This document shows positions 1 to 64,000 of a stretch of 64,000 nucleotides of DNA, in pieces. Below the pieces are notes generated by a model, which saw nothing but the letters and a program-made list of their open reading frames with translations, was not told where the DNA came from and did no database searches. This DNA comes from Coleophoma eucalyptorum (lineage: Eukaryota > Ascomycota > Leotiomycetes > Helotiales > Dermateaceae). Where the stretch lies: positions 1-64,000 of the forward strand of contig JALRME010000049.1 of assembly GCA_026120035.1 (NCBI GenBank), in the 5' to 3' direction. The translations under genes and the position numbers were made by a program. The first letter of the stretch is position 1. Each line of letters opens with the position of its first letter.

Positions 1-1268
1 GGCTATTGGAGAGTGGTTTGCACTCGTACGAAACACGAAGGCTAAATATGGTATCGTAGAGGAGGATATATACAACTTTGACGAGACTGGGTTTATGATA
101 GGTATTATCTTTATAGGTATAGTGGTCACTACGTCGGATAGCCGTAATAAGGCCAAATTGGCCTAGCCCGGGAACCGGGAATAGGCTACTGTAATTTAGG
201 GAGTTAATACCCTTGGTTGGGCTATTCCTCCGTTTATTATACTTGCGGCACAATACCACCTAGCTAACTGGTATCGAGAGTGTAATCTCCCAGTAGATTG
301 GCGTATTGCAACGACTAGTAATGGCTGGACTACTAATGAAGTAGGCCTAGATTGGATTAAGCACTTCGACTATCATATAGGGCCTCGTACGAAAGGTGGA
401 TATCGACTCTTAGTCCTAGATGGCCATAAAAGCTATCACTCGACCGAATTCGAGCTCTACTGTTAGGATCATAATATTATTACACTCTATATGCCTCCGC
501 ATTCCTCTCACCTCCTTCAGCCTCTGGATGTTGGCTGTTTTGGGCCATTAAAGCAAGTATATGGCCGTTAGATCGAGGCGTTTACTCGAGTCCATATTAA
601 CCATATAAGCAAGCTTGAGTTTCTTTGTGGATTCCGAGAGGCATTCTTTACATCTATAATAGAAAAAAATATATAAGGCGGCTTTATAGGTACTGGCCTT
701 GTACCGTACGATCCAGAGAGAGTCTTATCTAAGCTAGATATCCAATTACGGACTCCTATACCGACTACCCCGCCTTTAAATACTACCGATCCTTGGGTTT
801 CTAGGATACCACAGAATCCTATTGAAGCAGATTCACAGACTAGTCTTATTAAGACTCGTATTTCTAAGCATTAGAATAGCTCTCCAACACCAATGTTAGA
901 TGCGATAGACTAATTTGCGAAAGGAGCAAAGGCAATAATGCACGAGGTAGCACTTCTTCGTAGCGAGGTCTCTATACTACGTAGAGCGAATAAGGACTTA
1001 AGCAGACGACGGAGGGCTAAAAAAACACGCGTACAGCTTGGAGGGTCCCTTACTATACAAGATGGAAAGGATCTATTAGATCAGAAGGCTATTAATAAGC
1101 ACGTAGCTCAAGAAACACGCCAGAATAGCTATCGAACAAGGGGGGCTTCTGCGAAGGTACGATGCTATGGTGTTTGTAGTAAACCTGGCCATAATGTACG
1201 TACCTATCAAGAAGCTATAGAATCATCTGATTCAGCTATTTTAGATGTAGTTATAGCTAATTCTTAGT
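1..1268 (+). mobile_element. Fot1/pogo-type (Tc1-mariner) transposase remnant, RIP-damaged, 5' truncated by window edge
   Basis: Reading frame 2 from base 2 gives a DDE transposase of the fungal Fot1/pogo type: YNFDETGF near the start, then GWAIPPFI, TSNGWTTNEVGLDWIKHF, VLDGHKSYHS and MPPHSSHLLQPLDVGCFGPLK. These match the two catalytic-Asp blocks and the SHxLQPLD block of the family. The frame is broken by several stops (TAG at 164-166, 182-184, 197-199, and later TAG/TAA codons near 463, 570 and 675) with no obvious indels. They fall where Gln (CAG/CAA) or Trp (TGG) is expected, so they look like C-to-T and G-to-A transitions of the RIP kind. The C-terminal 109 codons (938-1267) are open and end with a Cys/His stretch (CYGVCSKPGHNVRTY). 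The element is inactive as read. The 5' end lies outside the window. Confidence 0.9.
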
Positions 1269-1314
1269 ATTGGTGTTGTCAAATTGAGTTTAAAGGTGGT
1301 AGAGTAGTAGAAAG

Positions 1315-1361
1315 TGGTGCACTCGCATATATGGTGCACTCGCTTATAAGATACGTTAAGC
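1315..1361 (+). repeat. Probable 3' terminal repeat of the Fot1/pogo element
   Basis: Just after the transposase stop, GGTGCACTCGC occurs twice about 20 bases apart (near 1317 and 1336). The second copy continues into CTTATAAGATACGT. Pogo-like fungal elements often end in sequences of this kind. The matching left repeat is outside the window, so the boundary is inferred. Confidence 0.4.
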
Positions 1362-4300
1362 TTTAAGAAAACCCCTCTAATTTCGAGGTAAATTGTGCTA
1401 AGAAATGCAACTGAATGTTACCTTCAACCTTTTGCATTCAACGTGTTGTGCTCAGATAGGTACTCATTTCCTCTCGAATAGCAGGAGCATTTTTGTGACA
1501 TCACCATAAAGGATATTAAATATTACGTAGGAAAGAATACCCAAACAGTGCTCTGTCTTGACGATATGAATAGGCATTCGGTGCGCCTTGTTGCCAGTCG
1601 CAAACTAATTCTGGCACTCTCGTGTACGTATACTTGCCGTTGACGATATACCCGATAAGTCAGGATATGACACTGTTCAGAATGTCAAACAAAGTACTCC
1701 AAGTCAAACAAGCTGTCTTTTTGGGTCGCATGAAGTAAATATAATTTGTGCTTGGGAACTTGACACCGGTTGTATGGCTGGCCTGATAACACTTGACGCA
1801 ATCGACAAATTTTGAAAGAGTTCTAGAAAGGCCAAGGTTCCCAAGATCTCTACGCCAAGCACGCATAAACAAAGCGGCATCATAGGAATGACCACCACCA
1901 CCACTAAGTGGTCTATTTACCACAATACCAAGGAAAATCACATGTTGTATCGGATGACTAGGGAGCCGGGAGGAGTTGGGAGGGGAGTGTTTGACCAAGA
2001 TTTTCCGCGGTAGTTTGTCTTGGTAAGTCAAACAAGTACTTACCATTGCTTGGCAGTTGTATAATGGAAGCTTGAGCCCTCAACACCCAAGAGCAGACAA
2101 TGTGACGTAAACAGAGCGAAATATCTGCTGGTGATATTCTATAGGAACTCTAGAGCTTCTCTATAGATGTGGCTAGACATGTACTGTCTTCTGTTGGCTT
2201 TGAAGCCGGTCGTGTGTGATGGGGAGAATGCAGTGGTCCGTCCACAGACTGGTGTCGTTTGAGTAAAAAGGTTCCATGGAAAAACAAAAATAGCCACGCT
2301 ACTGTGTCTAGACTGCATCTTCTATCCAGGCATTGTTTGACACCCGTCAGATTCTGCTACAAAGCCGCACTTTCTTTGCCCGGCAATTCTGAGAAGAGAT
2401 ACCATGGTGTGTGAGAGGTTCATCGCTGGTCCCGAGGTTTTCGAACAGACAAATGGTTGACAAGTGGATGAAAGGCAACAAAGGGGGGAAAGCTATGCGA
2501 TGCGATGAGATGCAGGATTTTGAAGTGGGACGCGACAGATATGCCACTTTGCGAATGCAAGCTGATTGAACTGAAAATCTGAAAGTTTGCGACTGGAGCT
2601 CGGATGACCCACGGCATTGAGGTATTTTAGGGGAGGATTCGCAAAGTTCGGTCGAGTTACAATATAGTAAGGCATGGCATCGCATGACACGGTATCTCAT
2701 GACAGGCCTCGGCACTTCCACCTTACCTCTTGAGACTATCTAAACTTTGCGGGCAAGGGGATTGTGCAAAGGCCGTCGAGTAAGAGAAAAAAATGGGTGT
2801 TTCGGTGTTTCAATACTAATGGCGGCGATATTGCGTGAGCCAAAGAGCATTCTCATGGTTGAGGATTTCTGCCTTAGTCAGCCGGTTGTGGCGTAGCCAA
2901 AACAGGTCTGCCATTTTCTCAAACATTATACTGGCGACTTTTATCCAGACATCAAGCCAATCAATCTACCCTGTAGGTCGTGTCATGTCGGGCATCTTCC
3001 TGCATCTCCTTGTCATTCCCCCCTTTCCAAACGCCAACGGTCGAGATCCTCCATCTGACAGTCACGCATCACACATTATGCCGAATGTTCCATCTGTCAG
3101 TTCAGAGCGTGGACATCCGATCAAGTGTCATCGCGACTGAGAGCTAAGACCTTTCGCCGTGGGCTGGCAAGGTCCAGCTTGGCTGTGCCAGCCTGAGCTT
3201 GGGCAGGAGGCGGCGGGGAAGAAGAAACAAGCATAATTTAGCCCTGGGCCTTATGATCGACGCCGCGCCTCAAACACTAACTTCACATCAATCGCCTCTT
3301 CTCTGGCCGATGTCCAAGAACGGTTGGTGTTCGCGACGATGTGCGACGTTTCTTGACCGAGTGACCAACTCTTGTGTCTCTTTGATGTCTAGCCCTATTC
3401 CACCCACGGTCCTTCATCGTTCAGCCAATCCACGTCTTGGCGCTCAGTCTCTTATTTTCCCAAGCTTTTGATCGTGCTGACATCGGTTGGACATTGTTGC
3501 GGGTGGAAGACCATACTCTACACCCGTGTGTCAGATCACTTAGCATGGTTGCATGATCTGCGTATGCCGCCTTCTCCACTAAATTACCGCACCTTCAGCC
3601 TCTTCAACCTGGCGAGCCTGGTCACTGCAACTGGCATAGCCCACTGGCCGTACTGATCCCTTTGACTTGACGATCTCCGAAACGTACGTAGCGCTCATCT
3701 GCCAAAAGCATCGCTGTCAGATCCTTCCTCCATCAAGCGCATTCTAGTCCCATGGCGCGTTCCTGCATTGCAGAAACATGACGAGCGGGAGAGGCGGCGC
3801 TGGCTGGAGCGAGCGCGGACGCCACGCCTATTGGCAAAGGCTTGACTCGGCGGCAATCCGATCATTCAGACTCCCAAGCTTTCATGACTGCTTGGAAGGC
3901 TGTAGAATTCGTGAATACTTGCCATAATGCAGCGAGTGATGGAATATGTCTATCCACTTGCCAGATATGTCACCGCCTTGTCTGCACTTCATGGGAGTAA
4001 CGCAGGGATGAATCGCCCCTCTCATCCAAAAGTTGAGACTCACAACTCAACGTTCTCCCACCCTTTGGGAGTCTTGAGTCTTGAGGGGTAGCTTGTCGCT
4101 TCTTTCAGAGTTCACCATAATGACCTATCTGTTATAATCCAACCCTTCACCCTCTGCTGTGGCTGCGACTGGGGCGGACGTAAGAGCAAGCTAGCCAAAG
4201 AAGGATTGCGATATTTACAGCCTCCTTCTGACCCTTCCTGGCTTGGATGGGTGTTTGGGTGTGGTTTGGTAGAGATTGAATACATTGCACAGACCAGACT

Positions 4301-5202
4301 ATGACTGTTTGAGGTTGTTCCTCGTCTCATTGAGCTTTTGTTCACTCGCTTAAACAATGGTGAAGCTTGCGAGAGGCTCGAGAACTAGCTGCGCAGCTGC
4401 GGTAGAGTAACGAGTTTCAATCTGGTAACTCAACCAACCACAAACGTCTGATCAAGGTTGTGCCCAATAAGCACTGCATTATGCGGTGGAAATCCTGACT
4501 TGCGATCAGATTGCGGAGATCCTCATGTTTGTTTGGCCTTCGCTAACTCTTACTCTAGGCCGCTACGGTATTGCTTGAAGCGCAATATGGTGGCAATGTC
4601 CACCTACAACACCATAACATAGGTGCCCCTGGCCAGGAGGGATACACTAGACCAAACAGTACAGGGCTTGTAGCCAAACCTCCCAGCCAGACAAGCCGCG
4701 CCAAGTGGAAACTGCTTTCTTACAATTAATACATGGCTTTGAGTCGACCATCCGGTCACAGGCGTCCAATCATACAGACGGCTACAAGGCTTGCCGAACT
4801 CTCTCATTGTGTTGTTGTTTCCAAGTTGTGTGCATTGAATTCAAGAAAAAAGTATCTGCCTCCTGGACATGTTCTCAAATCCCCGTCAGAACTCAGTGTC
4901 AAGTTACTGTAGCTAGTCGATACCCCAGCAATAGGGTGGCGCTACGTCCGACGAGAGGTCCGAAACCACTCATCCACTTGACTAACCTCATGGATGATAT
5001 TGCGGACTTACGTGCTAGATCACAAGTATTAAAGCTGGTTGATTTCCCCCAGCTAAGAACTTTTTTTTACCCATCAGCGATCAACATCTTCTTATTTCTA
5101 TCTTTATTTATTCCACTTCTTCTACCGCTTACTATTGATTAGTAACCGCTTCCAATCTTTATTACTATTTTATTACTTTTTCAGACTTCACCAACCGCCA
5201 AT
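1362..5202. other. Long spacer with no supported gene
   Basis: About 3.8 kb between the transposon and the Egh16-like gene. Short ORFs on both strands (for example a 128-codon minus ORF at 1660-2046) show no recognisable family motif, no convincing exon chain and no consistent codon pattern. The last 200 bases before 5203 are T/C-rich, as in many fungal promoters. Confidence 0.5.
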
Positions 5203-6030
5203 ATGTTCTCCAAGGCTCTCATTATTGCGCTTGCCGCATCCCCTCTCGTTGCCGCCCACGGCAAGATCGCAGTCATGGTAAGCTTCTGTCCTTGGATTGG
5301 ATTGTAGATATAGTTCGCTAAATCATTTCAATAGACTGGCGATGCCGGTGGAAACACCACTGGTCTCGGTATCCAGGGTGGTGTTGTCCCAGGTCCAGGA
5401 AAGAACGCCGTCACTGAGGTTGACACCACTGTCTTCAACAGCAAGGCTGCCGCCTCTGACGGACTCGGAAAGACTAAGGCTGGACCAAACACCCTTGCTG
5501 GCATGAGCGCCGTCATGGTAAGCATCTCTACATTAGAGCAATAGTCACAGCTCCTCCGATGATCGTCACTAACATACTCCCAGGCTCAATCCGGTAACAC
5601 CCTCGCCCAAGTTACCCCAGGTGGAACCCTCTCCGGAACTGTCCACATCGTTACCACTGATGGAGCTGGCCCATACAGTGCCATTGTTGACCCCACCGGA
5701 ACTGGTGCTTTCTCCACCGGCCAAAAGATGGAAGTCACCACCCAAGTCCCAGGTACTAAGGGTAACATCGCCGCACCAAAGCAACGTGGTTTGGTCACCC
5801 GCACTCTCGTCAACCTTGGCATTGTCAAGCGTGCCTCCAACGTTAACGAGGACTACCCAATTGCCATCTCCGTCCCAGCTGGCACCACCTGCTCTGGAAA
5901 CGTCGGTGGACAATCCAATGTCTGCCTCGTCAAGATTGTTAACCCATCCGGTGCCGGACCATTCGGTGGTGTCGTTGCCATGCAAATGGCCACCGGAGGA
6001 GCTGCTGCTGCTGCCCCAGCTGCCGCATAA
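5203..6030 (+). CDS. Egh16/gas1-type secreted protein
   Basis: Three exons: 5203-5277, 5335-5517 and 5584-6030, joined in phase 0, 234 aa. Introns of 57 and 66 nt have GTAAGC donors. The protein starts with a short signal peptide (MFSKALIIALAASPLVAAHG) and continues with the GKIAVMTGDAGGN block, a GLGIQGGVVPGPG stretch and a C-terminal VCLVKIVNPSGAGPFGG block ending in an Ala-rich tail. This layout fits the Egh16/GEgh16 family (PF11327), fungal secreted proteins often expressed in appressoria or on surfaces; relatives (gas1/gas2 of Magnaporthe) contribute to penetration. Codons are strongly biased to C-ending forms and runs of CCA/GGA, suggesting high expression. The leader is pyrimidine-rich. 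Role in this organism is inferred from the family only. Confidence 0.85.
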
Positions 6031-7435
6031 ATCATTCATTCCGATGATGATTTTCGCACTCCACCTCTCTACCTCTTTCTCCCTTCCGAAAATTAATGGT
6101 CTTGTGCCGCTTCAATAATTTCTTTGATTCTTTTGGTGACTTGGATCTTCTGGCAAGGGAGATAAAGTTGGAGGATTTCCTACCTGTATTTAGTATTTAA
6201 AATAAAGACCTTCCTTTTGTTAGTAAAAATTGGCCATCGTTGATGACTGTCATTACCTAGACCTAAGATCTTACTCCAAAATTGTGAAGATACCTAACGG
6301 TTGTTGGATGAGGACTTGCCCCACACCTCAAATGCTCGCTTAATCACTTCTGATAAATCCTATTTATGCAGTCCCTCTAAATGGTTTTCTCTAAAGCTTA
6401 GGTACACTGTACCTAATTTAACTAGGTCGCTTCTGCGTTGGGAGGACCTTTTCTCATTTATGTCGTGGATTCAATAATATAGTATGAGAAGCTAGGCACA
6501 GACACAACAATATTTATTATATTTGCACTCATATCCATTTTAAGCGAAGCTCACGGTATGTCTTGTGTATATGTTGGGTAAACAGCTAGGACCTCTGTCG
6601 TCCAAGAAAGCCACCGTAATCAATATTTACAATATTTGTGATTCCTTAGACACATATGATCTAACATTTTCCCCGCACAGTCCGAAACATTTGGGATTAA
6701 CGCTTCAAGCGGTTGCTTCTAGAAAGGAGCCCTTGATGTATGATCGACAACCGCGAGAATTTTGTGCAGGTATAGACCTGAGTGGAATTAATGAATGATA
6801 TCTTATGCCACAGACAAGAATTCGAGCCTTGTAAAACAAGGCTGATCCGGTGAGACAATTCATGAGAACAAATACGCTACCGGAACATTCGGGGAGGATT
6901 ATTAGGACGCGCTGAAGAAATTCAGTTTGGTGATTATAATGAACAAGTCGCCTCCTAATCATTTATTTTGTTATTAAGGTTAGCATCATTCTAAATGCAC
7001 TGGATAGGGTGGCTTGGAAGTTGATTAGAGGCTTTGTATTTGTCGCAGAGCAGCTTGCCGCATACTTAGGCGAGTACGCAAATACGCGTATTGGCAAAGG
7101 CAATTCAGACCTACCAAGCCTTTTCGGACTTCGGTGCTCCACAACTTACATTGTACGATTCATTAGTATATACTTCCATGGAGGCTGAGTACCCTCGCGT
7201 GCCATGCAGTTTATTGTCAACGTGCCAACGGCAAGCAGCGACTGATCGAACCCTAACCCCCGCCCCGTAATTGCTTCATGCGTACAGGTCGACATGCCCG
7301 TAGGTTTTCTTGACGACTTGAAGATCTTCATCGCTTCTGCCTATACGCGTATTCACTATTGGCACTGTTAGAATTACTAAAGTTATGGCTGTCAGAATGT
7401 TGGAGGTTTACCCAATTATCCTCGATCGGAGAAAA
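6031..7435. other. Spacer, 3' region of Egh16-like gene and promoter side of the esterase
   Basis: AT-rich, no coding signal. AATAAAGA at about 6200 is a candidate polyadenylation region. TACGCGTATT occurs at about 7083 and again at about 7345. Confidence 0.5.
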
Positions 7436-7442
7436 TATATAA
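7436..7442 (+). promoter_or_regulatory. Candidate TATA box of the tannase/feruloyl esterase gene
   Basis: TATATAA lies about 70 bases upstream of the ATG at 7507. If used, transcription would begin around 7465-7475, which favours 7507 as the translation start and argues against an upstream exon. Confidence 0.4.
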
Positions 7443-7506
7443 CGTCGATACTGCTAGCCTTGATGCATTCTCGTTCATCCTATTGCTGATTCTTCACGCA
7501 GCGAAC

Positions 7507-9206
7507 ATGAATTCCACTCTTTTCAATTCCTCAGCCGCGATATCTGCTTGTTCTCCAGCCTCCTTTTCTTACCCTACAGTCTTTGGAACTGAGTTCTTGT
7601 CTCTCGAAGCAAATATCATCTCAAATTACTCCACCACCATTCCAAATGGCTATTACACTAATCACGGCGCTGTCACCCTAACCAATGTCACATACTGCAA
7701 TGTCAGTATCTCATATACACATCCAGGACACAATGATACCATTGATGTTATGGTTTTCCTTCCACAAAACACTTGGAATGGCAGAATGCAGCATATAGGT
7801 GGAGCTGGCTACCAAGCAGGTCTCCACGATGCCGGTATTCATGGAATGAAGGCAGCTGTCGGCGAAGGCTATGCAGCAATTGGAACGAATGCAGGTCTTG
7901 GCTCAGAGATTACTCCTGAGAACTGGGGACTGCTAAGCCCTGGCAATGTCAACCTTTATCTGCTGCAAGATCTGATGACGGTTTCGCTCAATGATGCTGC
8001 TCAGATAGGCAAGAGTGTGGTCAATAGCTACTATGGCCAGCCTCCGGTTTATTCTTACTTTAGTGGCTGTTCACAAGGTGGCCGTCAAGGCTTCATGCTC
8101 GCTCAGCAATATCCCGATGCCTACGACGGTATTGCTGCATCTGCACCAGCAATTAATTGGAGCGAGTTCTTCGTTGGCGACTATTACGCAGCCATGCTCA
8201 TGAATACAATGGGAGAATATCCTGCAACCTGTGAATTCACTGCTATTACAGATGCTCTACTAACAGCCTGTGACCCGATTGACGGCCTGGTAGATCAAGT
8301 AATCGCTGATCCTTCAAGGTGCGCGTTCGATCCATATAGTGTCGTCGGGACCCCGATCAATTGTACTGATACTGGCACGATTACAAACGTCTCTTCCACA
8401 GCCGCATACATTGCCCAAGCAGCTTGTAGGCTTTTATTTATACGATCATGACCAAGGATTCTACTGACATCGAATCTTAGTTTCGGGTCCACAAACGACC
8501 AATGGCACTCTTCTCTGGTATGGAATCGAGAAAGGCTCGGTCTTGGCAGTTGATACATCCTCTGGCAACTCGATTTCAGATACGGCTCTTTTGAACACAG
8601 TGTGCGCAGCCAACGGCACCTGTTCAGCTGCACCATCTTACTTACTCACTGACTGGATGAAGTATTTTGTGCTGAAAGATGCCTCTGCAGACCTTACGAG
8701 CATGACTCGCAAAGACTTCGAAGATATTTTCCACGCTTCTTTGCAACAGTACAGCTATCTTGACACAAACGATGCGGACCTCTCGGCATTCCGGGCTCGC
8801 GGAGGGAAACTAGTTGGCTACCACGGCTTGGTACGGCCTCCATCCCTACCTTACCTACGATCCATACTAACTCTGCTATCAGGCTGACCTGATCATTCCT
8901 ACCAAAGGTTCCGAGCACTATTATGACGCCGTCACCGCGCTGGACCCGAATGTTCACGACTTCTTTCGACTCTTCCTTGCACCCGGACTTGGCCACTGCT
9001 TTGGTGGTAACGGGGCTTATCCAGATGGAACATTTGATGCAATGCGTAAATGGGTCGAGGAGGGAGTTGCTCCTGATACGTTGAACGCTACTTCTGTATC
9101 TGAGCCCATCTTCTCGAGAATCTTGTGTCCTTACCCGCAGAAACAGTACTACCTTGCTAACAGCACTGGGAACGCTACACTCGGAGAAGGATTGTACTGC
9201 CAGTGA
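7507..9206 (+). CDS. Tannase/feruloyl esterase family hydrolase (PF07519)
   Basis: Three exons: 7507-8425, 8481-8830 and 8883-9206, 530 aa. Introns are 55 and 52 nt. The family triad is visible: nucleophile Ser189 in SGCSQGGRQG, Asp425 in the HGLAD motif (formed across intron 2) and His461 in GLGHCFGG. Family members hydrolyse gallate or hydroxycinnamate esters of plant polyphenols and cell-wall sugars. There are many N-glycosylation sequons, as expected for a secreted enzyme. The first in-frame ATG gives no signal peptide, but the same frame is open back to 7381 and encodes a hydrophobic run (FSFILLLILHAA) just before it. An ATG at 7463 is in another frame and reaches a stop after eight codons. 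Either a start was lost by mutation, an upstream exon exists, or the enzyme is not classically secreted. Substrate cannot be told from sequence. Confidence 0.88.
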
Positions 9207-11020
9207 GAGGTGACAAGTGCTAAGATGTTGCGGCAAACTTTCTTTGGGGATATTTGTTTTGTTGCTAGTAGCTCGTAAGATCACCAGTTACTTAATCGCG
9301 TTGATCTTGTTCGCCACATTTCTCACAAAACTATGCTATACGGCATTTGCATGTAATTTTCCTGTAGAGTAGCTTTATAAATAATCCCCTCAGTCCCAAA
9401 GTGCATTATATTGAAGGATCTAAGGGAGACGTGAAGGTCAAATGTACAGGATAATTTGTATAACTGATCGATGTGCTTTTCTGACTGACATGACCTTGTA
9501 TTCATTATGATTTGAATCCTTCATTCTTACTAAGAAGAGTGTATTTGGAACGCTCTGTAATGAAACCCTAGTGCCTTTACTTTGGTGACAGTAGAAGGGT
9601 CATGACGGAATAGACCATGATTATGACAGGTACCTTTGTATCATCACTCCCAGTGGCTCCCCTCCTTCTCCATCCAGGGCTTTCGCCTTGTAGTACAACA
9701 CGCTCCGTCCCGGATCTACAGTAGAGGCACGGGAAGGTAACCGTGCCGCGAGAAAACCGACCACATGGATTGCAGAATTGATTACGCCATGCAAGAACTA
9801 ACTTTAATAGAAGGGGTCCTCACCCAATCTTATGCTACCGGTTTATGCAGGTACAACGTCCAGGCCGTCGAGTAAGCCAATGATGGCTTGTGCCACAGTC
9901 GAGACCCTACGATCCTTGCTCGACAAGGCTGAGGAATGATCCTGGAGCGAAGGAGTGGCATTTGGAGGAGGTTTAGTGGTAGATGATCGCGGATGGAGAA
10001 TTGAGAATCGCGAAGCCCCAGGACGTTTCCCAATGCTGTCCGATGTCTGCCATGCTTGATTGATTTTTGCTGCTTTGACTTTTATTAGATTGGCCCTTTG
10101 ACACGTCGACACGCTTTTATGGCTTGACAGAGTAGGAAGACTGCCCACCCAACACCCTTCGGCTGGCTTAGTAAGTTTCTAGACCCGGAGCAGGCGTCCC
10201 CCTTCTCTCCTAGCTCTGTCTCTGCTTCTTAGCTCTTCCCTTAAGCAGCGCTGCTAAAATAGGGGTCCTGGCCTGGGTTTGCGCAAGCGGGTCGTATCGC
10301 CGATGAATGTGCCACAACTTCATTTTCGGATTGCTCTGACGGCTTCGAGTTTGCTGTTGCATTGGAGTTCTGAAGATCGGACATCGTGACTGAGGCAGAT
10401 GATTAAGTGCCGTGCAGTATAGTGCAGTGCATTATAGTGTCGGACATATATTCCACCACGAGATTCAAGACAATATTCGCGAGCAGCCCACCAATCATCG
10501 GGGCCGAAAATGCAATAATCGGTCAATTTCGTCGGTAATAGCGCGGTGTAGCCAATCAGGCAAAGTGCCACACGACCACAGCCCAATCACACAATTGCAC
10601 CAGAAATCACAACATCCCGATACTCTGGGGATTCGGTCCCACCAGCACAGACAGGCACGAGGCAAAAAAGAGTACAGTCGACAGCTCATCGTCAGCCATT
10701 TCATCCTTTCTTTCCCGACTTTCTCCCTCCCACTCTCACCGCATTTCTGTTGCTCTAATATATCTGCTGTTTCCCGTCCTCCCCATCTTCTCCCTTCTTT
10801 CCCTCCCTCTACATTCCCCCTACTCCTCCCTTTTCTACCCTGCCCGCCTTATCTACTACAGAGATCTTTCTTATCTCTCCTATCGCTCTCTTCCATACAC
10901 ACTCTTGCTTCTGGAGTATACCGCTACTCTCTCTACCTCACATCTCCTGCCTAGAAAATCTACTGTGCCTACTTTGACCAAGACCTACGCGCCACTACAC
11001 TCGCCCTCGCCCACGCAGCC
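9207..11020. other. Spacer and long pyrimidine-rich promoter of the choline sulfatase gene
   Basis: No supported gene. From about 10690 to 10990 the plus strand is strongly C/T-rich (runs of CTCCC, TTCCC), a common feature of fungal promoters and leaders. The ORF spanning 10412-10954 is a low-complexity product of this tract. Confidence 0.5.
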
Positions 11021-12816
11021 ATGGCACCCGATCTCAACTCGGTGCACTTTGCACCCAAAGAGACCCGACCCTCGACGACAACGACCCCAGCGCCTCCAAC
11101 CCAGTATGAAGCCCCAGCAGCAAAGCCCAACATCCTGTACATCATGGCCGACCAGCTTGCCGCTCCGCTGCTCAAGATGCACAACCCGAGCTCGCAGATC
11201 AAGACTCCCAACCTGGATGCCCTCGCAGCCGATGCCGTGGTGTTCGATTCAGCCTACTGTCCATCTCCCCTATGCGCTCCCTCCCGAATGTCCATGATCA
11301 CCGGCCAACTGCCAACTAAGATTGCCTCTTATGACAACGCCTCCTCAATCGATCCCTCGATCCCCACGTATGCCCACTACCTGCGCGCCGCTGGCTATGA
11401 GACTACGTTGGCTGGTAAGATGCATTTTATAGGAGAACAACTACATGGTTATGAGAGCCGCTTGACCAGCGATATCTACCCGGGAGATTATGGTTGGGCT
11501 GTGAACTGGGAAGAGCCAGATACGCGCTTGGAGTGGTACCACAATGCAAGCAGTATCGAGCAAGCTGGACCTTGTGTGCGAAGCAACCAGCTCGATTATG
11601 ATGAGGAAGTCATGTACAGGAGTACCCAGTTCTTGTATGACCATGTGCGCAAAGGTCCTAGTGCAAGGCCTTTTTGTATGACAGTAAGTGGCGTGTGCTA
11701 CATTTAACTGAGTACGGGCTAACTGTACAATAGGTCTCCCTAACGCATCCTCACGACCCGTACACGATCGAGAAGAAATTTTGGGACATGTACGAGGATG
11801 TTGACATTGAGCTTCCCTCGGTGTCCATTCCTTTCGAGGAGCAAGATGCACACAGCAAGCGCCTTCTGAAAGTCTGCGATCTGTGGGATAAGAATTTTAC
11901 ACCAGAACAGATCAAGCGGGCTCGTCGAGCATACTACGGAGCAGTCAGCTATGTTGATGATTGCATTGGACGTATCTTGAGAGTTTTGAAGGAGTGTGGG
12001 CTGGACGAGAATACAATCATTGTCTTCAGTGGCGATCATGGTGATATGTTGGGAGAGCGTGGCTTATGGTGAGCCGCATTATGAAGCAGGAAAGATGTGA
12101 AGCTGACGTACAACAGGTATAAAATGTCGTACTTCGAGTCTTCAGTTCGAGTACCGCTTTTGGTCCACCACCCAAAGACATTCACGCCTCATCGAGTCAC
12201 CTCCAATGTTTCAACCCTAGACATTCTCCCAACATTGGTCGACCTTGCACGCACTTCTTTGTGGGCGGGTCTTCCCATGGACGGATCATCACTTCTACCA
12301 CATCTTGAGAAACGCGAAGGAGGGTCTGATACTGTGTTTGCAGAGTATTGTGGTGAAGGTACCATCGCACCCCTGATGATGATTAGACGAGGAGACTGGA
12401 AGTACATTACTTGCCCAGCAGATCCACCACAACTTTACAACTTACGCGACGACCCGAAGGAATTGCGCAACCTCGCAGGACTTCCGGATAAACACCCACT
12501 CATGTCGCCGGAGGTAGCCAGCACCTTGCAAGCCTTCCACGAGGAAGCACAGGCCAAATGGGATTTTAACGGCATTACAGAGAAGGTCCTGACTTCTCAG
12601 CGCATGCGACGACTGGTCTGGTCAGCGCTCAAAACCGGTCATTTCACCAGTTGGGACTATAATCCGGTCGATGATGGCCGACAGAAATATATTCGCAGTC
12701 ATATGCATCTCGATGATCTAGAGTTGAAAGCTAGATTTCCTCCCGTGGATGCTCAGGGACGAGCAATGACCACGGGATATATTTGTGTTGACCAAGCGGG
12801 CTCTCATGGACAGTGA
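11021..12816 (+). CDS. Choline-sulfatase
   Basis: Three exons: 11021-11683, 11734-12068 and 12117-12816, 565 aa. Type I sulfatase: PNILYIMADQ places metal ligand Asp44, and SPLCAPSR contains the C-x-P-S-R signature with Cys85 as the formylglycine precursor. GKMHF follows, and SGDHGDMLGERG gives metal ligands Asp322 and His323. The C-terminal block around RRLVWSALKTGHFTSWDY matches the choline-sulfatase C-terminal domain that distinguishes this subgroup. The enzyme hydrolyses choline-O-sulfate, a fungal sulfur store and osmolyte, to choline and sulfate. No signal peptide is seen, so it is probably cytosolic. The ATG sits in a good context (GCAGCCATGG). In relatives the gene is under sulfur control; no regulator site was identified here. 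Confidence 0.93.
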
Positions 12817-13700
12817 AAGTTGACTGTCAATGAAGTGAGTTAACTCACCCAACCTGGTGACACTGATATGCACAGCAGCAGTGCTTTGAAAAGAAATTGT
12901 CTATCATATATGAAACTTTAACCTCACGAGTGATGAGATGCTGCATCGAAATAGAACCATGATGCCGTGGGAAATGTGGGAACCAAGTCTTCTTTTGTTG
13001 ATTCCTTCTGCTGCTATATTGTCAGCCTACGGGCTTTAGCGCGCGATGGTTAGACTTGCTTCATCCACGTGGATAATTTTGTTTTATTTATTGTCTTTGG
13101 GTCTTTTTTTCATTGTGCATCATTAGCGAGTGCATTCTCAGTAGAAGAATTTTTTGATAGAATGAAAAAAATTGGAATTCTGCATTGCTTCCAAAGGTGA
13201 ACACACATGGAGCCATGTGCTAATATTTTCTTGCAAACTGCTTGAGCATATCGGGCTGAGGAGCAGAATGATAAAGTTTAATCCTCGAATCTCATTCTCA
13301 TAAGAGCTTGACAATGACTGGAAGTTGGGACAGATGGCAATGCATGCTTTCATGTTGGGCGTAGGCCTCCCGGTTTCTCGAGCTAGACTGAACAAACCAA
13401 CACACCAACCACATTCCCTTTCCATTTCCCTTTCCCTACCAAGTCAAGACATCAAGACCCGCCACCCGCTCTCTCTGCACGAACCGCAAACCCGAACTTG
13501 ATTCTGCTAGACATTTTCCATCTCTTTTTCTCGCACAGGAAAACACGGGTTCCTCGATGTCAGAGCTGGCAGTCGACGTTCCTCGTCATTGCATTTGTGT
13601 GTTCCTCTAGCGACAGCCAGCCTGGCAGCTAATTGGACAAGTACTGGTTACTACCATGCCGCAATAACAGGACTATTGTTTTTAGACGCTTTCAATCAGC
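12817..13700. other. Spacer, no supported gene
   Basis: AT-rich downstream half followed by a mixed sequence; no ORF with recognisable features. Confidence 0.45.
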
Positions 13701-13719
13701 ATATATATAATCCGGGTGA

Positions 13720-13956
13720 TTGTGTGACTTTTCCTCTGCATTGCAGCCTGGAGGAAGAAAGGGTGGATGGGACGATCAAGTTTGGGTATTCGAAGTGAGA
13801 AGGATAGGGAGGGATTGTGGGGATGGGACGTACGGAATCACATCTCTTGACTAGGGCTGCGCTCTCGACTTCCACTGCTGGAGAGGCGGATACCATGGCG
13901 GTGCTGCTGAGCAGGAGGAGGGCGGCGAGGAACTTGGTGGGGAGTTGGGGAAGCAT
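13720..13956 (-). CDS. Possible small secreted pre-pro-protein with Kex2-like site
   Basis: On the minus strand an ATG at 13956 opens a classic signal peptide (TKFLAALLLLSSTAMVSASP) followed by a short acidic pro-region ending in LVKR, a Kex2-type dibasic site, then CDS and a GTACGT splice donor near 13834. The downstream exon is ambiguous. An acceptor CCAG about 86 bases later gives a short basic tail in one frame. A weaker donor four residues upstream would give a Cys-containing peptide ending NHPDYIYAD. The in-frame read-through ORF ends at 13696. A TA-rich TATATATATATG tract lies about 110 bases upstream. The signal peptide and KR site are seen; the mature product is uncertain. No family is recognised. 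Confidence 0.35.
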
Positions 13957-14066
13957 GGCTGGGTATGGGTGCGCTGGCGAGTAGGTGTAAGTCTTTGGGG
14001 AATGAGAAGGGGACTTGTTATAGTTGAAGAAGATGAGAGATGCCAAGAAGGATATTGAAAGGCATA

Positions 14067-14081
14067 CATATATATATATGC
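14067..14081. repeat. Short TA dinucleotide tract
   Basis: Runs of TA and CATA (CATACATATATATATATGCATATACG) form a simple-sequence tract upstream of the putative small secreted gene and could serve as its core promoter. Confidence 0.4.
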
Positions 14082-14458
14082 ATATACGTACACATACCCT
14101 TTATCTACTTCGTGATACGTATCTAAGCTACTTTCCAGATCTGGTAGGTCAACCAGACATGAATCAACCGCTCAAGTCCACGCCGAGGCATCCGCCATTC
14201 AGCTCACTCCCCCCATTCATTCATTGCCTCCCGTCCTTCTTCCCCCAGCCTAGCTTGTGAAAGACTTCATAAAGAAATTCCCCCAAGCCCCACCAACTAG
14301 CACCGGCACAGCAGATAGCAATGAGGCACAATCCAGAAAATTATAGCTCCTTTTCACCGCATGCCCCTCGTACAACGCTCAATCAGAGACATGCATCCTA
14401 CCCAAACCGGCATGGGCTTTAGAAACGAAACGTCAGACCTAACCTGATGTAAAAACAT

Positions 14459-14489
14459 CCCCCCCTCCCTCCCTCCCTCCCTCCCTCCC
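14459..14489. repeat. (CCCT)n microsatellite
   Basis: About seven tandem CCCT units in the plus strand; it produces the GGREGGRGG stretch of an overlapping spurious minus-strand ORF. Confidence 0.9.
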
Positions 14490-15366
14490 ATGACAGCTGG
14501 AAGAGAGCCGCCTGCCTAACAGTCAGATCGTCCCCATCACGTAAGCTAGCTGAGGAGTAAGATATCGGAAGACGAGACGAAACATGTTGGTATGCTGTGC
14601 CGCATTTCTTTGTAGGAGGATGGAATAGGCAAGAGGTAGTGAAGAACTGCCCGGGGTGGGACAGGGGCGCTAGATTGGTCGGCGAGGGAGGTTTGTGTAA
14701 GGTCGGGTTTGATTTGCGGTAAGCACTTGTGTGGCGGTTGTGTGCTTTGCTGTCGGAACGCTTGGGGTCTGGTGCATCGTCCTGTGCGGCGGGTACCTGG
14801 CAGATCATGATCATGGCATGGGGTAGGCAGCATGGATGTTCGTTCGGTCACATGGGCAGGACAAGGCAGCGTAGGGTGTAGGAGAAAGGGGGACGACGAG
14901 AAAGGTGTTTTCGAGGCTGGAAAACTATCTTGCTTGCCTTTGTTACGTCGGGGGTCCTACTCCAAGTCCTGTGCTCACGCAGTCTTCCAACGGCTCTTGT
15001 TGCACGCAAGTATGCTTGAAAGCATACTTGAAAGAAATAATTGTATTACTTGATCGACGGTAAGGGTATCTATCACTCTGATTCATTCCTAACTTCATAT
15101 TTCATATAACCATAGTACAATTCTAGCGTCCCATTCTGGCGATCGTGATTAAACATGAACGCGAGACGTAGATTCTGGACCCTTGAATCAACAAGACTCA
15201 TAGTAGCCTCCATATTCCTGCGCTCTGCTCTGTATAGCGCTGACTCTTACGAGTGAGTCCCCTTAAACCTCATCTGAAGGGCCAAGTTTCTAATCACGCG
15301 GCCTTCATAATCTTCGACCCGAATTTGTTATGCCACTGTTCTGAATAGCATTTAGCATTAAGTGCC
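14490..15366. other. Spacer, no supported gene
   Basis: Downstream side of the PAP2 gene. Minus-strand ORFs at 14419-14851 are low-complexity and lack splice support. AAGTATGCTTGAAAGCATACTT at about 15007 is a short imperfect inverted repeat. Confidence 0.4.
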
Positions 15367-16690
15367 TCACATCCTGCCATACATATCCCTCTGAGCTTGT
15401 TGAGGGTGTGTCGATAAAAGCTCAATGTTGTCCTACTTTCGCCATCAGCCCCATCGCCAACCAAGCTTCCACAATTAAAAAGAACTCACTTGAGCACCAC
15501 TATTCGCCCTCATGTGATGCATCGGGATATCCATATCGTCATGGCTTTGGATGAAAGGCCTATCTTCTGCTTCCCCAGCCTTTCCCCCAACATAAGAACC
15601 AACACCGACGCCGGCCCAAAACGCACGATCACCACTTCGTGGTCCCCATGACCAACCCGCTCCCTGGTTGATGGGCAAGTGATAGTATCTAAACGCGAAC
15701 AGCGCCGCGGTCGTTCCAATGGAAAAGCCGAACAAGATATCGAAGCCGTGATGCTTGAAATCTGACCAGCGCGTCGATGCAATGTAGATGGCAGAGAAAA
15801 CAGGCGTTAGAACGAGCACGAGAAGGTAGAGTGGTGGAGCGGCAGCTTGATTTCGTGCTGCAATCAACTTGTCGTCATGCCCAGATCCTTCCGCCCCGGA
15901 AAGCTTTGGGTTGTATTCTGTTCGGCCGGATAGTGCTCCCGATCGGTTTGCATCTCGAGAAGGGAATGCTGAGTGCTTTGTCACGCCGTATGCTGCTGGC
16001 GCTAAGAAGGGTATGGTGACCGCAAGCTTAGATGCCAGGAAGACAGTGAGATAGACGAGGCCTGCTGCAGAAAAACTGCTGTGGCCACTTGGGAAGCTAC
16101 TGAAGGCATCTATTCACCCTATGAGTATCATTCGCAGCACCTAGGGAAAACAACTCACCGTTTAAATCCGTAGAATCAGTGCTCTGGCAGATCAAATAAC
16201 TAACAAGCGACACGCCTTGAGTAACATTGCTGTATCCTCCTACCGTAAACTCGGCAATCTTGGTTATATCCGGATTGCAACGCGCCAGCATATCCGGACG
16301 GGGTTTTCCAAAGAGGTTCTTCATGCCAAAGGTCACAAATAGGGCTGAAGCTAACGAAACACCCAGACCCAGCCATCCCGTGTGCAATTCCCACATTTTC
16401 CTGCGCCAAATCAAGGACTTCGGAACCGATTTGGGAACCGTGGGGCCTGGCACCAGGAGGAGGGTGACAATGAAGATGATCGCTGCGGGAGCGATAGCTC
16501 CACACAGGGCGAGAGTGGCCGTCGAAATAGTATCCGGTTTGTTCGGGAAACTGATGTTCGGGTCTACCACGGAGAAGGGCCGGTGGGTCGGGGTGAGGGT
16601 GTAAAAGAGTGCTGCAAAGCCTGCAGCGACAACGATGACAATCCAGTCAATAACATAGGACGCTATTAGCGCAACTGAGATGGCGCCCAT
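15367..16690 (-). CDS. PAP2-family lipid phosphate phosphatase (DPP1/LPP1-like)
   Basis: Three exons on the minus strand: 16690-16159, 16109-15490 and 15432-15367, 405 aa. Start chosen at a strong Kozak site (GCCACCATGG). The three PAP2 motifs are complete: KNLFGKPRP (Lys124), FPSGH across the first splice (His187), and STRWSDFKHHGFD (Arg291, His297, Asp301). Several hydrophobic segments predict a six-TM enzyme of ER, Golgi or vacuole. The family dephosphorylates phosphatidate, diacylglycerol pyrophosphate and related lipid phosphates. The second intron (57 nt) begins with GTGAGT immediately before an in-frame stop. Splicing it replaces a four-residue tail (VSSF) with about 21 residues (DNIELLSTHPQQ...), which I prefer because donor, branch-like GCTGAT and TAG acceptor are all present in phase 0. 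Confidence 0.88.
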
Positions 16691-18541
16691 GGTGGCGGGC
16701 TCGAATGAAATTTGTCTCGTGTGGTGGATAGGGGAGCTGCACAGAGGGGAAGGAGGGCACGAGATCTGAAGGGACAGGAGTCTGGGGTTGGGAGATGGAT
16801 ATAGGATTGATTGATGGTTCAAAGAAAAACACGAATGGAGAGGAAGAGGAAGAGGGAGAGGAGAAGGTCATAAGTGAAGATTGACAGTAGCGCCAGGTCA
16901 TATAAGCTCCGTCATGTCTCGTCTCATTTCGTACTATCCTGCTTGACTTGTCTCGTAGTCTCATTTGGCCATTTTCGCAGTGCTGTCGCTTGGGTGGATG
17001 AGGTGAGGCAGTGTTGGCCTATAGTGACATCTCAGCATGTCGCTTACGTGCTTCGACTGGCTGCCAACCTCGCCAAGGGCATCGAAAGTTGCACTTCTGG
17101 CAAGGATCGCTGTGCTTGGGGAGAACTCTAAGCAGATACGAAGGACATTGCTGTCGCAGCCGAGGAGAGGTTCAGACAGACGGCGACATAGCAAAGAGAC
17201 CCAGGACCGTCTACCATAGATATACAGTGCAGTGTCGCTGCTCGTCAATCCAACCTCGCTCCTCCCCACTTCGCATCGTTACCTAATAAGCCCAACCGAA
17301 CAAAGAAGTTCGTCGCGTGAGATGGCAGTTGCTGCTGGGGCCAAGACAAACCATCATCCTCGCGTGGCTTGGGTTGCCCCTACTTCCAAATAGAGGCGTC
17401 TTGGCGCTGACATTTCCCTTCAACTCATCTATCAGACGTTGAAGGCATGTCACCCAAGATTCGCCCAGTGGAGTCTGCAGACATGCCGTCGGAAGGTGGA
17501 TGGTCCCCCTTATCCCTGCACCCACCCAGCCTCTGGTACCGAACCCACCTAACCTAAACATTGAGGCTGAAAGAGAACCAATATATCGTAAAAATAGAAT
17601 CTCGCTGGCTAGATTCGCGTGCTCACTTGCTCCCTTTCTCACTTGCTCACGGAGGTTGGATGCTTCTTCCGCCGACTGTACGTACAGCTTGGTGCCGTAG
17701 CTTGTGTCGTTACAAGCATGAACACTTCTCCTCCCTCTCCCTGCATTCATCAGCTTGGGCTTCTGGCTTAACAGGCCAAGCTTCCACATACATCGGTTCA
17801 CGACCAAAGAAAACCCTCGCTTCCATTCCGAGCAGGCCAGTTGTTTCTCGTCGTCGTCATAAGCGTATTTTTCGACCTTAGCTCTTCGGCCGGGAAGCAA
17901 GGTTAAGTTTGCCCCATGCGCGCTTCTCCAACTGCGGGCCGCCCGGGGGAGGAGGGGTTGCGATTTTTATGATTACTATCAGGAAGTCTGGGTAAAAGGT
18001 TCAACCCGTCCTCCCTTGGTCGTCGTCAAATATGCTTTGGATTTCTTCCGAGCGGGCTTGACGCCATGGAGATCTACCGACGCATACGCACGCGTACGGC
18101 GTACGGCGTATACTGAATGGCATGTGACTACTAACCGCCTTAAACTCCAGTACTTTTCATGCTTCTCCATCTATAAAACAAAAGAATTCAACTACCTCAT
18201 CGTCATATTCTCTTTGTTGAGACCCAAATCTTTGCTGCCAAATGGGATAGGCACGTCATATGAGGTCATCAGTAAAGCCACCCACAAATATGATCCACAC
18301 TTTCATTTTCACTTTATGTATACACAACCGTGCTCTTGGAATTTCAACTTAGAGCAGCCAAGCAAGCATGCTATCATCTCACACCATGACTCCTCCCTTC
18401 CGTTATCATATCCCGTTGCTCTCGTCCAAATAATTCCCGCAGAACCCATATAGTACAGCCATCGCAACGCAAACAATCCCAATCCGAAAACAACAATAGT
18501 AACAAAGGATGTTACCATCAAACTCTCACCCCCCCCCCGGC
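16691..18541. other. Spacer, no supported gene
   Basis: Includes the pyrimidine-rich (minus strand) leader of the PAP2 gene. A 205-codon minus ORF at 17283-17900 shows no motif. Around 18083-18112 there is a run of ACGCACGCGTACGGCGTACGG, a CpG-rich island unlike its surroundings. Confidence 0.45.
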
Positions 18542-18954
18542 CTAACACCCACCACCACCTCCTCCACCATCTCCTCCACCACCTCCACCTCCTCCACCTC
18601 CGTCTCCGCCTCCCCATCCACCCCCACCTCCATCCCCTCCCCAGAAACCACCGCCATGATGTCCGCCGTGATGCCCACCATGATGATGTCCTCCATGATG
18701 GTGCCCTCCATAACCCCCATAGGCTCCCCCATATGCCGCCCCACCGTTGTTATAATAACGTCGCTGTCCTTTTCTGTATATATAGTCAGCGCCCGCGCAG
18801 TGTCGAAGGTTTTCTTCTAACAAGCATATCGATGGACGGAAGCTAGGGAAACGGGAGCTCGGGGAATGGGAAGGGGAAAACCTTACCGGGTAGGCCGGGG
18901 ACCATATGAAGGGTTCACCTGATATTGAGGCCTGGGCCGTCTGCCGAAACACAT
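18542..18954 (-). CDS. Small His/Gly-rich protein starting MCFG
   Basis: Two exons on the minus strand: 18954-18887 and 18773-18542, 99 aa; the intron is 113 nt (GTAAGG...TATACAG). The product begins MCFGRRPRPQYQVNPSYG, then a basic RKGQRRYYNN stretch, a Gly/Tyr segment, a block of HHHGG/HHGG repeats (about 10 His in 20 residues) and a C-terminal run of Gly with Asp and Trp, ending in Cys. There is no signal peptide or TM segment. The His repeats could bind divalent metals, and Cys2 and the terminal Cys could be modified, but both are inferences. Many small fungal proteins start MCFG and remain uncharacterised. A TATATAA at about 19110 lies 155 bases upstream. The intron and matching phase argue for a real gene rather than low-complexity DNA. 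Confidence 0.65.
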
Positions 18955-21419
18955 GACTGGTTGCTTGATTTCGATATGCCTAGACTTGATGACAGGTTTT
19001 TAGGTAGTGAAGATAGGATATTTGGTGTGTTGAGAATAAGCAAAGTTTTGGATTTTAGATGTTAGATGTTGGGATGAGGGAGAATAACGATTCTTCCATT
19101 GCACCCTTTTATATAAACTTGGAAAGTCGTCCCTTCAGCAGAACTGAGGCTGTGAATGCACCCGTACCGCATACCTACCTGCAGCTGGCATCCAGCTATG
19201 TGTTGCGCTGTACGTACAATCAGGCTCAGTGCTGACAGGACCGAGGATCAATACCGGTCGCGAACTACAACAGAGCTCAGCCTTGCCAGGCAGCCTCTCC
19301 CTGCGGAAATAGTAGATCTACGATTGTACGAACCAGCCTATCAGAAGGCGCAACTCACTGATGAGGCGAACCTCTTCTTTTGTTCTTCGGTCGTTCTGTG
19401 CATGCTCTGAAGCTTAATCATTCACTACTTCCTTGACCCGTTCCGGCATCAAGAAGACACTGGAGGATGTCATATTCGGCATTTGAGGCAAGTCTTCTAA
19501 AGTTCACAAAGGCACATAAACCCCGGTTTTGGTCTTGGGGAACGGCTCATTTTTCTCGTGACCGTGACATCATGGCTCTGGGCTCTTGTGCCAATCCCGT
19601 ACGAACAGAGCAGTCTCGATTCAGGACTTTCTCCTCGGCACAAGAGAAAGTTGATCGCCCGCCATGAAAAATCTTACCTGTCCATCTTATACAGAAAAGG
19701 AGGCCAAAGGGTGACAAGACTTGTACCCATTCACAATCCAAGGAGTGGAGTGAGATGCGTGGAGGGGGTTAATCCTCAGCCTTATGATCGGCTACCACAT
19801 CGATGATCCTTGCTTGGAAATTGCATCGCATTGTGAGCGTTGCGTTGCATTATTGCAACTGCCCGGTGAAGTGCCAGTTTGAGAAAATGACGTCAGACAA
19901 GGTAAGGCTGACTTTGGGCTAGAGGGAGCGCATAGAACTTGGAGATGAGGCGAGTCGTTCGAAAAGCCTTGTGCAGTACAAGAAGCTGGTTGGGACTTTC
20001 GTGCGCGTGCCAGACAGACCACGGGTGGGATTGGGCTCCATGGCTACCCATTAGGTACAGTCGGTAAGTTCGGCCGGTAGCTACTTACTCACTTTGGTAA
20101 TCGGTGGAGACGGGACCCTGATACTTCGTGCTGCAGGACGAAAACGAGAAGAAATAATCATGTTTAAGTGTGTGTAGCAACGGAAAACTCGGTTGGACGA
20201 AGAATGGGAAGGTTGTTACCGGAGGTCTCCCCATTTCCAAATCCCATGTCTCGACTAAACTCTCATCGCGTTGCTTACATCGCATAAAGGTACACGGCAC
20301 CCACAACCTGGGCATGACCTCATTTTTGCCTTTTACACTCCTACCGAGGTTGCAGGGCACAGTTGATGGCAATGGGGTAGTCGGCCGTGAAATAATAAAC
20401 AAAAGATTACACTGAGATGAGAGACATCTCCACTCCCTTCGACTCACCGCCCAAAACATCTACCAACTCACCTCACATACATCCTCTTATCACATCATAA
20501 CACCGGCAATCCCGGCTCACCTCAGGTTTTCCCCTCCGTTCTGCTTCTGCGCACGGCGTTTGCAACCTTCTACGCTCGTGCTAAAGAAGCATTGGCACCC
20601 AATGCCGGAAATCATCCAGTCTGGAATCAGACCAGATCGAGCAAACGGCAGTTAGGTTACGTCCAGGCACCCAATGAGCTTGAGCGAAACAGAGGCTCTT
20701 CCTCTATCGTGGGGCTTGCTCGAATCAGTCAGCATAGCAATTCCTTCCTTCCGGTTCCTTGCTTGTTCTAGACACTATGATGGTCCTGTTGGCAAGCATT
20801 TTATTCTACCATGCAATGGCAGAATGCACGGCTTCCGATGGGTAGCCAGCGCTTCTCCCCGATCGGCCTACTATGTTGCGATTGAGCTGTAGCATCTTGT
20901 TGCGCGTAAGGTAGGGATGTCCTTTCTTCACGGCTCCTATGCTCGTCTGAGATTCAGTCGCGTACCTCGACTTCTAGGTTGAGCTGCGTAGCTGAACTGG
21001 CTCGCCCCGGGGGAAGTTCCCGGGAGGTAGATATGTTGTAATGCGTAGGTAGGTAGACCTGCATTTTTTTTGGTTGGCCGTGGCATCGAGCTCGAGCAAA
21101 GACGAAGCTATAACTCACCGTCCTTGCCGTTCCTCCACTGCATCGTCCATTTCCTCTAAGTCCGATCCGCACTTTCCTACCACCGCTCATCCGCCCATAA
21201 CATAATATGCTCTACTCTACTCTCCTCCTGCAGGTTAGCTTTTTCTTTCCTATCAGGCACTTCACCTCCAATACATATCTACCTCCGCATCCTCACCCTC
21301 GGCATCGCGCACACCAATATCAGCTCCGCCCTGAGCCATCAGCAAAATCATACCTACCACACCTCTCGCCTCACTTACCTACCATACCACTCTCACCACC
21401 GGCGATCGACACCTACAAG
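18955..21419. other. Spacer, no supported gene
   Basis: About 2.5 kb of mixed sequence. ORFs up to 124 codons occur on both strands without motifs or splice-linked continuation. The last 250 bases are C/T-rich, consistent with the promoter and leader of the gene at 21420. Confidence 0.45.
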
Positions 21420-21734
21420 ATGACTCTCCCAGCCAGCATTCAAGCGGGTATCAACCGACGCTACCAACGAGTTGTTCGCCGTATCCAAATCATGTACTAC
21501 CAGTACTCGGTCACCATGCCTCTATACGTGATGACACCTGGTGAAAAGTACGCCTTCAATACCATGGTGGCCTTCCTCTTGCTCGCGCTGGGACTCCTCC
21601 TCTTTGTCTTCTTGCCTCAGATGTGTCTCAAGGCAGCGCGCATGTGGATGAGCCTGTACATGAGCGACAAGCAGGACGGCTATGGACAATTGGTGGTTGG
21701 AAGCGCCAAGATGATGAAAGGACTAGTCGAATAG
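21420..21734 (+). CDS. Serine palmitoyltransferase small subunit-like protein
   Basis: Single exon, 104 aa. The core IQIMYYQYSVTMPLYVMTPGEKYAFN followed by a strongly hydrophobic helix (MVAFLLLALGLLLFVFLP) matches the ssSPT family (PF11779; SPTSSA-like). Members bind the LCB1/LCB2 heterodimer in the ER membrane and boost condensation of serine with acyl-CoA, the first step of sphingolipid synthesis. The chosen start follows a long C/T-rich leader; the open frame extends upstream to 21207 but that part is low-complexity and lacks family similarity. The C-terminal 30 residues (DKQDGYGQLVVGSAKMM...) are a fungal extension. Another sphingolipid-type gene (SUR1-like) occurs at 37.5 kb in the same window. 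Confidence 0.8.
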   Translation: MTLPASIQAGINRRYQRVVRRIQIMYYQYSVTMPLYVMTPGEKYAFNTMVAFLLLALGLLLFVFLPQMCLKAARMWMSLYMSDKQDGYGQLVVGSAKMMKGLVE

Positions 21735-23161
21735 ATCCGACGGTGGTTGAGAGATGCCCACAGACGCTCGAGATATCGTTGGATCCGTGGGACGATACCT
21801 AATCCTTTTCCTCTTTTTCTTACGCGATCGACCGAGCACTGGAATTTCTCGAAGCTATAGATATCCTCGCCCCCAGGAGTTTTGAAGACCAATCACTACA
21901 TGGATGGTTTATTTGGGCGATTTCGAGACATGGAGTACTGGCTGGCGTTCTTTGGGCAATGCGTGTTTTACATGCATGGTTGTGCATGTTGTTGATTTTG
22001 CTCTCTCATCATGCAATATCGCAAGTTGGGAGAGCGCATTGTTGTTTATTGCTTAGAAGATTTGGGAGTCGGCGTTTGGGATAATGCTGGTTGAGGCGGC
22101 CGACCTAAATGATTGGATGATGTGGAAGGGAAGGCTGCCAGATGAATGGATCCCGCGTGGATGTGCTTGATAAATGACTTGGTTATGACCAGAACGCAGA
22201 TGGCAATAGATGCGCCGATAGAGAGGAGAATTGAAGACATAGAATTTCCAATTTTCCAGCAGGTGTCCAAATCCCCACAATACAATGAAGTGAAGATGTC
22301 ATACTCTCGAAGATCAATCGGGGCCAGTTCATGGAGGAAGGAAGTGGAGGTGATAGACACATGCCAAGTCTATAAAAAAGCTATTAATACATTCTTTTTC
22401 AAGACATATGGAAAGCTTGCGCAGCCAGCTAGGAAGGCACTCCAGTGACTCCACTCGGCTCGAAAAACTCAATCAATCAGCCACTCCGATGTTGACGCGC
22501 ACTCTCTCCCGCTGGATCATGTGACCACGGTACAAATTGACATCCTCTTACGATACAGGGCAGTTTGTCGGCATGAGATGAAATGAGATGAGATGAGATG
22601 CGGGAGTCCCATAGACCAGCGGGAGAACGAGCAGAATAGGCCATTTGAAATAGCTCCTCCCCTCACTCAAAAAAAACCAACCACCTTACTTCATTGTCTG
22701 CTACCAATCTCCTCGCTCCCTGCCTTCTCCTCACTTTCCTGCATCCACCAGGGGAAGCTTAAAGGCACTTTTCGCGTGTGGAGAGGTCGCTAACAAGACG
22801 GTGAAACGACTGTTCCAAAAGTAGTACCAAGGCTGTCAGTCGTTCATCCAACGCCCAGCAAGATCGTCGTGGCAGTGCTGACTGTACGCTTCAGCTCCAG
22901 CCTTCTTGCAACTGCTTACCCTCTCCTCTGCGCCGCAAATCTTACGAACTCCTAAAAGCTACGACCACCGTCAATCGCTCTCTTGCATGGGTCACGATCA
23001 AGAAAACAAACCTACTTACTTTATTTCTTGATCCATCGCTCACTCATTGCAACTCCTTCATCCCATCTCACCTCCTTTTCGTCGTTCTCGCGTTGCGTGA
23101 CCGCATTTCGAAACACAAGTCACAGCGCAGTCTTCTCGAAGGCCGGGGCTCTCAATTCATC
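21735..23161. other. Spacer; GAGAT repeat and rhomboid leader
   Basis: No supported gene. A short tandem of GAGAT/GAAAT units lies at about 22572-22600. A 104-codon minus ORF (22046-22360) has one hydrophobic segment but no ATG at its start and no family. From about 22660 the sequence is C/T-rich and leads into the rhomboid gene. Confidence 0.45.
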
Positions 23162-24921
23162 ATGGCTGCAAATGAGTACTACAATTCGCAGGCTCAGCAA
23201 CAGCAGCAACCATACCACCAAAACTACTCTCCAGAGCCACGACCGTCGTTACCAACCTACCATTCCGAGGCTCCCTCATACCACTCGCAGACCCCCAAAC
23301 CCACCGGACCTTCCCCTGTCTCGCCCTTCGAAGCTCCATTTGATGACCATGTCTACCCCCTTCCAAACCAAAATCCTGCCCACGACAACTTCTCGCGACA
23401 AGATAGCCAGAGTTCATTTGGGCAGGATACGCGGTACTATGGACAAGGAGGCGGTGGCCGGCCTGGAGATTCGACCAATTCATTCTCAGACAACATTCCG
23501 CTGAGAGACCAACATTCTTCTCCCGCTAAGCCATATCCTGAAGGAACGGACCATGTATACGACGCTGGAGAGTCGGGGATCCCGCCTGGCGTTCGCGATG
23601 GAAGAAATAGAAATAACCGGAGGAGTGCTCTTGGGAGTATGTTTGAGGGCAAGGGACCAAAGAAGAGGGTACCTTGGGTAGTGTATGCTCTGACTATCAT
23701 TCAGGTGGCCGTCTTTATTGCGGAGATTGCAAAAAATGGTATGTCGTATTTTGAATTTCAGACTCTCGCCTTGCTAACGGTTTCTAGCGCAATTGACTGG
23801 GTCCCCGATCGAAATCCATCCATCTTTTAATGTCATGATCGGTCCTTCCCCTTGGGTACTGATCAATATGGGGTCGCGTTACATCCCTTGCATGCATAAT
23901 GTGGTTGGGATCCAAGATAGTACCGTGGAAATTAGCTGGGGTTGCCCCAATACCACCTCCAACACCGTGGCCGACTGCACCTTGTCCGATCTCTGTGGCT
24001 TTGGAGGAGTTCCCAATCCGAAGTATGACGGAAATATCAAGCAAAGTCCACAACCAGATCAATGGTTCCGATTCATTCTCCCTATGTTCCTCCATGCTGG
24101 AATAATTCATATTGGGTTCAACATGCTACTGCAATTGACGTTGGCAAAGGAGATGGAGATTGCTATAGGACCAATTCGCTTCTTCCTGGTTTATATAGCA
24201 AGTGGCATCTTTGGATTTGTTCTGGGTGGTAATTTTGCTGCTACTGGTATCTCGTCGACAGGAGCCTCAGGTTCTCTCTTTGGAATCATTGCACTTACTC
24301 TTCTCGATCTACTCTACACCTGGAGCGAACGTGTCAGTCCATGGAAAGATCTTGCTTTTATTATGCTGGATGTTGTCATTTCCTTTGTTCTTGGACTCCT
24401 TCCCGGCCTTGACAACTTCTCGCATATTGGAGGATTTCTCATGGGGCTTGTTCTCGGAGTCTGCATATTACATTCTCCAAATGCACTGCGCGAGAGAATT
24501 GGCCAGGAACCTCCATACACACCAGTTGCACAGGCCAGGGCCAGTGATGGAGATCGACCTGGTGCAGGAGTGACAGGATTTGTAAAAAGTCCTGTGGGGT
24601 TCTTCAAAGGCAGAAAACCGGCTTGGTGGGCTTGGTGGCTCATTCGTGCTGGTGCACTTGTAGCGGTCTTTGTGGTGTTTATTGTCCTCTTGAACAATTT
24701 CTACATCTATCGCAAGACTTGTAGCTGGTGCAAGTACTTGAGTTGTTTGGTGAGTTTTTTCGCTTCTTTATAGGATGAGGATAGATGCTGACTTTAAGTA
24801 GCCTGTGAATGGATGGTGTGATGTTGGCAATATCCAACTTACTACGACGAATACGACCAGCAAGAGAAGTGTTTTGGATAGCTGGGATGCCGTTGCAGAG
24901 CTCTACTTGGAGTTGAATTAG
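23162..24921 (+). CDS. Rhomboid family intramembrane serine protease
   Basis: Three exons: 23162-23738, 23788-24749 and 24802-24921, 552 aa. Residues 1-165 are a disordered cytosolic region rich in Gln, Pro and Ser, followed by a basic KKRVPW segment and the first TM helix. The rhomboid core has the WR-type loop (DQWFRFILPMFLHAGIIHIGFNM), catalytic Ser353 in TGASGSLFG and catalytic His405 in HIGGFLMG, so the dyad is intact. A further TM helix and a short Cys-containing tail (CSWCKYLSCL then PVNGWC) follow. This layout, with long N-terminus and C-terminal seventh TM, is that of eukaryotic secretory-pathway rhomboids (Rbd-type) rather than mitochondrial Pcp1. Substrates are unknown. The last exon was placed by a GTGAG donor and a TAG acceptor keeping phase 0. 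Confidence 0.9.
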
Positions 24922-26348
24922 ATCACGACGAAATAGAAGATGCGGCTTGTTGAACAAGGCAGAGGCGAGCACATGTGTTGATGAATTCCTTTTTGTTCTT
25001 ATCATATCTCTACTTCGTCGTGGGACGTTAGGCATAGCGATGGAGTTCTCTTGATTTATTGTTTCTGCCCCCCCCCCGGGACTTAGGAGTTGCAGATGAG
25101 ATGGGGTACATTGGAGACTGAGCTCCAAAAATTAGGCTGGTTTAGCAAATACCAATATACCTTAAGACAATTGAATAATGTATCAAAGGGAGAAATTTCA
25201 ACAGCTACTAAAGTTTTTGAAGCTCTGTTTTGTTCTCGGTGTTTTCTCCCGTCGATTATTAAAGTTGATCCACAACCAATTGCCACGTCGTCTACCGAGC
25301 TCGATATTTTTGTATCAATTGATTGACCCTATCCTTACCAAGTTTTTTTTTTCCTTTTTTCCATATATATGAGATAACTGCGCTAGTGGATCATAACAAG
25401 CAGAATCCACAACAAAACAAATAACTGTGCGTCCCCCATCGTGCCTCGATGTTGTGTGGTTCTGTATTTTCAGGAGTTCGAAGTGAGAAGAAAAGCGGTC
25501 TCAGGGGTTATCTTCGTGAAGATACGCGAACGTCCAAACCCCCGGCCTGTCTTTCGCGTGTTTTTCTCAGGGTGAACAGTTTTGGGGTTTCACGACGTGG
25601 GAAGGGATTTCTATCAACGGCCCCAAGGACCGAGGTCGTATCTTCGTCGACCACGAAAGAACAGGACAAACCAGAGGAGAGAAGAGCAGGGAATAGGAAT
25701 CAGTGTGGAACTGGACCGCTTTCCGCACTTGCATACCGACACCGTCACGAGACCTTTGGCTGACAGAGTAGCTTTTTCTTGTATTGCGGATTTCTTAGAC
25801 GGTGTCTTGCTAGTTCTCTGCGCTGACTCCCCTGGGATCACTGGAACTGGTTGGGTTATTGTTCAGCATCACTGACCTCCGTGCAGGAAATCACGGAGAT
25901 CAAGTGGACGATTCTTAAGAGGCAACTCGTCGTCGCGAAGGAAAACGGAGACCAATTACATCATTTAGACGACGATTTTTTTCTTTTCTGAATCACGGAA
26001 ATCTATTTGATATCTTGGGACCGGGACTATTAGGGAGGACTAATACCCGCTCAACCACGACTCTCGGAGATCTTTTGCATTCTGATATCGAACTTCGTTC
26101 GCGGACTTTCGGTGTTCAACTAGATTGTGCTAGTTGTTTGTCGTGCTTGCAATTACGCAAGTCTATTTGCACAGGCAGTTGGAATTCGGACGCTCTATTT
26201 CCTGGAAACTGGAGCTCAATTGAACAGTTTTCCACTCATAGTCTTGATTTATCACAGTCACAGACTTCGACTTTGTTTTTGTTTTTAACTCGCTCTCTAA
26301 GCACGGAAACCAGCCCCGTTACTCTACAGAACTATAAGAAGATTCACC
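24922..26348. other. Spacer, no supported gene
   Basis: Contains a poly-C/poly-G run at about 25068-25080 and T-rich tracts. ORFs here lack motifs. The last 300 bases are the likely promoter and leader of the gene at 26349. Confidence 0.45.
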
Positions 26349-27023
26349 ATGGCACCAGATTCAGACCCATGGTCAGCTTTGGTTAGCAAGCATATTACAA
26401 TCCTCCAGGACCACGTCAAGATCCTCACAGACCTACACAGCAACGCCTCTGATTCTGCGTCCAGCTCACCAGCTCCCTCATCTCCAGCCGATGCATCAAT
26501 CATTCCATCTCCAGAACCTAACGATGCAGCCACGCCGCCGTTGAAGAAACCAGAGCTGGCAGCGATGTTGCAACGTGCTCAGACGGCCCTCGAACAGGCT
26601 GAGCTTGTGGTTGGGAAATCCCAGGCAAAGAGGAAGCGAACGGAGACTTTGGGCGAGAGCACAAAGGAGGGGGTGCAGAGGGGCAGCAAGAGAGGGAGGA
26701 GAGAGATGACGGCTGATGAGATTCTGGCTAAGCCGGTCTTGATTGGCCGTGTGCAGGCTCCTGGGCGGAGAACTTCGGGGAGGCGAAGCCGGGGGAGTGA
26801 TGTTGGTGTTGACGGTGCAGAGGAGGGGGTAGCAATGGTTGTGAGGAAGAGGAAGAGAAATGAGAGTGTGGGTGGGGAGAGGCGATCGAAGAGGGGCCGC
26901 AGTGAGGATGTCCCGGTTGCTCCAGCTGCTCCAGCTGTTGAGAAGGCGAGGGGAAGAAAGAGGAGCCGAAGTAGTCTTGGTTCTGAAAGAGGTGGGAAGA
27001 AGAGGAGAGTTAGTGGGGCATAA
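26349..27023 (+). CDS. Basic, Ser/Pro- and Lys/Arg-rich protein, probably nuclear
   Basis: Single exon, 224 aa, ATG in good context (CACCATGGC). Residues 1-30 form a short possible helix (WSALVSKHITILQDHVKILTDLH), followed by an acidic/Ser-Pro stretch and a second helix (KKPELAAMLQRAQTALEQAE). The rest is dominated by clusters such as KRKRTE, RGSKRGRRE, RKRKRNE, RRSKRGRSE and RKRSRS, resembling repeated bipartite nuclear localisation signals. ADEILAKPVLIGRVQAPGRR is a possible conserved core between them. I recognise no family; a chromatin or ribosome-biogenesis role would be a guess. Base composition rises in G in the second half. Confidence 0.6.
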   Translation: MAPDSDPWSALVSKHITILQDHVKILTDLHSNASDSASSSPAPSSPADASIIPSPEPNDAATPPLKKPELAAMLQRAQTALEQAELVVGKSQAKRKRTETLGESTKEGVQRGSKRGRREMTADEILAKPVLIGRVQAPGRRTSGRRSRGSDVGVDGAEEGVAMVVRKRKRNESVGGERRSKRGRSEDVPVAPAAPAVEKARGRKRSRSSLGSERGGKKRRVSGA

Positions 27024-27687
27024 AGGTTGGGTATAATTGGGTGGGGGGGGGTCTTGAGGATCTTGAAAATCTGCTCGAACAGTGATGCGTTTTCTTTTGT
27101 ATTGTGTAATTAAGATTAGGGATGATTTTAGGGGGACTGGGTGCTGGGGGTCATATTATAGTTCATGGAGGTTGAAGCTGCTATTCTAGAGAAGAAACTT
27201 TAATAAAGCGATACTTTCCATCCATCATTGCACTAAGTCTGTAAGAGTAGTTATCTAGAACACTTGATTTGTTCTATATATTCAGTGAGCTCGTCCATCT
27301 CTACGCTTCTATATCTAGACATATAATCAGTGAACACTGAAGGATACCTGATTCCTATTCAAAAAAAAAAAAAATCAAAAAAATCAACTCTTGTACGTAG
27401 ATCCAATTCGACAGCTCAACCACCCAACAAAATTTCCAATCATTAGAAAATTGGTATCCATTGATGTTAACACTTAACAGAAGGACTGCCATATTTTTAT
27501 ACGTTATCCTAGTAACTGATGTGTATAAGTATCTTTTCGAAGAGTCGTGATTCCAGTTATTCATACACCCTAATGCTCGTACATATTTGTACACCAAGTC
27601 GCCAATCCATCCCAGACGCCAGCATATGCAAACGATATAGTATTACTCCTCCGATGAAGCTTACACCCCAGAAAAGAACGTAGAGGC
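27024..27687. other. Convergent 3' regions
   Basis: Between converging genes. AATAAAGC at about 27203 is a candidate poly(A) signal for the upstream gene. A poly-A run lies at 27361-27374. No gene is seen. Confidence 0.5.
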
Positions 27688-28251
27688 TCAATTTCCTTTC
27701 CTGCTCTCCTCAACAACCTTCTCATCGATCTCTTTGACCTTCTCCGTCTTCTCCTTGTCCCAATTCCAGACCTCCCAAATCTGATCAACAATCAGCGCAC
27801 CATACCCCTTCCCTTCTTCCAACGCTTCCTTCTCCTTCTTATCCCTCTGCTCCTTCCAGTTATCTGGCGCATCGCCCATCCATATTTTCTTCAAAACACC
27901 CCTCTCATCAGCATTCTGCTTCGCCAGCGCGTCCGTCGTAGTACCCAACCTAGCAGCCTTCTCCTCCCTCAACCTCTTTTGCATCTCCCTCGCTTTCTCC
28001 GGCAGCGAATCATTCGCCCAGCGATCGTTCCACCTTTGCTGCCGCTCTAGTATTGACGAACCCGTGTAGTCCGCACATACTTGATTTGCGCCTACGGCTG
28101 TGAGAGAGAGGAGACCCATGGTGTAGACGTCAAATTTGCGAGGTGGTAGGGCGATGACGATGGGGCAGACGAGTAGGGCGCCGAGTGCGACGGCGGATTT
28201 GAGCTTCTGGGCTTGCTCATGACTGGCTTGGGGAGGGGTGCTGGTGGCCAT
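27688..28251 (-). CDS. Small two-TM membrane protein (fungal family sometimes labelled 'rhomboid family membrane protein')
   Basis: Single exon on the minus strand, 187 aa from the ATG at 28251; a longer in-frame start at 28281 adds ten residues. After a short polar N-terminus there are two hydrophobic stretches (KSAVALGALLVCPIVIALPPR and YTMGLLSLTAVGANQV), then a charged, probably coiled C-terminal half (REMQKRLREEKAARLG; WKEQRDKKEKEALEEGKGYG). I recall a conserved Pezizomycotina family of this layout that databases label as rhomboid-like, but no rhomboid catalytic Ser or His motif is present, so protease activity is unlikely. A mitochondrial or ER location is possible. Function unknown. Confidence 0.65.
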   Translation of the reverse strand: MATSTPPQASHEQAQKLKSAVALGALLVCPIVIALPPRKFDVYTMGLLSLTAVGANQVCADYTGSSILERQQRWNDRWANDSLPEKAREMQKRLREEKAARLGTTTDALAKQNADERGVLKKIWMGDAPDNWKEQRDKKEKEALEEGKGYGALIVDQIWEVWNWDKEKTEKVKEIDEKVVEESRKGN

Positions 28252-28686
28252 TTTGCTGAGGGATTGGAATGGCTCGATCACACTGCTGATTTTGGAGCTC
28301 TGGGAAAATAAATTCGGGGAGCTTCGTTATCGCGTCGGCACGTGCTTGTAGGTACTTTCGTACTGTAGCTCTCCGTGGATATGGTTTCTACAGTACAGGC
28401 CTATTAAAGCTCAACCCCCATGTAAGTGAGTACTAACTATTAAAACCACTCGACCATTGCAAATTAGACTCACGATTCCAGCCGTCACTCGATCTAGCGC
28501 TTTCTAGTATATAAGTAATCTTTCTGATCTTATGATTTTCTATGATCTGATATCAGAACTCGAGACATTTCGCGTATACTTTAATCCGGGTCGTATCGAA
28601 AACCTGTTTCTTCACAAATTTTTAGCAGACTTAATATACATAAATAAGGGCCCCTTTTCCAACAACCAAGCATCAAGCATTGGCCA

Positions 28687-28783
28687 GTCGAGTTGGCAGA
28701 GTGGTTAATGCGTATGACTCGAATTCCTTAACGGACGATATCATATGTCTTCGGACGCGCAGGTTCAAATCCTGCACTCGACG
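28687..28783 (+). tRNA. tRNA-Ser(CGA) with a 16-nt intron
   Basis: Acceptor strands GTCGAGT (28687-28693) and ACTCGAC (28776-28782) pair, with discriminator G at 28783. The D-arm is GCAGAGTGGTTAATGC. Anticodon stem TATGA (28713-28717) pairs with TCATA (28741-28745), and the loop CTCGAA-A carries anticodon CGA at 28720-28722. The intron 28724-28739 lies one base after the anticodon, the canonical position. A long variable arm (GTC-TTCG-GAC), typical of serine tRNAs, and the T-arm GCAGG-TTCAAAT-CCTGC follow. TTTTTT at 28824-28829 is the likely RNA polymerase III terminator. Confidence 0.95.
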
Positions 28784-28793
28784 ACATACATTT

Positions 28794-28812
28794 GAGCAGG
28801 TTCAAACCCTGT
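28794..28812 (+). repeat. Second T-arm-like copy just downstream of the tRNA
   Basis: GAGCAGGTTCAAACCCTGT repeats the tRNA T-arm (GCAGGTTCAAATCCTGC) 35 bases downstream, before the T-run terminator. It may be a degenerate partial duplication of the tRNA 3' half. Confidence 0.45.
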
Positions 28813-28823
28813 GATCAGATAAC

Positions 28824-28829
28824 TTTTTT
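28824..28829 (+). terminator. RNA polymerase III terminator T-run
   Basis: TTTTTT, 41 bases after the tRNA 3' end, is the first T-run of sufficient length downstream. Confidence 0.6.
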
Positions 28830-30003
28830 GCTGTTGTGGCTATCGTGCCCAAACTAGCCGGCTTTCTTTTTGGCATAAGATGTCAAAGCACACGCTTCCC
28901 ATTCTGTGCGGGGAGTGTGCGATGAGGGCGTGCGAAGCCGAACCTTTCGATCGAAGCGAGTTATTCTGTACGGTCGGCTAGACATTAGCCTTATGCAACC
29001 ACCAAGCGCGTTATTGATTGTCGTCATCTTCAATCCCTTTAATGGCAGGTCTAGATCCCGCACCTCAGCTCCCTATTCGTGGAACAATTACATAAGCGGT
29101 TATGCTGGTCTCGTCGTCTACCAAACTCGCCACCATTCCATCGACATAATGGCTCTTATCACACCGCAAGACAAGTCTCCCACCACTTTACTCTACCACA
29201 GAAAACTCCTTGATCATTGCAACAGAGCATGCCACTTTGGCACAGAAACAAATTTCCTAGATTGACGCTCATTACTAGGTGCCAAAATGTGGATGTCACT
29301 AAGTATCCCATTGACACAATCATCCCAATCAACTTGCTGTATCCAGCTTCAATGAATGAGTGCAGTGTTGATGCTGGACATCTGAGAATCCTAAATAGTT
29401 AGCCGTACTTTACTGCATAGTATTTGCTTTGTGAGAGGTCGGTGAAGCCTGTGTTACCACAAAAGATAACACCCTTTCGCGGGTAATGGCACGCGTTACA
29501 CGCGGTTGGTACTAGCATCATAATCCTGTTGTGTAACCACTGTGTCTTTTGAAAAGTGCGACTTGCAACAAAGAAAGCTGGGTACACCTTTGCAGCACGT
29601 GAGTTTAATGCACAGCATTTAATGCTTGCCTTGCTTTTGCCCTTAAGATATTGGCGTCCTCCGAGGATGCACACTACTCGCTTAATTGCAATACATCATC
29701 ACTTTGTCGAGTGAAGCACATCGAACCATTAAGCACGGAGGCATGGTCCGGACTCGCCGATGCATTCTTCAGGAGTTGCCGACCAAACTGAATAACACGA
29801 TCTGAGCCAAGGTTTTTTTGCGAACTATCTTGCAGCACTTGTCTGCTCAAATGCGTACCGAGTACTTCACACGTGTCAAGCACTGGCGTATTTCACGGGG
29901 ACGTTGTGCTAGCGTCTTGTGTGCACCCTTATTATTCAACTTTTAAAGTACAGATTGGGAACAAAATCCATACCAAAACAGGAAACTAATCCCCAAGAAA
30001 TTA
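28830..30003. other. Spacer, no supported gene
   Basis: About 1.2 kb without motifs. Minus ORFs at 29399-29883 are short and unsupported. Confidence 0.45.
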
Positions 30004-31358
30004 TCAAACAAGACTTTCCGTGCTACTGCTCTTTTTATTCTTCGTATCATGCCATCGAACCTCGGTTTCCTTAGTCACCGAAATCCCACCCGGTACCGTG
30101 GGACGAGGCGGGAATTTCGACTCCGTGTCCATTGCCTCGGCGTAGATGCCCGACTTGTGCTTCATAATTGTCCCCCGTGATCGACTGCTCAATTCGTATG
30201 CATTCAGACGACTCGGTCTTTTGGACCCTTGCCCATATCGCGATCTGCTGGAGCCAAGGATCCGCGGCACGACTTTGACGACGATTGGTCGGAGCGCAGG
30301 TGCACATGCTGCTACGAAGGCGAGTCCGATTTCGATGGTAGATAGACAAAAGAGAAGAGAGTAGCTCGAATCGGCCGGAGGGTGGCGGTCGTATCGATCG
30401 AGAAGAATGATGCGGACGAGACCGGAAATAAATGTTCTACAGCTATGTTTAGCCCTTGCAAAGACTGATACACGGTCCCACAGAATGGTACACTTACACG
30501 AGACCGAAAGAAAGAATTCCTATGAGCATGACCTTCTGCCTTTTGTGCACCTGCAGATCGTACACAATCCATGTTGGAAGAATCAAGACCAATGCATCAG
30601 TGAAAACAGAGACGGCCGCGGTCCCTGTGACGAAGTCCGCGAAGTTTAAACATTTGGCGTTTGGGTAAGCTGCAGCATTCCACGTAGCTGCTATCGGTAG
30701 GCATTGAAGGGTTGTCAACAAGAATACCGTAACCATCATTAGGTTGTTGAGGATAAGGAGGGCGTAGATCGACTTTCGGACCGCCGACTTTTGTCCTGTG
30801 AGGCGGAGGAGGAACAGTAGAATGGAGGTTTTGATAAGTGCTAGAATCGGATTGTAGAGCAGCTGCGTCTACAAACGTGTCAGCTGGCGCAACAGACTCT
30901 GTACAGCTTTACTTACGGCGTAACTGTACTTTCCACCTAGTATCGGATCAAACACCGGCGGAGGAGGTATATCCCAAATATGATAACCAATGTAAAAAGC
31001 CTTGACGACTGCATTTGTTAGCTCCTATCGGTGCACGTTCAGAGTTGCGATATTAATTCTTACGCTTTATCGATGTATACGTCTCGGCCCAATAGACAAT
31101 CTGTCGCAGGTTAGCGAGGGCGCATAGTAACAATTCTGGGTGTTCCCTACACCTGCTATGATTATAAACAAATCATCTTTCCACAGTCAGCATTGTAGAT
31201 AGGAGGGGTACAATGCGTAACATACCAGCGGCGAATGTCTTCGTTAACGAACGACTGTAGAGACGCAGCACTAGAGAAATCGTTGCTAGTACAGGAAATG
31301 CCACCAGAATCACCATGGCTTGCCCCTGCAGGTTGTCATGATTCAGATTATCTGCCAT
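30004..31358 (-). CDS. Seven-TM fungal rhodopsin-domain integral membrane protein (SAT4/Pth11-like superfamily)
   Basis: Six exons on the minus strand: 31358-31226, 31176-31151, 31100-31064, 31008-30917, 30868-30498 and 30436-30004, 363 aa. Exons 2 and 3 are only 26 and 37 nt; they are fixed by phase and by recovering the family text FAADDLFIIIAG then IVYWAETYTSIKLVKAFYIGYHIWD. Seven hydrophobic helices follow, with typical blocks KTSILLFLLRL, LQCLPIAATWN, DALVLILPTWIVYDLQ, QKVMLIGILSFGL and LSTIEIGLAFVAACAPALRP, then an 85-residue cytosolic tail. This is the PF20684-type domain common in filamentous ascomycetes. Members are orphan receptor-like proteins; Pth11 acts in surface sensing, but this protein lacks a CFEM domain. 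It is not a retinal opsin: the Schiff-base Lys of microbial rhodopsins is not expected in this family. Ligand unknown. Confidence 0.85.
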
Positions 31359-34300
31359 TCTGAAGAGCAAGATTCCAAAGGTGCTTCAAGAAAGCCAAAT
31401 CTTAGATGGGGGTTCAAGTCAACATAAAGTGATCGCTTCCCGAATGGATCACAAGCCTCTCTCATCGGCCGTTGTTGTGGGGCGCCACCGTTTATATACA
31501 GCCTACCTATCCTCAATGGATCCCGAGTAGCGAGTGAAGGAGAGGAGTTCAAATTGGATGGCACTCAATTTGGGCTTCCTTTACTCAGCTTCTCACTTGC
31601 CTTCGGCTCCAGTCAGATTGGCTGCCGAGACGCTGCAAGTGCAGCACATCATCCTGCAGGTTCGCACGCGGGGCAACGTATCATTGGCATTGAAGGTTCT
31701 GTTCCCTGGGAACTTCTAGTATTATTCCAGCCCCAGTGTTTACTTCTCTAAAGTACCTAAATCGAGAAACTAAAATCCCACACGCTAAACGAGGGCCCAA
31801 AGATGAAAATCCCTATCGTCAAGCGATTCCTTCGGATCAACACTATGTGCTGGGAGGATTCCCTCTCTACGCCTAGAACATATTTTGCAATATTTTTGAC
31901 TGTTATCCCTACAGCCTGGTATACGGGCTAGCCGAAGGCCTTTTCAAGGTTGCTCGAGTCCTTCATAAGGGGGTTCTCGAATATCTCCACAATGTCAGCA
32001 TTATCTCTTGCTTAGCATAACTGACGCGTCCAGGTGCAGGAGGTGATCTGCTAAGGTTCAAAGCACCTTTAGAGCGACTGTATCAGCCACTGCTGCCACT
32101 GCTATGACAGTTTGATGTGCGTAAAGGTTGCATAAACTGGCTGTTGAAAGTTTGTTCAAAAGACTTTTGCTTTCCCCATATCGACAAGCATGACAACGTG
32201 CCACCGATGTTTAACTGTAAGCTGATAATCTATCAGTTTCCGTTCGTGGCTCTAGTCTGTTGGACAAGATTTCTTGGAAAAAATTTAAAGAAGCTGCCCC
32301 TGGTGATTTTATACGAAAAGTAAGAGTTTTGTATAGCTTTCACAGCCCTCATTGGGCGTTCAGTAGTAATCCCTTGCTTTGCTTCGCTGGGGGTTCTATA
32401 CGGTATCACCATTTATCGCATTGTGGTAACCCGTTTCTGCGTGCTTAGAGCCGGTGGTTAATCTGCCCAACTCTGTGTCATGGTCCCCGGACGTCGCGAG
32501 TCTCCGGACGTTGAAAGTATACTGGAATTTGGAACTATCTAAGGCCAGGAGTTTTCACGACAGCTCCAGATCTGCCTGTGCACTGTTTCCCCAGGCCCAA
32601 GATGACCTGTCAGGTAAGGGCACAGCCTAAATATCTATCACCTGGGACTTAATCTATCTGAATTCCATCATCTGCAGCAGTCCACGGGATTTGCCCAAAA
32701 TGCTGCGCCTCAAGTTACTTTTGACGTCTTTCTTGGTAGGAATATTGGCTCACTGGGAGCCAAGGTCGATCTTTTCAGGATTTGGCGAAGATGGGACGAA
32801 GATCCTCTCCTAGGATCAATAAGCTACAGCAGAAATGAGAAGAATTTTCCATCCTTCTTGTTAGATTGCGCTCAATGCGAACAATCATCCTGCAGGTTGA
32901 TTTGACAGTTTTTGCCTTTTTAGTGCTTGATGATCTTAAAATGTTGCATGCCCAAGGTCGGCGAGGTTGTGTGGCGCAAAAACGCCTGGCGCTGCCGTGG
33001 GGAATCTGGGGCTTTCTCAACGTCCGTGTGAGGCATGAACAGATAGATGGCTCAGGGACTACCGGATTCATTGCCAACTCAAGGCTCTTTTCCGGCAATC
33101 TGGAGGGGTATCCGGTCATCCCGCCTTCTCAAGACCAATTGCAACACGACTCAGAATGGTTTCGCGTGCAGCAGCGCAATTTGAGCTCGAACCTCGGATT
33201 GACCTCTCCGCCAAACAACCTTCTTTGAACGACGAACTCTCGAGGCGATCATATCCCAGCGCAAAGCCTGCCTCATCTAGGTAATACTGCTGTCGAGCAG
33301 AACTCTTCCACGCGTCGCAGGCATTGATGGCTTTGCAATTCTTCCAGTTGTAAGCTGTACAGCTTGCCTTGCAGAGGAGCTGACGCAGACCTGATCCCAT
33401 ACTAAGTTCCTGCAATTTTAGGCGAGCATAAGACCTGAGACGTGCAGGCTAATTGGCGGTGTCTTCTTTTCCCTCACCACCACTCTCCTCTCTTCCCGAA
33501 TCCTTCGATCGCGCAACTCCTTCCTTCCCATATATGCAGACATGTATAAATTGTGGCCCTCCTGCAGGAGTCAGACGATCACCGACATTTCTTTTTGTTT
33601 CAATGCTCATGCTTTCGCAAAACAACCTATGCTGAATGACCGGTTGCAGATAAGAAGTCGTCCCCACTCGAAAGTTGAGAGGGCTCGTACAGATCTTGGG
33701 GATTTATTTTGTTAGACCAGCTATGGTATTCAGGCTCATCTTTGAAGGCCGGTAGAATTAAACCGTAAAGATCGACAATCACAACAAAATACCTTCGATG
33801 GCCGTGGCAGAGTACAGCCAAGGCCCACGCGGGCGATGAACTGGGTCGACGCTGTCCGGAGATCTGTGCTGCCATTTGGACCTGAGACAGGAACTTCCCG
33901 TACGTGACTGACTTGATATCGAGACTCACCTAGACACTGAAATATGTCCAACAAGCGAGATGCATGGATTACCTCTTCTGATTGGCGGTGTTGAGCGTGT
34001 ACTATGTAGTTATATAGTAACTAAACTTTGTACCCGCGTTTCCTCGCGTCCGTCTTTCGGAACCCTCACACCGTTTTCGAACAGTAACCATGCGGAATTT
34101 TGTTCTGACCTTTAATGCGACCTGTAGCCGATTGTACAGTGCTATAAAGTGCATAGTGGCACCTTACTGCTGTAACGATCTCATGAACATTGGTGCTGCA
34201 TGGAATGTCCATCATGTCATTCATTTCCCATCGATAAACATAGTATTCTGATCCACTGTTGTCACTGCGGTCCCTGAATCCAGCTATCTGTAAATTGAAA

Positions 34301-34527
34301 ATGAACCAGGGGCCAGGGCCGTCCAATTGGACGGATAGAGATGTCGAATGTCTTAAAGGCTTAAGCAATCCTTCCTGGCTCGCCACGTTCTGATTCCCGA
34401 ACATCGACACTGATCCTTCGAACCCATTTCTCTTTTATAGTTCGAGAAGACCCTTTCATTCGATACGCTCAACTCCATCCCTCATACATCGTTGCATTCG
34501 TAACTGACATTTTCAATCCTCTCAGTT
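31359..34527. other. Long spacer, no confidently supported gene
   Basis: About 3.2 kb. Several ORFs of 60-120 codons occur on both strands. The best are minus ORFs at 33627-33929 and 34066-34410; the latter has a plausible GTAAGG donor near 34163 and CTACAG acceptor near 34117, giving a basic tail. None shows a known motif. The region could hold a fast-evolving or decayed gene. Confidence 0.4.
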
Positions 34528-36670
34528 ATGAAGAGCTTCCTGTCCTTGGGTGCAGCCACCTCTGCACTGGTGTCTTCCGCCTTGGGACATTATGCCAATG
34601 CTCCTAGCGCTCTTGGCCTCGCAGTTACTCATATAGCACCTAGTACTGCTACAAATGCGAAGCTGTTCGACAACGAGGCCATTCAGTTAACCGACGGAGT
34701 ACTTGCCAACGTCAGCGCCGTGCTTCAAAACGAAGCGCTTTCCAGCTACTTTAATTTTGGCTCAGCAAATACCACCAATGACGCCTTTGAGAAGCGAACT
34801 GCAAAGCATTGTAAACTGCTACCCGGTGATAAGGCATGGCCTTCACAGTTTGTGTGGTCTATATTTAACCTTCTCCTGGGCGACAGACTGATCAAGACTG
34901 TGCCCTCGGCTGCACCTTGTTACCCGGACTGGCCCGAGTATAATGTCACCGAATGTGCTGCCATCTCGGCAAACTGGGGTGTTTCTGATTTCCAGTAAGT
35001 TTGCTGGGTAATTTCTGGGTTACAGGTTACTAACGCAATATCAGCATGGTTGACCCAACTTCTATCATGCTGCCACTTTACGAAGGCCGTACCTGTTTGC
35101 CACCTGGAGTCGGTCCCGTAGATAACTGCACCCTTGGAGGGTATCCTTCATACGTAGTCAATGCTTCGAATGTCGCTCAGATTCAATTGGCTGTTAACTT
35201 TGCCCGTAACGCCAATCTTCGCCTTGTTATCAAAAATACTGGTCATGATTTCAGTGGAAAAGCTTCAGGTGCTGGAGCGCTTTCCATCTGGACTCATTGG
35301 ATGAAGGATAAGACGTATTTCCCCGAGTATAAAGCTGCCAATGGATATCGTGGACCAGCAATCAAGGTTGGCGCCGGCTTTCAGGTGTTCGAAGTCTACG
35401 AATATGCCAAGAGTATTGGCATGACTGCCTTGGGTGGTGAGGGCAAGACGGTTGGAATGGCAGGAGGATGGACTGCAGGTGGAGGCCACTCTCCTCTGAG
35501 CAGCATGTATGGTATGGGGGCGGATCAAGTCTTGGCTATGGAAGGTAAGATAATTACAACAAAACTATAAGGTACTTTTTGCTAACAAAAAAAGTGGTCT
35601 TGGCGGATGGACGTTTCATTACTGCCAATTCAAAGGTGAACTCCGACATCTTCTGGATGCTCAGAGGTGGCGGAGGCAGCACGATTGGTGTTGTGACCTC
35701 ACTGACCGTGAAGGTGTACCCAAAGATGATTGCTACTACTGTTGCATTCAACTTCACCGTCGGCACCAACGTCACACAAGCTACATTTTGGAAGGGAGTT
35801 TCAGCATACTTTGACAACTTTGAACGCTACGTAGATGCTGGATGCTATGGATATTATTATCTTGGCGCCGGCACCCATCAGACTGGTAATGATGGCAGTG
35901 GCATCTACTATCTTAGGATGCAATCTTTCTTTGCGCCCAACATGACGGTTGCAGAGACGCAAGCTCTCCTGGCACCGTGGATGAACAGACTTGCCGAGCT
36001 TGGTATTCCTGTAAACCCGATATATCAATTCTCGGATAACTTCCACGATGCTTGGGCGGGTGCATTCCCTCAAGAATTCGTGGGAGGTGCTACGGTCAAG
36101 ACTGCTTCGCGACTCATGCCCAGATCAGTCTTCCAAGACACAGCCTCCCGAAAAGCCACCTTCCTCGCTCACAAGCAAGCTATCGTCAAGGTATGTCGAA
36201 CTGATGATTTCTGTACGTCAGCCATTAACATGAGTCTCTAGGATTTCTTCGTGGTGGGATTCCACATCTCCGGTACTGGTGTAGCCGTTGCACCACCAAC
36301 CGACAACGCTGTTCTTCCAGCCTGGCGCGACGCCATCAACCACGTAATTGTCGGCAAATTGTGGGATGCTAACGCCACCGTCCCCAAGATCATGACAGTA
36401 TGCGAGAGCGTGACAAATTTCATGGATGTGTTCCGCCTGATCGCTCCGGATTCTGGTGCATACATGAGCGAAGGCGATCTCAATGAACCAAACCAGACGC
36501 AGGCTTTCTACGGTGTTAACTACCCGAGACTGTATGCCTTGAAGCAGAAGTATGATCCCCATGGGGTTTTCTTTGCGCTTACGGCAGTGGGTGCGGAGGA
36601 TTGGGAAGTCCAGACAACGGATGGTTTCCCTTACTCATGGAATAATAACGGGAGACTGTGTCCAGTTTGA
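34528..36670 (+). CDS. Secreted FAD-linked oxidase (PCMH + BBE domains), isoamyl-alcohol-oxidase-like
   Basis: Four exons: 34528-34994, 35045-35544, 35595-36190 and 36242-36670; introns of 50, 50 and 51 nt; 663 aa. A signal peptide ([20 protein letters not shown]) starts the protein. Residues about 185-365 form the FAD-binding PCMH domain: [16 protein letters not shown] contains the His that commonly carries covalent FAD. The second flavin-linking Cys of bicovalent enzymes is not seen in [12 protein letters not shown], so the flavin is probably monocovalent. The C-terminal BBE block [18 protein letters not shown] and the end NNNGRLC are as in the mreA-type isoamyl alcohol oxidases of fungi. 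Such enzymes oxidise small alcohols, sugars or secondary metabolites with O2. Substrate unknown. Many N-glycosylation sites support secretion. Confidence 0.87.
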
Positions 36671-37478
36671 GGCATCAGTCGGTGTGAAATTTGAATATAA
36701 GCGATACCTCTGCAGCGAGTTTTATATTATAGACTATTGTTAATGTCCACCGCTTCCTAACCTCTTGTCCATAGAAGCTTCTATAGAGAATTTTATATAC
36801 TCCCAGTACTTTTAATTGCTTACTAATTTACTATCCACTAAGCTACCACATACGCGGCTGTGTTTCTTCCAACCATTGGAGCGTAAGCATTACTAAGCTA
36901 CCACTTCAGCAGCTCTGTTCTTTTAAAGGGTAAGTGATCTCGAAATTTGCTTACTTGCCACAAGAAAAAGCTACATTTGTTTTCGAATTGTTTCCCCTGA
37001 GATCATACCAGTGACCAGGCCAATTCAATGATGGCTGATCTTGATGATCCCCATGTCATCCATACCAACCTAATGGTCGAGATAAATGAGTGGATAGGAG
37101 AGTTACCCAGGGGGACTCCTAGCACTTGCAGAATTATCCACTCCGTGCCACTCCGTGCGACTCATGGAATAGTCAGATGGTGAACAAGCCAGAACAAAAA
37201 ACCTATGCCATTCTCAGCGGATTCAAATAATCCTACGAGACCTCGCTAACTATGACAGAGATCATGGAAAGGTCCCTTGTACGTGCCAAGAAAACCGTCT
37301 TTACGCGAGGAGTTTACTTTGAAGATCGGCATTGGCACATAACTTAGACGAGGATCGGATGACGAGTTGGTCATAGAGTTTGGAAGCCTGATCTCAGGCT
37401 TAATCAGGTTAAAAAGTCTAAAGTGCACCCATAAACAAGAATGAGAAAATTTATAATTACTAACCAAAGATACAATGC
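36671..37478. other. Convergent 3' regions, no gene
   Basis: AT-rich spacer between converging genes. A short imperfect repeat CACTCCGTGCC/CACTCCGTGCG lies at about 37140. Confidence 0.5.
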
Positions 37479-38701
37479 TCATGCAAACCGGTCCTGGAGC
37501 TTTGACGACGCCGACGCTCGTCTCGCAGCGACCTCAATATCCACACCCGAACTCCCTTTTCGTTTTGGACACGCAACCATAATAAAAGCCCAGGCCGGAA
37601 GTACAATACTTGCGCAGACGGCAAGACCAATCAACCACAAATGATCTCCAATCCACAAGAATATGCGGTTATCCCAGTTCACCCACGTCTCCCCGCGTTC
37701 CTGTGTGAAGAAGACCCAAGGATCACTCCCTGGCCGGCCATCCATCATAACTCGGTACACCTTGTCCTCTTCCTGGATGTTCTTGTGCTTTTGATACTTC
37801 TCCCACAAGTCGGTTTCGAACCATTGCCCGCTCGCATAGCTGATGGTGATATAAGGGAAGAAATAGTCGTAGTTGTAGGGTTTAAGGGAGTCGGTCATCA
37901 GTTTCCAGAATGGGTGGTTGGGTCGTGATCCAAGGATGTTGTTACTGAGCGCGCCGTGTCCACCATCAGTAGTGAATGCTGGGTAATAGATCAGCGCTGT
38001 AAGACTCTCATTGCAGCCCTACAGAATCCGTTAGTACTCGGTCACCAAAGAAGTGCTTGAGCAGGGGGCAAAAACCAGAGGTGGGAATGGAGGCTGGTAG
38101 GTATTAGACAGAGGCATTGCAGTAAAAACAAGGACAAACAAGTATGAAATGGTGCAGAAAGGAAAATGTGAAGTACATTATCTAGATCAAGATAAATTCC
38201 TCCATAATGTAGTAGCAGGAAGTACCTCAAGGCATCCACCCTTTGTACTCGGTAAATGTAGTCGCTATACGTCTGCAGAAACCATGGGTATTTTTCTCGG
38301 ATGAAGTCATGAGAGTCATTCTCATTCCACAGCTACAAACATCCATTAGCATCCTTCCCAAGTTACCTCTGCGGTATGAGCAGGGGAAGGGGGAAAGAAC
38401 AGCAGGAACCTACCTTATGCTCCCAATCTGGATTCAAGTCTTTACATTTCTGGGCGACTTGGTTCCAATCTGAGGGAATGCCCTGACCACTCCAGTCATG
38501 ATAGACTTGATGTATTATTTTTGGAATATATTCTGGTCTGTCATGGACGGTAGTGTTGGAGAGGTAGGCCGCCTTGATCTGCTCTTGGGTGATAGCAGGA
38601 CCTGAATGGGCGGAGAAGATTTGGATCAAGTTTACCAGTCGCCAGAGAAAAAACAGAACAAATAGCACCAGCACCCAGGCTGCCGTGAAACGGGAGCGCA
38701 T
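37479..38701 (-). CDS. Inositol phosphoceramide mannosyltransferase-like (SUR1/CSH1, Gly_transf_sug)
   Basis: Three exons on the minus strand: 38701-38414, 38332-38177 and 38018-37479, 327 aa. The N-terminus is a type II membrane anchor (AAWVLVLFVLFFLWRLVNL), then YIPKIIHQVYHDW, QKCKDLNPDWEHKLWNE and VQRVDALRYFLLLHYGGIY, all OCH1/SUR1-family blocks. The DxD is LDLDN (Asp145-Asp147), after which the chain continues with GCNESLTALIYYPAF. A second TM helix (WLIGLAVCASIVLPAWAFIMV) lies near the C-terminus, as in SUR1/CSH1. The yeast enzymes transfer mannose from GDP-mannose to inositol phosphoceramide in the Golgi. Intron 2 is unusually long for this window (158 nt) and cuts immediately after the DxD. 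Confidence is high for the family, moderate for the exact acceptor. Confidence 0.85.
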
Positions 38702-41175
38702 GGTGTCTTTGGAAAAAAATTCAATGAGGGATGCAAGCAAGCGAGCAAGCGGACGACAAAGCAAAGCTTTATTGATATCGTCCCACTCAAGCGAACCAAC
38801 CCCGTATTTACCCAATTTGTGGACGATGACGGCGTGTGGGTATGATTGGTACCATGCTACAGTATTATCAACTGGGAGTTTGGGGATGCTGCTGGTGGGC
38901 AGTGGCTGTCGAGGGCGTTCAGGGAATGCCTGGAGCACGAGAAGACCACGACGTTCGAAGGGACGCGTGCGAGCACGGCACTTGCAAGACCGACCACAAC
39001 GAGGACCGGGACGAACGAATCAATGGTGCTTTAAAGGTATAAAGGGCGTTGTGAGAACTTAAGTGGTCGCCAGCGAGGGTTTCCCAGGTTGCAGGTGGTC
39101 AGAGCTGGTGGGCCGAAAAGGCTTGATTCCTGCCATAAGCGATGATATCAGCACGGTACTGGCAGATAGATGCAGAGGTGGCAGGGCACTTCAACGACCG
39201 CCAAGTAAATCCACGACTGCGTTTCCGTATCACCGTCGCACCGTGTCCCGTTCGATGTCTCGTGCTGTTATTTTTCGGCTCAGCCAATTTGACGCAGCCT
39301 TGCCTCGCGGAAGGGCGGGAAATTCAAGCAAGCAAGGTCGACTAAGAGGGCAGCTCGACGCCGGATCGAGGTATACGAGCCCAGTGACATTTCAGTGACA
39401 TTTCCGGACACTGGTAAGCAAATGGTCCCTCTAACCATCTGCGCCTTACCATCACTTCGATTACCATTGCGAAATGACCACGGCCACTCTAGGCAATTCA
39501 TTCAACAGTGGGAACTTCCTCACCTCAGCCTAGCTCCATGCCCCCATGTGGCAGGCTTGATACTCCATGCCGTCATGCAGGTATACAAATCTAGGGTCCA
39601 AAAGATAACAGAGCCAAGCCATCGACGAAGACCAGCGCCTTATAACACATGCTCCTCGCGCAAAGAATTCACGGTCAGTTGATCAATGTCTGTCGGCTAT
39701 CGTGGGCATTGGCATGAATCCAGAGCAGAACAATTCATTTTGGTGAAGAAGTTGGATGAATGAGAAGCGAGGATGCCATCAACGTGGGCGAAGCCCTGGC
39801 TGGACCGCAGGCAAGCGATGGAGCTCTGGTCCAATCAGCGCACCCGTCTCGCAGTGCTGGCAGCGCGGGCACCATTGGCCCCTGAGACAGCGATGACTGC
39901 AAGTCAACCCCGGTGGTAGTGATTGGGTAGATCGTGCTGGGCGGCCATTGAGATTCCACATATTGTTGATTGTAGTGTACGGAATATAGAGGGAGAAGGA
40001 GAGGGAGAGGGAGAGAACGAGAGAGAGCGGGAGATAGCGGGAGACATTTGAGTTTTGATTTACCTCGCCTTGCCCTACCGCCTTGCCCTGCCTTGTTTTG
40101 CCTTGCCTTACCTTTTTTGGGAGGGGGTTTGTTTATCTTACGGAAATCCCTTTGTTGTTTCGGATCTTTTGGTCTATGTTTAACATGGAAAAGATACTTA
40201 GGTACTTTACGCGTTAGGTAAGTACTTAAGTAATAAAGCCTGTGACTGAGAGAAGCCAGCCAAGACAGCACGCAGCAATCAACCCCAATTCCTAACTAAG
40301 TAAGGTTATCACGGACAAGCTTTCCATAGCACGGCAGCCCTTGGAGGTCCGCTCACATTGATTTACTGCTCTTCCACTGCCCAGTCTGTATAGTCTGTAT
40401 CTGGGTTCCAGTTCCCACTACCAACTATCCTAGACCGCTGCACATGCAACCCTTTTCTGAACCCATCGCCGCCCCCCTCCCCATCCCTTGGATAGACCAC
40501 CTGACTGACGATATTACCGCATTTCTCAATTTTACACCAGAAATGACCAGCCGCTCACAACCAAGTTGGAATGTCTGCGCTAGCAATCCAACGAAAGCCG
40601 CGCAATCCACATCGTGGGTCGATGCTGTCACTGCTAGTGTTCCTTGGCTGCTCCCCCCCCCAAGCGAGGCGATCGCATATCATATTCACTCTTTCGCCGC
40701 CGTCGGTCATTTTCTCTGCGACAACACCACTCATTTTGGCAAACCCTGGTAGCTGCCGAGCCTGCCAATCACCCCGCGCCAGCGACGTCTCGTCCACCCA
40801 AATCTCAACTTTTATACACGGAGTGTCAACGCGAGCTCGCCGTTGGCTGCGTCTGCAATTTGGATCGGTATGGACCTTTCTGCTACCCTTTTCCCTCCAC
40901 AAAAGCTCGTGCTAGGATGATATGGATGAACCTGTCTGTGCTGCAGTAGTAAGTGAGCTCCTGTCAAGCTGTTGAATTGCGGCCAAGGAGAAAGTTGGTA
41001 TCTTCTTTCATATTGAGACACTCACTCACTCACTCTTTCACCGATTCACTTGCTCACTCTCCCCATTTGTTTGCCCTTTCTTCTATTCTTTCTTCTCCTA
41101 CCCTTTCTTCTCCCGCCCGCCTCCCCCATTCCCGTTATTGTTGCTGTTGTATCCCTTCCTTTGGGCGCAGATGCA
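38702..41175. other. Spacer with purine- and pyrimidine-rich tracts
   Basis: About 2.5 kb without supported genes. A GAGAGG-rich tract spans about 39990-40045, followed by degenerate CCTTGC repeats at about 40075-40112. A run of (CACT)n sits at about 41021, and C/T-rich sequence to 41160 is probably the leader of the glycosyltransferase gene. TTG-started ORF extensions here are low-complexity. Confidence 0.45.
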
Positions 41176-43175
41176 ATGGTGCTGTCCAAGGTAGTCTCGT
41201 GGGGTGCGCAAAGAATAGCAAGTCTTGGCCTAGTCGCGCTGCTACTCCTCGTCTACATTGCTCTTGGCCATGACAAACCAAAGGGTGCCGCTGAAGGAAG
41301 ACCAGAGCTCACAAAGACTCAGCTGGTCCTCGTCATCTACACCCTTTTCACCCATCTACAAGCTCTCGCATTTCCCGTCCGGTTATGTGTTTCGACATGG
41401 AGCGTAACCAAGAAACTCAAGAAAGTCCATCAGCCTCATTCATCGCCTCGGCCACTGACCAAACAGGGTGTGAGTACGGGGGTGAAGAGTATGGATATCT
41501 ATGAGGACTCATCATACTCATCCTCATCCGAGGACGAAGGAGCGTTGAAGCGCGAGGATGACTTGGTGCTTCACTCCATTATCTTGCCCAACTACAAGGA
41601 AGACATCAATAACCTTCGCGAGACCTTGCAAGTCCTCGCATGCAACCAACAAGCGAGCTCTACATGTGAGGTAAGTCGACGAATCACCTCCCAGCCGTGC
41701 TTGGAACCTTACTCATCTGATTATCTCTAGGTAATCCTCGCAATGGAGCAAGGCGAAGAAGAATCCGAAATCAAAGCAAAGCTTCTATGCAAGGAGTTCT
41801 CCGAGCGATTTCGCAATGTTGATTATACTCTCCACCCTCGAGATATCCCGGGCGAGGCGCAAGGAAAGAGCAGCAACCTCAGTTGGGCAGCGAGGCATGT
41901 GAGTGAGAAGTATAGCACGGATAAGCAGAAGAAGAACGTAATCATTACGGTTCTTGATGGTATGGTGTGCACTTCCTCGGATTTGAACTCCCACTAATCG
42001 CAGCATAGCCGACAGCCATCTCTCGCCCACCTATTTCGCTCAGATCACTTCCATGCACCGATATTATTCTCAAACGAGTGCAACTACCGTCTACGTGCCT
42101 CCGATCATTTTCGACCGCAATTCACATCTCGTCCCAACCGCAGTCCGCGTCGCGGATCTGCTTTGGGCTGGCGCCGGTCTTTCAGGACATCACCGAGGTT
42201 CGACCATCTGCCCGCCAACATCTGTGTACTCGCTCCCTCTGACTTTGGTCGACCGGGCTGGTGGTTGGGACACTGGACCAGAGGCGATTGGAGAAGATTT
42301 GCACATGTACATCAAATGCTTCTTCACTGTGAATGGCAACCTGACAACAAGAACGGTGCTGAGTCCTGCTAGTCAGACGAACGTGCATACGTCGGGTAAA
42401 GGCATCAGAGGAGCGTGGGAGAATTGCTATGCGAGATATCGACAGGCCATGAGACATATGTGGGGTGCCTTAGATAGCGGATATGTCGTCAAGTCGATTT
42501 ACCAGATGTGTTGGCGGACACTGTGTGGAAAGAATGCTGTTGGAGAGTCGTAAGTTCTTTTCAACTCCCGGTCGATGACCAACGTTTCTAACGGCTCGTA
42601 GCCCAAACTGGACCAGTACAATTACCCTTGTGCATCGCATGTATGAAGCTCATTTCCTCCCAACCCATATGACCATCCTTATCGTCGGTGCTGGATTGTA
42701 CACAGCCTTCGTCCCGATTCAGCAAATACCTCCATTGATGCTTCAAGCCTTCGATATCACGGGTTACATACGAGTTAGCTCGCTTGTCCTGCTTGGGTTC
42801 TTCTTTTGCTTCTACGAGCGCTACCACACACTCTGCGTGACGACCCGCGAAGCAGAAATGATCCGCGTCGGTCTAGCCGATCGCATGGTGGATGGGTTCA
42901 GCTACCGCAAGTTGTCGAAGAACTTTGCGGATTATCTTTTCTTTCCTATCTCTGGTGTAGCATTTGGTTCATTGCCGACTTTCGTGGCCCTCGTCTGCCA
43001 TTTTTGGACGCTCCGTTTGGTGTACAAGGTTAGTAAGAAACCGACTTTAATGGGTGTTCCAATTCCTATTCCTGTATAGTTTGGAGAAAGAATCAAGCAT
43101 ATGGCCGCAGGGCCGCGTGTGGTTATTGCATTCTGGTGTGCGGCCGCGATATTGGGAGGCTTGGATCTGTTGTAG
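41176..43175 (+). CDS. Membrane glycosyltransferase, GT2-like
   Basis: Five exons: 41176-41670, 41731-41959, 42009-42549, 42602-43028 and 43080-43175, 595 aa. Start at ATG 41176, followed by a TM helix (LGLVALLLLVYIALG). The catalytic part has VLHSIILPNYKED, then after a splice VTVLDADSHLSPTYF-type text, in which Asp241-Ala-Asp243 is the DxD created across intron 2 (acceptor CATAG). WDTGPEAIGEDLHMYIK is the GT2 'ED' block, and RYRQAMRHMWGALDSGY replaces the Q/RxxRW block. Several TM helices follow. The final 51-nt intron (GTTAGT...TATAG) replaces a short read-through tail with FGERIKHMAAG and a last hydrophobic helix. Donor specificity is unknown; relatives are processive or polyprenyl-type glycosyltransferases. 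Confidence 0.82.
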
Positions 43176-43840
43176 ATTGGGGGTATTCGCAGGCGCTTTT
43201 AGACATAAGCCATTGCTTGGGCGATATTGTAATTCGCACGTATAACTGTTAGATACCGCAGTGACGATTATATATAATGACATAAATGGAATGATCCTGG
43301 ATCCCGGTGCTACTTTTGGTTCCAAAAGTCGTGGCCCATTCAGCTGAGGCGTTGCCGCTGGCGAACACTTCGGGATGTGACGTCCACCTTCCCATGGTAA
43401 AGCGAGCAGGCCTTGTCAAACTCTCAGACAAGAACCGTTGGCCCCTTTAAATACCTTAATCTAACAACATGAATGTGCATTATTTGACATAAATCGCCCC
43501 ATTTTGTATTTCCTCGATAGTTCTCACTCTTCCAGACCCAATCAAATACACATATGCCGAGCTAAGCTTTACAACTCAGAAGGTTGCCTAGCCGAAAATC
43601 CCGCACAGAAGTCCTTAAGCTGACGATTTTGCTTTTCTCCTATCAGGAGGAATGCTATCGTGGCTCCTCGAAACCTTACTCTACACCTCTATTGATTCAA
43701 TATACTTCATCTGCACATATATTTACCCACAGAACACATATTACGGCCTTTAAGTTAGCCTCTCTATCCGGCATTAAGAGCCTCGCGAGTTGTAATTAAC
43801 TGCCGGCATCTTGCCCAACATATTAAATCAAGAGGAGAAG
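43176..43840. other. Spacer, no gene
   Basis: AT-rich sequence before the GH5 gene; no motif recognised. Confidence 0.5.
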
Positions 43841-45112
43841 ATGATGAACCGCAGAACCTGGAAGCATGTCTTCTACATTCTCACAATAAGTGGTATCATA
43901 TCTATAATATACACCCGCATCTATCAACCTTTCCTCGACACAAGATCCTATCTCAAGACACAAGACCCTCAATTTCTCTCAGTCTCCTCAGCTCTTCCCG
44001 GATACGCGGTACCTAACACCAAAGCCAAGAAACTCACCCACCCACCGCTCCACACCCAAGGCCGAGACGTCCTCGATGCCACGGGCACCCGCTTCAAGCT
44101 CGCCGCCATAAACTGGTATGGCGGCAGTGACGAGCTGTTGATCCCTGGCGGGCTGGATATCCAGCACCGGGACGCGATCTCGGCCCAGATCTCCGCCATG
44201 GGGTTCAACAGCGTGCGTCTTCCGTATTCCGACGAGATGGTCCGCAGCAATCCCGTGATCCCGGACGAGTTGCTTGCTGCCAACGGGGATCTGTACGGGG
44301 CACGCGCGCTCGAGGTCTTCACGGCGGTGGTAGAGAGCCTCACGGCTGCGGGCGTGGCGGTCATTGTTAACAACCACATCACGCACGCGACGTGGTGTTG
44401 TGGCATCGATCCCTGTGATGCTGCGTGGTTCAATTCCTATCTCCCGCGCGGCGTGTGTCGCATCCGGCAGACGGAGGCGGAGTGGATTGAAAATTGGGAA
44501 ACCATCATGAGGCCGTTGGTGAATAATTCCATGGTGATCGGGGCGGATTTGAGGAATGAGCCGAGAGGGCTTTGGGGAACGATGCGGTGGGAACAGTGGG
44601 CCGGTGCGGCGGAAATGGTGGGGAATGCTCTGCAGCGCATGAGTGAAGACTGGTTAATTGTGGTGGAGGGAACGAGTTCTTCGAATGATTTGGTGGGTGT
44701 GAAGACTCGTTCGGTAGTTCTTGATATCCCGGATCACGTTGTCTATTCTTCGCATGTCTACGGTTGGTCAGGCTGGGGATCAATCGGAGGGCCGTATTCC
44801 AGACGGGAATATGCCTCATTCGCCCAGTCGATGGACGAGAACTGGGGCTATCTTCTTTCCGAGGACATTGCACCAGTATGGGTGGGTGAATTTGGTGCTC
44901 CTAATGTTTCCAACGACGGAGATTTGACTTATTGGACGCACCTACTCAAGTATTTGCATAATATCGATGCGGATTTTGCTTACTGGGCCCTCAATCCGAG
45001 GAAACCGCATGGGAACACGACAGAGAGTTATGGTCTGGTTAGAGATGATTGGCAAACTGTGGTAGATGATTATAGAATGGCGGATCTTAGGAAGCTAATG
45101 GGGCGTACGTGA
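43841..45112 (+). CDS. Membrane-anchored GH5 family glycoside hydrolase
   Basis: Single exon, 423 aa, ATG at 43841 (a second ATG follows immediately). An N-terminal signal anchor (VFYILTISGIISIIYTRIY) precedes a GH5 TIM barrel: FKLAAINWYGG (strand 1), GFNSVRLPYSDEMV (strand 2), VIVNNHITHATWCC, acid/base Glu240 in DLRNEPRG, SSHVYGWSGWGS and nucleophile Glu350 in VWVGEFGAP, followed by DFAYWALNP. All catalytic residues are present. Distinct from secreted cellulases by lacking a cleavable signal and a cellulose-binding module. The anchor suggests a role at the plasma membrane or Golgi in wall glucan or glycolipid processing. The central part is noticeably richer in G+C than the neighbours. The exact subfamily cannot be told by eye. 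Confidence 0.88.
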   Translation: MMNRRTWKHVFYILTISGIISIIYTRIYQPFLDTRSYLKTQDPQFLSVSSALPGYAVPNTKAKKLTHPPLHTQGRDVLDATGTRFKLAAINWYGGSDELLIPGGLDIQHRDAISAQISAMGFNSVRLPYSDEMVRSNPVIPDELLAANGDLYGARALEVFTAVVESLTAAGVAVIVNNHITHATWCCGIDPCDAAWFNSYLPRGVCRIRQTEAEWIENWETIMRPLVNNSMVIGADLRNEPRGLWGTMRWEQWAGAAEMVGNALQRMSEDWLIVVEGTSSSNDLVGVKTRSVVLDIPDHVVYSSHVYGWSGWGSIGGPYSRREYASFAQSMDENWGYLLSEDIAPVWVGEFGAPNVSNDGDLTYWTHLLKYLHNIDADFAYWALNPRKPHGNTTESYGLVRDDWQTVVDDYRMADLRKLMGRT

Positions 45113-45254
45113 AGCAAGCAGTCAACGGCAGGCCAGTAAGAGTGTGATCGGGCGCGTATGAAGGAGTCACTAAGTAAAAGCTTTTCACTTACTGGTGTAT
45201 ATATATATTTTAGTAGTCTGAATTTGTGTGAATGATTTAATTTTCGTTACTGCA

Positions 45255-47139
45255 TCAACCATCAACGTGATCAGGGGACATAGCCATACTTAAGCGCTGT
45301 CCAAGAAGTTGCATTTCTGTGACCGATTCCTGCGAGTCTCCCCTAGCCTCCAGGATCTTTACTGCCCGCTCCTGAGAATCCCGCAATGGCGTAAGGTAAA
45401 GCTCCTCAACAATCGCCAACATTCCTGGTGGTACAACATGCGAATACTGTTTACTATGTAGAAAGAATAGTAGATTGGCTGCTGGCATATAGAACGGGAA
45501 GGCTTGTGCTAGATTCTGGATCAGTTCATCGTCGCTGATTTGTGCTAGTGATGTCAGGTCTGGAAAGAGGTAAGGTTGTGTTACTGCCAGTGCTTCTGTC
45601 GATGAGAAGATATCCTCGGATTTCCGTTCCTCGGCCGTGATTATCTCCTCTTTAAGCCACGCTACAGCTGAGCCTTTCAACGTCTCATACGGACAATGCT
45701 CCAAGGTGTCGGAGATAAATGTTAAGCGTAAGCGACCAGAAGGATGTGCATGTAGGATCGCCGTGCATAATACATGTGCCCCCGCACGCAAGGTGGGTGA
45801 AGGGTTGTTGGCTGACAAGAGCGATAATGTTTGAAGGTACTGCATGAATTCTTCATCTTCGAGCGGCCCTGCAACGAATTTATTGGAATTTTCGAGCCAA
45901 AGTCCTGTCGCGATTATTGCGTCAATAATTCCCGACGGCTCGCTTCCCGTCGTTTCTTGGCCACTAACACCTATGAACTGATTCACAAGCTTCATATGAT
46001 CTGGAAAGATCGAAAGGTCGGGTTGTGGGTTCTTAGCCTCGAACAGAATTGATGAAAATATGAAGTAGGTCAAAAGAAATAAGGCCCCGGCACGCGAGAG
46101 GGGAATGTCATCTGGCGATGATGGGTAATTTGCCTCAGGGTCGTCTTCATCGGACGATTTTACCTCAACCTTGAACACGGCATCTAGCAGAAATTCAGGA
46201 TCGGACATCCCAACATCTTTGGACACAGACTAAACGAAATCAGCTAGTGATGGAAGAACAAGAAAGGTCCTTACTCACCACAAGTCCACCAACGATGTTG
46301 TCCCGAATGGCAAGCGTTGGATCCTCCTTGAACATTTCACCAAGAGTCTTTCTAGCCACGACAACCTTTTTCGGCGCAAAGACTTCCTGCAGTCGAGAAG
46401 CCCATTCTAATGTATTTGCATTGACATATTCCTCCAATATATGCGAGACAAACGACTGAACCAGCTTTTCTTGAATTGCTTGTTCAGCGGGGTCCTCTTC
46501 CTGCGCTTCAGGGTCAGGAGCTTTTGGGTCTAGGGAGGAATCAGCAGTCGGTATTGTTATGCTGGATTTCCGACCAGGGAGCGAAGGTCGCTTTTTGCCA
46601 GAGATAGTATGTATAAATGATATGACAGCTGTTGTTGCCTGGGGTGAAGGTCGGTAAGAAGAGAGGATTGACATGAGGGAGGTGGAGAGAAAGCGTGAAG
46701 GATATCGCGTCTTGATTCGTGGGTGGACTATCGACAGCAAATCAACCAAAACACAGAATTTATCTGTATTGGTAGGTTCTGTTTGTTCGGTTTTGGGGTC
46801 ATTCTTCTCGCCAGAATTATCCCCAGCTGTGCCAACCAGATCGTGCTCATCCTCATCCAACTCTAGCAGAGTCAAAGCCTCCGTGATCTTCAACACAACT
46901 TCTCGAGGATTTCCAAGTCGTGCGATAGTCCCTAGGCATTTTTCTGAGCCTGAAATAGGAACCAGGAGGTGTATCAGGTCCCAGCCAATGTTCTGCGTCA
47001 ATTCCGGATCTTGCAGAATATCGTTCAAGGCGGGGAGAATAGCGGGGGATAGATGCGATTCAAGGATGGTGAGGTATGTGAGATAATCCGTAGCAGGTGG
47101 TAGACTTTCAGTAATTGCCTTGACAGGATCTGAAGCCAT
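45255..47139 (-). CDS. Ybp1/glomulin-type protein (YAP1-binding/ALF4 family, PF08568)
   Basis: Two exons on the minus strand: 47139-46279 and 46229-45255, joined in phase 0 across a 49-nt intron; 611 aa. Mostly alpha-helical, no TM or signal. Blocks such as LTYLTILESHLSPAILPAL, NIGWDLIHLLVPI, CLGTIARLGNPREVVLKITE, LSRAGALFLLTYFIFS and LRAGAHVLCTAILHAHP match the fungal Ybp1/Ybp2 (glomulin, ALF4) family. In yeast Ybp1 helps the peroxidase Hyr1/Gpx3 oxidise the transcription factor Yap1, and Ybp2 acts at kinetochores. The gene is a conserved housekeeping-type neighbour that marks the left edge of the terpenoid cluster. Assignment rests on remembered family pattern; a profile search would confirm it. 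Confidence 0.82.
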
Positions 47140-47663
47140 CTTAGAATCGCCTTTGGCAAAGAAAAACTGGTCAATATGACGTCGGTAGGTTGGCGGAGAT
47201 GGGCGACATTCCTGGGAGCTTTGAGAAGTGCAGCCTTATCGTTAGCGTAAGGCTGGAAATCACGTGTATATACCCCCCTTTTCATGGTTTCGTCACACAG
47301 CCTCACTTATATTAGATATCATCCTCGTCAATATCAATCATGTCCTTTGTCTCAGACATCGATCGACATCACCGGCATGAAATGTTCAAATTACTGTAGA
47401 ATCTAAACTCGGCCGTGCAGGATCGATCTCCTTGCGTTGCGCTTACAAAGGCTGCCTACGGCATGAAGGTGATGCTCTCATGAAGTCTTAAACGCATAAC
47501 ACGAGTTCCACCGCCACATACCGCCATAGGCTGAATATTTCACAAAGCTCTTAATGCCATTCTTAGCGATATGGAGTACACCAGAATTGACTTTAATATT
47601 GTACCTGGAATTTTCGATGTTTGTCCAGTCATACTCTCCGGAGCACATACTTCTGCGCTCGCT
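47140..47663. other. Spacer between Ybp1-like gene and terpene synthase
   Basis: Upstream of the Ybp1-like gene and downstream of the terpene synthase, both on the minus strand. No ORF of note. Confidence 0.5.
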
Positions 47664-50327
47664 TCATATCTTTAGTCTATCTAACACGAGCCTCATAATG
47701 TAGTTCTCCTTTCCACTTTCTATCTCTATAGTCTGTATTCTTCGTTCTAGGTCTTCAAACAGCTCTTGCAACACGTCCTTCGTATATTCGAGACTTTTCG
47801 TTCGTCCCATGTGAGTTAGAATTTTCTGCTTTAGTTCAAAGCTTGATCTGCCTGCTACCCGGCGCTCTTGGAGGATGCTTTGGAGGACCATGTTCTCTGG
47901 TTCTGCATTAAGACAGTGTATGAGTGGCAAGGAGAACTTTCCTTCGTCGAGGTCTTCACAGAATCCTTTCTGGCTCGTATACTGAGTAGTACATGTATCA
48001 GTCTCAGAGGAAAGGGCCAAAAGGGGCAAGGAATGCGAACACATACATCGGGGGAGACTAAGTTCTGATAATCATCACGAATCTGAAAGAAGCGACCGAC
48101 AAGGGCCACAAAACCACTAACATCTGGAAGTCTGTTGTGTTTTAGTACCGTCCTACGGGTTTTTTTTGAATAGAGCCGCGTACGTTTGTTCTTCTGATTG
48201 TGCTGCCATAAATCTAGAAAGCATCCTAAAAAGCCCACCAGTTTCTGAAGAATATTAGCATTAGGCTCATGCTACAGGTTACATGCTCTTTACTATAGTC
48301 AACCATAGTCATATATTCTTCTGGCGTAGGACATTTGACATGGTTTGTCCAGAACAGATCCAGGCTCTGGCCGATGTGCAGATAGCGAAGCTCATCTACT
48401 ATTGTGTCAGCAATTCGTAAAGTTTCAAAAATTATCTTCATCACAGTTGACTCACCGATATATATGTTTAAGCACTCTGGATCCTGCAATTCCTGCACCT
48501 GTTGTAAGGACTTGACGAATAAGAAATTTGCTGCATTGATCGTCTGGGGAATGCCGAATATGGTATGGGTGCTTGGATGTCCTCGCCGCAGTGGAGAATT
48601 ATCTTCAATATCATCAAGCCTGCAGCATTGTCAGTATTTCTAGGGCGGATAGAATCGAACATATCCATACATCAACGATGAGCTATGTAGAGTGCTAATT
48701 ATGGATTTGATCTTAGCAAGGGCGTGCTCTGGTATATTATACCAGACATTGAGAGCATCAATTGCGGCATCTCGGATACCCTTGGAGGGTAGTGAGTGTA
48801 TATACTCGTAAGGTGCCAATACAATCTATAGAAACGTTAGGTAAATAAAATTGTCAAGACATTATGGCGCTGGATAGCTTACCTTATCGCTCAAACCTGG
48901 CAGTCCTAATTTCAATGCTACATTTTCTTGCTTTGAAGTCTCATCGGCATGGAAGGTTATCAGAGTCTGCCCTCCACTGTCCTTTTCAATCGAGTCTTGA
49001 AGACTGCGCGGCTTGTTTTCTACACATATCTCGTTCTCCTTCGCATATTCATGGTTATCTGGATCTGACTCGGAGTCTGACCTAGGTGGTGAGGATATAT
49101 CAGAGTACTCCCCAACCATATCATCGATCAAACAGGACAGTGATGAGTCGTTGTCCGATAACACATCACCCAAAGAAGCTGTATCCTTGACTGCCACTTG
49201 GAAATTGTAGCGCGGGCTATACTGGCTCCAGACAACATTTCCGCTTATACTCAGCTCTAGGGCAGAGAGATATTTCATCAGATCCAGTGATACTGTATTG
49301 CCGAATTGCACCTCGAATTTCTTCTTCTCTTCCAGATAATTGTGACAAGAGCTTGCAATCTTATCCTTACAAATTAGTTTGGCTTCATCTATACCGACCA
49401 TATGCTCTTTCATGATGATCCAAACAGCATTGGCCATGTCTTTCGAGCTTGGGTTTCGCAGAAAATCGTCATATTCTTTCTGCCATGAAAAGAAGTCATT
49501 CGCTAGCGCGAGTGTCTCATAAGCTGGCCGAGTAACATCTAGACTCATTTTCGCTTCTTCGTCGCTTATGGTCAACGCCATTGCATATGTGATTATACCA
49601 AACCAAAAGCTGTTATTAGGTGAGTTGTTGATATGAAATGATGGAAGGTGCACTTACGTCTGACCAAGATTTATGACTCTATGTGGAAGGTATTCCTCTA
49701 GCGTACGAAATCCCTGGTGCTGAGTTCCTGATTCGCCTTTCACAAGTCCTTCCCAGGACTTCAAAAGCACGAGTGCCCGTGGCCTGTCGATCGCTAGCAG
49801 CTCGAGCACTAGCTTTGCTTGCATTTGGGACTTCCCCGACCGTGAGACCTTTGGTGCGAACTCGTTCAAGGCCGCCTGGAAGCCATTTGCCATCTCATCA
49901 TTTTCGGCATCTCCCTAGAGTTGCAAAACTTAATAACACAGCAATTTCCAATGGTTTGCGCATTACTCACTTTCTCTTTCGTGGTGCTATCTAAAATATC
50001 TTATGATAATGTCAGTAAACCTCTTCTCTGCTCGGGAGTGTTTCACTCACCATCATGCAGGAAAGCAAACTCGTTTGCATATGTGACGACCTCTAGTCTA
50101 TCAGGAAGACACTCGGCAACTGCCACAGCGATTCCGTTATATTTTGGGCTTAAACAACCTGTAAAGTTATGGATGGGCCCAACGAATTTTCTCCAGTCTG
50201 CTTGAGCACGTAGTGATCCTTCGTCTGCTAAGTGGGCATATTTGCTGACTCGTAGTGGTAAAGATTCGCATAATCCCATAGAATCGTAGGTATTTGAGTC
50301 TACCAATTCTGAATATTGATACTCCAT
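47664..50327 (-). CDS. Bifunctional terpene synthase: N-terminal class I cyclase fused to polyprenyl (GGPP-type) diphosphate synthase
   Basis: Ten exons on the minus strand: 50327-50051, 49990-49971, 49914-49658, 49609-48883, 48825-48671, 48619-48456, 48398-48294, 48244-48184, 48131-48047 and 47981-47664, 722 aa. The N-terminal cyclase (about 1-320) starts MEYQYSELVD, has FAFLHDDSTTKE at 87-98 (first Asp motif, fifth position Thr instead of Asp/Glu) and an intact NSE motif NDFFSWQKE (222-230). A Ser/Asp/Glu-rich linker (about 330-400) follows. The C-terminal prenyltransferase has FARM LDDIEDNSPLRRG (Asp481-Asp485), KTGGLFRM formed across an intron, and SARM QIRDDYQNL (608-612), all intact. 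It is expected to make GGPP (or a longer chain) and cyclise it in one polypeptide, as fusicoccadiene-type synthases do. It is transcribed divergently from the P450. Product unknown. Confidence 0.93.
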
Positions 50328-51472
50328 CTTGGATGACTTTTGATGGTCTGATTTTTTCGAAGTAATCAATAGTTCTGATTTCGTTCTCTGCTGGACATTA
50401 AGCTCTTGAGGTGACAGAGAGCCCGCAGCTTATGGATTACAAGAATTGCCCGAAATCCAAGTAGACTATTGATATGATCCATGGCTACTTACTTGGCCAC
50501 TCAGAGGCCTTAGATTTTGAGGCATGGGTTTGTGTTGTTGGGGCTGTAGATAATGCTGAACAAATTATACAAGGGTAAGAATGTATATGATTTATCATGG
50601 TACGACGAACCAATGACGTGCGACTTGCTCTTCAGCTCTGTGCTTCAGTATCTTTATGATTGGACCGCTGAGGAAGCTTACATGCATCAGATGGATCAGC
50701 CTAGTAGATCCATTCCATACCTGGGGCTTACATGAAAACCATCGGAGTAAGCAAATTTTGACAGTGTTTAAAGGCTCTTAAGTTGCCTGGTTGCATTAAA
50801 AGAGACTTCGTATATGCTAGCGAGACTAGGTACGTACTTCTTGCATGTCTAACTAGGTAAGGTAGGTAGGTATAATGTGCCAGCGCAAATCAGCGCCAAA
50901 AATAATTACCGGAGGCCAATCGCTTGTTTGAGCGCCCATGCCTCAAACCGACGTTGTGAATGTTGGACATGCTGACATTAATAACTAGGCACTTAATGTC
51001 TTGTAAAACTTGAAATTTGCCTCAATAATTAATTGCTCAAATCAGGAAACGAGCGTCGATCTTGAGCGAGTACAAGCGACAAATATTTGGTAAGCCCACA
51101 GGATAAGCATGCGATCTTCCAATTTTCAGCCTTCATTACTAGCTTCCTCTGGCTTATTACCTCCCCAGCAACACAGTACGTAGCTATGCAGTGAATTTCA
51201 TGGCCGGAAGTTCCGACTTAGGACTCCGCAGTATCATGCACAAGGTACCCCCAGAGTCTCCTATATAATCGCTGCATCAGATTTGCCGGCTCAACCCCGC
51301 AGAGATAAGGGAAGATATCCGATGCAAGAATAAGAGAACAACGGGATTAGATGCTCGTTTTAGGTCCCCGGATGTAACTCAACAATACACCGTCCTGAAT
51401 CTTAGCTCTTCTCGCCTTGTCCCTTCTGATCTTTGATACTTTTCGTAGCAGAAAGCGTTTCTCGAAGCTTAG
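50328..51472. promoter_or_regulatory. Divergent promoter region shared by terpene synthase and P450
   Basis: About 1.15 kb, AT-rich, between the two divergent start codons. It includes a GTAGGTAGGT run at about 50860 and CpG/CpA steps consistent with mild RIP. The short ORF at 50553-50735 has no recognisable motif. No pathway-specific regulator site could be identified by eye. Confidence 0.5.
51263..51269 (+). promoter_or_regulatory. Candidate TATA box of the P450 gene
   Basis: TATATAA in CTCCTATATAATCGC, about 205 bases upstream of the P450 ATG. Confidence 0.45.
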
Positions 51473-53289
51473 ATGATGGCGTTTATGGATGTTATGTCGC
51501 TTTCAGTAGCACTAGAGCTTTCTGTTGTAGCTCTCATAGCATATACGCTGATCCTCACAGTCTACAGATTATATTTCAGTCCATTATCAACATTCCCCGG
51601 TCCAAAGCTAGCAGCAGCAACATGGTGGTGAGTGTACGGCCCAAGGAAACGTCATGCAAGAGGGCTTCCATAATTCTAAGGTTCACAAAGACTGACAGGA
51701 TACCCAGGTATGAGTTTTACTACGATGTGATCCTTCGGGGCCAATACATCTTCCACATTAAGGAGCTACATGAAAAATACGGCCCCATCATTAGGATAAG
51801 TCCTTATGAGATTCATATATACACACCAAGCTTTTATGACGAAGTGTATGCTGTATCTAACAGAAAGAGAGATCGATGGGCTTGGTCGACTCGGCCTGGA
51901 GGATTCGGCCTTTCAATTGGTGGTACAAATGCGCACGACCTACACCGGATAAGAAGAGGGGCTCTAGCGCCGTACTTTTCCAAGGCGAATATTAGGAGGT
52001 TACAATATACCATTGATGAAAAAGTGATGCAGTTGGTAGGTAGATTAGTCGAGAGCAAGACTCATGGGGAGCCATTCAAGTTGAACCATGGTTTTGCGGC
52101 ATTCACAAATGGTAGGTATCTAACTTCTTACGAGATATTCTGGCTAACATTTGGACTTGAAGATATTGCAATGGAGTATTCCTTTGGACGAAACGATAAC
52201 CGCTTAGCTCACAAAGGTCAGCAATTATTAGCCTACCCTAGCTTCTTAAGTACTAAATGAAACAAAGATTATGATCCTACCTTCCACGACAATTTTGTAG
52301 CGGGAGTGGGCCAGATAAATCTGCTCAGGCACATGTTTTGGCTCGAAAGAATTGCAAAACTTGCACCAGAATGGCTCCTGGCGAAAGTTTCATCCGTAGT
52401 CGCCATGTTCTGGGCGGAGAAGCAAGTAAGCACATTTTCCCAACTAACTGAATACGAGAGTTAATTGAAGCAGGCCATTACTGAACAGATCCAGCAAATT
52501 CTTAATGGATCAAATACAGCCCATCTTGACAAGGAGCATCCAACTATCTACCATGAGATACTTGGCTCCAAGCTTCCCGAGCATGAAAAATCACTTGACC
52601 GACTTGCTCAAGAAGCACAAATCACTATTGGCGCTGGAACACTTGCGACCGCCTGGACTCTTTCTGTGGGATGTTTTCACCTTCTGTCACCAGAATCAAC
52701 GCCCATATTGATGAAGCTGAGGCAAGAGCTTCTGACAGTACTTCCTGAACCTGACGGGAAAATTGATCTTGTGATCTTGGAGCGCATGCCTTATCTCACA
52801 GCCTGTGTGAAAGAAGCACTCCGCATGGGCAATGGGACATCAACTCGCTTACAACGCATAGCGCCAGAAGAAACACTTGTCTTTCCGGATCCTCAGACCG
52901 GTAAAGAATGGTCCATTCCAGCAGGAACCCCAGTCAGTTTGTCTTCACTACTTATACACCGAGATGAAAGCATCTTCCCTGAAGCTCGAAAGTTCCGGCC
53001 AGAACGTTGGATCGAGAACCCAGGTCTTGATCGATATTTGCTTACATTCTCAAAAGGTAGCCGTCAGTGTCTCGGTATGCACCTTGCCTATGCTGAGATG
53101 TATCTTACAATGGCGAGAGTCTTTAGAGCTTTTGGTACTAAGGAGCTTGAGGCAGCTGGGATAAAAAGCGACTTTGGCAACATTGAATTGTTTGAGACTA
53201 CTGAGAGAGATGTTATTTGTGTTGCTGACTTGATGGTTCCTGCTGTTTGGGAAGGATCACAGGGTGTTAGAATCAGAGTGACGGCCTGA
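51473..53289 (+). CDS. Cytochrome P450 monooxygenase of the terpenoid cluster
   Basis: Five exons: 51473-51627, 51708-52111, 52163-52216, 52268-52425 and 52474-53289, 528 aa. The start follows an in-frame TAG directly upstream. The N-terminal anchor is [19 protein letters not shown], then the [22 protein letters not shown] block typical of trichodiene-oxygenase-like fungal P450s. KEALR supplies the ExxR pair (Glu371, Arg374), FRPERW follows, and [10 protein letters not shown] is the heme signature with Cys456. The I-helix reads AGTLATAWT (311-319): the usual acid of AGx(D/E)TT is Leu314 and the next Thr is Ala315, an unusual loss of the acid-alcohol pair. It should hydroxylate or otherwise oxidise the cyclase product in the ER membrane. 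The first intron was ended at ACCCAG to give WWYEFYYD; an alternative acceptor adds three residues. Confidence 0.92.
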
Positions 53290-54666
53290 GTCAGAGGAAG
53301 TCTTTTGGTATTATTCAGTGCATGCCAAAATGTTAGACCACACCTGATAGAAAGAAACATTATAGTTAGATTTTATTTGGTGAAATTCAGCGAGCAGGAA
53401 GTAGCTGGTTGCTGCAGTACTATAATTTGGTTTTTTTACAAACTGTCCTTTATGATCCATTCCACCTCCCTCACTGCCCAAGGTCTCTTGAGTAGCGCGT
53501 CAATTTTGACTACTGTTAGTTCACTCAATGTTTGAATCGGTTTCATAGATTAGATCAAACACATTGAATGGCTCGACGAAGTCTAGGATTCATAGTTTCT
53601 CCACAGAAACATGTATGCAATGACAACAATGCTTCCGGAATGCCGTTATTGGTTCACTCCTTCCTGTGCACCGGCTATAATCAAACCTGGTTGAGGATAT
53701 CTCTAAGCAAATACACGCTAAGGGGGAAACGTCAGCGCTCAGGACGTTAACCCTACTAGCCAAAACATGCATAACGGAACCGAGGGGAACAGATGAGCCT
53801 TCCTGGAGAGCTTGTTATCTGCATTGCCTCAAGACATTGCATTCGACTTAATTTGTAATAAATATCACAAAGAAGAGCTCAGCAAGAGCATGGGAAGTGT
53901 TGGTGAACAGCAGTTCCTGTTCTGACCTAGTGCAATGACCGGGTACTTCAAAGGTGCTTCCGCTTGTCATCCGACTGCAGCTTAAATATCAAAAGTTTAC
54001 ATATATCAAGTATTGTACGGACTCCAAGGTCTTTTAATGAGGCTTAGCTGCCGAAGCTTACATGGCCCCATTCTTATGTGCATTGCATTGCCTTTTGAGC
54101 GTCGGCCGATTCACCTTATCAATGCCAGACAATCCTAGGACTATGATGCTATTGGTATCATATATTAACAATGTGTTCGAGTTATATACCGAATATTTGC
54201 ACTAAACGCAATTCAATAGCTGTCCCGGTATTCGCTCAGCGTGAGGAGACCTCCACGTATCTTGCTGACATGCATATGGTCCACTCTGGAGCGTCTGGTA
54301 TAGTAAGCGATCGTCGCTTATCCAAGACTTCGACCCTTGAAGGGATGGTTGGTGATGTAGATTCATCCACTTTGAAATGTAAACTTGATTTTAGATTCAG
54401 TGTATCTGCAAACTATCGAGGGATCCTATCTTATCATCCGAGGTCATATGTCGGGTATTGATCAAAGTACCCAATGATCAAGTTGAGCGACGAAATACCT
54501 GTAAAATAAGTTGCATCAAAGCACTCTCTGGGTTTCAGGGAAAATTGAAGCAATACAATATCAAAAAATTAAATTATTGTAAGTAGAGTCCAAATCGTGG
54601 ACATTCTCGATTATCGAGTTTCAAGAAAGCTTACCAGGAACCAACAAGGAAATCTATTCATACACA
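53290..54666. other. Spacer inside the terpenoid cluster
   Basis: About 1.4 kb, AT-rich. No gene; a 96-codon plus ORF at 54171-54461 has no motif. There is room for a lost cluster gene but no recognisable remnant. Confidence 0.45.
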
Positions 54667-56056
54667 ATGGCGACTACCACAATACAAACACCGCCGGTTT
54701 CTTTGAAACAGGAGCACAAGCCTCCAGCTGTTGCTATTAAAGAAAGAATGATGCAGCTCATGCAGCCCAGTCCAGATGATGAATACGAAGAAAGCCTCGC
54801 ACTCATCAAAAGCAAGATCTCAAAGATGACTGTTGTGAACGCGCTTTTCTCAGTGAATCTTGGACCCAATCATCCAACCATGATCATTGATGCCCGAGGA
54901 GAAAGTCCCGCAATATTGGAGTCTACAACAGAGGAATTAGCTGGCAAGGTCAGAATACGACCAAACACTATCAGGAGTTTTGTGGATGGTTTAATGGAAC
55001 CTCGATTTGCAATTAATTGGGGATACTTCATGGTCGAAGGGAAGCAAAGTGTTGGCATGAAGTTCATCGACGCTTTGGGCCCATACAATCCTTCAACGTT
55101 GGTTTTGAATTTAGAGGACGAGCTTCCTCAGCCCACAGAAGATATCACGCGAGCGAAGAGGGATCTGGAGGAATTTGGGTACAGTATGGTGAAAAATGCG
55201 ATCACTCCAGATGAAGTAAAGGCACTTTATTCTCGCCTCAAGGAGCAAGCTGCAGCAGAAACTACCTCTGGAGTTGCCCAATTTGATGGTGGTATGCCTG
55301 GTGCAAACAGTGGTCCTAATCAAAGGGTGTGGTGCTTAGCCAACAAAGGCCAAGAATTCTTGGATTTGCTCGAAACCAAAGTCATCGACCAATTTCTCCC
55401 GGAAGTCCTGGGTGAAAATGCCATCCTATTTAGCTATAATGCAAATATCGTAAGAGAGGGAAATATTCCAATGATTTTGCACACGGACCAAATCACAGTG
55501 AATGCCCTGGCCCCAAACAAATAATATGTGCTGATGAGTTCCGTCAGGTTCAACCCCCAGTTCGAGATATGGCCCTCGGCTTCAATATGTTCTTCTTTCT
55601 TGGAGATGGTGAGTAGAGCAGCTGCATCCTTTCGAGCAATAAACTGACAAATCATCAGTTACCAAGGAGACAGGAGGAACCCTAATCATGCCCAAGTCTC
55701 ACAAAGGACAAATTGCACCAGATGATCTAATAGACACATCTAACTTCATTTCAGTTGAGGGTCCAGCAGGAACTTGTTTAGTCCTAGACAGCCGTACGTG
55801 GCATTCAACTGGGCGGAATGTCAAGGCTGGTAGTGAGCGTCCAGCAATTATTGCATTCTTTGCAAGACCAGAAATCCTTCAGAACGAATCTTTTTATCTT
55901 TCCCTTCGACCCAACATCTTCTTCTCTTTGGATCCTGAAGTAGAGGCAGCATTAACGGACAAGGTAAAAAAATGGAGCGCTTGGAAGGAGATGGTCGTGG
56001 ATCGACAGCGGGATCCTATTGGAAAATTGCACACGAAAGAAGAGATTTCTGTGTAA
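54667..56056 (+). CDS. 2-Oxoglutarate/Fe(II) dioxygenase (PhyH-like) with N-terminal SCP2-like domain
   Basis: Three exons: 54667-55497, 55548-55608 and 55659-56056, 429 aa; introns of 50 nt. Residues about 35-130 (VNALFSVNLGPNHPTMIID, LAGKVRIRPNTIRSFVDGLM, NWGYFMVEGKQSVGMKF) align by eye with an SCP2 sterol-carrier fold. Residues about 160-429 are a phytanoyl-CoA-hydroxylase-like dioxygenase: iron ligands His272 and Asp274 in HTDQ, ligand His346 in DSRTWHSTGRN, and Arg in GSERPAII for 2-oxoglutarate. LGFNMFFFLGDVTKETGGTLIMPKSH is the core strand region. It is expected to hydroxylate or desaturate the terpenoid in the cytosol, with the SCP2 part perhaps holding the hydrophobic substrate (inference). 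It is next to the P450 and in the same orientation. The first intron was set at GTGAAT so that HTDQIT continues directly into VQPPVRDM. Confidence 0.9.
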
Positions 56057-56340
56057 ATGGAATCATGTGATTCTTGAACTGGGTTAAGTAATATCATATA
56101 CTAAAACATACATGTTAAGTAAGTAGAGTAGCTGTTCAGTAGCCAAGATATATTATGAAGATGAATGCGAAGCGCGAGATGGTGCTGTAATCTTAAAATA
56201 GAATGACATCGGTAAAAGTTTTCCCCGGACCCGGCCTGTTTCGTCAGGCACAGCCGCAGCAGTGTTCCCCAAACGACTAAGCATTGAAGATGAATCCCTA
56301 AAGACAACACAGTTCTCTGCACCATGAACTGATCACTGTA

Positions 56341-57973
56341 ATGGCAACCTTGGCATCCCCTAGCCCCTCTCGATCACCAGCCAGAATGCCCCGAAAATGG
56401 GCAAGGAAAGTCGAACGGTACTGCTGCCTAGGCTTCACTTACTTCCCTCTGGTATTTGTGTATAGCATCACAACCTGGGCTGCATGGGTTGAAGCCACCA
56501 TCGGCTTCTTGCCCTCTAAGGGCTCATGGATTGGTATGTGATTGTTCTGTGAGGATGAAGGCGACACTAACACATGCTGTAGGCCACGGGTCTTCGTTTC
56601 TCGGAATAGCCTTGTACCTCCTCCTCAACTGGTCATACACGACGGCCGTATTCACAGATCCTGGGACTACGACAAGCTGGAGCAATGGATACAGTTCGCT
56701 CCCGATGCAAGCCCCTCCGGCAGCAACGAATTTCACGGTCAAGTCGAATGGAGAACTTAGATATTGCAAGAAGTGCCAAGCTCGGAAACCGGATCGTGCG
56801 CATCATTGCTCAACCTGCAGAAAATGTGTATTGAAGATGGATCATCACTGCCCGTGGTTGGCTACCTGTGTCGGTCTTCGAAACTACAAGGCATTCCTAT
56901 TGTTCCTTATATACACAACACTATTCTGCTTCTTAGACTTTGCAGTTTCTGCGACATGGGTTTGGAGAGAGATTTTGAACGATGGCGAATATTCGGAGTC
57001 TCTAATGCCGGTCAATTATGTCATGCTGGCTGTAATTTCTGGAATCATTGGTATTGTGCTTGCTGGGTTCACTGGTTGGCATATTTTACTAGCATCTCGG
57101 GGTCAGACAACGATTGAGTGCCTAGAAAAGACGAGGTATTTGTCACCAGTGCGTAAGGCGATGCAGCACCAGCACATTCCAAATTACGATAGTGAAAATC
57201 AAGAGTCACCAGAGTATGGGCAGCAACTACAAAACATACGTTCACACGCGCCAGAGGCTAGGTCCGAGGACAGTGAGATACCCTTCGGGCAAACGCGACA
57301 ATACAACCCGTCGTATGATGAGATCGAGCGCGAAAGGGCGCGTGCAAGATATGAAGAGTACCTGGACGAGGTAGACTCGGAAAAATTGCCCAGCGCTTTT
57401 GATCTAGGCCGAAAGAGAAATCTTTCACATCTGTTTGGACCGAAAAAGTTACTGTGGTTTTTCCCGATATGTACGACGACTGGTGACGGATGGAGCTGGG
57501 AACCAAGTCCAAAATGGCTGGCTGCGCGAGAAAGGATTGCCCGGGAGCGTGAAGAACAGCGGGATCGTGAGAGAGCAGCTGGCTGGGGAGAACCTTCTCC
57601 AGCACTCCCACCTGCGCCAAAACCAGGAGCCGGTAGACACTACTTAGATGCTCGGCCAACAGCAGCCCGATCTATGTCCAAAGCCGACCGAATACTTGGC
57701 CGTGATCCATCTCTATATGCAGATGAAGGAAGCAGTGGGCGAAGACCTAGTGCAGTGTCCATGCATACCCTGAATCGAGGTGATTTGGAGGATGACGAGT
57801 ACGATATTAGCAGTGATGAAGATGAAGCTGATAGAAAGATCCTTGACCGTAAAGCTGCAGCTGGATGGCCGCAAACGATGGGCGTCTTCACGAACACCTT
57901 GCTTGGAAATACTCTTGCAAGAAAGAAGGACGATGTAAGAGGCTGGGATGGTATAGACGACGACGTGGATTAA
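56341..57973 (+). CDS. DHHC palmitoyltransferase (Pfa3-like)
   Basis: Two exons: 56341-56533 and 56583-57973, 527 aa. TM1-TM2 (FTYFPLVFVYSITTWAAW; FLGIALYLLLNWSYTTAVF) precede DPG (TDPGTTTSW) and the zinc-binding Cys-rich domain, which runs from YCKKCQARKPDRAHHCS to DHHCPWLATCVG with catalytic Cys154. Two further TM helices follow, then the TTxE motif (TTIECLEKTRY). The long cytosolic tail (about 210-527) is rich in Arg/Glu and low complexity (ERERARARYEEYLDE; REREEQRDRERAAGWGEP). The order and the vacuolar-type core resemble yeast Pfa3, which palmitoylates Vac8. It is a conserved gene that forms the right border of the terpenoid cluster. Confidence 0.92.
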
Positions 57974-58313
57974 AATCGCAAGGGATAGGCGTTCTTTGTG
58001 GCATGACTGCAGTGTATAGCTATGTATATGGGACAAATCATACCCCTGATCGTCTGCCTTTAGACGATTAAAGTTCAGTTTAATTATCTTTAAATATAGA
58101 AAGAATCTAGTTCTGATACGAATATATTACCACGTGATTAATGATAACGACACCTTTCCTCCGATAAAGCTTATCAGCCTCGTCATCCAAAGTCGAAACC
58201 AACTTCCGCAACAAAGCCATAGGACTGCTTCGTTGCGATGATAGGCCGTTCACTGCACTTAACATAATTATCGAGCACATCATTTCATTCGTTTATACAA
58301 CTATACCTCCAAC
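57974..58313. other. Short spacer, no gene
   Basis: 3' region of the DHHC gene and promoter of the E2 gene; AT-rich. Confidence 0.5.
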
Positions 58314-59235
58314 ATGCCTCCTCAAGGCCAGTTCAATTCTAAATCTCCCACCATAAAGCGGATCCGTACTTACTCTCACCCCCTACCTCTCGATCTTTAT
58401 GCTTACGTTTGTAGTCCGCGAAGCTTCTGAGCTTTCCACATCACCTTCACCAGACTATACAGCAACTCCTCTCGACTCAGATTTGTTTGAATGGCACTTC
58501 ACATTACGAGGGCCGCCCTCTTCTGAGTATGCCTCTGGCATCTACCACGGTAGAATAGTCTTACCAGCTTCATATCCTTTGCGACCACCCTCCTTCCGGT
58601 TCCTCACACCCTCAGGTCGTTTTGAAACAAATCGAGAGATCTGCCTTTCTATTTCCGGTCATCACGAAGAGACATGGCAACCAGCATGGGGTCTGCGAAC
58701 CGCTTTGGTTGCGTTGAGAAGTTTCATGGAGACAGATGCAAAAGGCCAACTTGGTGGCTTGGAGTGTAGCGAATCTGTGAGGAGACGAATGGCTAGTGAG
58801 AGCACATCCTGGAAGTGCTCAAGTTGTGGACAGAGTAATGAGGATATCCTAAAAGAATGTGCCGAAGCAGCTGCAAAGGAGGGAGAGGAACGGGAGGATG
58901 AGAAAGTACCAGAGGAATTGAAGATGGGTTGGAAAGACGAGATGGGTAAGGGTGACGATAAGGAGAGTTCGCAACTAGCGGAGGGATTTGTTCAGACGTC
59001 ACCTCCAGCCGTGGAACAGATTGTGACTGCTCAGCAAGCCTATCCTCCAGCGAGACCGGCCCAGACTATCCCTCAGCCTACAGCTACGATACCAGCTGCC
59101 GTCCCTGCGCAACAACAGATCGTCCGGCGTCAACGGCAATCTCAAGATGGCGTGCCCCTATGGATCGACCGAACTATTGCTGGCATTGTTATTTGTCTTG
59201 TTTTTATGGTTCTCAAGATGATCTTGGGCTACTGA
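58314..59235 (+). CDS. Tail-anchored ubiquitin-conjugating enzyme E2 (Ubc6/UBE2J1-like)
   Basis: Two exons: 58314-58365 and 58415-59235, 290 aa. A tiny first exon (MPPQGQFNSKSPTIKRI) is joined in phase 1 to LREASELS. The UBC fold has DLFEWHFTLRGPPSSEYASGIYHG, LPASYPLRPPSFRFLTPSGRF and active-site Cys94 in NREICLSISG, followed by WQPAWGLRTALVALRSFM. After the fold come a CSSCGQ pair, an acidic/Lys stretch and a Pro/Gln-rich linker, ending in one C-terminal TM helix (IAGIVICLVFMVLKMILGY). This is the Ubc6/UBE2J1 layout: an ER tail-anchored E2 working with Doa10/Hrd1 ligases in ER-associated degradation. The shorter ORF starting at 58399 begins inside the intron and is not the true start. Confidence 0.92.
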
Positions 59236-59701
59236 AGCGATCTTGCATTATTGATGAGTGGAGCCATGCACTGGATAGGGAATTAGGTCTGGGATACCAA
59301 CGGCGCTAGCGTTTTGTTTTAGGATTGTTTATATGAAATGGTATGCCAAAGAGGCGATATGACAACTCAACTTAGCAGAGATTTCATAGCGGCTTCTCAA
59401 ACCAAGACATATTTCGTGTGAGATCGAAACATTTAATGATTCTTTCGGGCCTCCTACGGAGTAGCTCGCCATATCGACATAGCTAAGAATTCCCTGCCTA
59501 AATCACTTCGAGTCACTTTTGATGTTGATGTAAGTGCCGGACTATCAACCATACTAATACTCATGAAACAGACGAACGGCTCAAACACAAGAGACAATAT
59601 TTATATTTTTGTCTCTCTTATTCAGAAACTAGTCTCCAGCTGTGAGAAGCGATTTTTGAACCTGAGCAGGATGCGAGTATACCTGAGATTTCTAGCATCA
59701 A
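59236..59701. other. Spacer, no gene
   Basis: Mixed sequence downstream of the E2 gene; nothing recognised. Confidence 0.5.
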
Positions 59702-60217
59702 ATGCCCAGTAAGACGATTGTCATCAAACTTCCTGGCCAAGCTCCTTGTGCCGAAAGACTAGGCTGGGGGCTTATTATCCGGAGAATTTTACAAACCTTC
59801 TTTTTTATTTTGGCGGCAGTTGACTTCCCAAATTTTGCCAGAAACGGGTTCCTGCTTGGGGCTGGTTGGAGACCTGTTGCTCTAGACCTGTGCCGGAGCC
59901 TACTGCAATTGATATCGATGAATATAGCAGCGTATTGTCTATGTGTCGACATTTCTGTTCATTTAATCTTAACACATGCTGGCAAAGTAAAGATAGCATC
60001 TCTAATTGGGTTTGAAACTAAGTATTATATATTGATATCTACCGCCAGCATGCTATCACTAATATATTCAAGAGATCCACTTTACGAAATGCTCTGGAGC
60101 ATTTTGTTTTTTGCCATCTTCACTTCTTGTACATACTGCCTGAGTAGTTATTGGACAATTAACCTCCAATCCAGGCAGAACGCATATGCCTCAAGCTGTA
60201 TGCAGTCAATAACATGA
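59702..60217 (+). CDS. Unknown multi-pass membrane protein
   Basis: Single open frame of 171 aa from an ATG. Three or four hydrophobic segments are visible (LQTFFFILAAVDF, LLQLISMNIAAYCLCVDI, YYILISTASMLSLIYS, MLWSILFFAIFTSCTYCL). The layout, with short loops such as FARNGFLLGAGWRPVALDLCRS, resembles small fungal wax-synthase-like or orphan membrane proteins, but no catalytic motif is seen. Moderate composition and length make it a plausible gene; further exons cannot be excluded. Confidence 0.45.
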   Translation: MPSKTIVIKLPGQAPCAERLGWGLIIRRILQTFFFILAAVDFPNFARNGFLLGAGWRPVALDLCRSLLQLISMNIAAYCLCVDISVHLILTHAGKVKIASLIGFETKYYILISTASMLSLIYSRDPLYEMLWSILFFAIFTSCTYCLSSYWTINLQSRQNAYASSCMQSIT

Positions 60218-60743
60218 GAATTATGCCCCACTCATTTAAACATGAACAAATGCTAAACAGTTATACTGAGTTGACAAAGTGTCACAAACAAAATTAATTA
60301 CCACTGTTCGGAGATTCATAACTTTAGCACATTGAGCAATAGAGGTGACCTCTCTGGCTTTATATCTTTGCTGTATATGACGATGGCTACCTCGCTACAT
60401 ACATCCTATGCGGCATTGCGCTTCGGCAGAAGATAGAACTTCTCCAAGTCCCTCGTGAAACAAAAAATCGTTTGTGATTCTTATTTAGTAAAAAGGAAAA
60501 GAAAAATGAACTCTGCGATTTCAGTTTTCCCTCTGACTAAATGAGGATTTCCTGCCCAGTCTTGGCTCTTTAAGGAAAGTTCCAGGTAATTGATGAAAAA
60601 AGCCCCTGGTATAGGGATGGAATGTATTCTTCCGCTGATATAAATAAAGAATGTGTCTGGATGGCAAGACACTTGAAGTCGAAAGTTTAGAGATCTTCAG
60701 AGTTTTTGATCAGGTACATGCAGCTCACTGACATCATCGTCAA
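60218..60743. other. Spacer, no gene
   Basis: AT-rich; nothing recognised. Confidence 0.5.
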
Positions 60744-61214
60744 TCATAATTGGTTATTTTGCTCTGCCTTCGAGTTAGGGACCGGTACCAGTGGGGCTGT
60801 CCAAACCACTGCTTTCGCCCAGATTCTCACATTTTCGTAGTCCTCGCCATCGTCATTCCCAGACGCTTCTAGCCAAGGATGGACAACGACTCTCACTGTT
60901 GCGTCTTTGAGAGTTTCGTCGCAGTCTTCGTCCTTTTGTGCCAGCGGATGTTGTTCCATCGTATCTGCAGAAAAACCATATTTGTTTAATTCGAGTGCCG
61001 TTTTGACGACTATCATGTTCTTGCGTGTCCATAGACTATATGAGAGCTCTGCAGCTTGCTGGAAGATTCCCTGCAGCCTTTCAAAGCAGAGGTTATCACT
61101 TTTGATGTCCTTCTTGAATAAAGTCATCGCGTTGCTTTTGGCAAGACAGTTTGCATGTCTTCTCGCGGCCTTTGCAATGCTTTCATTTGTCTTTTCTCTC
61201 AGCTTTTGCTCCAA
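60744..61214 (-). CDS. Unknown fungal protein, 3' exon (N-terminus unresolved)
   Basis: Minus-strand open frame with protein-like composition and no low complexity: KAARRHANCLAKSNAMTLFKKD, LQGIFQQAAELSYSLWTRKN and DATVRVVVHPWLEASGNDDGED. The frame has no ATG at its 5' end (it is open back to a TAA near 61272), so an upstream exon on the minus strand, or truncation by the adjoining Hsp70-like remnant, is likely. I have a vague memory of similar '..AxELSxxLWTQR..' segments in fungal proteins of unknown function. No function is proposed. Confidence 0.45.
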   Translation of the reverse strand: MEQKLREKTNESIAKAARRHANCLAKSNAMTLFKKDIKSDNLCFERLQGIFQQAAELSYSLWTRKNMIVVKTALELNKYGFSADTMEQHPLAQKDEDCDETLKDATVRVVVHPWLEASGNDDGEDYENVRIWAKAVVWTAPLVPVPNSKAEQNNQL

Positions 61215-61389
61215 GTTCTCCTGGCTAAGCTTGGAAGGATACAGCGACCTTAAAGTACCAGCTCGCCAGAATTATGCATCACGATAATTTACTGCGTAAT
61301 TAGTTGAATCCTGGCAGCGGAGTTTTAAATGGCTTACCTTTCAACACATCCTCGTAAATCTCTTGTAAGGGGGTATTTTTCTTCGTATT

Positions 61390-63021
61390 TGCCGTGTCCC
61401 CGTCTTTAGAAAAGATAAAGAATGGATCTCCAAGGACATTCGCGTAAACTCTGTCACCTTACCTGTTATCTGGTTTGAAGAGGCGAAAGATAAGACCCTG
61501 GAAGCTGCAAAGGCTGCAGGGTTTGGAAGTCGACCTTTTGATGAAGTCTTCACAATTGCTGAGCCAGAAGCTGCTGCAATTGCCACGCCCAAGCTGTATT
61601 CTGAGCTAGACTCCATCAAGTCAATTACGGTAAGCTCTTCATTAAATTCTTTGAATTTCCTGACCATGGCTAGGGAGGGGAGAATATCTTGCTCTGCGAC
61701 CGTGGTGGTGGCACAGTGGATATCACGACTTACAAGATCACTTCTATCTCACCACGACTAGAGTTTGGAGAGCTTTGCGTCGACGTTGGTAAGTCCATTT
61801 ACTAGGATCCCAGTAGAAAGAGTTAATTGTTCCTTTATAGGAGGCAAATGTGGTTCCACCTACATCGACCGTAGATTTACCGCTCTTCTCAAGGAACGAT
61901 TTGGTAAGGACTTTGAGAAGGTTCCCTCTTCCAAGAAAGGGCCTGGGAGCATTTTTATGGATGATTTTTAAAAGTCTAAGTGGAACTTTGGAAATGCCGA
62001 AGATGGGGGCAACCAGGAAATTGAGGGGATCAAAATGGATATTCCCGAGTCTGACTACTATGATGCCGAAGAGAACACTGTGTTGCTTTCAGCGTAAGCT
62101 CAGCTGGTGATTTTCTTGATATGGCGTACGCTAACAAAACAAATAGCTCCGATATGAAGAATCTCTTCGCTCCTGTTGTGGATGAAGTCATCAGACTAGT
62201 CACCCAACAGGTGAGGGAGGCTTCAGTGAATCCGAATTTCTTTTTACAGAACTTCAGAAGTGGTGCCTCGCCAATGGAAAGATCAAGCTTATGCGCCCAT
62301 CTAATCCGTATAGGCCCCTGATGTTAGCAATTCTAGACGTAGCTGACGCTTTTCAGCCAAGCTGCCGTAGCCCGTGGTGCAACTATCCGTGGTCTCGAAG
62401 GTCTTGCGCCAAGTTTAAAGCAATGTCGACTGCATTACGGATTCAAAATCAATAACCGTTTTAGAGATGGTCTTGATCCAGAGCGATATTCTTATATAGA
62501 TGATTTCGACAACAAAAAGTATTGCAGAAATCTAATTTTGGTGGGTCGTTGCGAAGGTTGGTTTATGAAATAGGGCAGCATTGTCTTTGCATGCTAATGT
62601 AACTAGAGTGACACAATTTATCCAGGAACCAGCAAGTTACATAACATAAGACAGCAGTATGAACCTGGGCAAGACATATTTGCAGATATAGAACTCTATT
62701 CCTTCGCCCAGGAAGTGCCACCTGACTATACATCTATTGATGGTATGATATATATATCTAATTAAACTGGACATTTGGAGCTAATTGATTTTGAAAGTAG
62801 GTGTTCAAACAGTTGGAAGAATTAAAGCCAAAATTCCATCCACATTTGACTTGACGGGTGCTACCAAATCAAGATTCGATCCTAGGCTTGGGAAGACTAT
62901 CTACGAATGCAAACCAGCAGTCAAAGTTACCTTTGGAACCAAAGAAGGTAATTTAGAGTATGAGATTTTGATTAAGGATAAGGTCGTTGGCTCTGCCGGT
63001 ATCACCTTTCCGCACAACTAA
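61390..63021 (+). pseudogene. Hsp70-like (actin-ATPase fold) protein, broken and 5' truncated
   Basis: Exon-like blocks in order: KEWISKDIRVNSVTLPVIW then EEAKDKTLEAAKAAGFGSRP and FTIAEPEAAAIAT; after an intron CDRGGGTVDITTYKI; after another GGKCGSTYIDRRFTALLKERFG; later SDMKNLFAPVVDEVIRLV, KWCLANGKIKLMRPSNP, AVARGATIRGLEGLAP and the C-terminal FRDGLDPERYSYID to SAGITFPHN. This is the divergent Hsp70-like family expanded in filamentous fungi. Breaks: an in-frame TAA at 61969-61971 between IFMDDF and KSKWNFG; a missing VGGFGSS-type block and a frame change around 62225-62260; and no N-terminal DxGTT phosphate-loop upstream, where the antisense ORF lies instead. Introns still have good splice ends, so decay looks recent. 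Confidence 0.8.
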
Positions 63022-63639
63022 TGTCTTGCCAATATCATTGCAAACTTCTTATCTCCATTCTTCCGGATGAGCTGGAGATAAGAGTCAAAACGTAGATGGT
63101 TAGCAAGGCTATCACGGAGCAGAGAGCACAAGAAACAATTCGAAGATTTGGGCTAGATTTAGGTTTTACATAGTTATTTGCAATATCAGAAATAGAAACA
63201 TCTATGCCATACTTTTTAAAGCCTCAGAAAAGCGGTCCTGCAAAAATAGCATGACCAGTTCCGTCTGCTCGCTTAACTTTTTGTTCGTGAAAAGATTCTC
63301 AATAGAGTAGTTACAAGCAAGTCAATCGAAGAAGGCATTAACTGAGCTCAAAAATAAAAATAAAACTTGCATGTCATAGCGAGTAGCACTTATATAAATC
63401 TATGACAATTGCCTGCAGTCATTTAACATCTTCATGTTCAACAGAGATCTAGCGATTTGCACTAATCTGAAATCGCCGAGGTGAGGTGAGATCGGCCTGC
63501 AAGCAAAATTCTGCCAGGCGGTGAAGCCTATAATCTCGAAAAATTATCTTATCGTCCTGTCCCCCTTCAGGTTCAATCCACGAATTCTCGCACGCATCTA
63601 CAAGCAATTGGGCTCTCACGCAGAGTCGCATTTCCCAAG
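63022..63639. other. Spacer, no gene
   Basis: AT-rich sequence; nothing recognised. Confidence 0.5.
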
Positions 63640-64000
63640 ATGCCGCACAAACACACGCGCAAATCGCTCGATGACAAAGCCACGTCCGTTTCTCTCACTT
63701 CCTAATCCAAAACACATCACTAACCTTTCCCCACAGAATCAACCTTCCACCATCTGAAATTGCGAAGCCGCTCTCAACATCCAAATCCGCCAGCACGAAC
63801 GGCATCTTCACCAGCTCACTCGAGCGAAGCAGCACCAGCAACTCCAAAGATGCCAAGGGGCGGAGATCCAAGAAGCGCAAGCGCGACGACGCGGATGATA
63901 CGCCTAAGGCCTTTGCACGACTGATGATGTTCCGGGAGGGCAAAAAGTTACCGAGTGGTTTGGACGATGGGGTAAAAAAGGTGCGCAAGAGTAAACACCT
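63640..64000 (+). CDS. 5' part of a basic conserved protein, running off the window
   Basis: Exon 1 63640-63683 (MPHKHTRKSLDDKAT), a 53-nt intron with donor GTCCGT and acceptor CCCCACAG, exon 2 from 63737 to the window edge. The second exon reads INLPPSEIAKPLSTSKSAS, then NSKDAKGRRSKKRKRDDADD and TPKAFARLMMFREGKKLPSG. The basic cluster is a likely nuclear or nucleolar signal, and TPKAFARLM(M/Q)F..GK.LPSGLDD looks like a conserved fungal block, but I cannot name the family. The donor is weaker than others in the window; the frame match across the splice supports it. About 103 residues are visible. Confidence 0.65.

Follow-up and report, generated by a model that had tools for sequence, protein, structure and literature searches.

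The segment at 47664..56056 of the window, by which we mean the whole 64,000-nucleotide stretch of Coleophoma eucalyptorum DNA analysed here, raises the question of whether three adjacent genes could carry an entire terpenoid pathway. We observed three intact genes in it, encoding a chimeric terpene cyclase-prenyltransferase, a cytochrome P450 and an Fe(II)/2-oxoglutarate (2OG) dioxygenase. Together they probably constitute a small biosynthetic cluster whose product would be a polycyclic terpenoid in oxidised form.

Three intact genes and their surroundings

The synthase gene (47664..50327, minus strand) has ten exons (50327-50051, 49999-49971, 49914-49658, 49609-48883, 48825-48671, 48619-48456, 48395-48294, 48244-48184, 48131-48047 and 47981-47664) and encodes 724 aa in the final splice model, correcting an earlier figure of 722 aa. 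Three acceptors were moved in this model: one to restore the DDxxD motif, as in aligned relatives, and two after comparison with P0001 from Coleophoma cylindrospora, which is 90% identical over its full length to the window synthase (720-aa preliminary model). P0001 is also 724 aa long, consistent with all three changes. The 724-aa model replaced a 717-aa model, in which the third Asp of DDILD was missing through a splice-choice artefact, and the 720-aa model, which had two less fitting acceptors.

The protein joins an N-terminal class I cyclase to a C-terminal prenyltransferase in one chain, as do the fungal chimeric PT-TC terpene synthases (PTTS). The cyclase domain (residues ~1-325; 49198..50327, minus strand) contains the metal-binding DDxxD/E and NSE motifs, as defined in the available part of PMC8307374, in the form of DDILD (92-96) and NDFFSWQKE (225-233). 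Both Asp-rich motifs are present in the prenyltransferase domain (residues ~427-724; 47664..48894, minus strand), namely DDIED (484-488) and DDYQN (610-614). Pfam, run on the 717-aa preliminary model, matched PF00348 (E 8.3e-55, residues 427-653) and PF19086 (E 2.6e-17, residues 86-272). We infer that the synthase makes and cyclises a polyprenyl diphosphate.

The P450 gene (51473..53289, plus strand; exons 51473-51627, 51708-52111, 52163-52216, 52268-52425 and 52474-53289) encodes 528 aa and matched PF00067 (E 8.2e-46). P450s are defined by an FxxGxRxCxG heme motif, an ExxR motif and an I-helix AGxxT motif, and the window protein carries all three, with the ten-residue heme motif at 449, KEALR at 370 and GAGTLAT at 310. 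The dioxygenase gene (54667..56056, plus strand; exons 54667-55497, 55548-55608 and 55659-56056) encodes 429 aa and matched PF05721 (PhyH, E 3.5e-14). Its HxD...H triad and Arg are kept (H272, D274, H346 and R358), which we take to bind iron and 2OG, respectively. The earlier note had described this segment as a minimal set of synthase, P450 and dioxygenase. Gene models and Pfam bear out both the set and the domain calls, and its extent agrees with the two outer stop codons, that of the synthase ending at 47664 (minus strand) and that of the dioxygenase at 56056. A silent or decaying cluster is very improbable, since the three frames are free of internal stops, have usable splice sites and are 84-93% identical to proteins of other Coleophoma species.

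The synthase and P450 start codons diverge from a 1145-bp intergenic region (50328..51472), a possible shared promoter region for the two genes. Compared with the region between the P450 and the dioxygenase (53290-54666), it showed no shared promoter motifs beyond the range of shuffled controls (simple block shuffle): there was one common 12-mer (shuffled mean 0.36, max 5), and there were 26 common 9-mers (shuffled mean 14.4, max 31).

To the left lie two ORFs of the Kinetochor_Ybp2 family, and to the right a DHHC gene and a ubiquitin-conjugating enzyme (UBC) gene, in agreement with the Ybp1-like and DHHC flanks previously proposed. As had also been proposed, no transporter, regulator or methyltransferase family matched among the flanking ORFs, which were scanned singly, so that short exons of multi-exon genes could be missed. 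The three genes might instead be only the early steps, with tailoring genes elsewhere in the genome. We regard this as unlikely. In its favour, transporter or transferase families of a tailoring type were not matched among the single ORFs nearby, and the fusicoccin genes fell into two clusters lying at a distance not known from the accessible portion of PMC3411640. On the other side, no sign of a second locus came up in the course of the analyses described here.

The earlier note had further suggested a discrete insertion, for which base composition gives no clear signature. GC3 is 0.455, 0.423 and 0.435 for the synthase, P450 and dioxygenase, close to the Ybp (0.478 and 0.447), DHHC (0.466) and UBC (0.444) genes; GH5 is at 0.626. 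Over whole coding sequences, the three cluster genes (0.445, 0.457 and 0.452) have a slightly lower GC than these neighbours (Ybp 0.480 and 0.476, DHHC 0.497, UBC 0.505, GH5 0.541). In 2-kb steps the cluster has a GC of 0.438-0.442, and 60-64 kb is likewise low at 0.426-0.436.

Kinship and predicted product of the synthase

PaFS gave the top cyclase score against the window synthase (274.9 bits), in support of the proposed relation to fusicoccane-type synthases. It was followed by TvTS (240.3), EvAS (225.9) and EvSS (222.6), with lower scores for sesterfisherol synthase (102.3) and PbSS (82.1). In the cyclase tree, the window synthase falls outside the groups holding PaFS, PaPS, EvSS and EvAS and instead joins C. 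cylindrospora, Talaromyces pinophilus and T. marneffei in a four-member clade (support 100/99, stem 0.44). A quick tree had carried a warning of long branches meeting, and in the careful tree PaPS is still a long branch (1.24). We know of no characterised member of this clade. The tree and the comparison with characterised synthases, both proposed earlier as a check, thus yielded no close characterised synthase among those compared, and no tight grouping with an enzyme of known product. The database name of a Coleophoma relative, fusicoccadiene synthase, is not borne out by the tree for the window enzyme, which lies in its separate clade and does not group with PaFS. Names in this branch, including ophiobolin F synthase, are unreliable as product predictions.

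The fusicoccin system resembles the locus in that a 2OG dioxygenase and a P450 lie close to a chimeric cyclase-prenyltransferase; the dioxygenase is among Orf1-Orf4, according to the available text of PMC3411640. PaFS itself differs in its cyclase (42% identity), its tree group and several pocket residues. F65, M221, W225, V228 and M309 of PaFS are replaced by G, T, Y, L and L, and the pocket residues W225 and V228 correspond to Y218 and L221. H91 and F196/W197 are kept, and the Tyr found at position 91 in TadA is absent, the window synthase having His91.

A known scaffold, for instance a known fusicoccane or sesterterpene, could still be made despite low sequence identity, and we give this reading a minor share of the probability. 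The part of PMC8307374 available describes enzymes that share 36% or 40-64% identity with a known synthase and give the same product as it, and the identity to PaFS and the conserved H91 and F196/W197 fit with this. The position outside the PaFS, PaPS, EvSS and EvAS groups and the five replaced PaFS residues argue against it.

The predicted product chain is either C20 or C25, since the cyclase-pocket and prenyltransferase signals conflict. By eye, pocket residues T214/Y218/L221 are nearer to the sesterterpene synthases EvSS (C/Y/I) and EvAS (A/Y/M) than to PaFS (M/W/V). In the prenyltransferase, the floor, with the second F of NFLFV and the H of LHIGQ, is like that of C20 GGPP synthases, by what we take to be the determinants, yet PaFS, a C20 enzyme, lacks them.

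The dioxygenase and the history of the three genes

An SCP2 fusion had been proposed for the dioxygenase. In the window protein, Pfam SCP2 (PF02036) gave no match at E<=1, and a six-frame SCP2 scan of the whole genome matched only another contig (C16), with nothing at the dioxygenase gene. PF02036 is present in 27 of 42 dioxygenase relatives at E<=0.1. Since matches of the full-length protein in VIA fell mainly in residues 156-427, the N-terminal part was modelled separately with AlphaFold2 (mean pLDDT 89.7), and the model matched SCP2 structures in Foldseek and VIA with moderate scores. The fusion is thereby upheld by the modelled fold and the relatives, with an SCP2-like domain at residues ~36-148 (54772..55110, plus strand); the SCP2-fold N-terminal domain of the SCP2-PhyH family is present. 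The N-terminal part of Exophiala mesophila P0122 is 42% identical to that of the window protein, and P0121 of C. crateriformis is 84% identical to the dioxygenase.

Layout and iron/2OG residues are as in other SCP2-PhyH dioxygenases, such as P0122 and Caulobacteraceae P0228, which has both Pfam domains. Of 84 columns that hardly vary in the family (>=93% conserved in 104 relatives), the window protein departs in 12, six of them after residue 370; it also has an 8-residue insertion and has lost C-terminal glycines. The C-terminal changes are R371L, Q373N, N375S, G405A and the loss of two Gly. In its tree the dioxygenase has a stem of 0.74, whereas the median end branch is 0.14. By tree and alignment, it is a divergent, fast-evolved member of a widespread family. 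This fast evolution, with C-terminal invariants lost and iron and cosubstrate residues kept, suggests that the dioxygenase was recruited later than the synthase and P450. The changed C-terminal positions are highly conserved; their essentiality is not established, and we do not regard them as family-defining.

P0241 of C. crateriformis is 93% identical to the window P450. Both group with T. marneffei and Oidiodendron maius (support 100/100), with T. marneffei sister to Coleophoma (98/76). By bit score, O. maius (653) is slightly above T. marneffei (646). Since the nearest relative outside Coleophoma is a Talaromyces protein in both the synthase and P450 trees, the two genes may be an inherited pair. 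No Oidiodendron row was named among 120 listed synthase relatives (of 213), which makes the pairing incomplete. Talaromyces was likewise not found among the named rows of 120 listed dioxygenase relatives (of 176), which speaks against a conserved partnership of synthase and dioxygenase beyond Coleophoma. Judged from sequence, the three genes show no single shared history: the synthase and P450 point to Talaromyces and the dioxygenase does not.

The cluster might then consist of the synthase-P450 pair alone, with the dioxygenase a neighbour in a general lipid or isoprenoid role; we hold this to be the less likely reading. Its family is widespread in fungi, with at least one bacterial record (P0228), it lacks the Talaromyces link, and in the tad cluster a synthase and one P450 suffice, going by the accessible text of PMC9551204. 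Against this, the dioxygenase has evolved fast and lost invariants, and among the candidates scored no further copy of it turned up in the genome. In C. crateriformis, P0241 and P0121 each lie on a 3,394,507-bp contig, probably one and the same, and the P450-dioxygenase gap holds no stop-to-stop ORF longer than 104 aa, judged by length.

Proposed pathway and published clusters

In the three-gene pathway that we favour, the prenyltransferase half, by its domain and motifs, would make a C20 or C25 polyprenyl diphosphate. The cyclase half would ionise it and, by kinship with PaFS and TvTS, form a polycyclic hydrocarbon, beginning with a C1-III-IV (11-5 membered) cyclisation. The P450, probably inherited with the synthase, would oxidise this hydrocarbon one or more times. 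Least certain is the last step, in which the dioxygenase, recruited from the SCP2-PhyH family, would add a 2OG-dependent oxidation, for which its SCP2-like domain would bind the lipophilic intermediate or hand it over. More speculatively, the synthase branch may make an unreported scaffold and the SCP2-like domain of the dioxygenase may capture this lipophilic intermediate and pass it on to the 2OG active site, which would make the dioxygenase a carrier-assisted terpene oxygenase. If the pathway holds, three genes would suffice to test it whole in a standard host, an unstudied terpene synthase branch would gain its first product, and the dioxygenase would allow the idea of a lipid-carrier domain within a terpene-tailoring enzyme to be put to the test.

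The arrangement had been put forward as a possible source of a new product. This type of cluster is already published, and what is new is the combination of synthase, P450 and SCP2-fused dioxygenase. The two-gene tad cluster (tadA/tadB) of Talaromyces wortmannii, for talaro-7,13-diene, is similarly compact, with a fusicoccane-type diterpene synthase adjoining one multifunctional P450; unlike the window locus it has no dioxygenase in the published description available (PMC9551204). TadA, known here from that description only, has Tyr91, in contrast to the His of the window synthase and PaFS. The asperterpenoid cluster (AstA/AstB/AstC; AsTC is listed as making preasperterpenoid A) likewise has three genes with one chimeric synthase but two P450s and no dioxygenase, compared by description from the available part of PMC9605422. 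At title and abstract level, with most subscription journals outside the scope, we found nothing published on these Coleophoma genes, nor on a terpene dioxygenase fused to SCP2. The fungal Fe/2OG oxygenases AndA, SptF, PrhA, FtmOx1 and AsqJ, which act in natural-product pathways, are 17-21% identical over the catalytic part only, with the relative P0122 standing in for the window protein.

Gene models and organization of the cluster

The window spans positions 1 to 64,000 of a contig that is 190,713 bp long, in a 45.26-Mb assembly of 101 contigs. The earlier note had described a compact terpenoid cluster at 47664-56056, and we found this locus to be real. It encodes a chimeric terpene synthase (minus strand, 10 exons, 724 aa, previously given as 722 aa), a P450 (plus strand, 528 aa) and a fused SCP2-like and PhyH-type Fe(II)/2OG dioxygenase (plus strand, 429 aa). 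The models are intact, their motifs are present and the three frames contain no internal stops; the cluster is probably working. For each protein, the best match is a Coleophoma record. A 717-aa synthase model with an odd DDSTT was replaced, as an AAG acceptor further upstream restores DDILD. We chose this acceptor because it agrees with the aligned relatives. The C. cylindrospora synthase P0001 shows identical letters, and two further acceptors were shifted to match this protein. The cluster is of a known kind; its synthase branch appears uncharacterised, and its SCP2-fused dioxygenase is unusual and was probably recruited.

The synthase and P450 genes diverge from a 1,145-bp region, and the dioxygenase starts 1,377 bp downstream of the P450 stop. 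ORF family scans placed Ybp1-like, GH5, glycosyltransferase-fragment and FAD_binding_4/BBE matches nearest on the left, with tannase, sulfatase, PAP2 (just under the cut-off), SPT_ssu-like and rhomboid matches further out, and DHHC and UBC matches nearest on the right. What we say of co-regulation, product and boundaries of the cluster, we infer.

The Ybp1-like match (45255-47139) consists of two same-orientation ORFs carrying consecutive PF08568 parts, presumably a single gene interrupted around 46226-46240 by an intron or a frame break. Some 11 kb to the left of the cluster, FAD_binding_4 and BBE matches lie in neighbouring plus-strand ORFs (35046-36667), which we read as a berberine-bridge-type oxidase. 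To the right, a hydrophobic ORF (59702-60217) had no Pfam match, and ORFs at 61369-62573 appear Hsp70-like by eye, the scanned pieces being without a Pfam match. In the 10 kb past the window, four ORFs of at least 200 aa were inspected by eye only. Two overlapping minus-strand ORFs among these four (L016:1492-2702, about 65.5-66.7 kb of the contig) show zinc-finger-like Cys/His spacing by eye, making this pair a candidate regulator ~9 kb right of the cluster.

Synthase relationships and active site

The synthase has both chimeric-class domains and all four metal-binding motifs. Scored with the 717-aa model against solved structures, its cyclase domain gave 274.9 bits for PaFS, 240.3 for TvTS, 225.9 for EvAS and 222.6 for EvSS, followed by FgGS (150.9), sesterfisherol synthase (102.3) and PbSS (82.1); the 507.1 bits for variediene synthase, also from that model, is a whole-protein score and not a cyclase-domain score. 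Published accounts describe cyclisation as opening with the C1-III-IV type in PaFS (PMC9551204) and TvTS (PMC9177416). Since both start so, we infer by analogy that the window synthase would too.

For phylogeny we took the best 120 of 213 passing relatives, dropped three short rows and added EvSS and EvAS; the careful tree held 79 rows, after 41 of the 120 had been removed as long-branch, duplicate or redundant. In both trees the window synthase forms one clade with those of C. cylindrospora, T. pinophilus and T. marneffei (SH-aLRT 99 in the first tree, 100/99 in the careful tree). The proposed check against known-product enzymes placed this clade apart from PaFS, PaPS, EvSS and EvAS, the only rows tied to a characterised product; judged by these, the branch appears uncharacterised. 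Cyclase-domain identity to the window synthase is 94% for P0001, 65%, 61% and 45% for the relatives P0002, P0004 and P0003, and 42% for PaFS. P0001 and P0002, differently named in databases, share one clade in the careful tree. P0001 is named fusicoccadiene synthase, P0002 ophiobolin F synthase and the C. crateriformis P450 P0241 trichodiene oxygenase, names that appear to stem from annotation transfer.

PaFS F65, M221, W225, V228 and M309 are replaced by G, T, Y, L and L, and F89, H91, F196, W197, S312, N316 and W319 are retained; the other three clade members have identical pocket letters. In the literature, a number of these residues are connected with how large a chain fits (PMC9605422, PMC9177416). 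The residues lean towards a pocket that is not of the PaFS-like C20 type, whereas the prenyltransferase floor leans the opposite way on chain length.

Putative tailoring enzymes and other synthase loci

The P450 is 93% identical to P0241; its next matches come from Oidiodendron maius (653 bits, 56% identity) and T. marneffei (646 bits, 57% identity). A 50-row tree (top 40 matches minus one over-long row, 10 further matches and the window) unites these four at 100/100, with T. marneffei adjoining the Coleophoma P450s at 98/76. Because synthase and P450 both show a Coleophoma-Talaromyces link, their co-inheritance seems probable. The Talaromyces records for the two genes belong to different strain assemblies. 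No row named as an Oidiodendron synthase occurred among the best 120 of 213 synthase relatives. Many P450s are encoded in the genome; apart from the gene itself, the top match shows 52% identity over residues 259-527.

The dioxygenase junction LHTDQITVQPPVRD fits the consensus LHTDQIxIQPPIRD of 42 relatives, in which H and D of HTDQ are invariant. The deposited C. crateriformis model P0121 is without this iron-ligand stretch, probably through a misplaced intron in the record.

Elsewhere in the genome, C43:131213-133788 and C54:10806-12287 are two further chimeric synthase loci with cyclase and prenyltransferase matches, their pieces 27-58% identical to the cluster synthase. A prenyltransferase-only match (C16:172799-173723, 44-46% identity) looks like a GGPP synthase.
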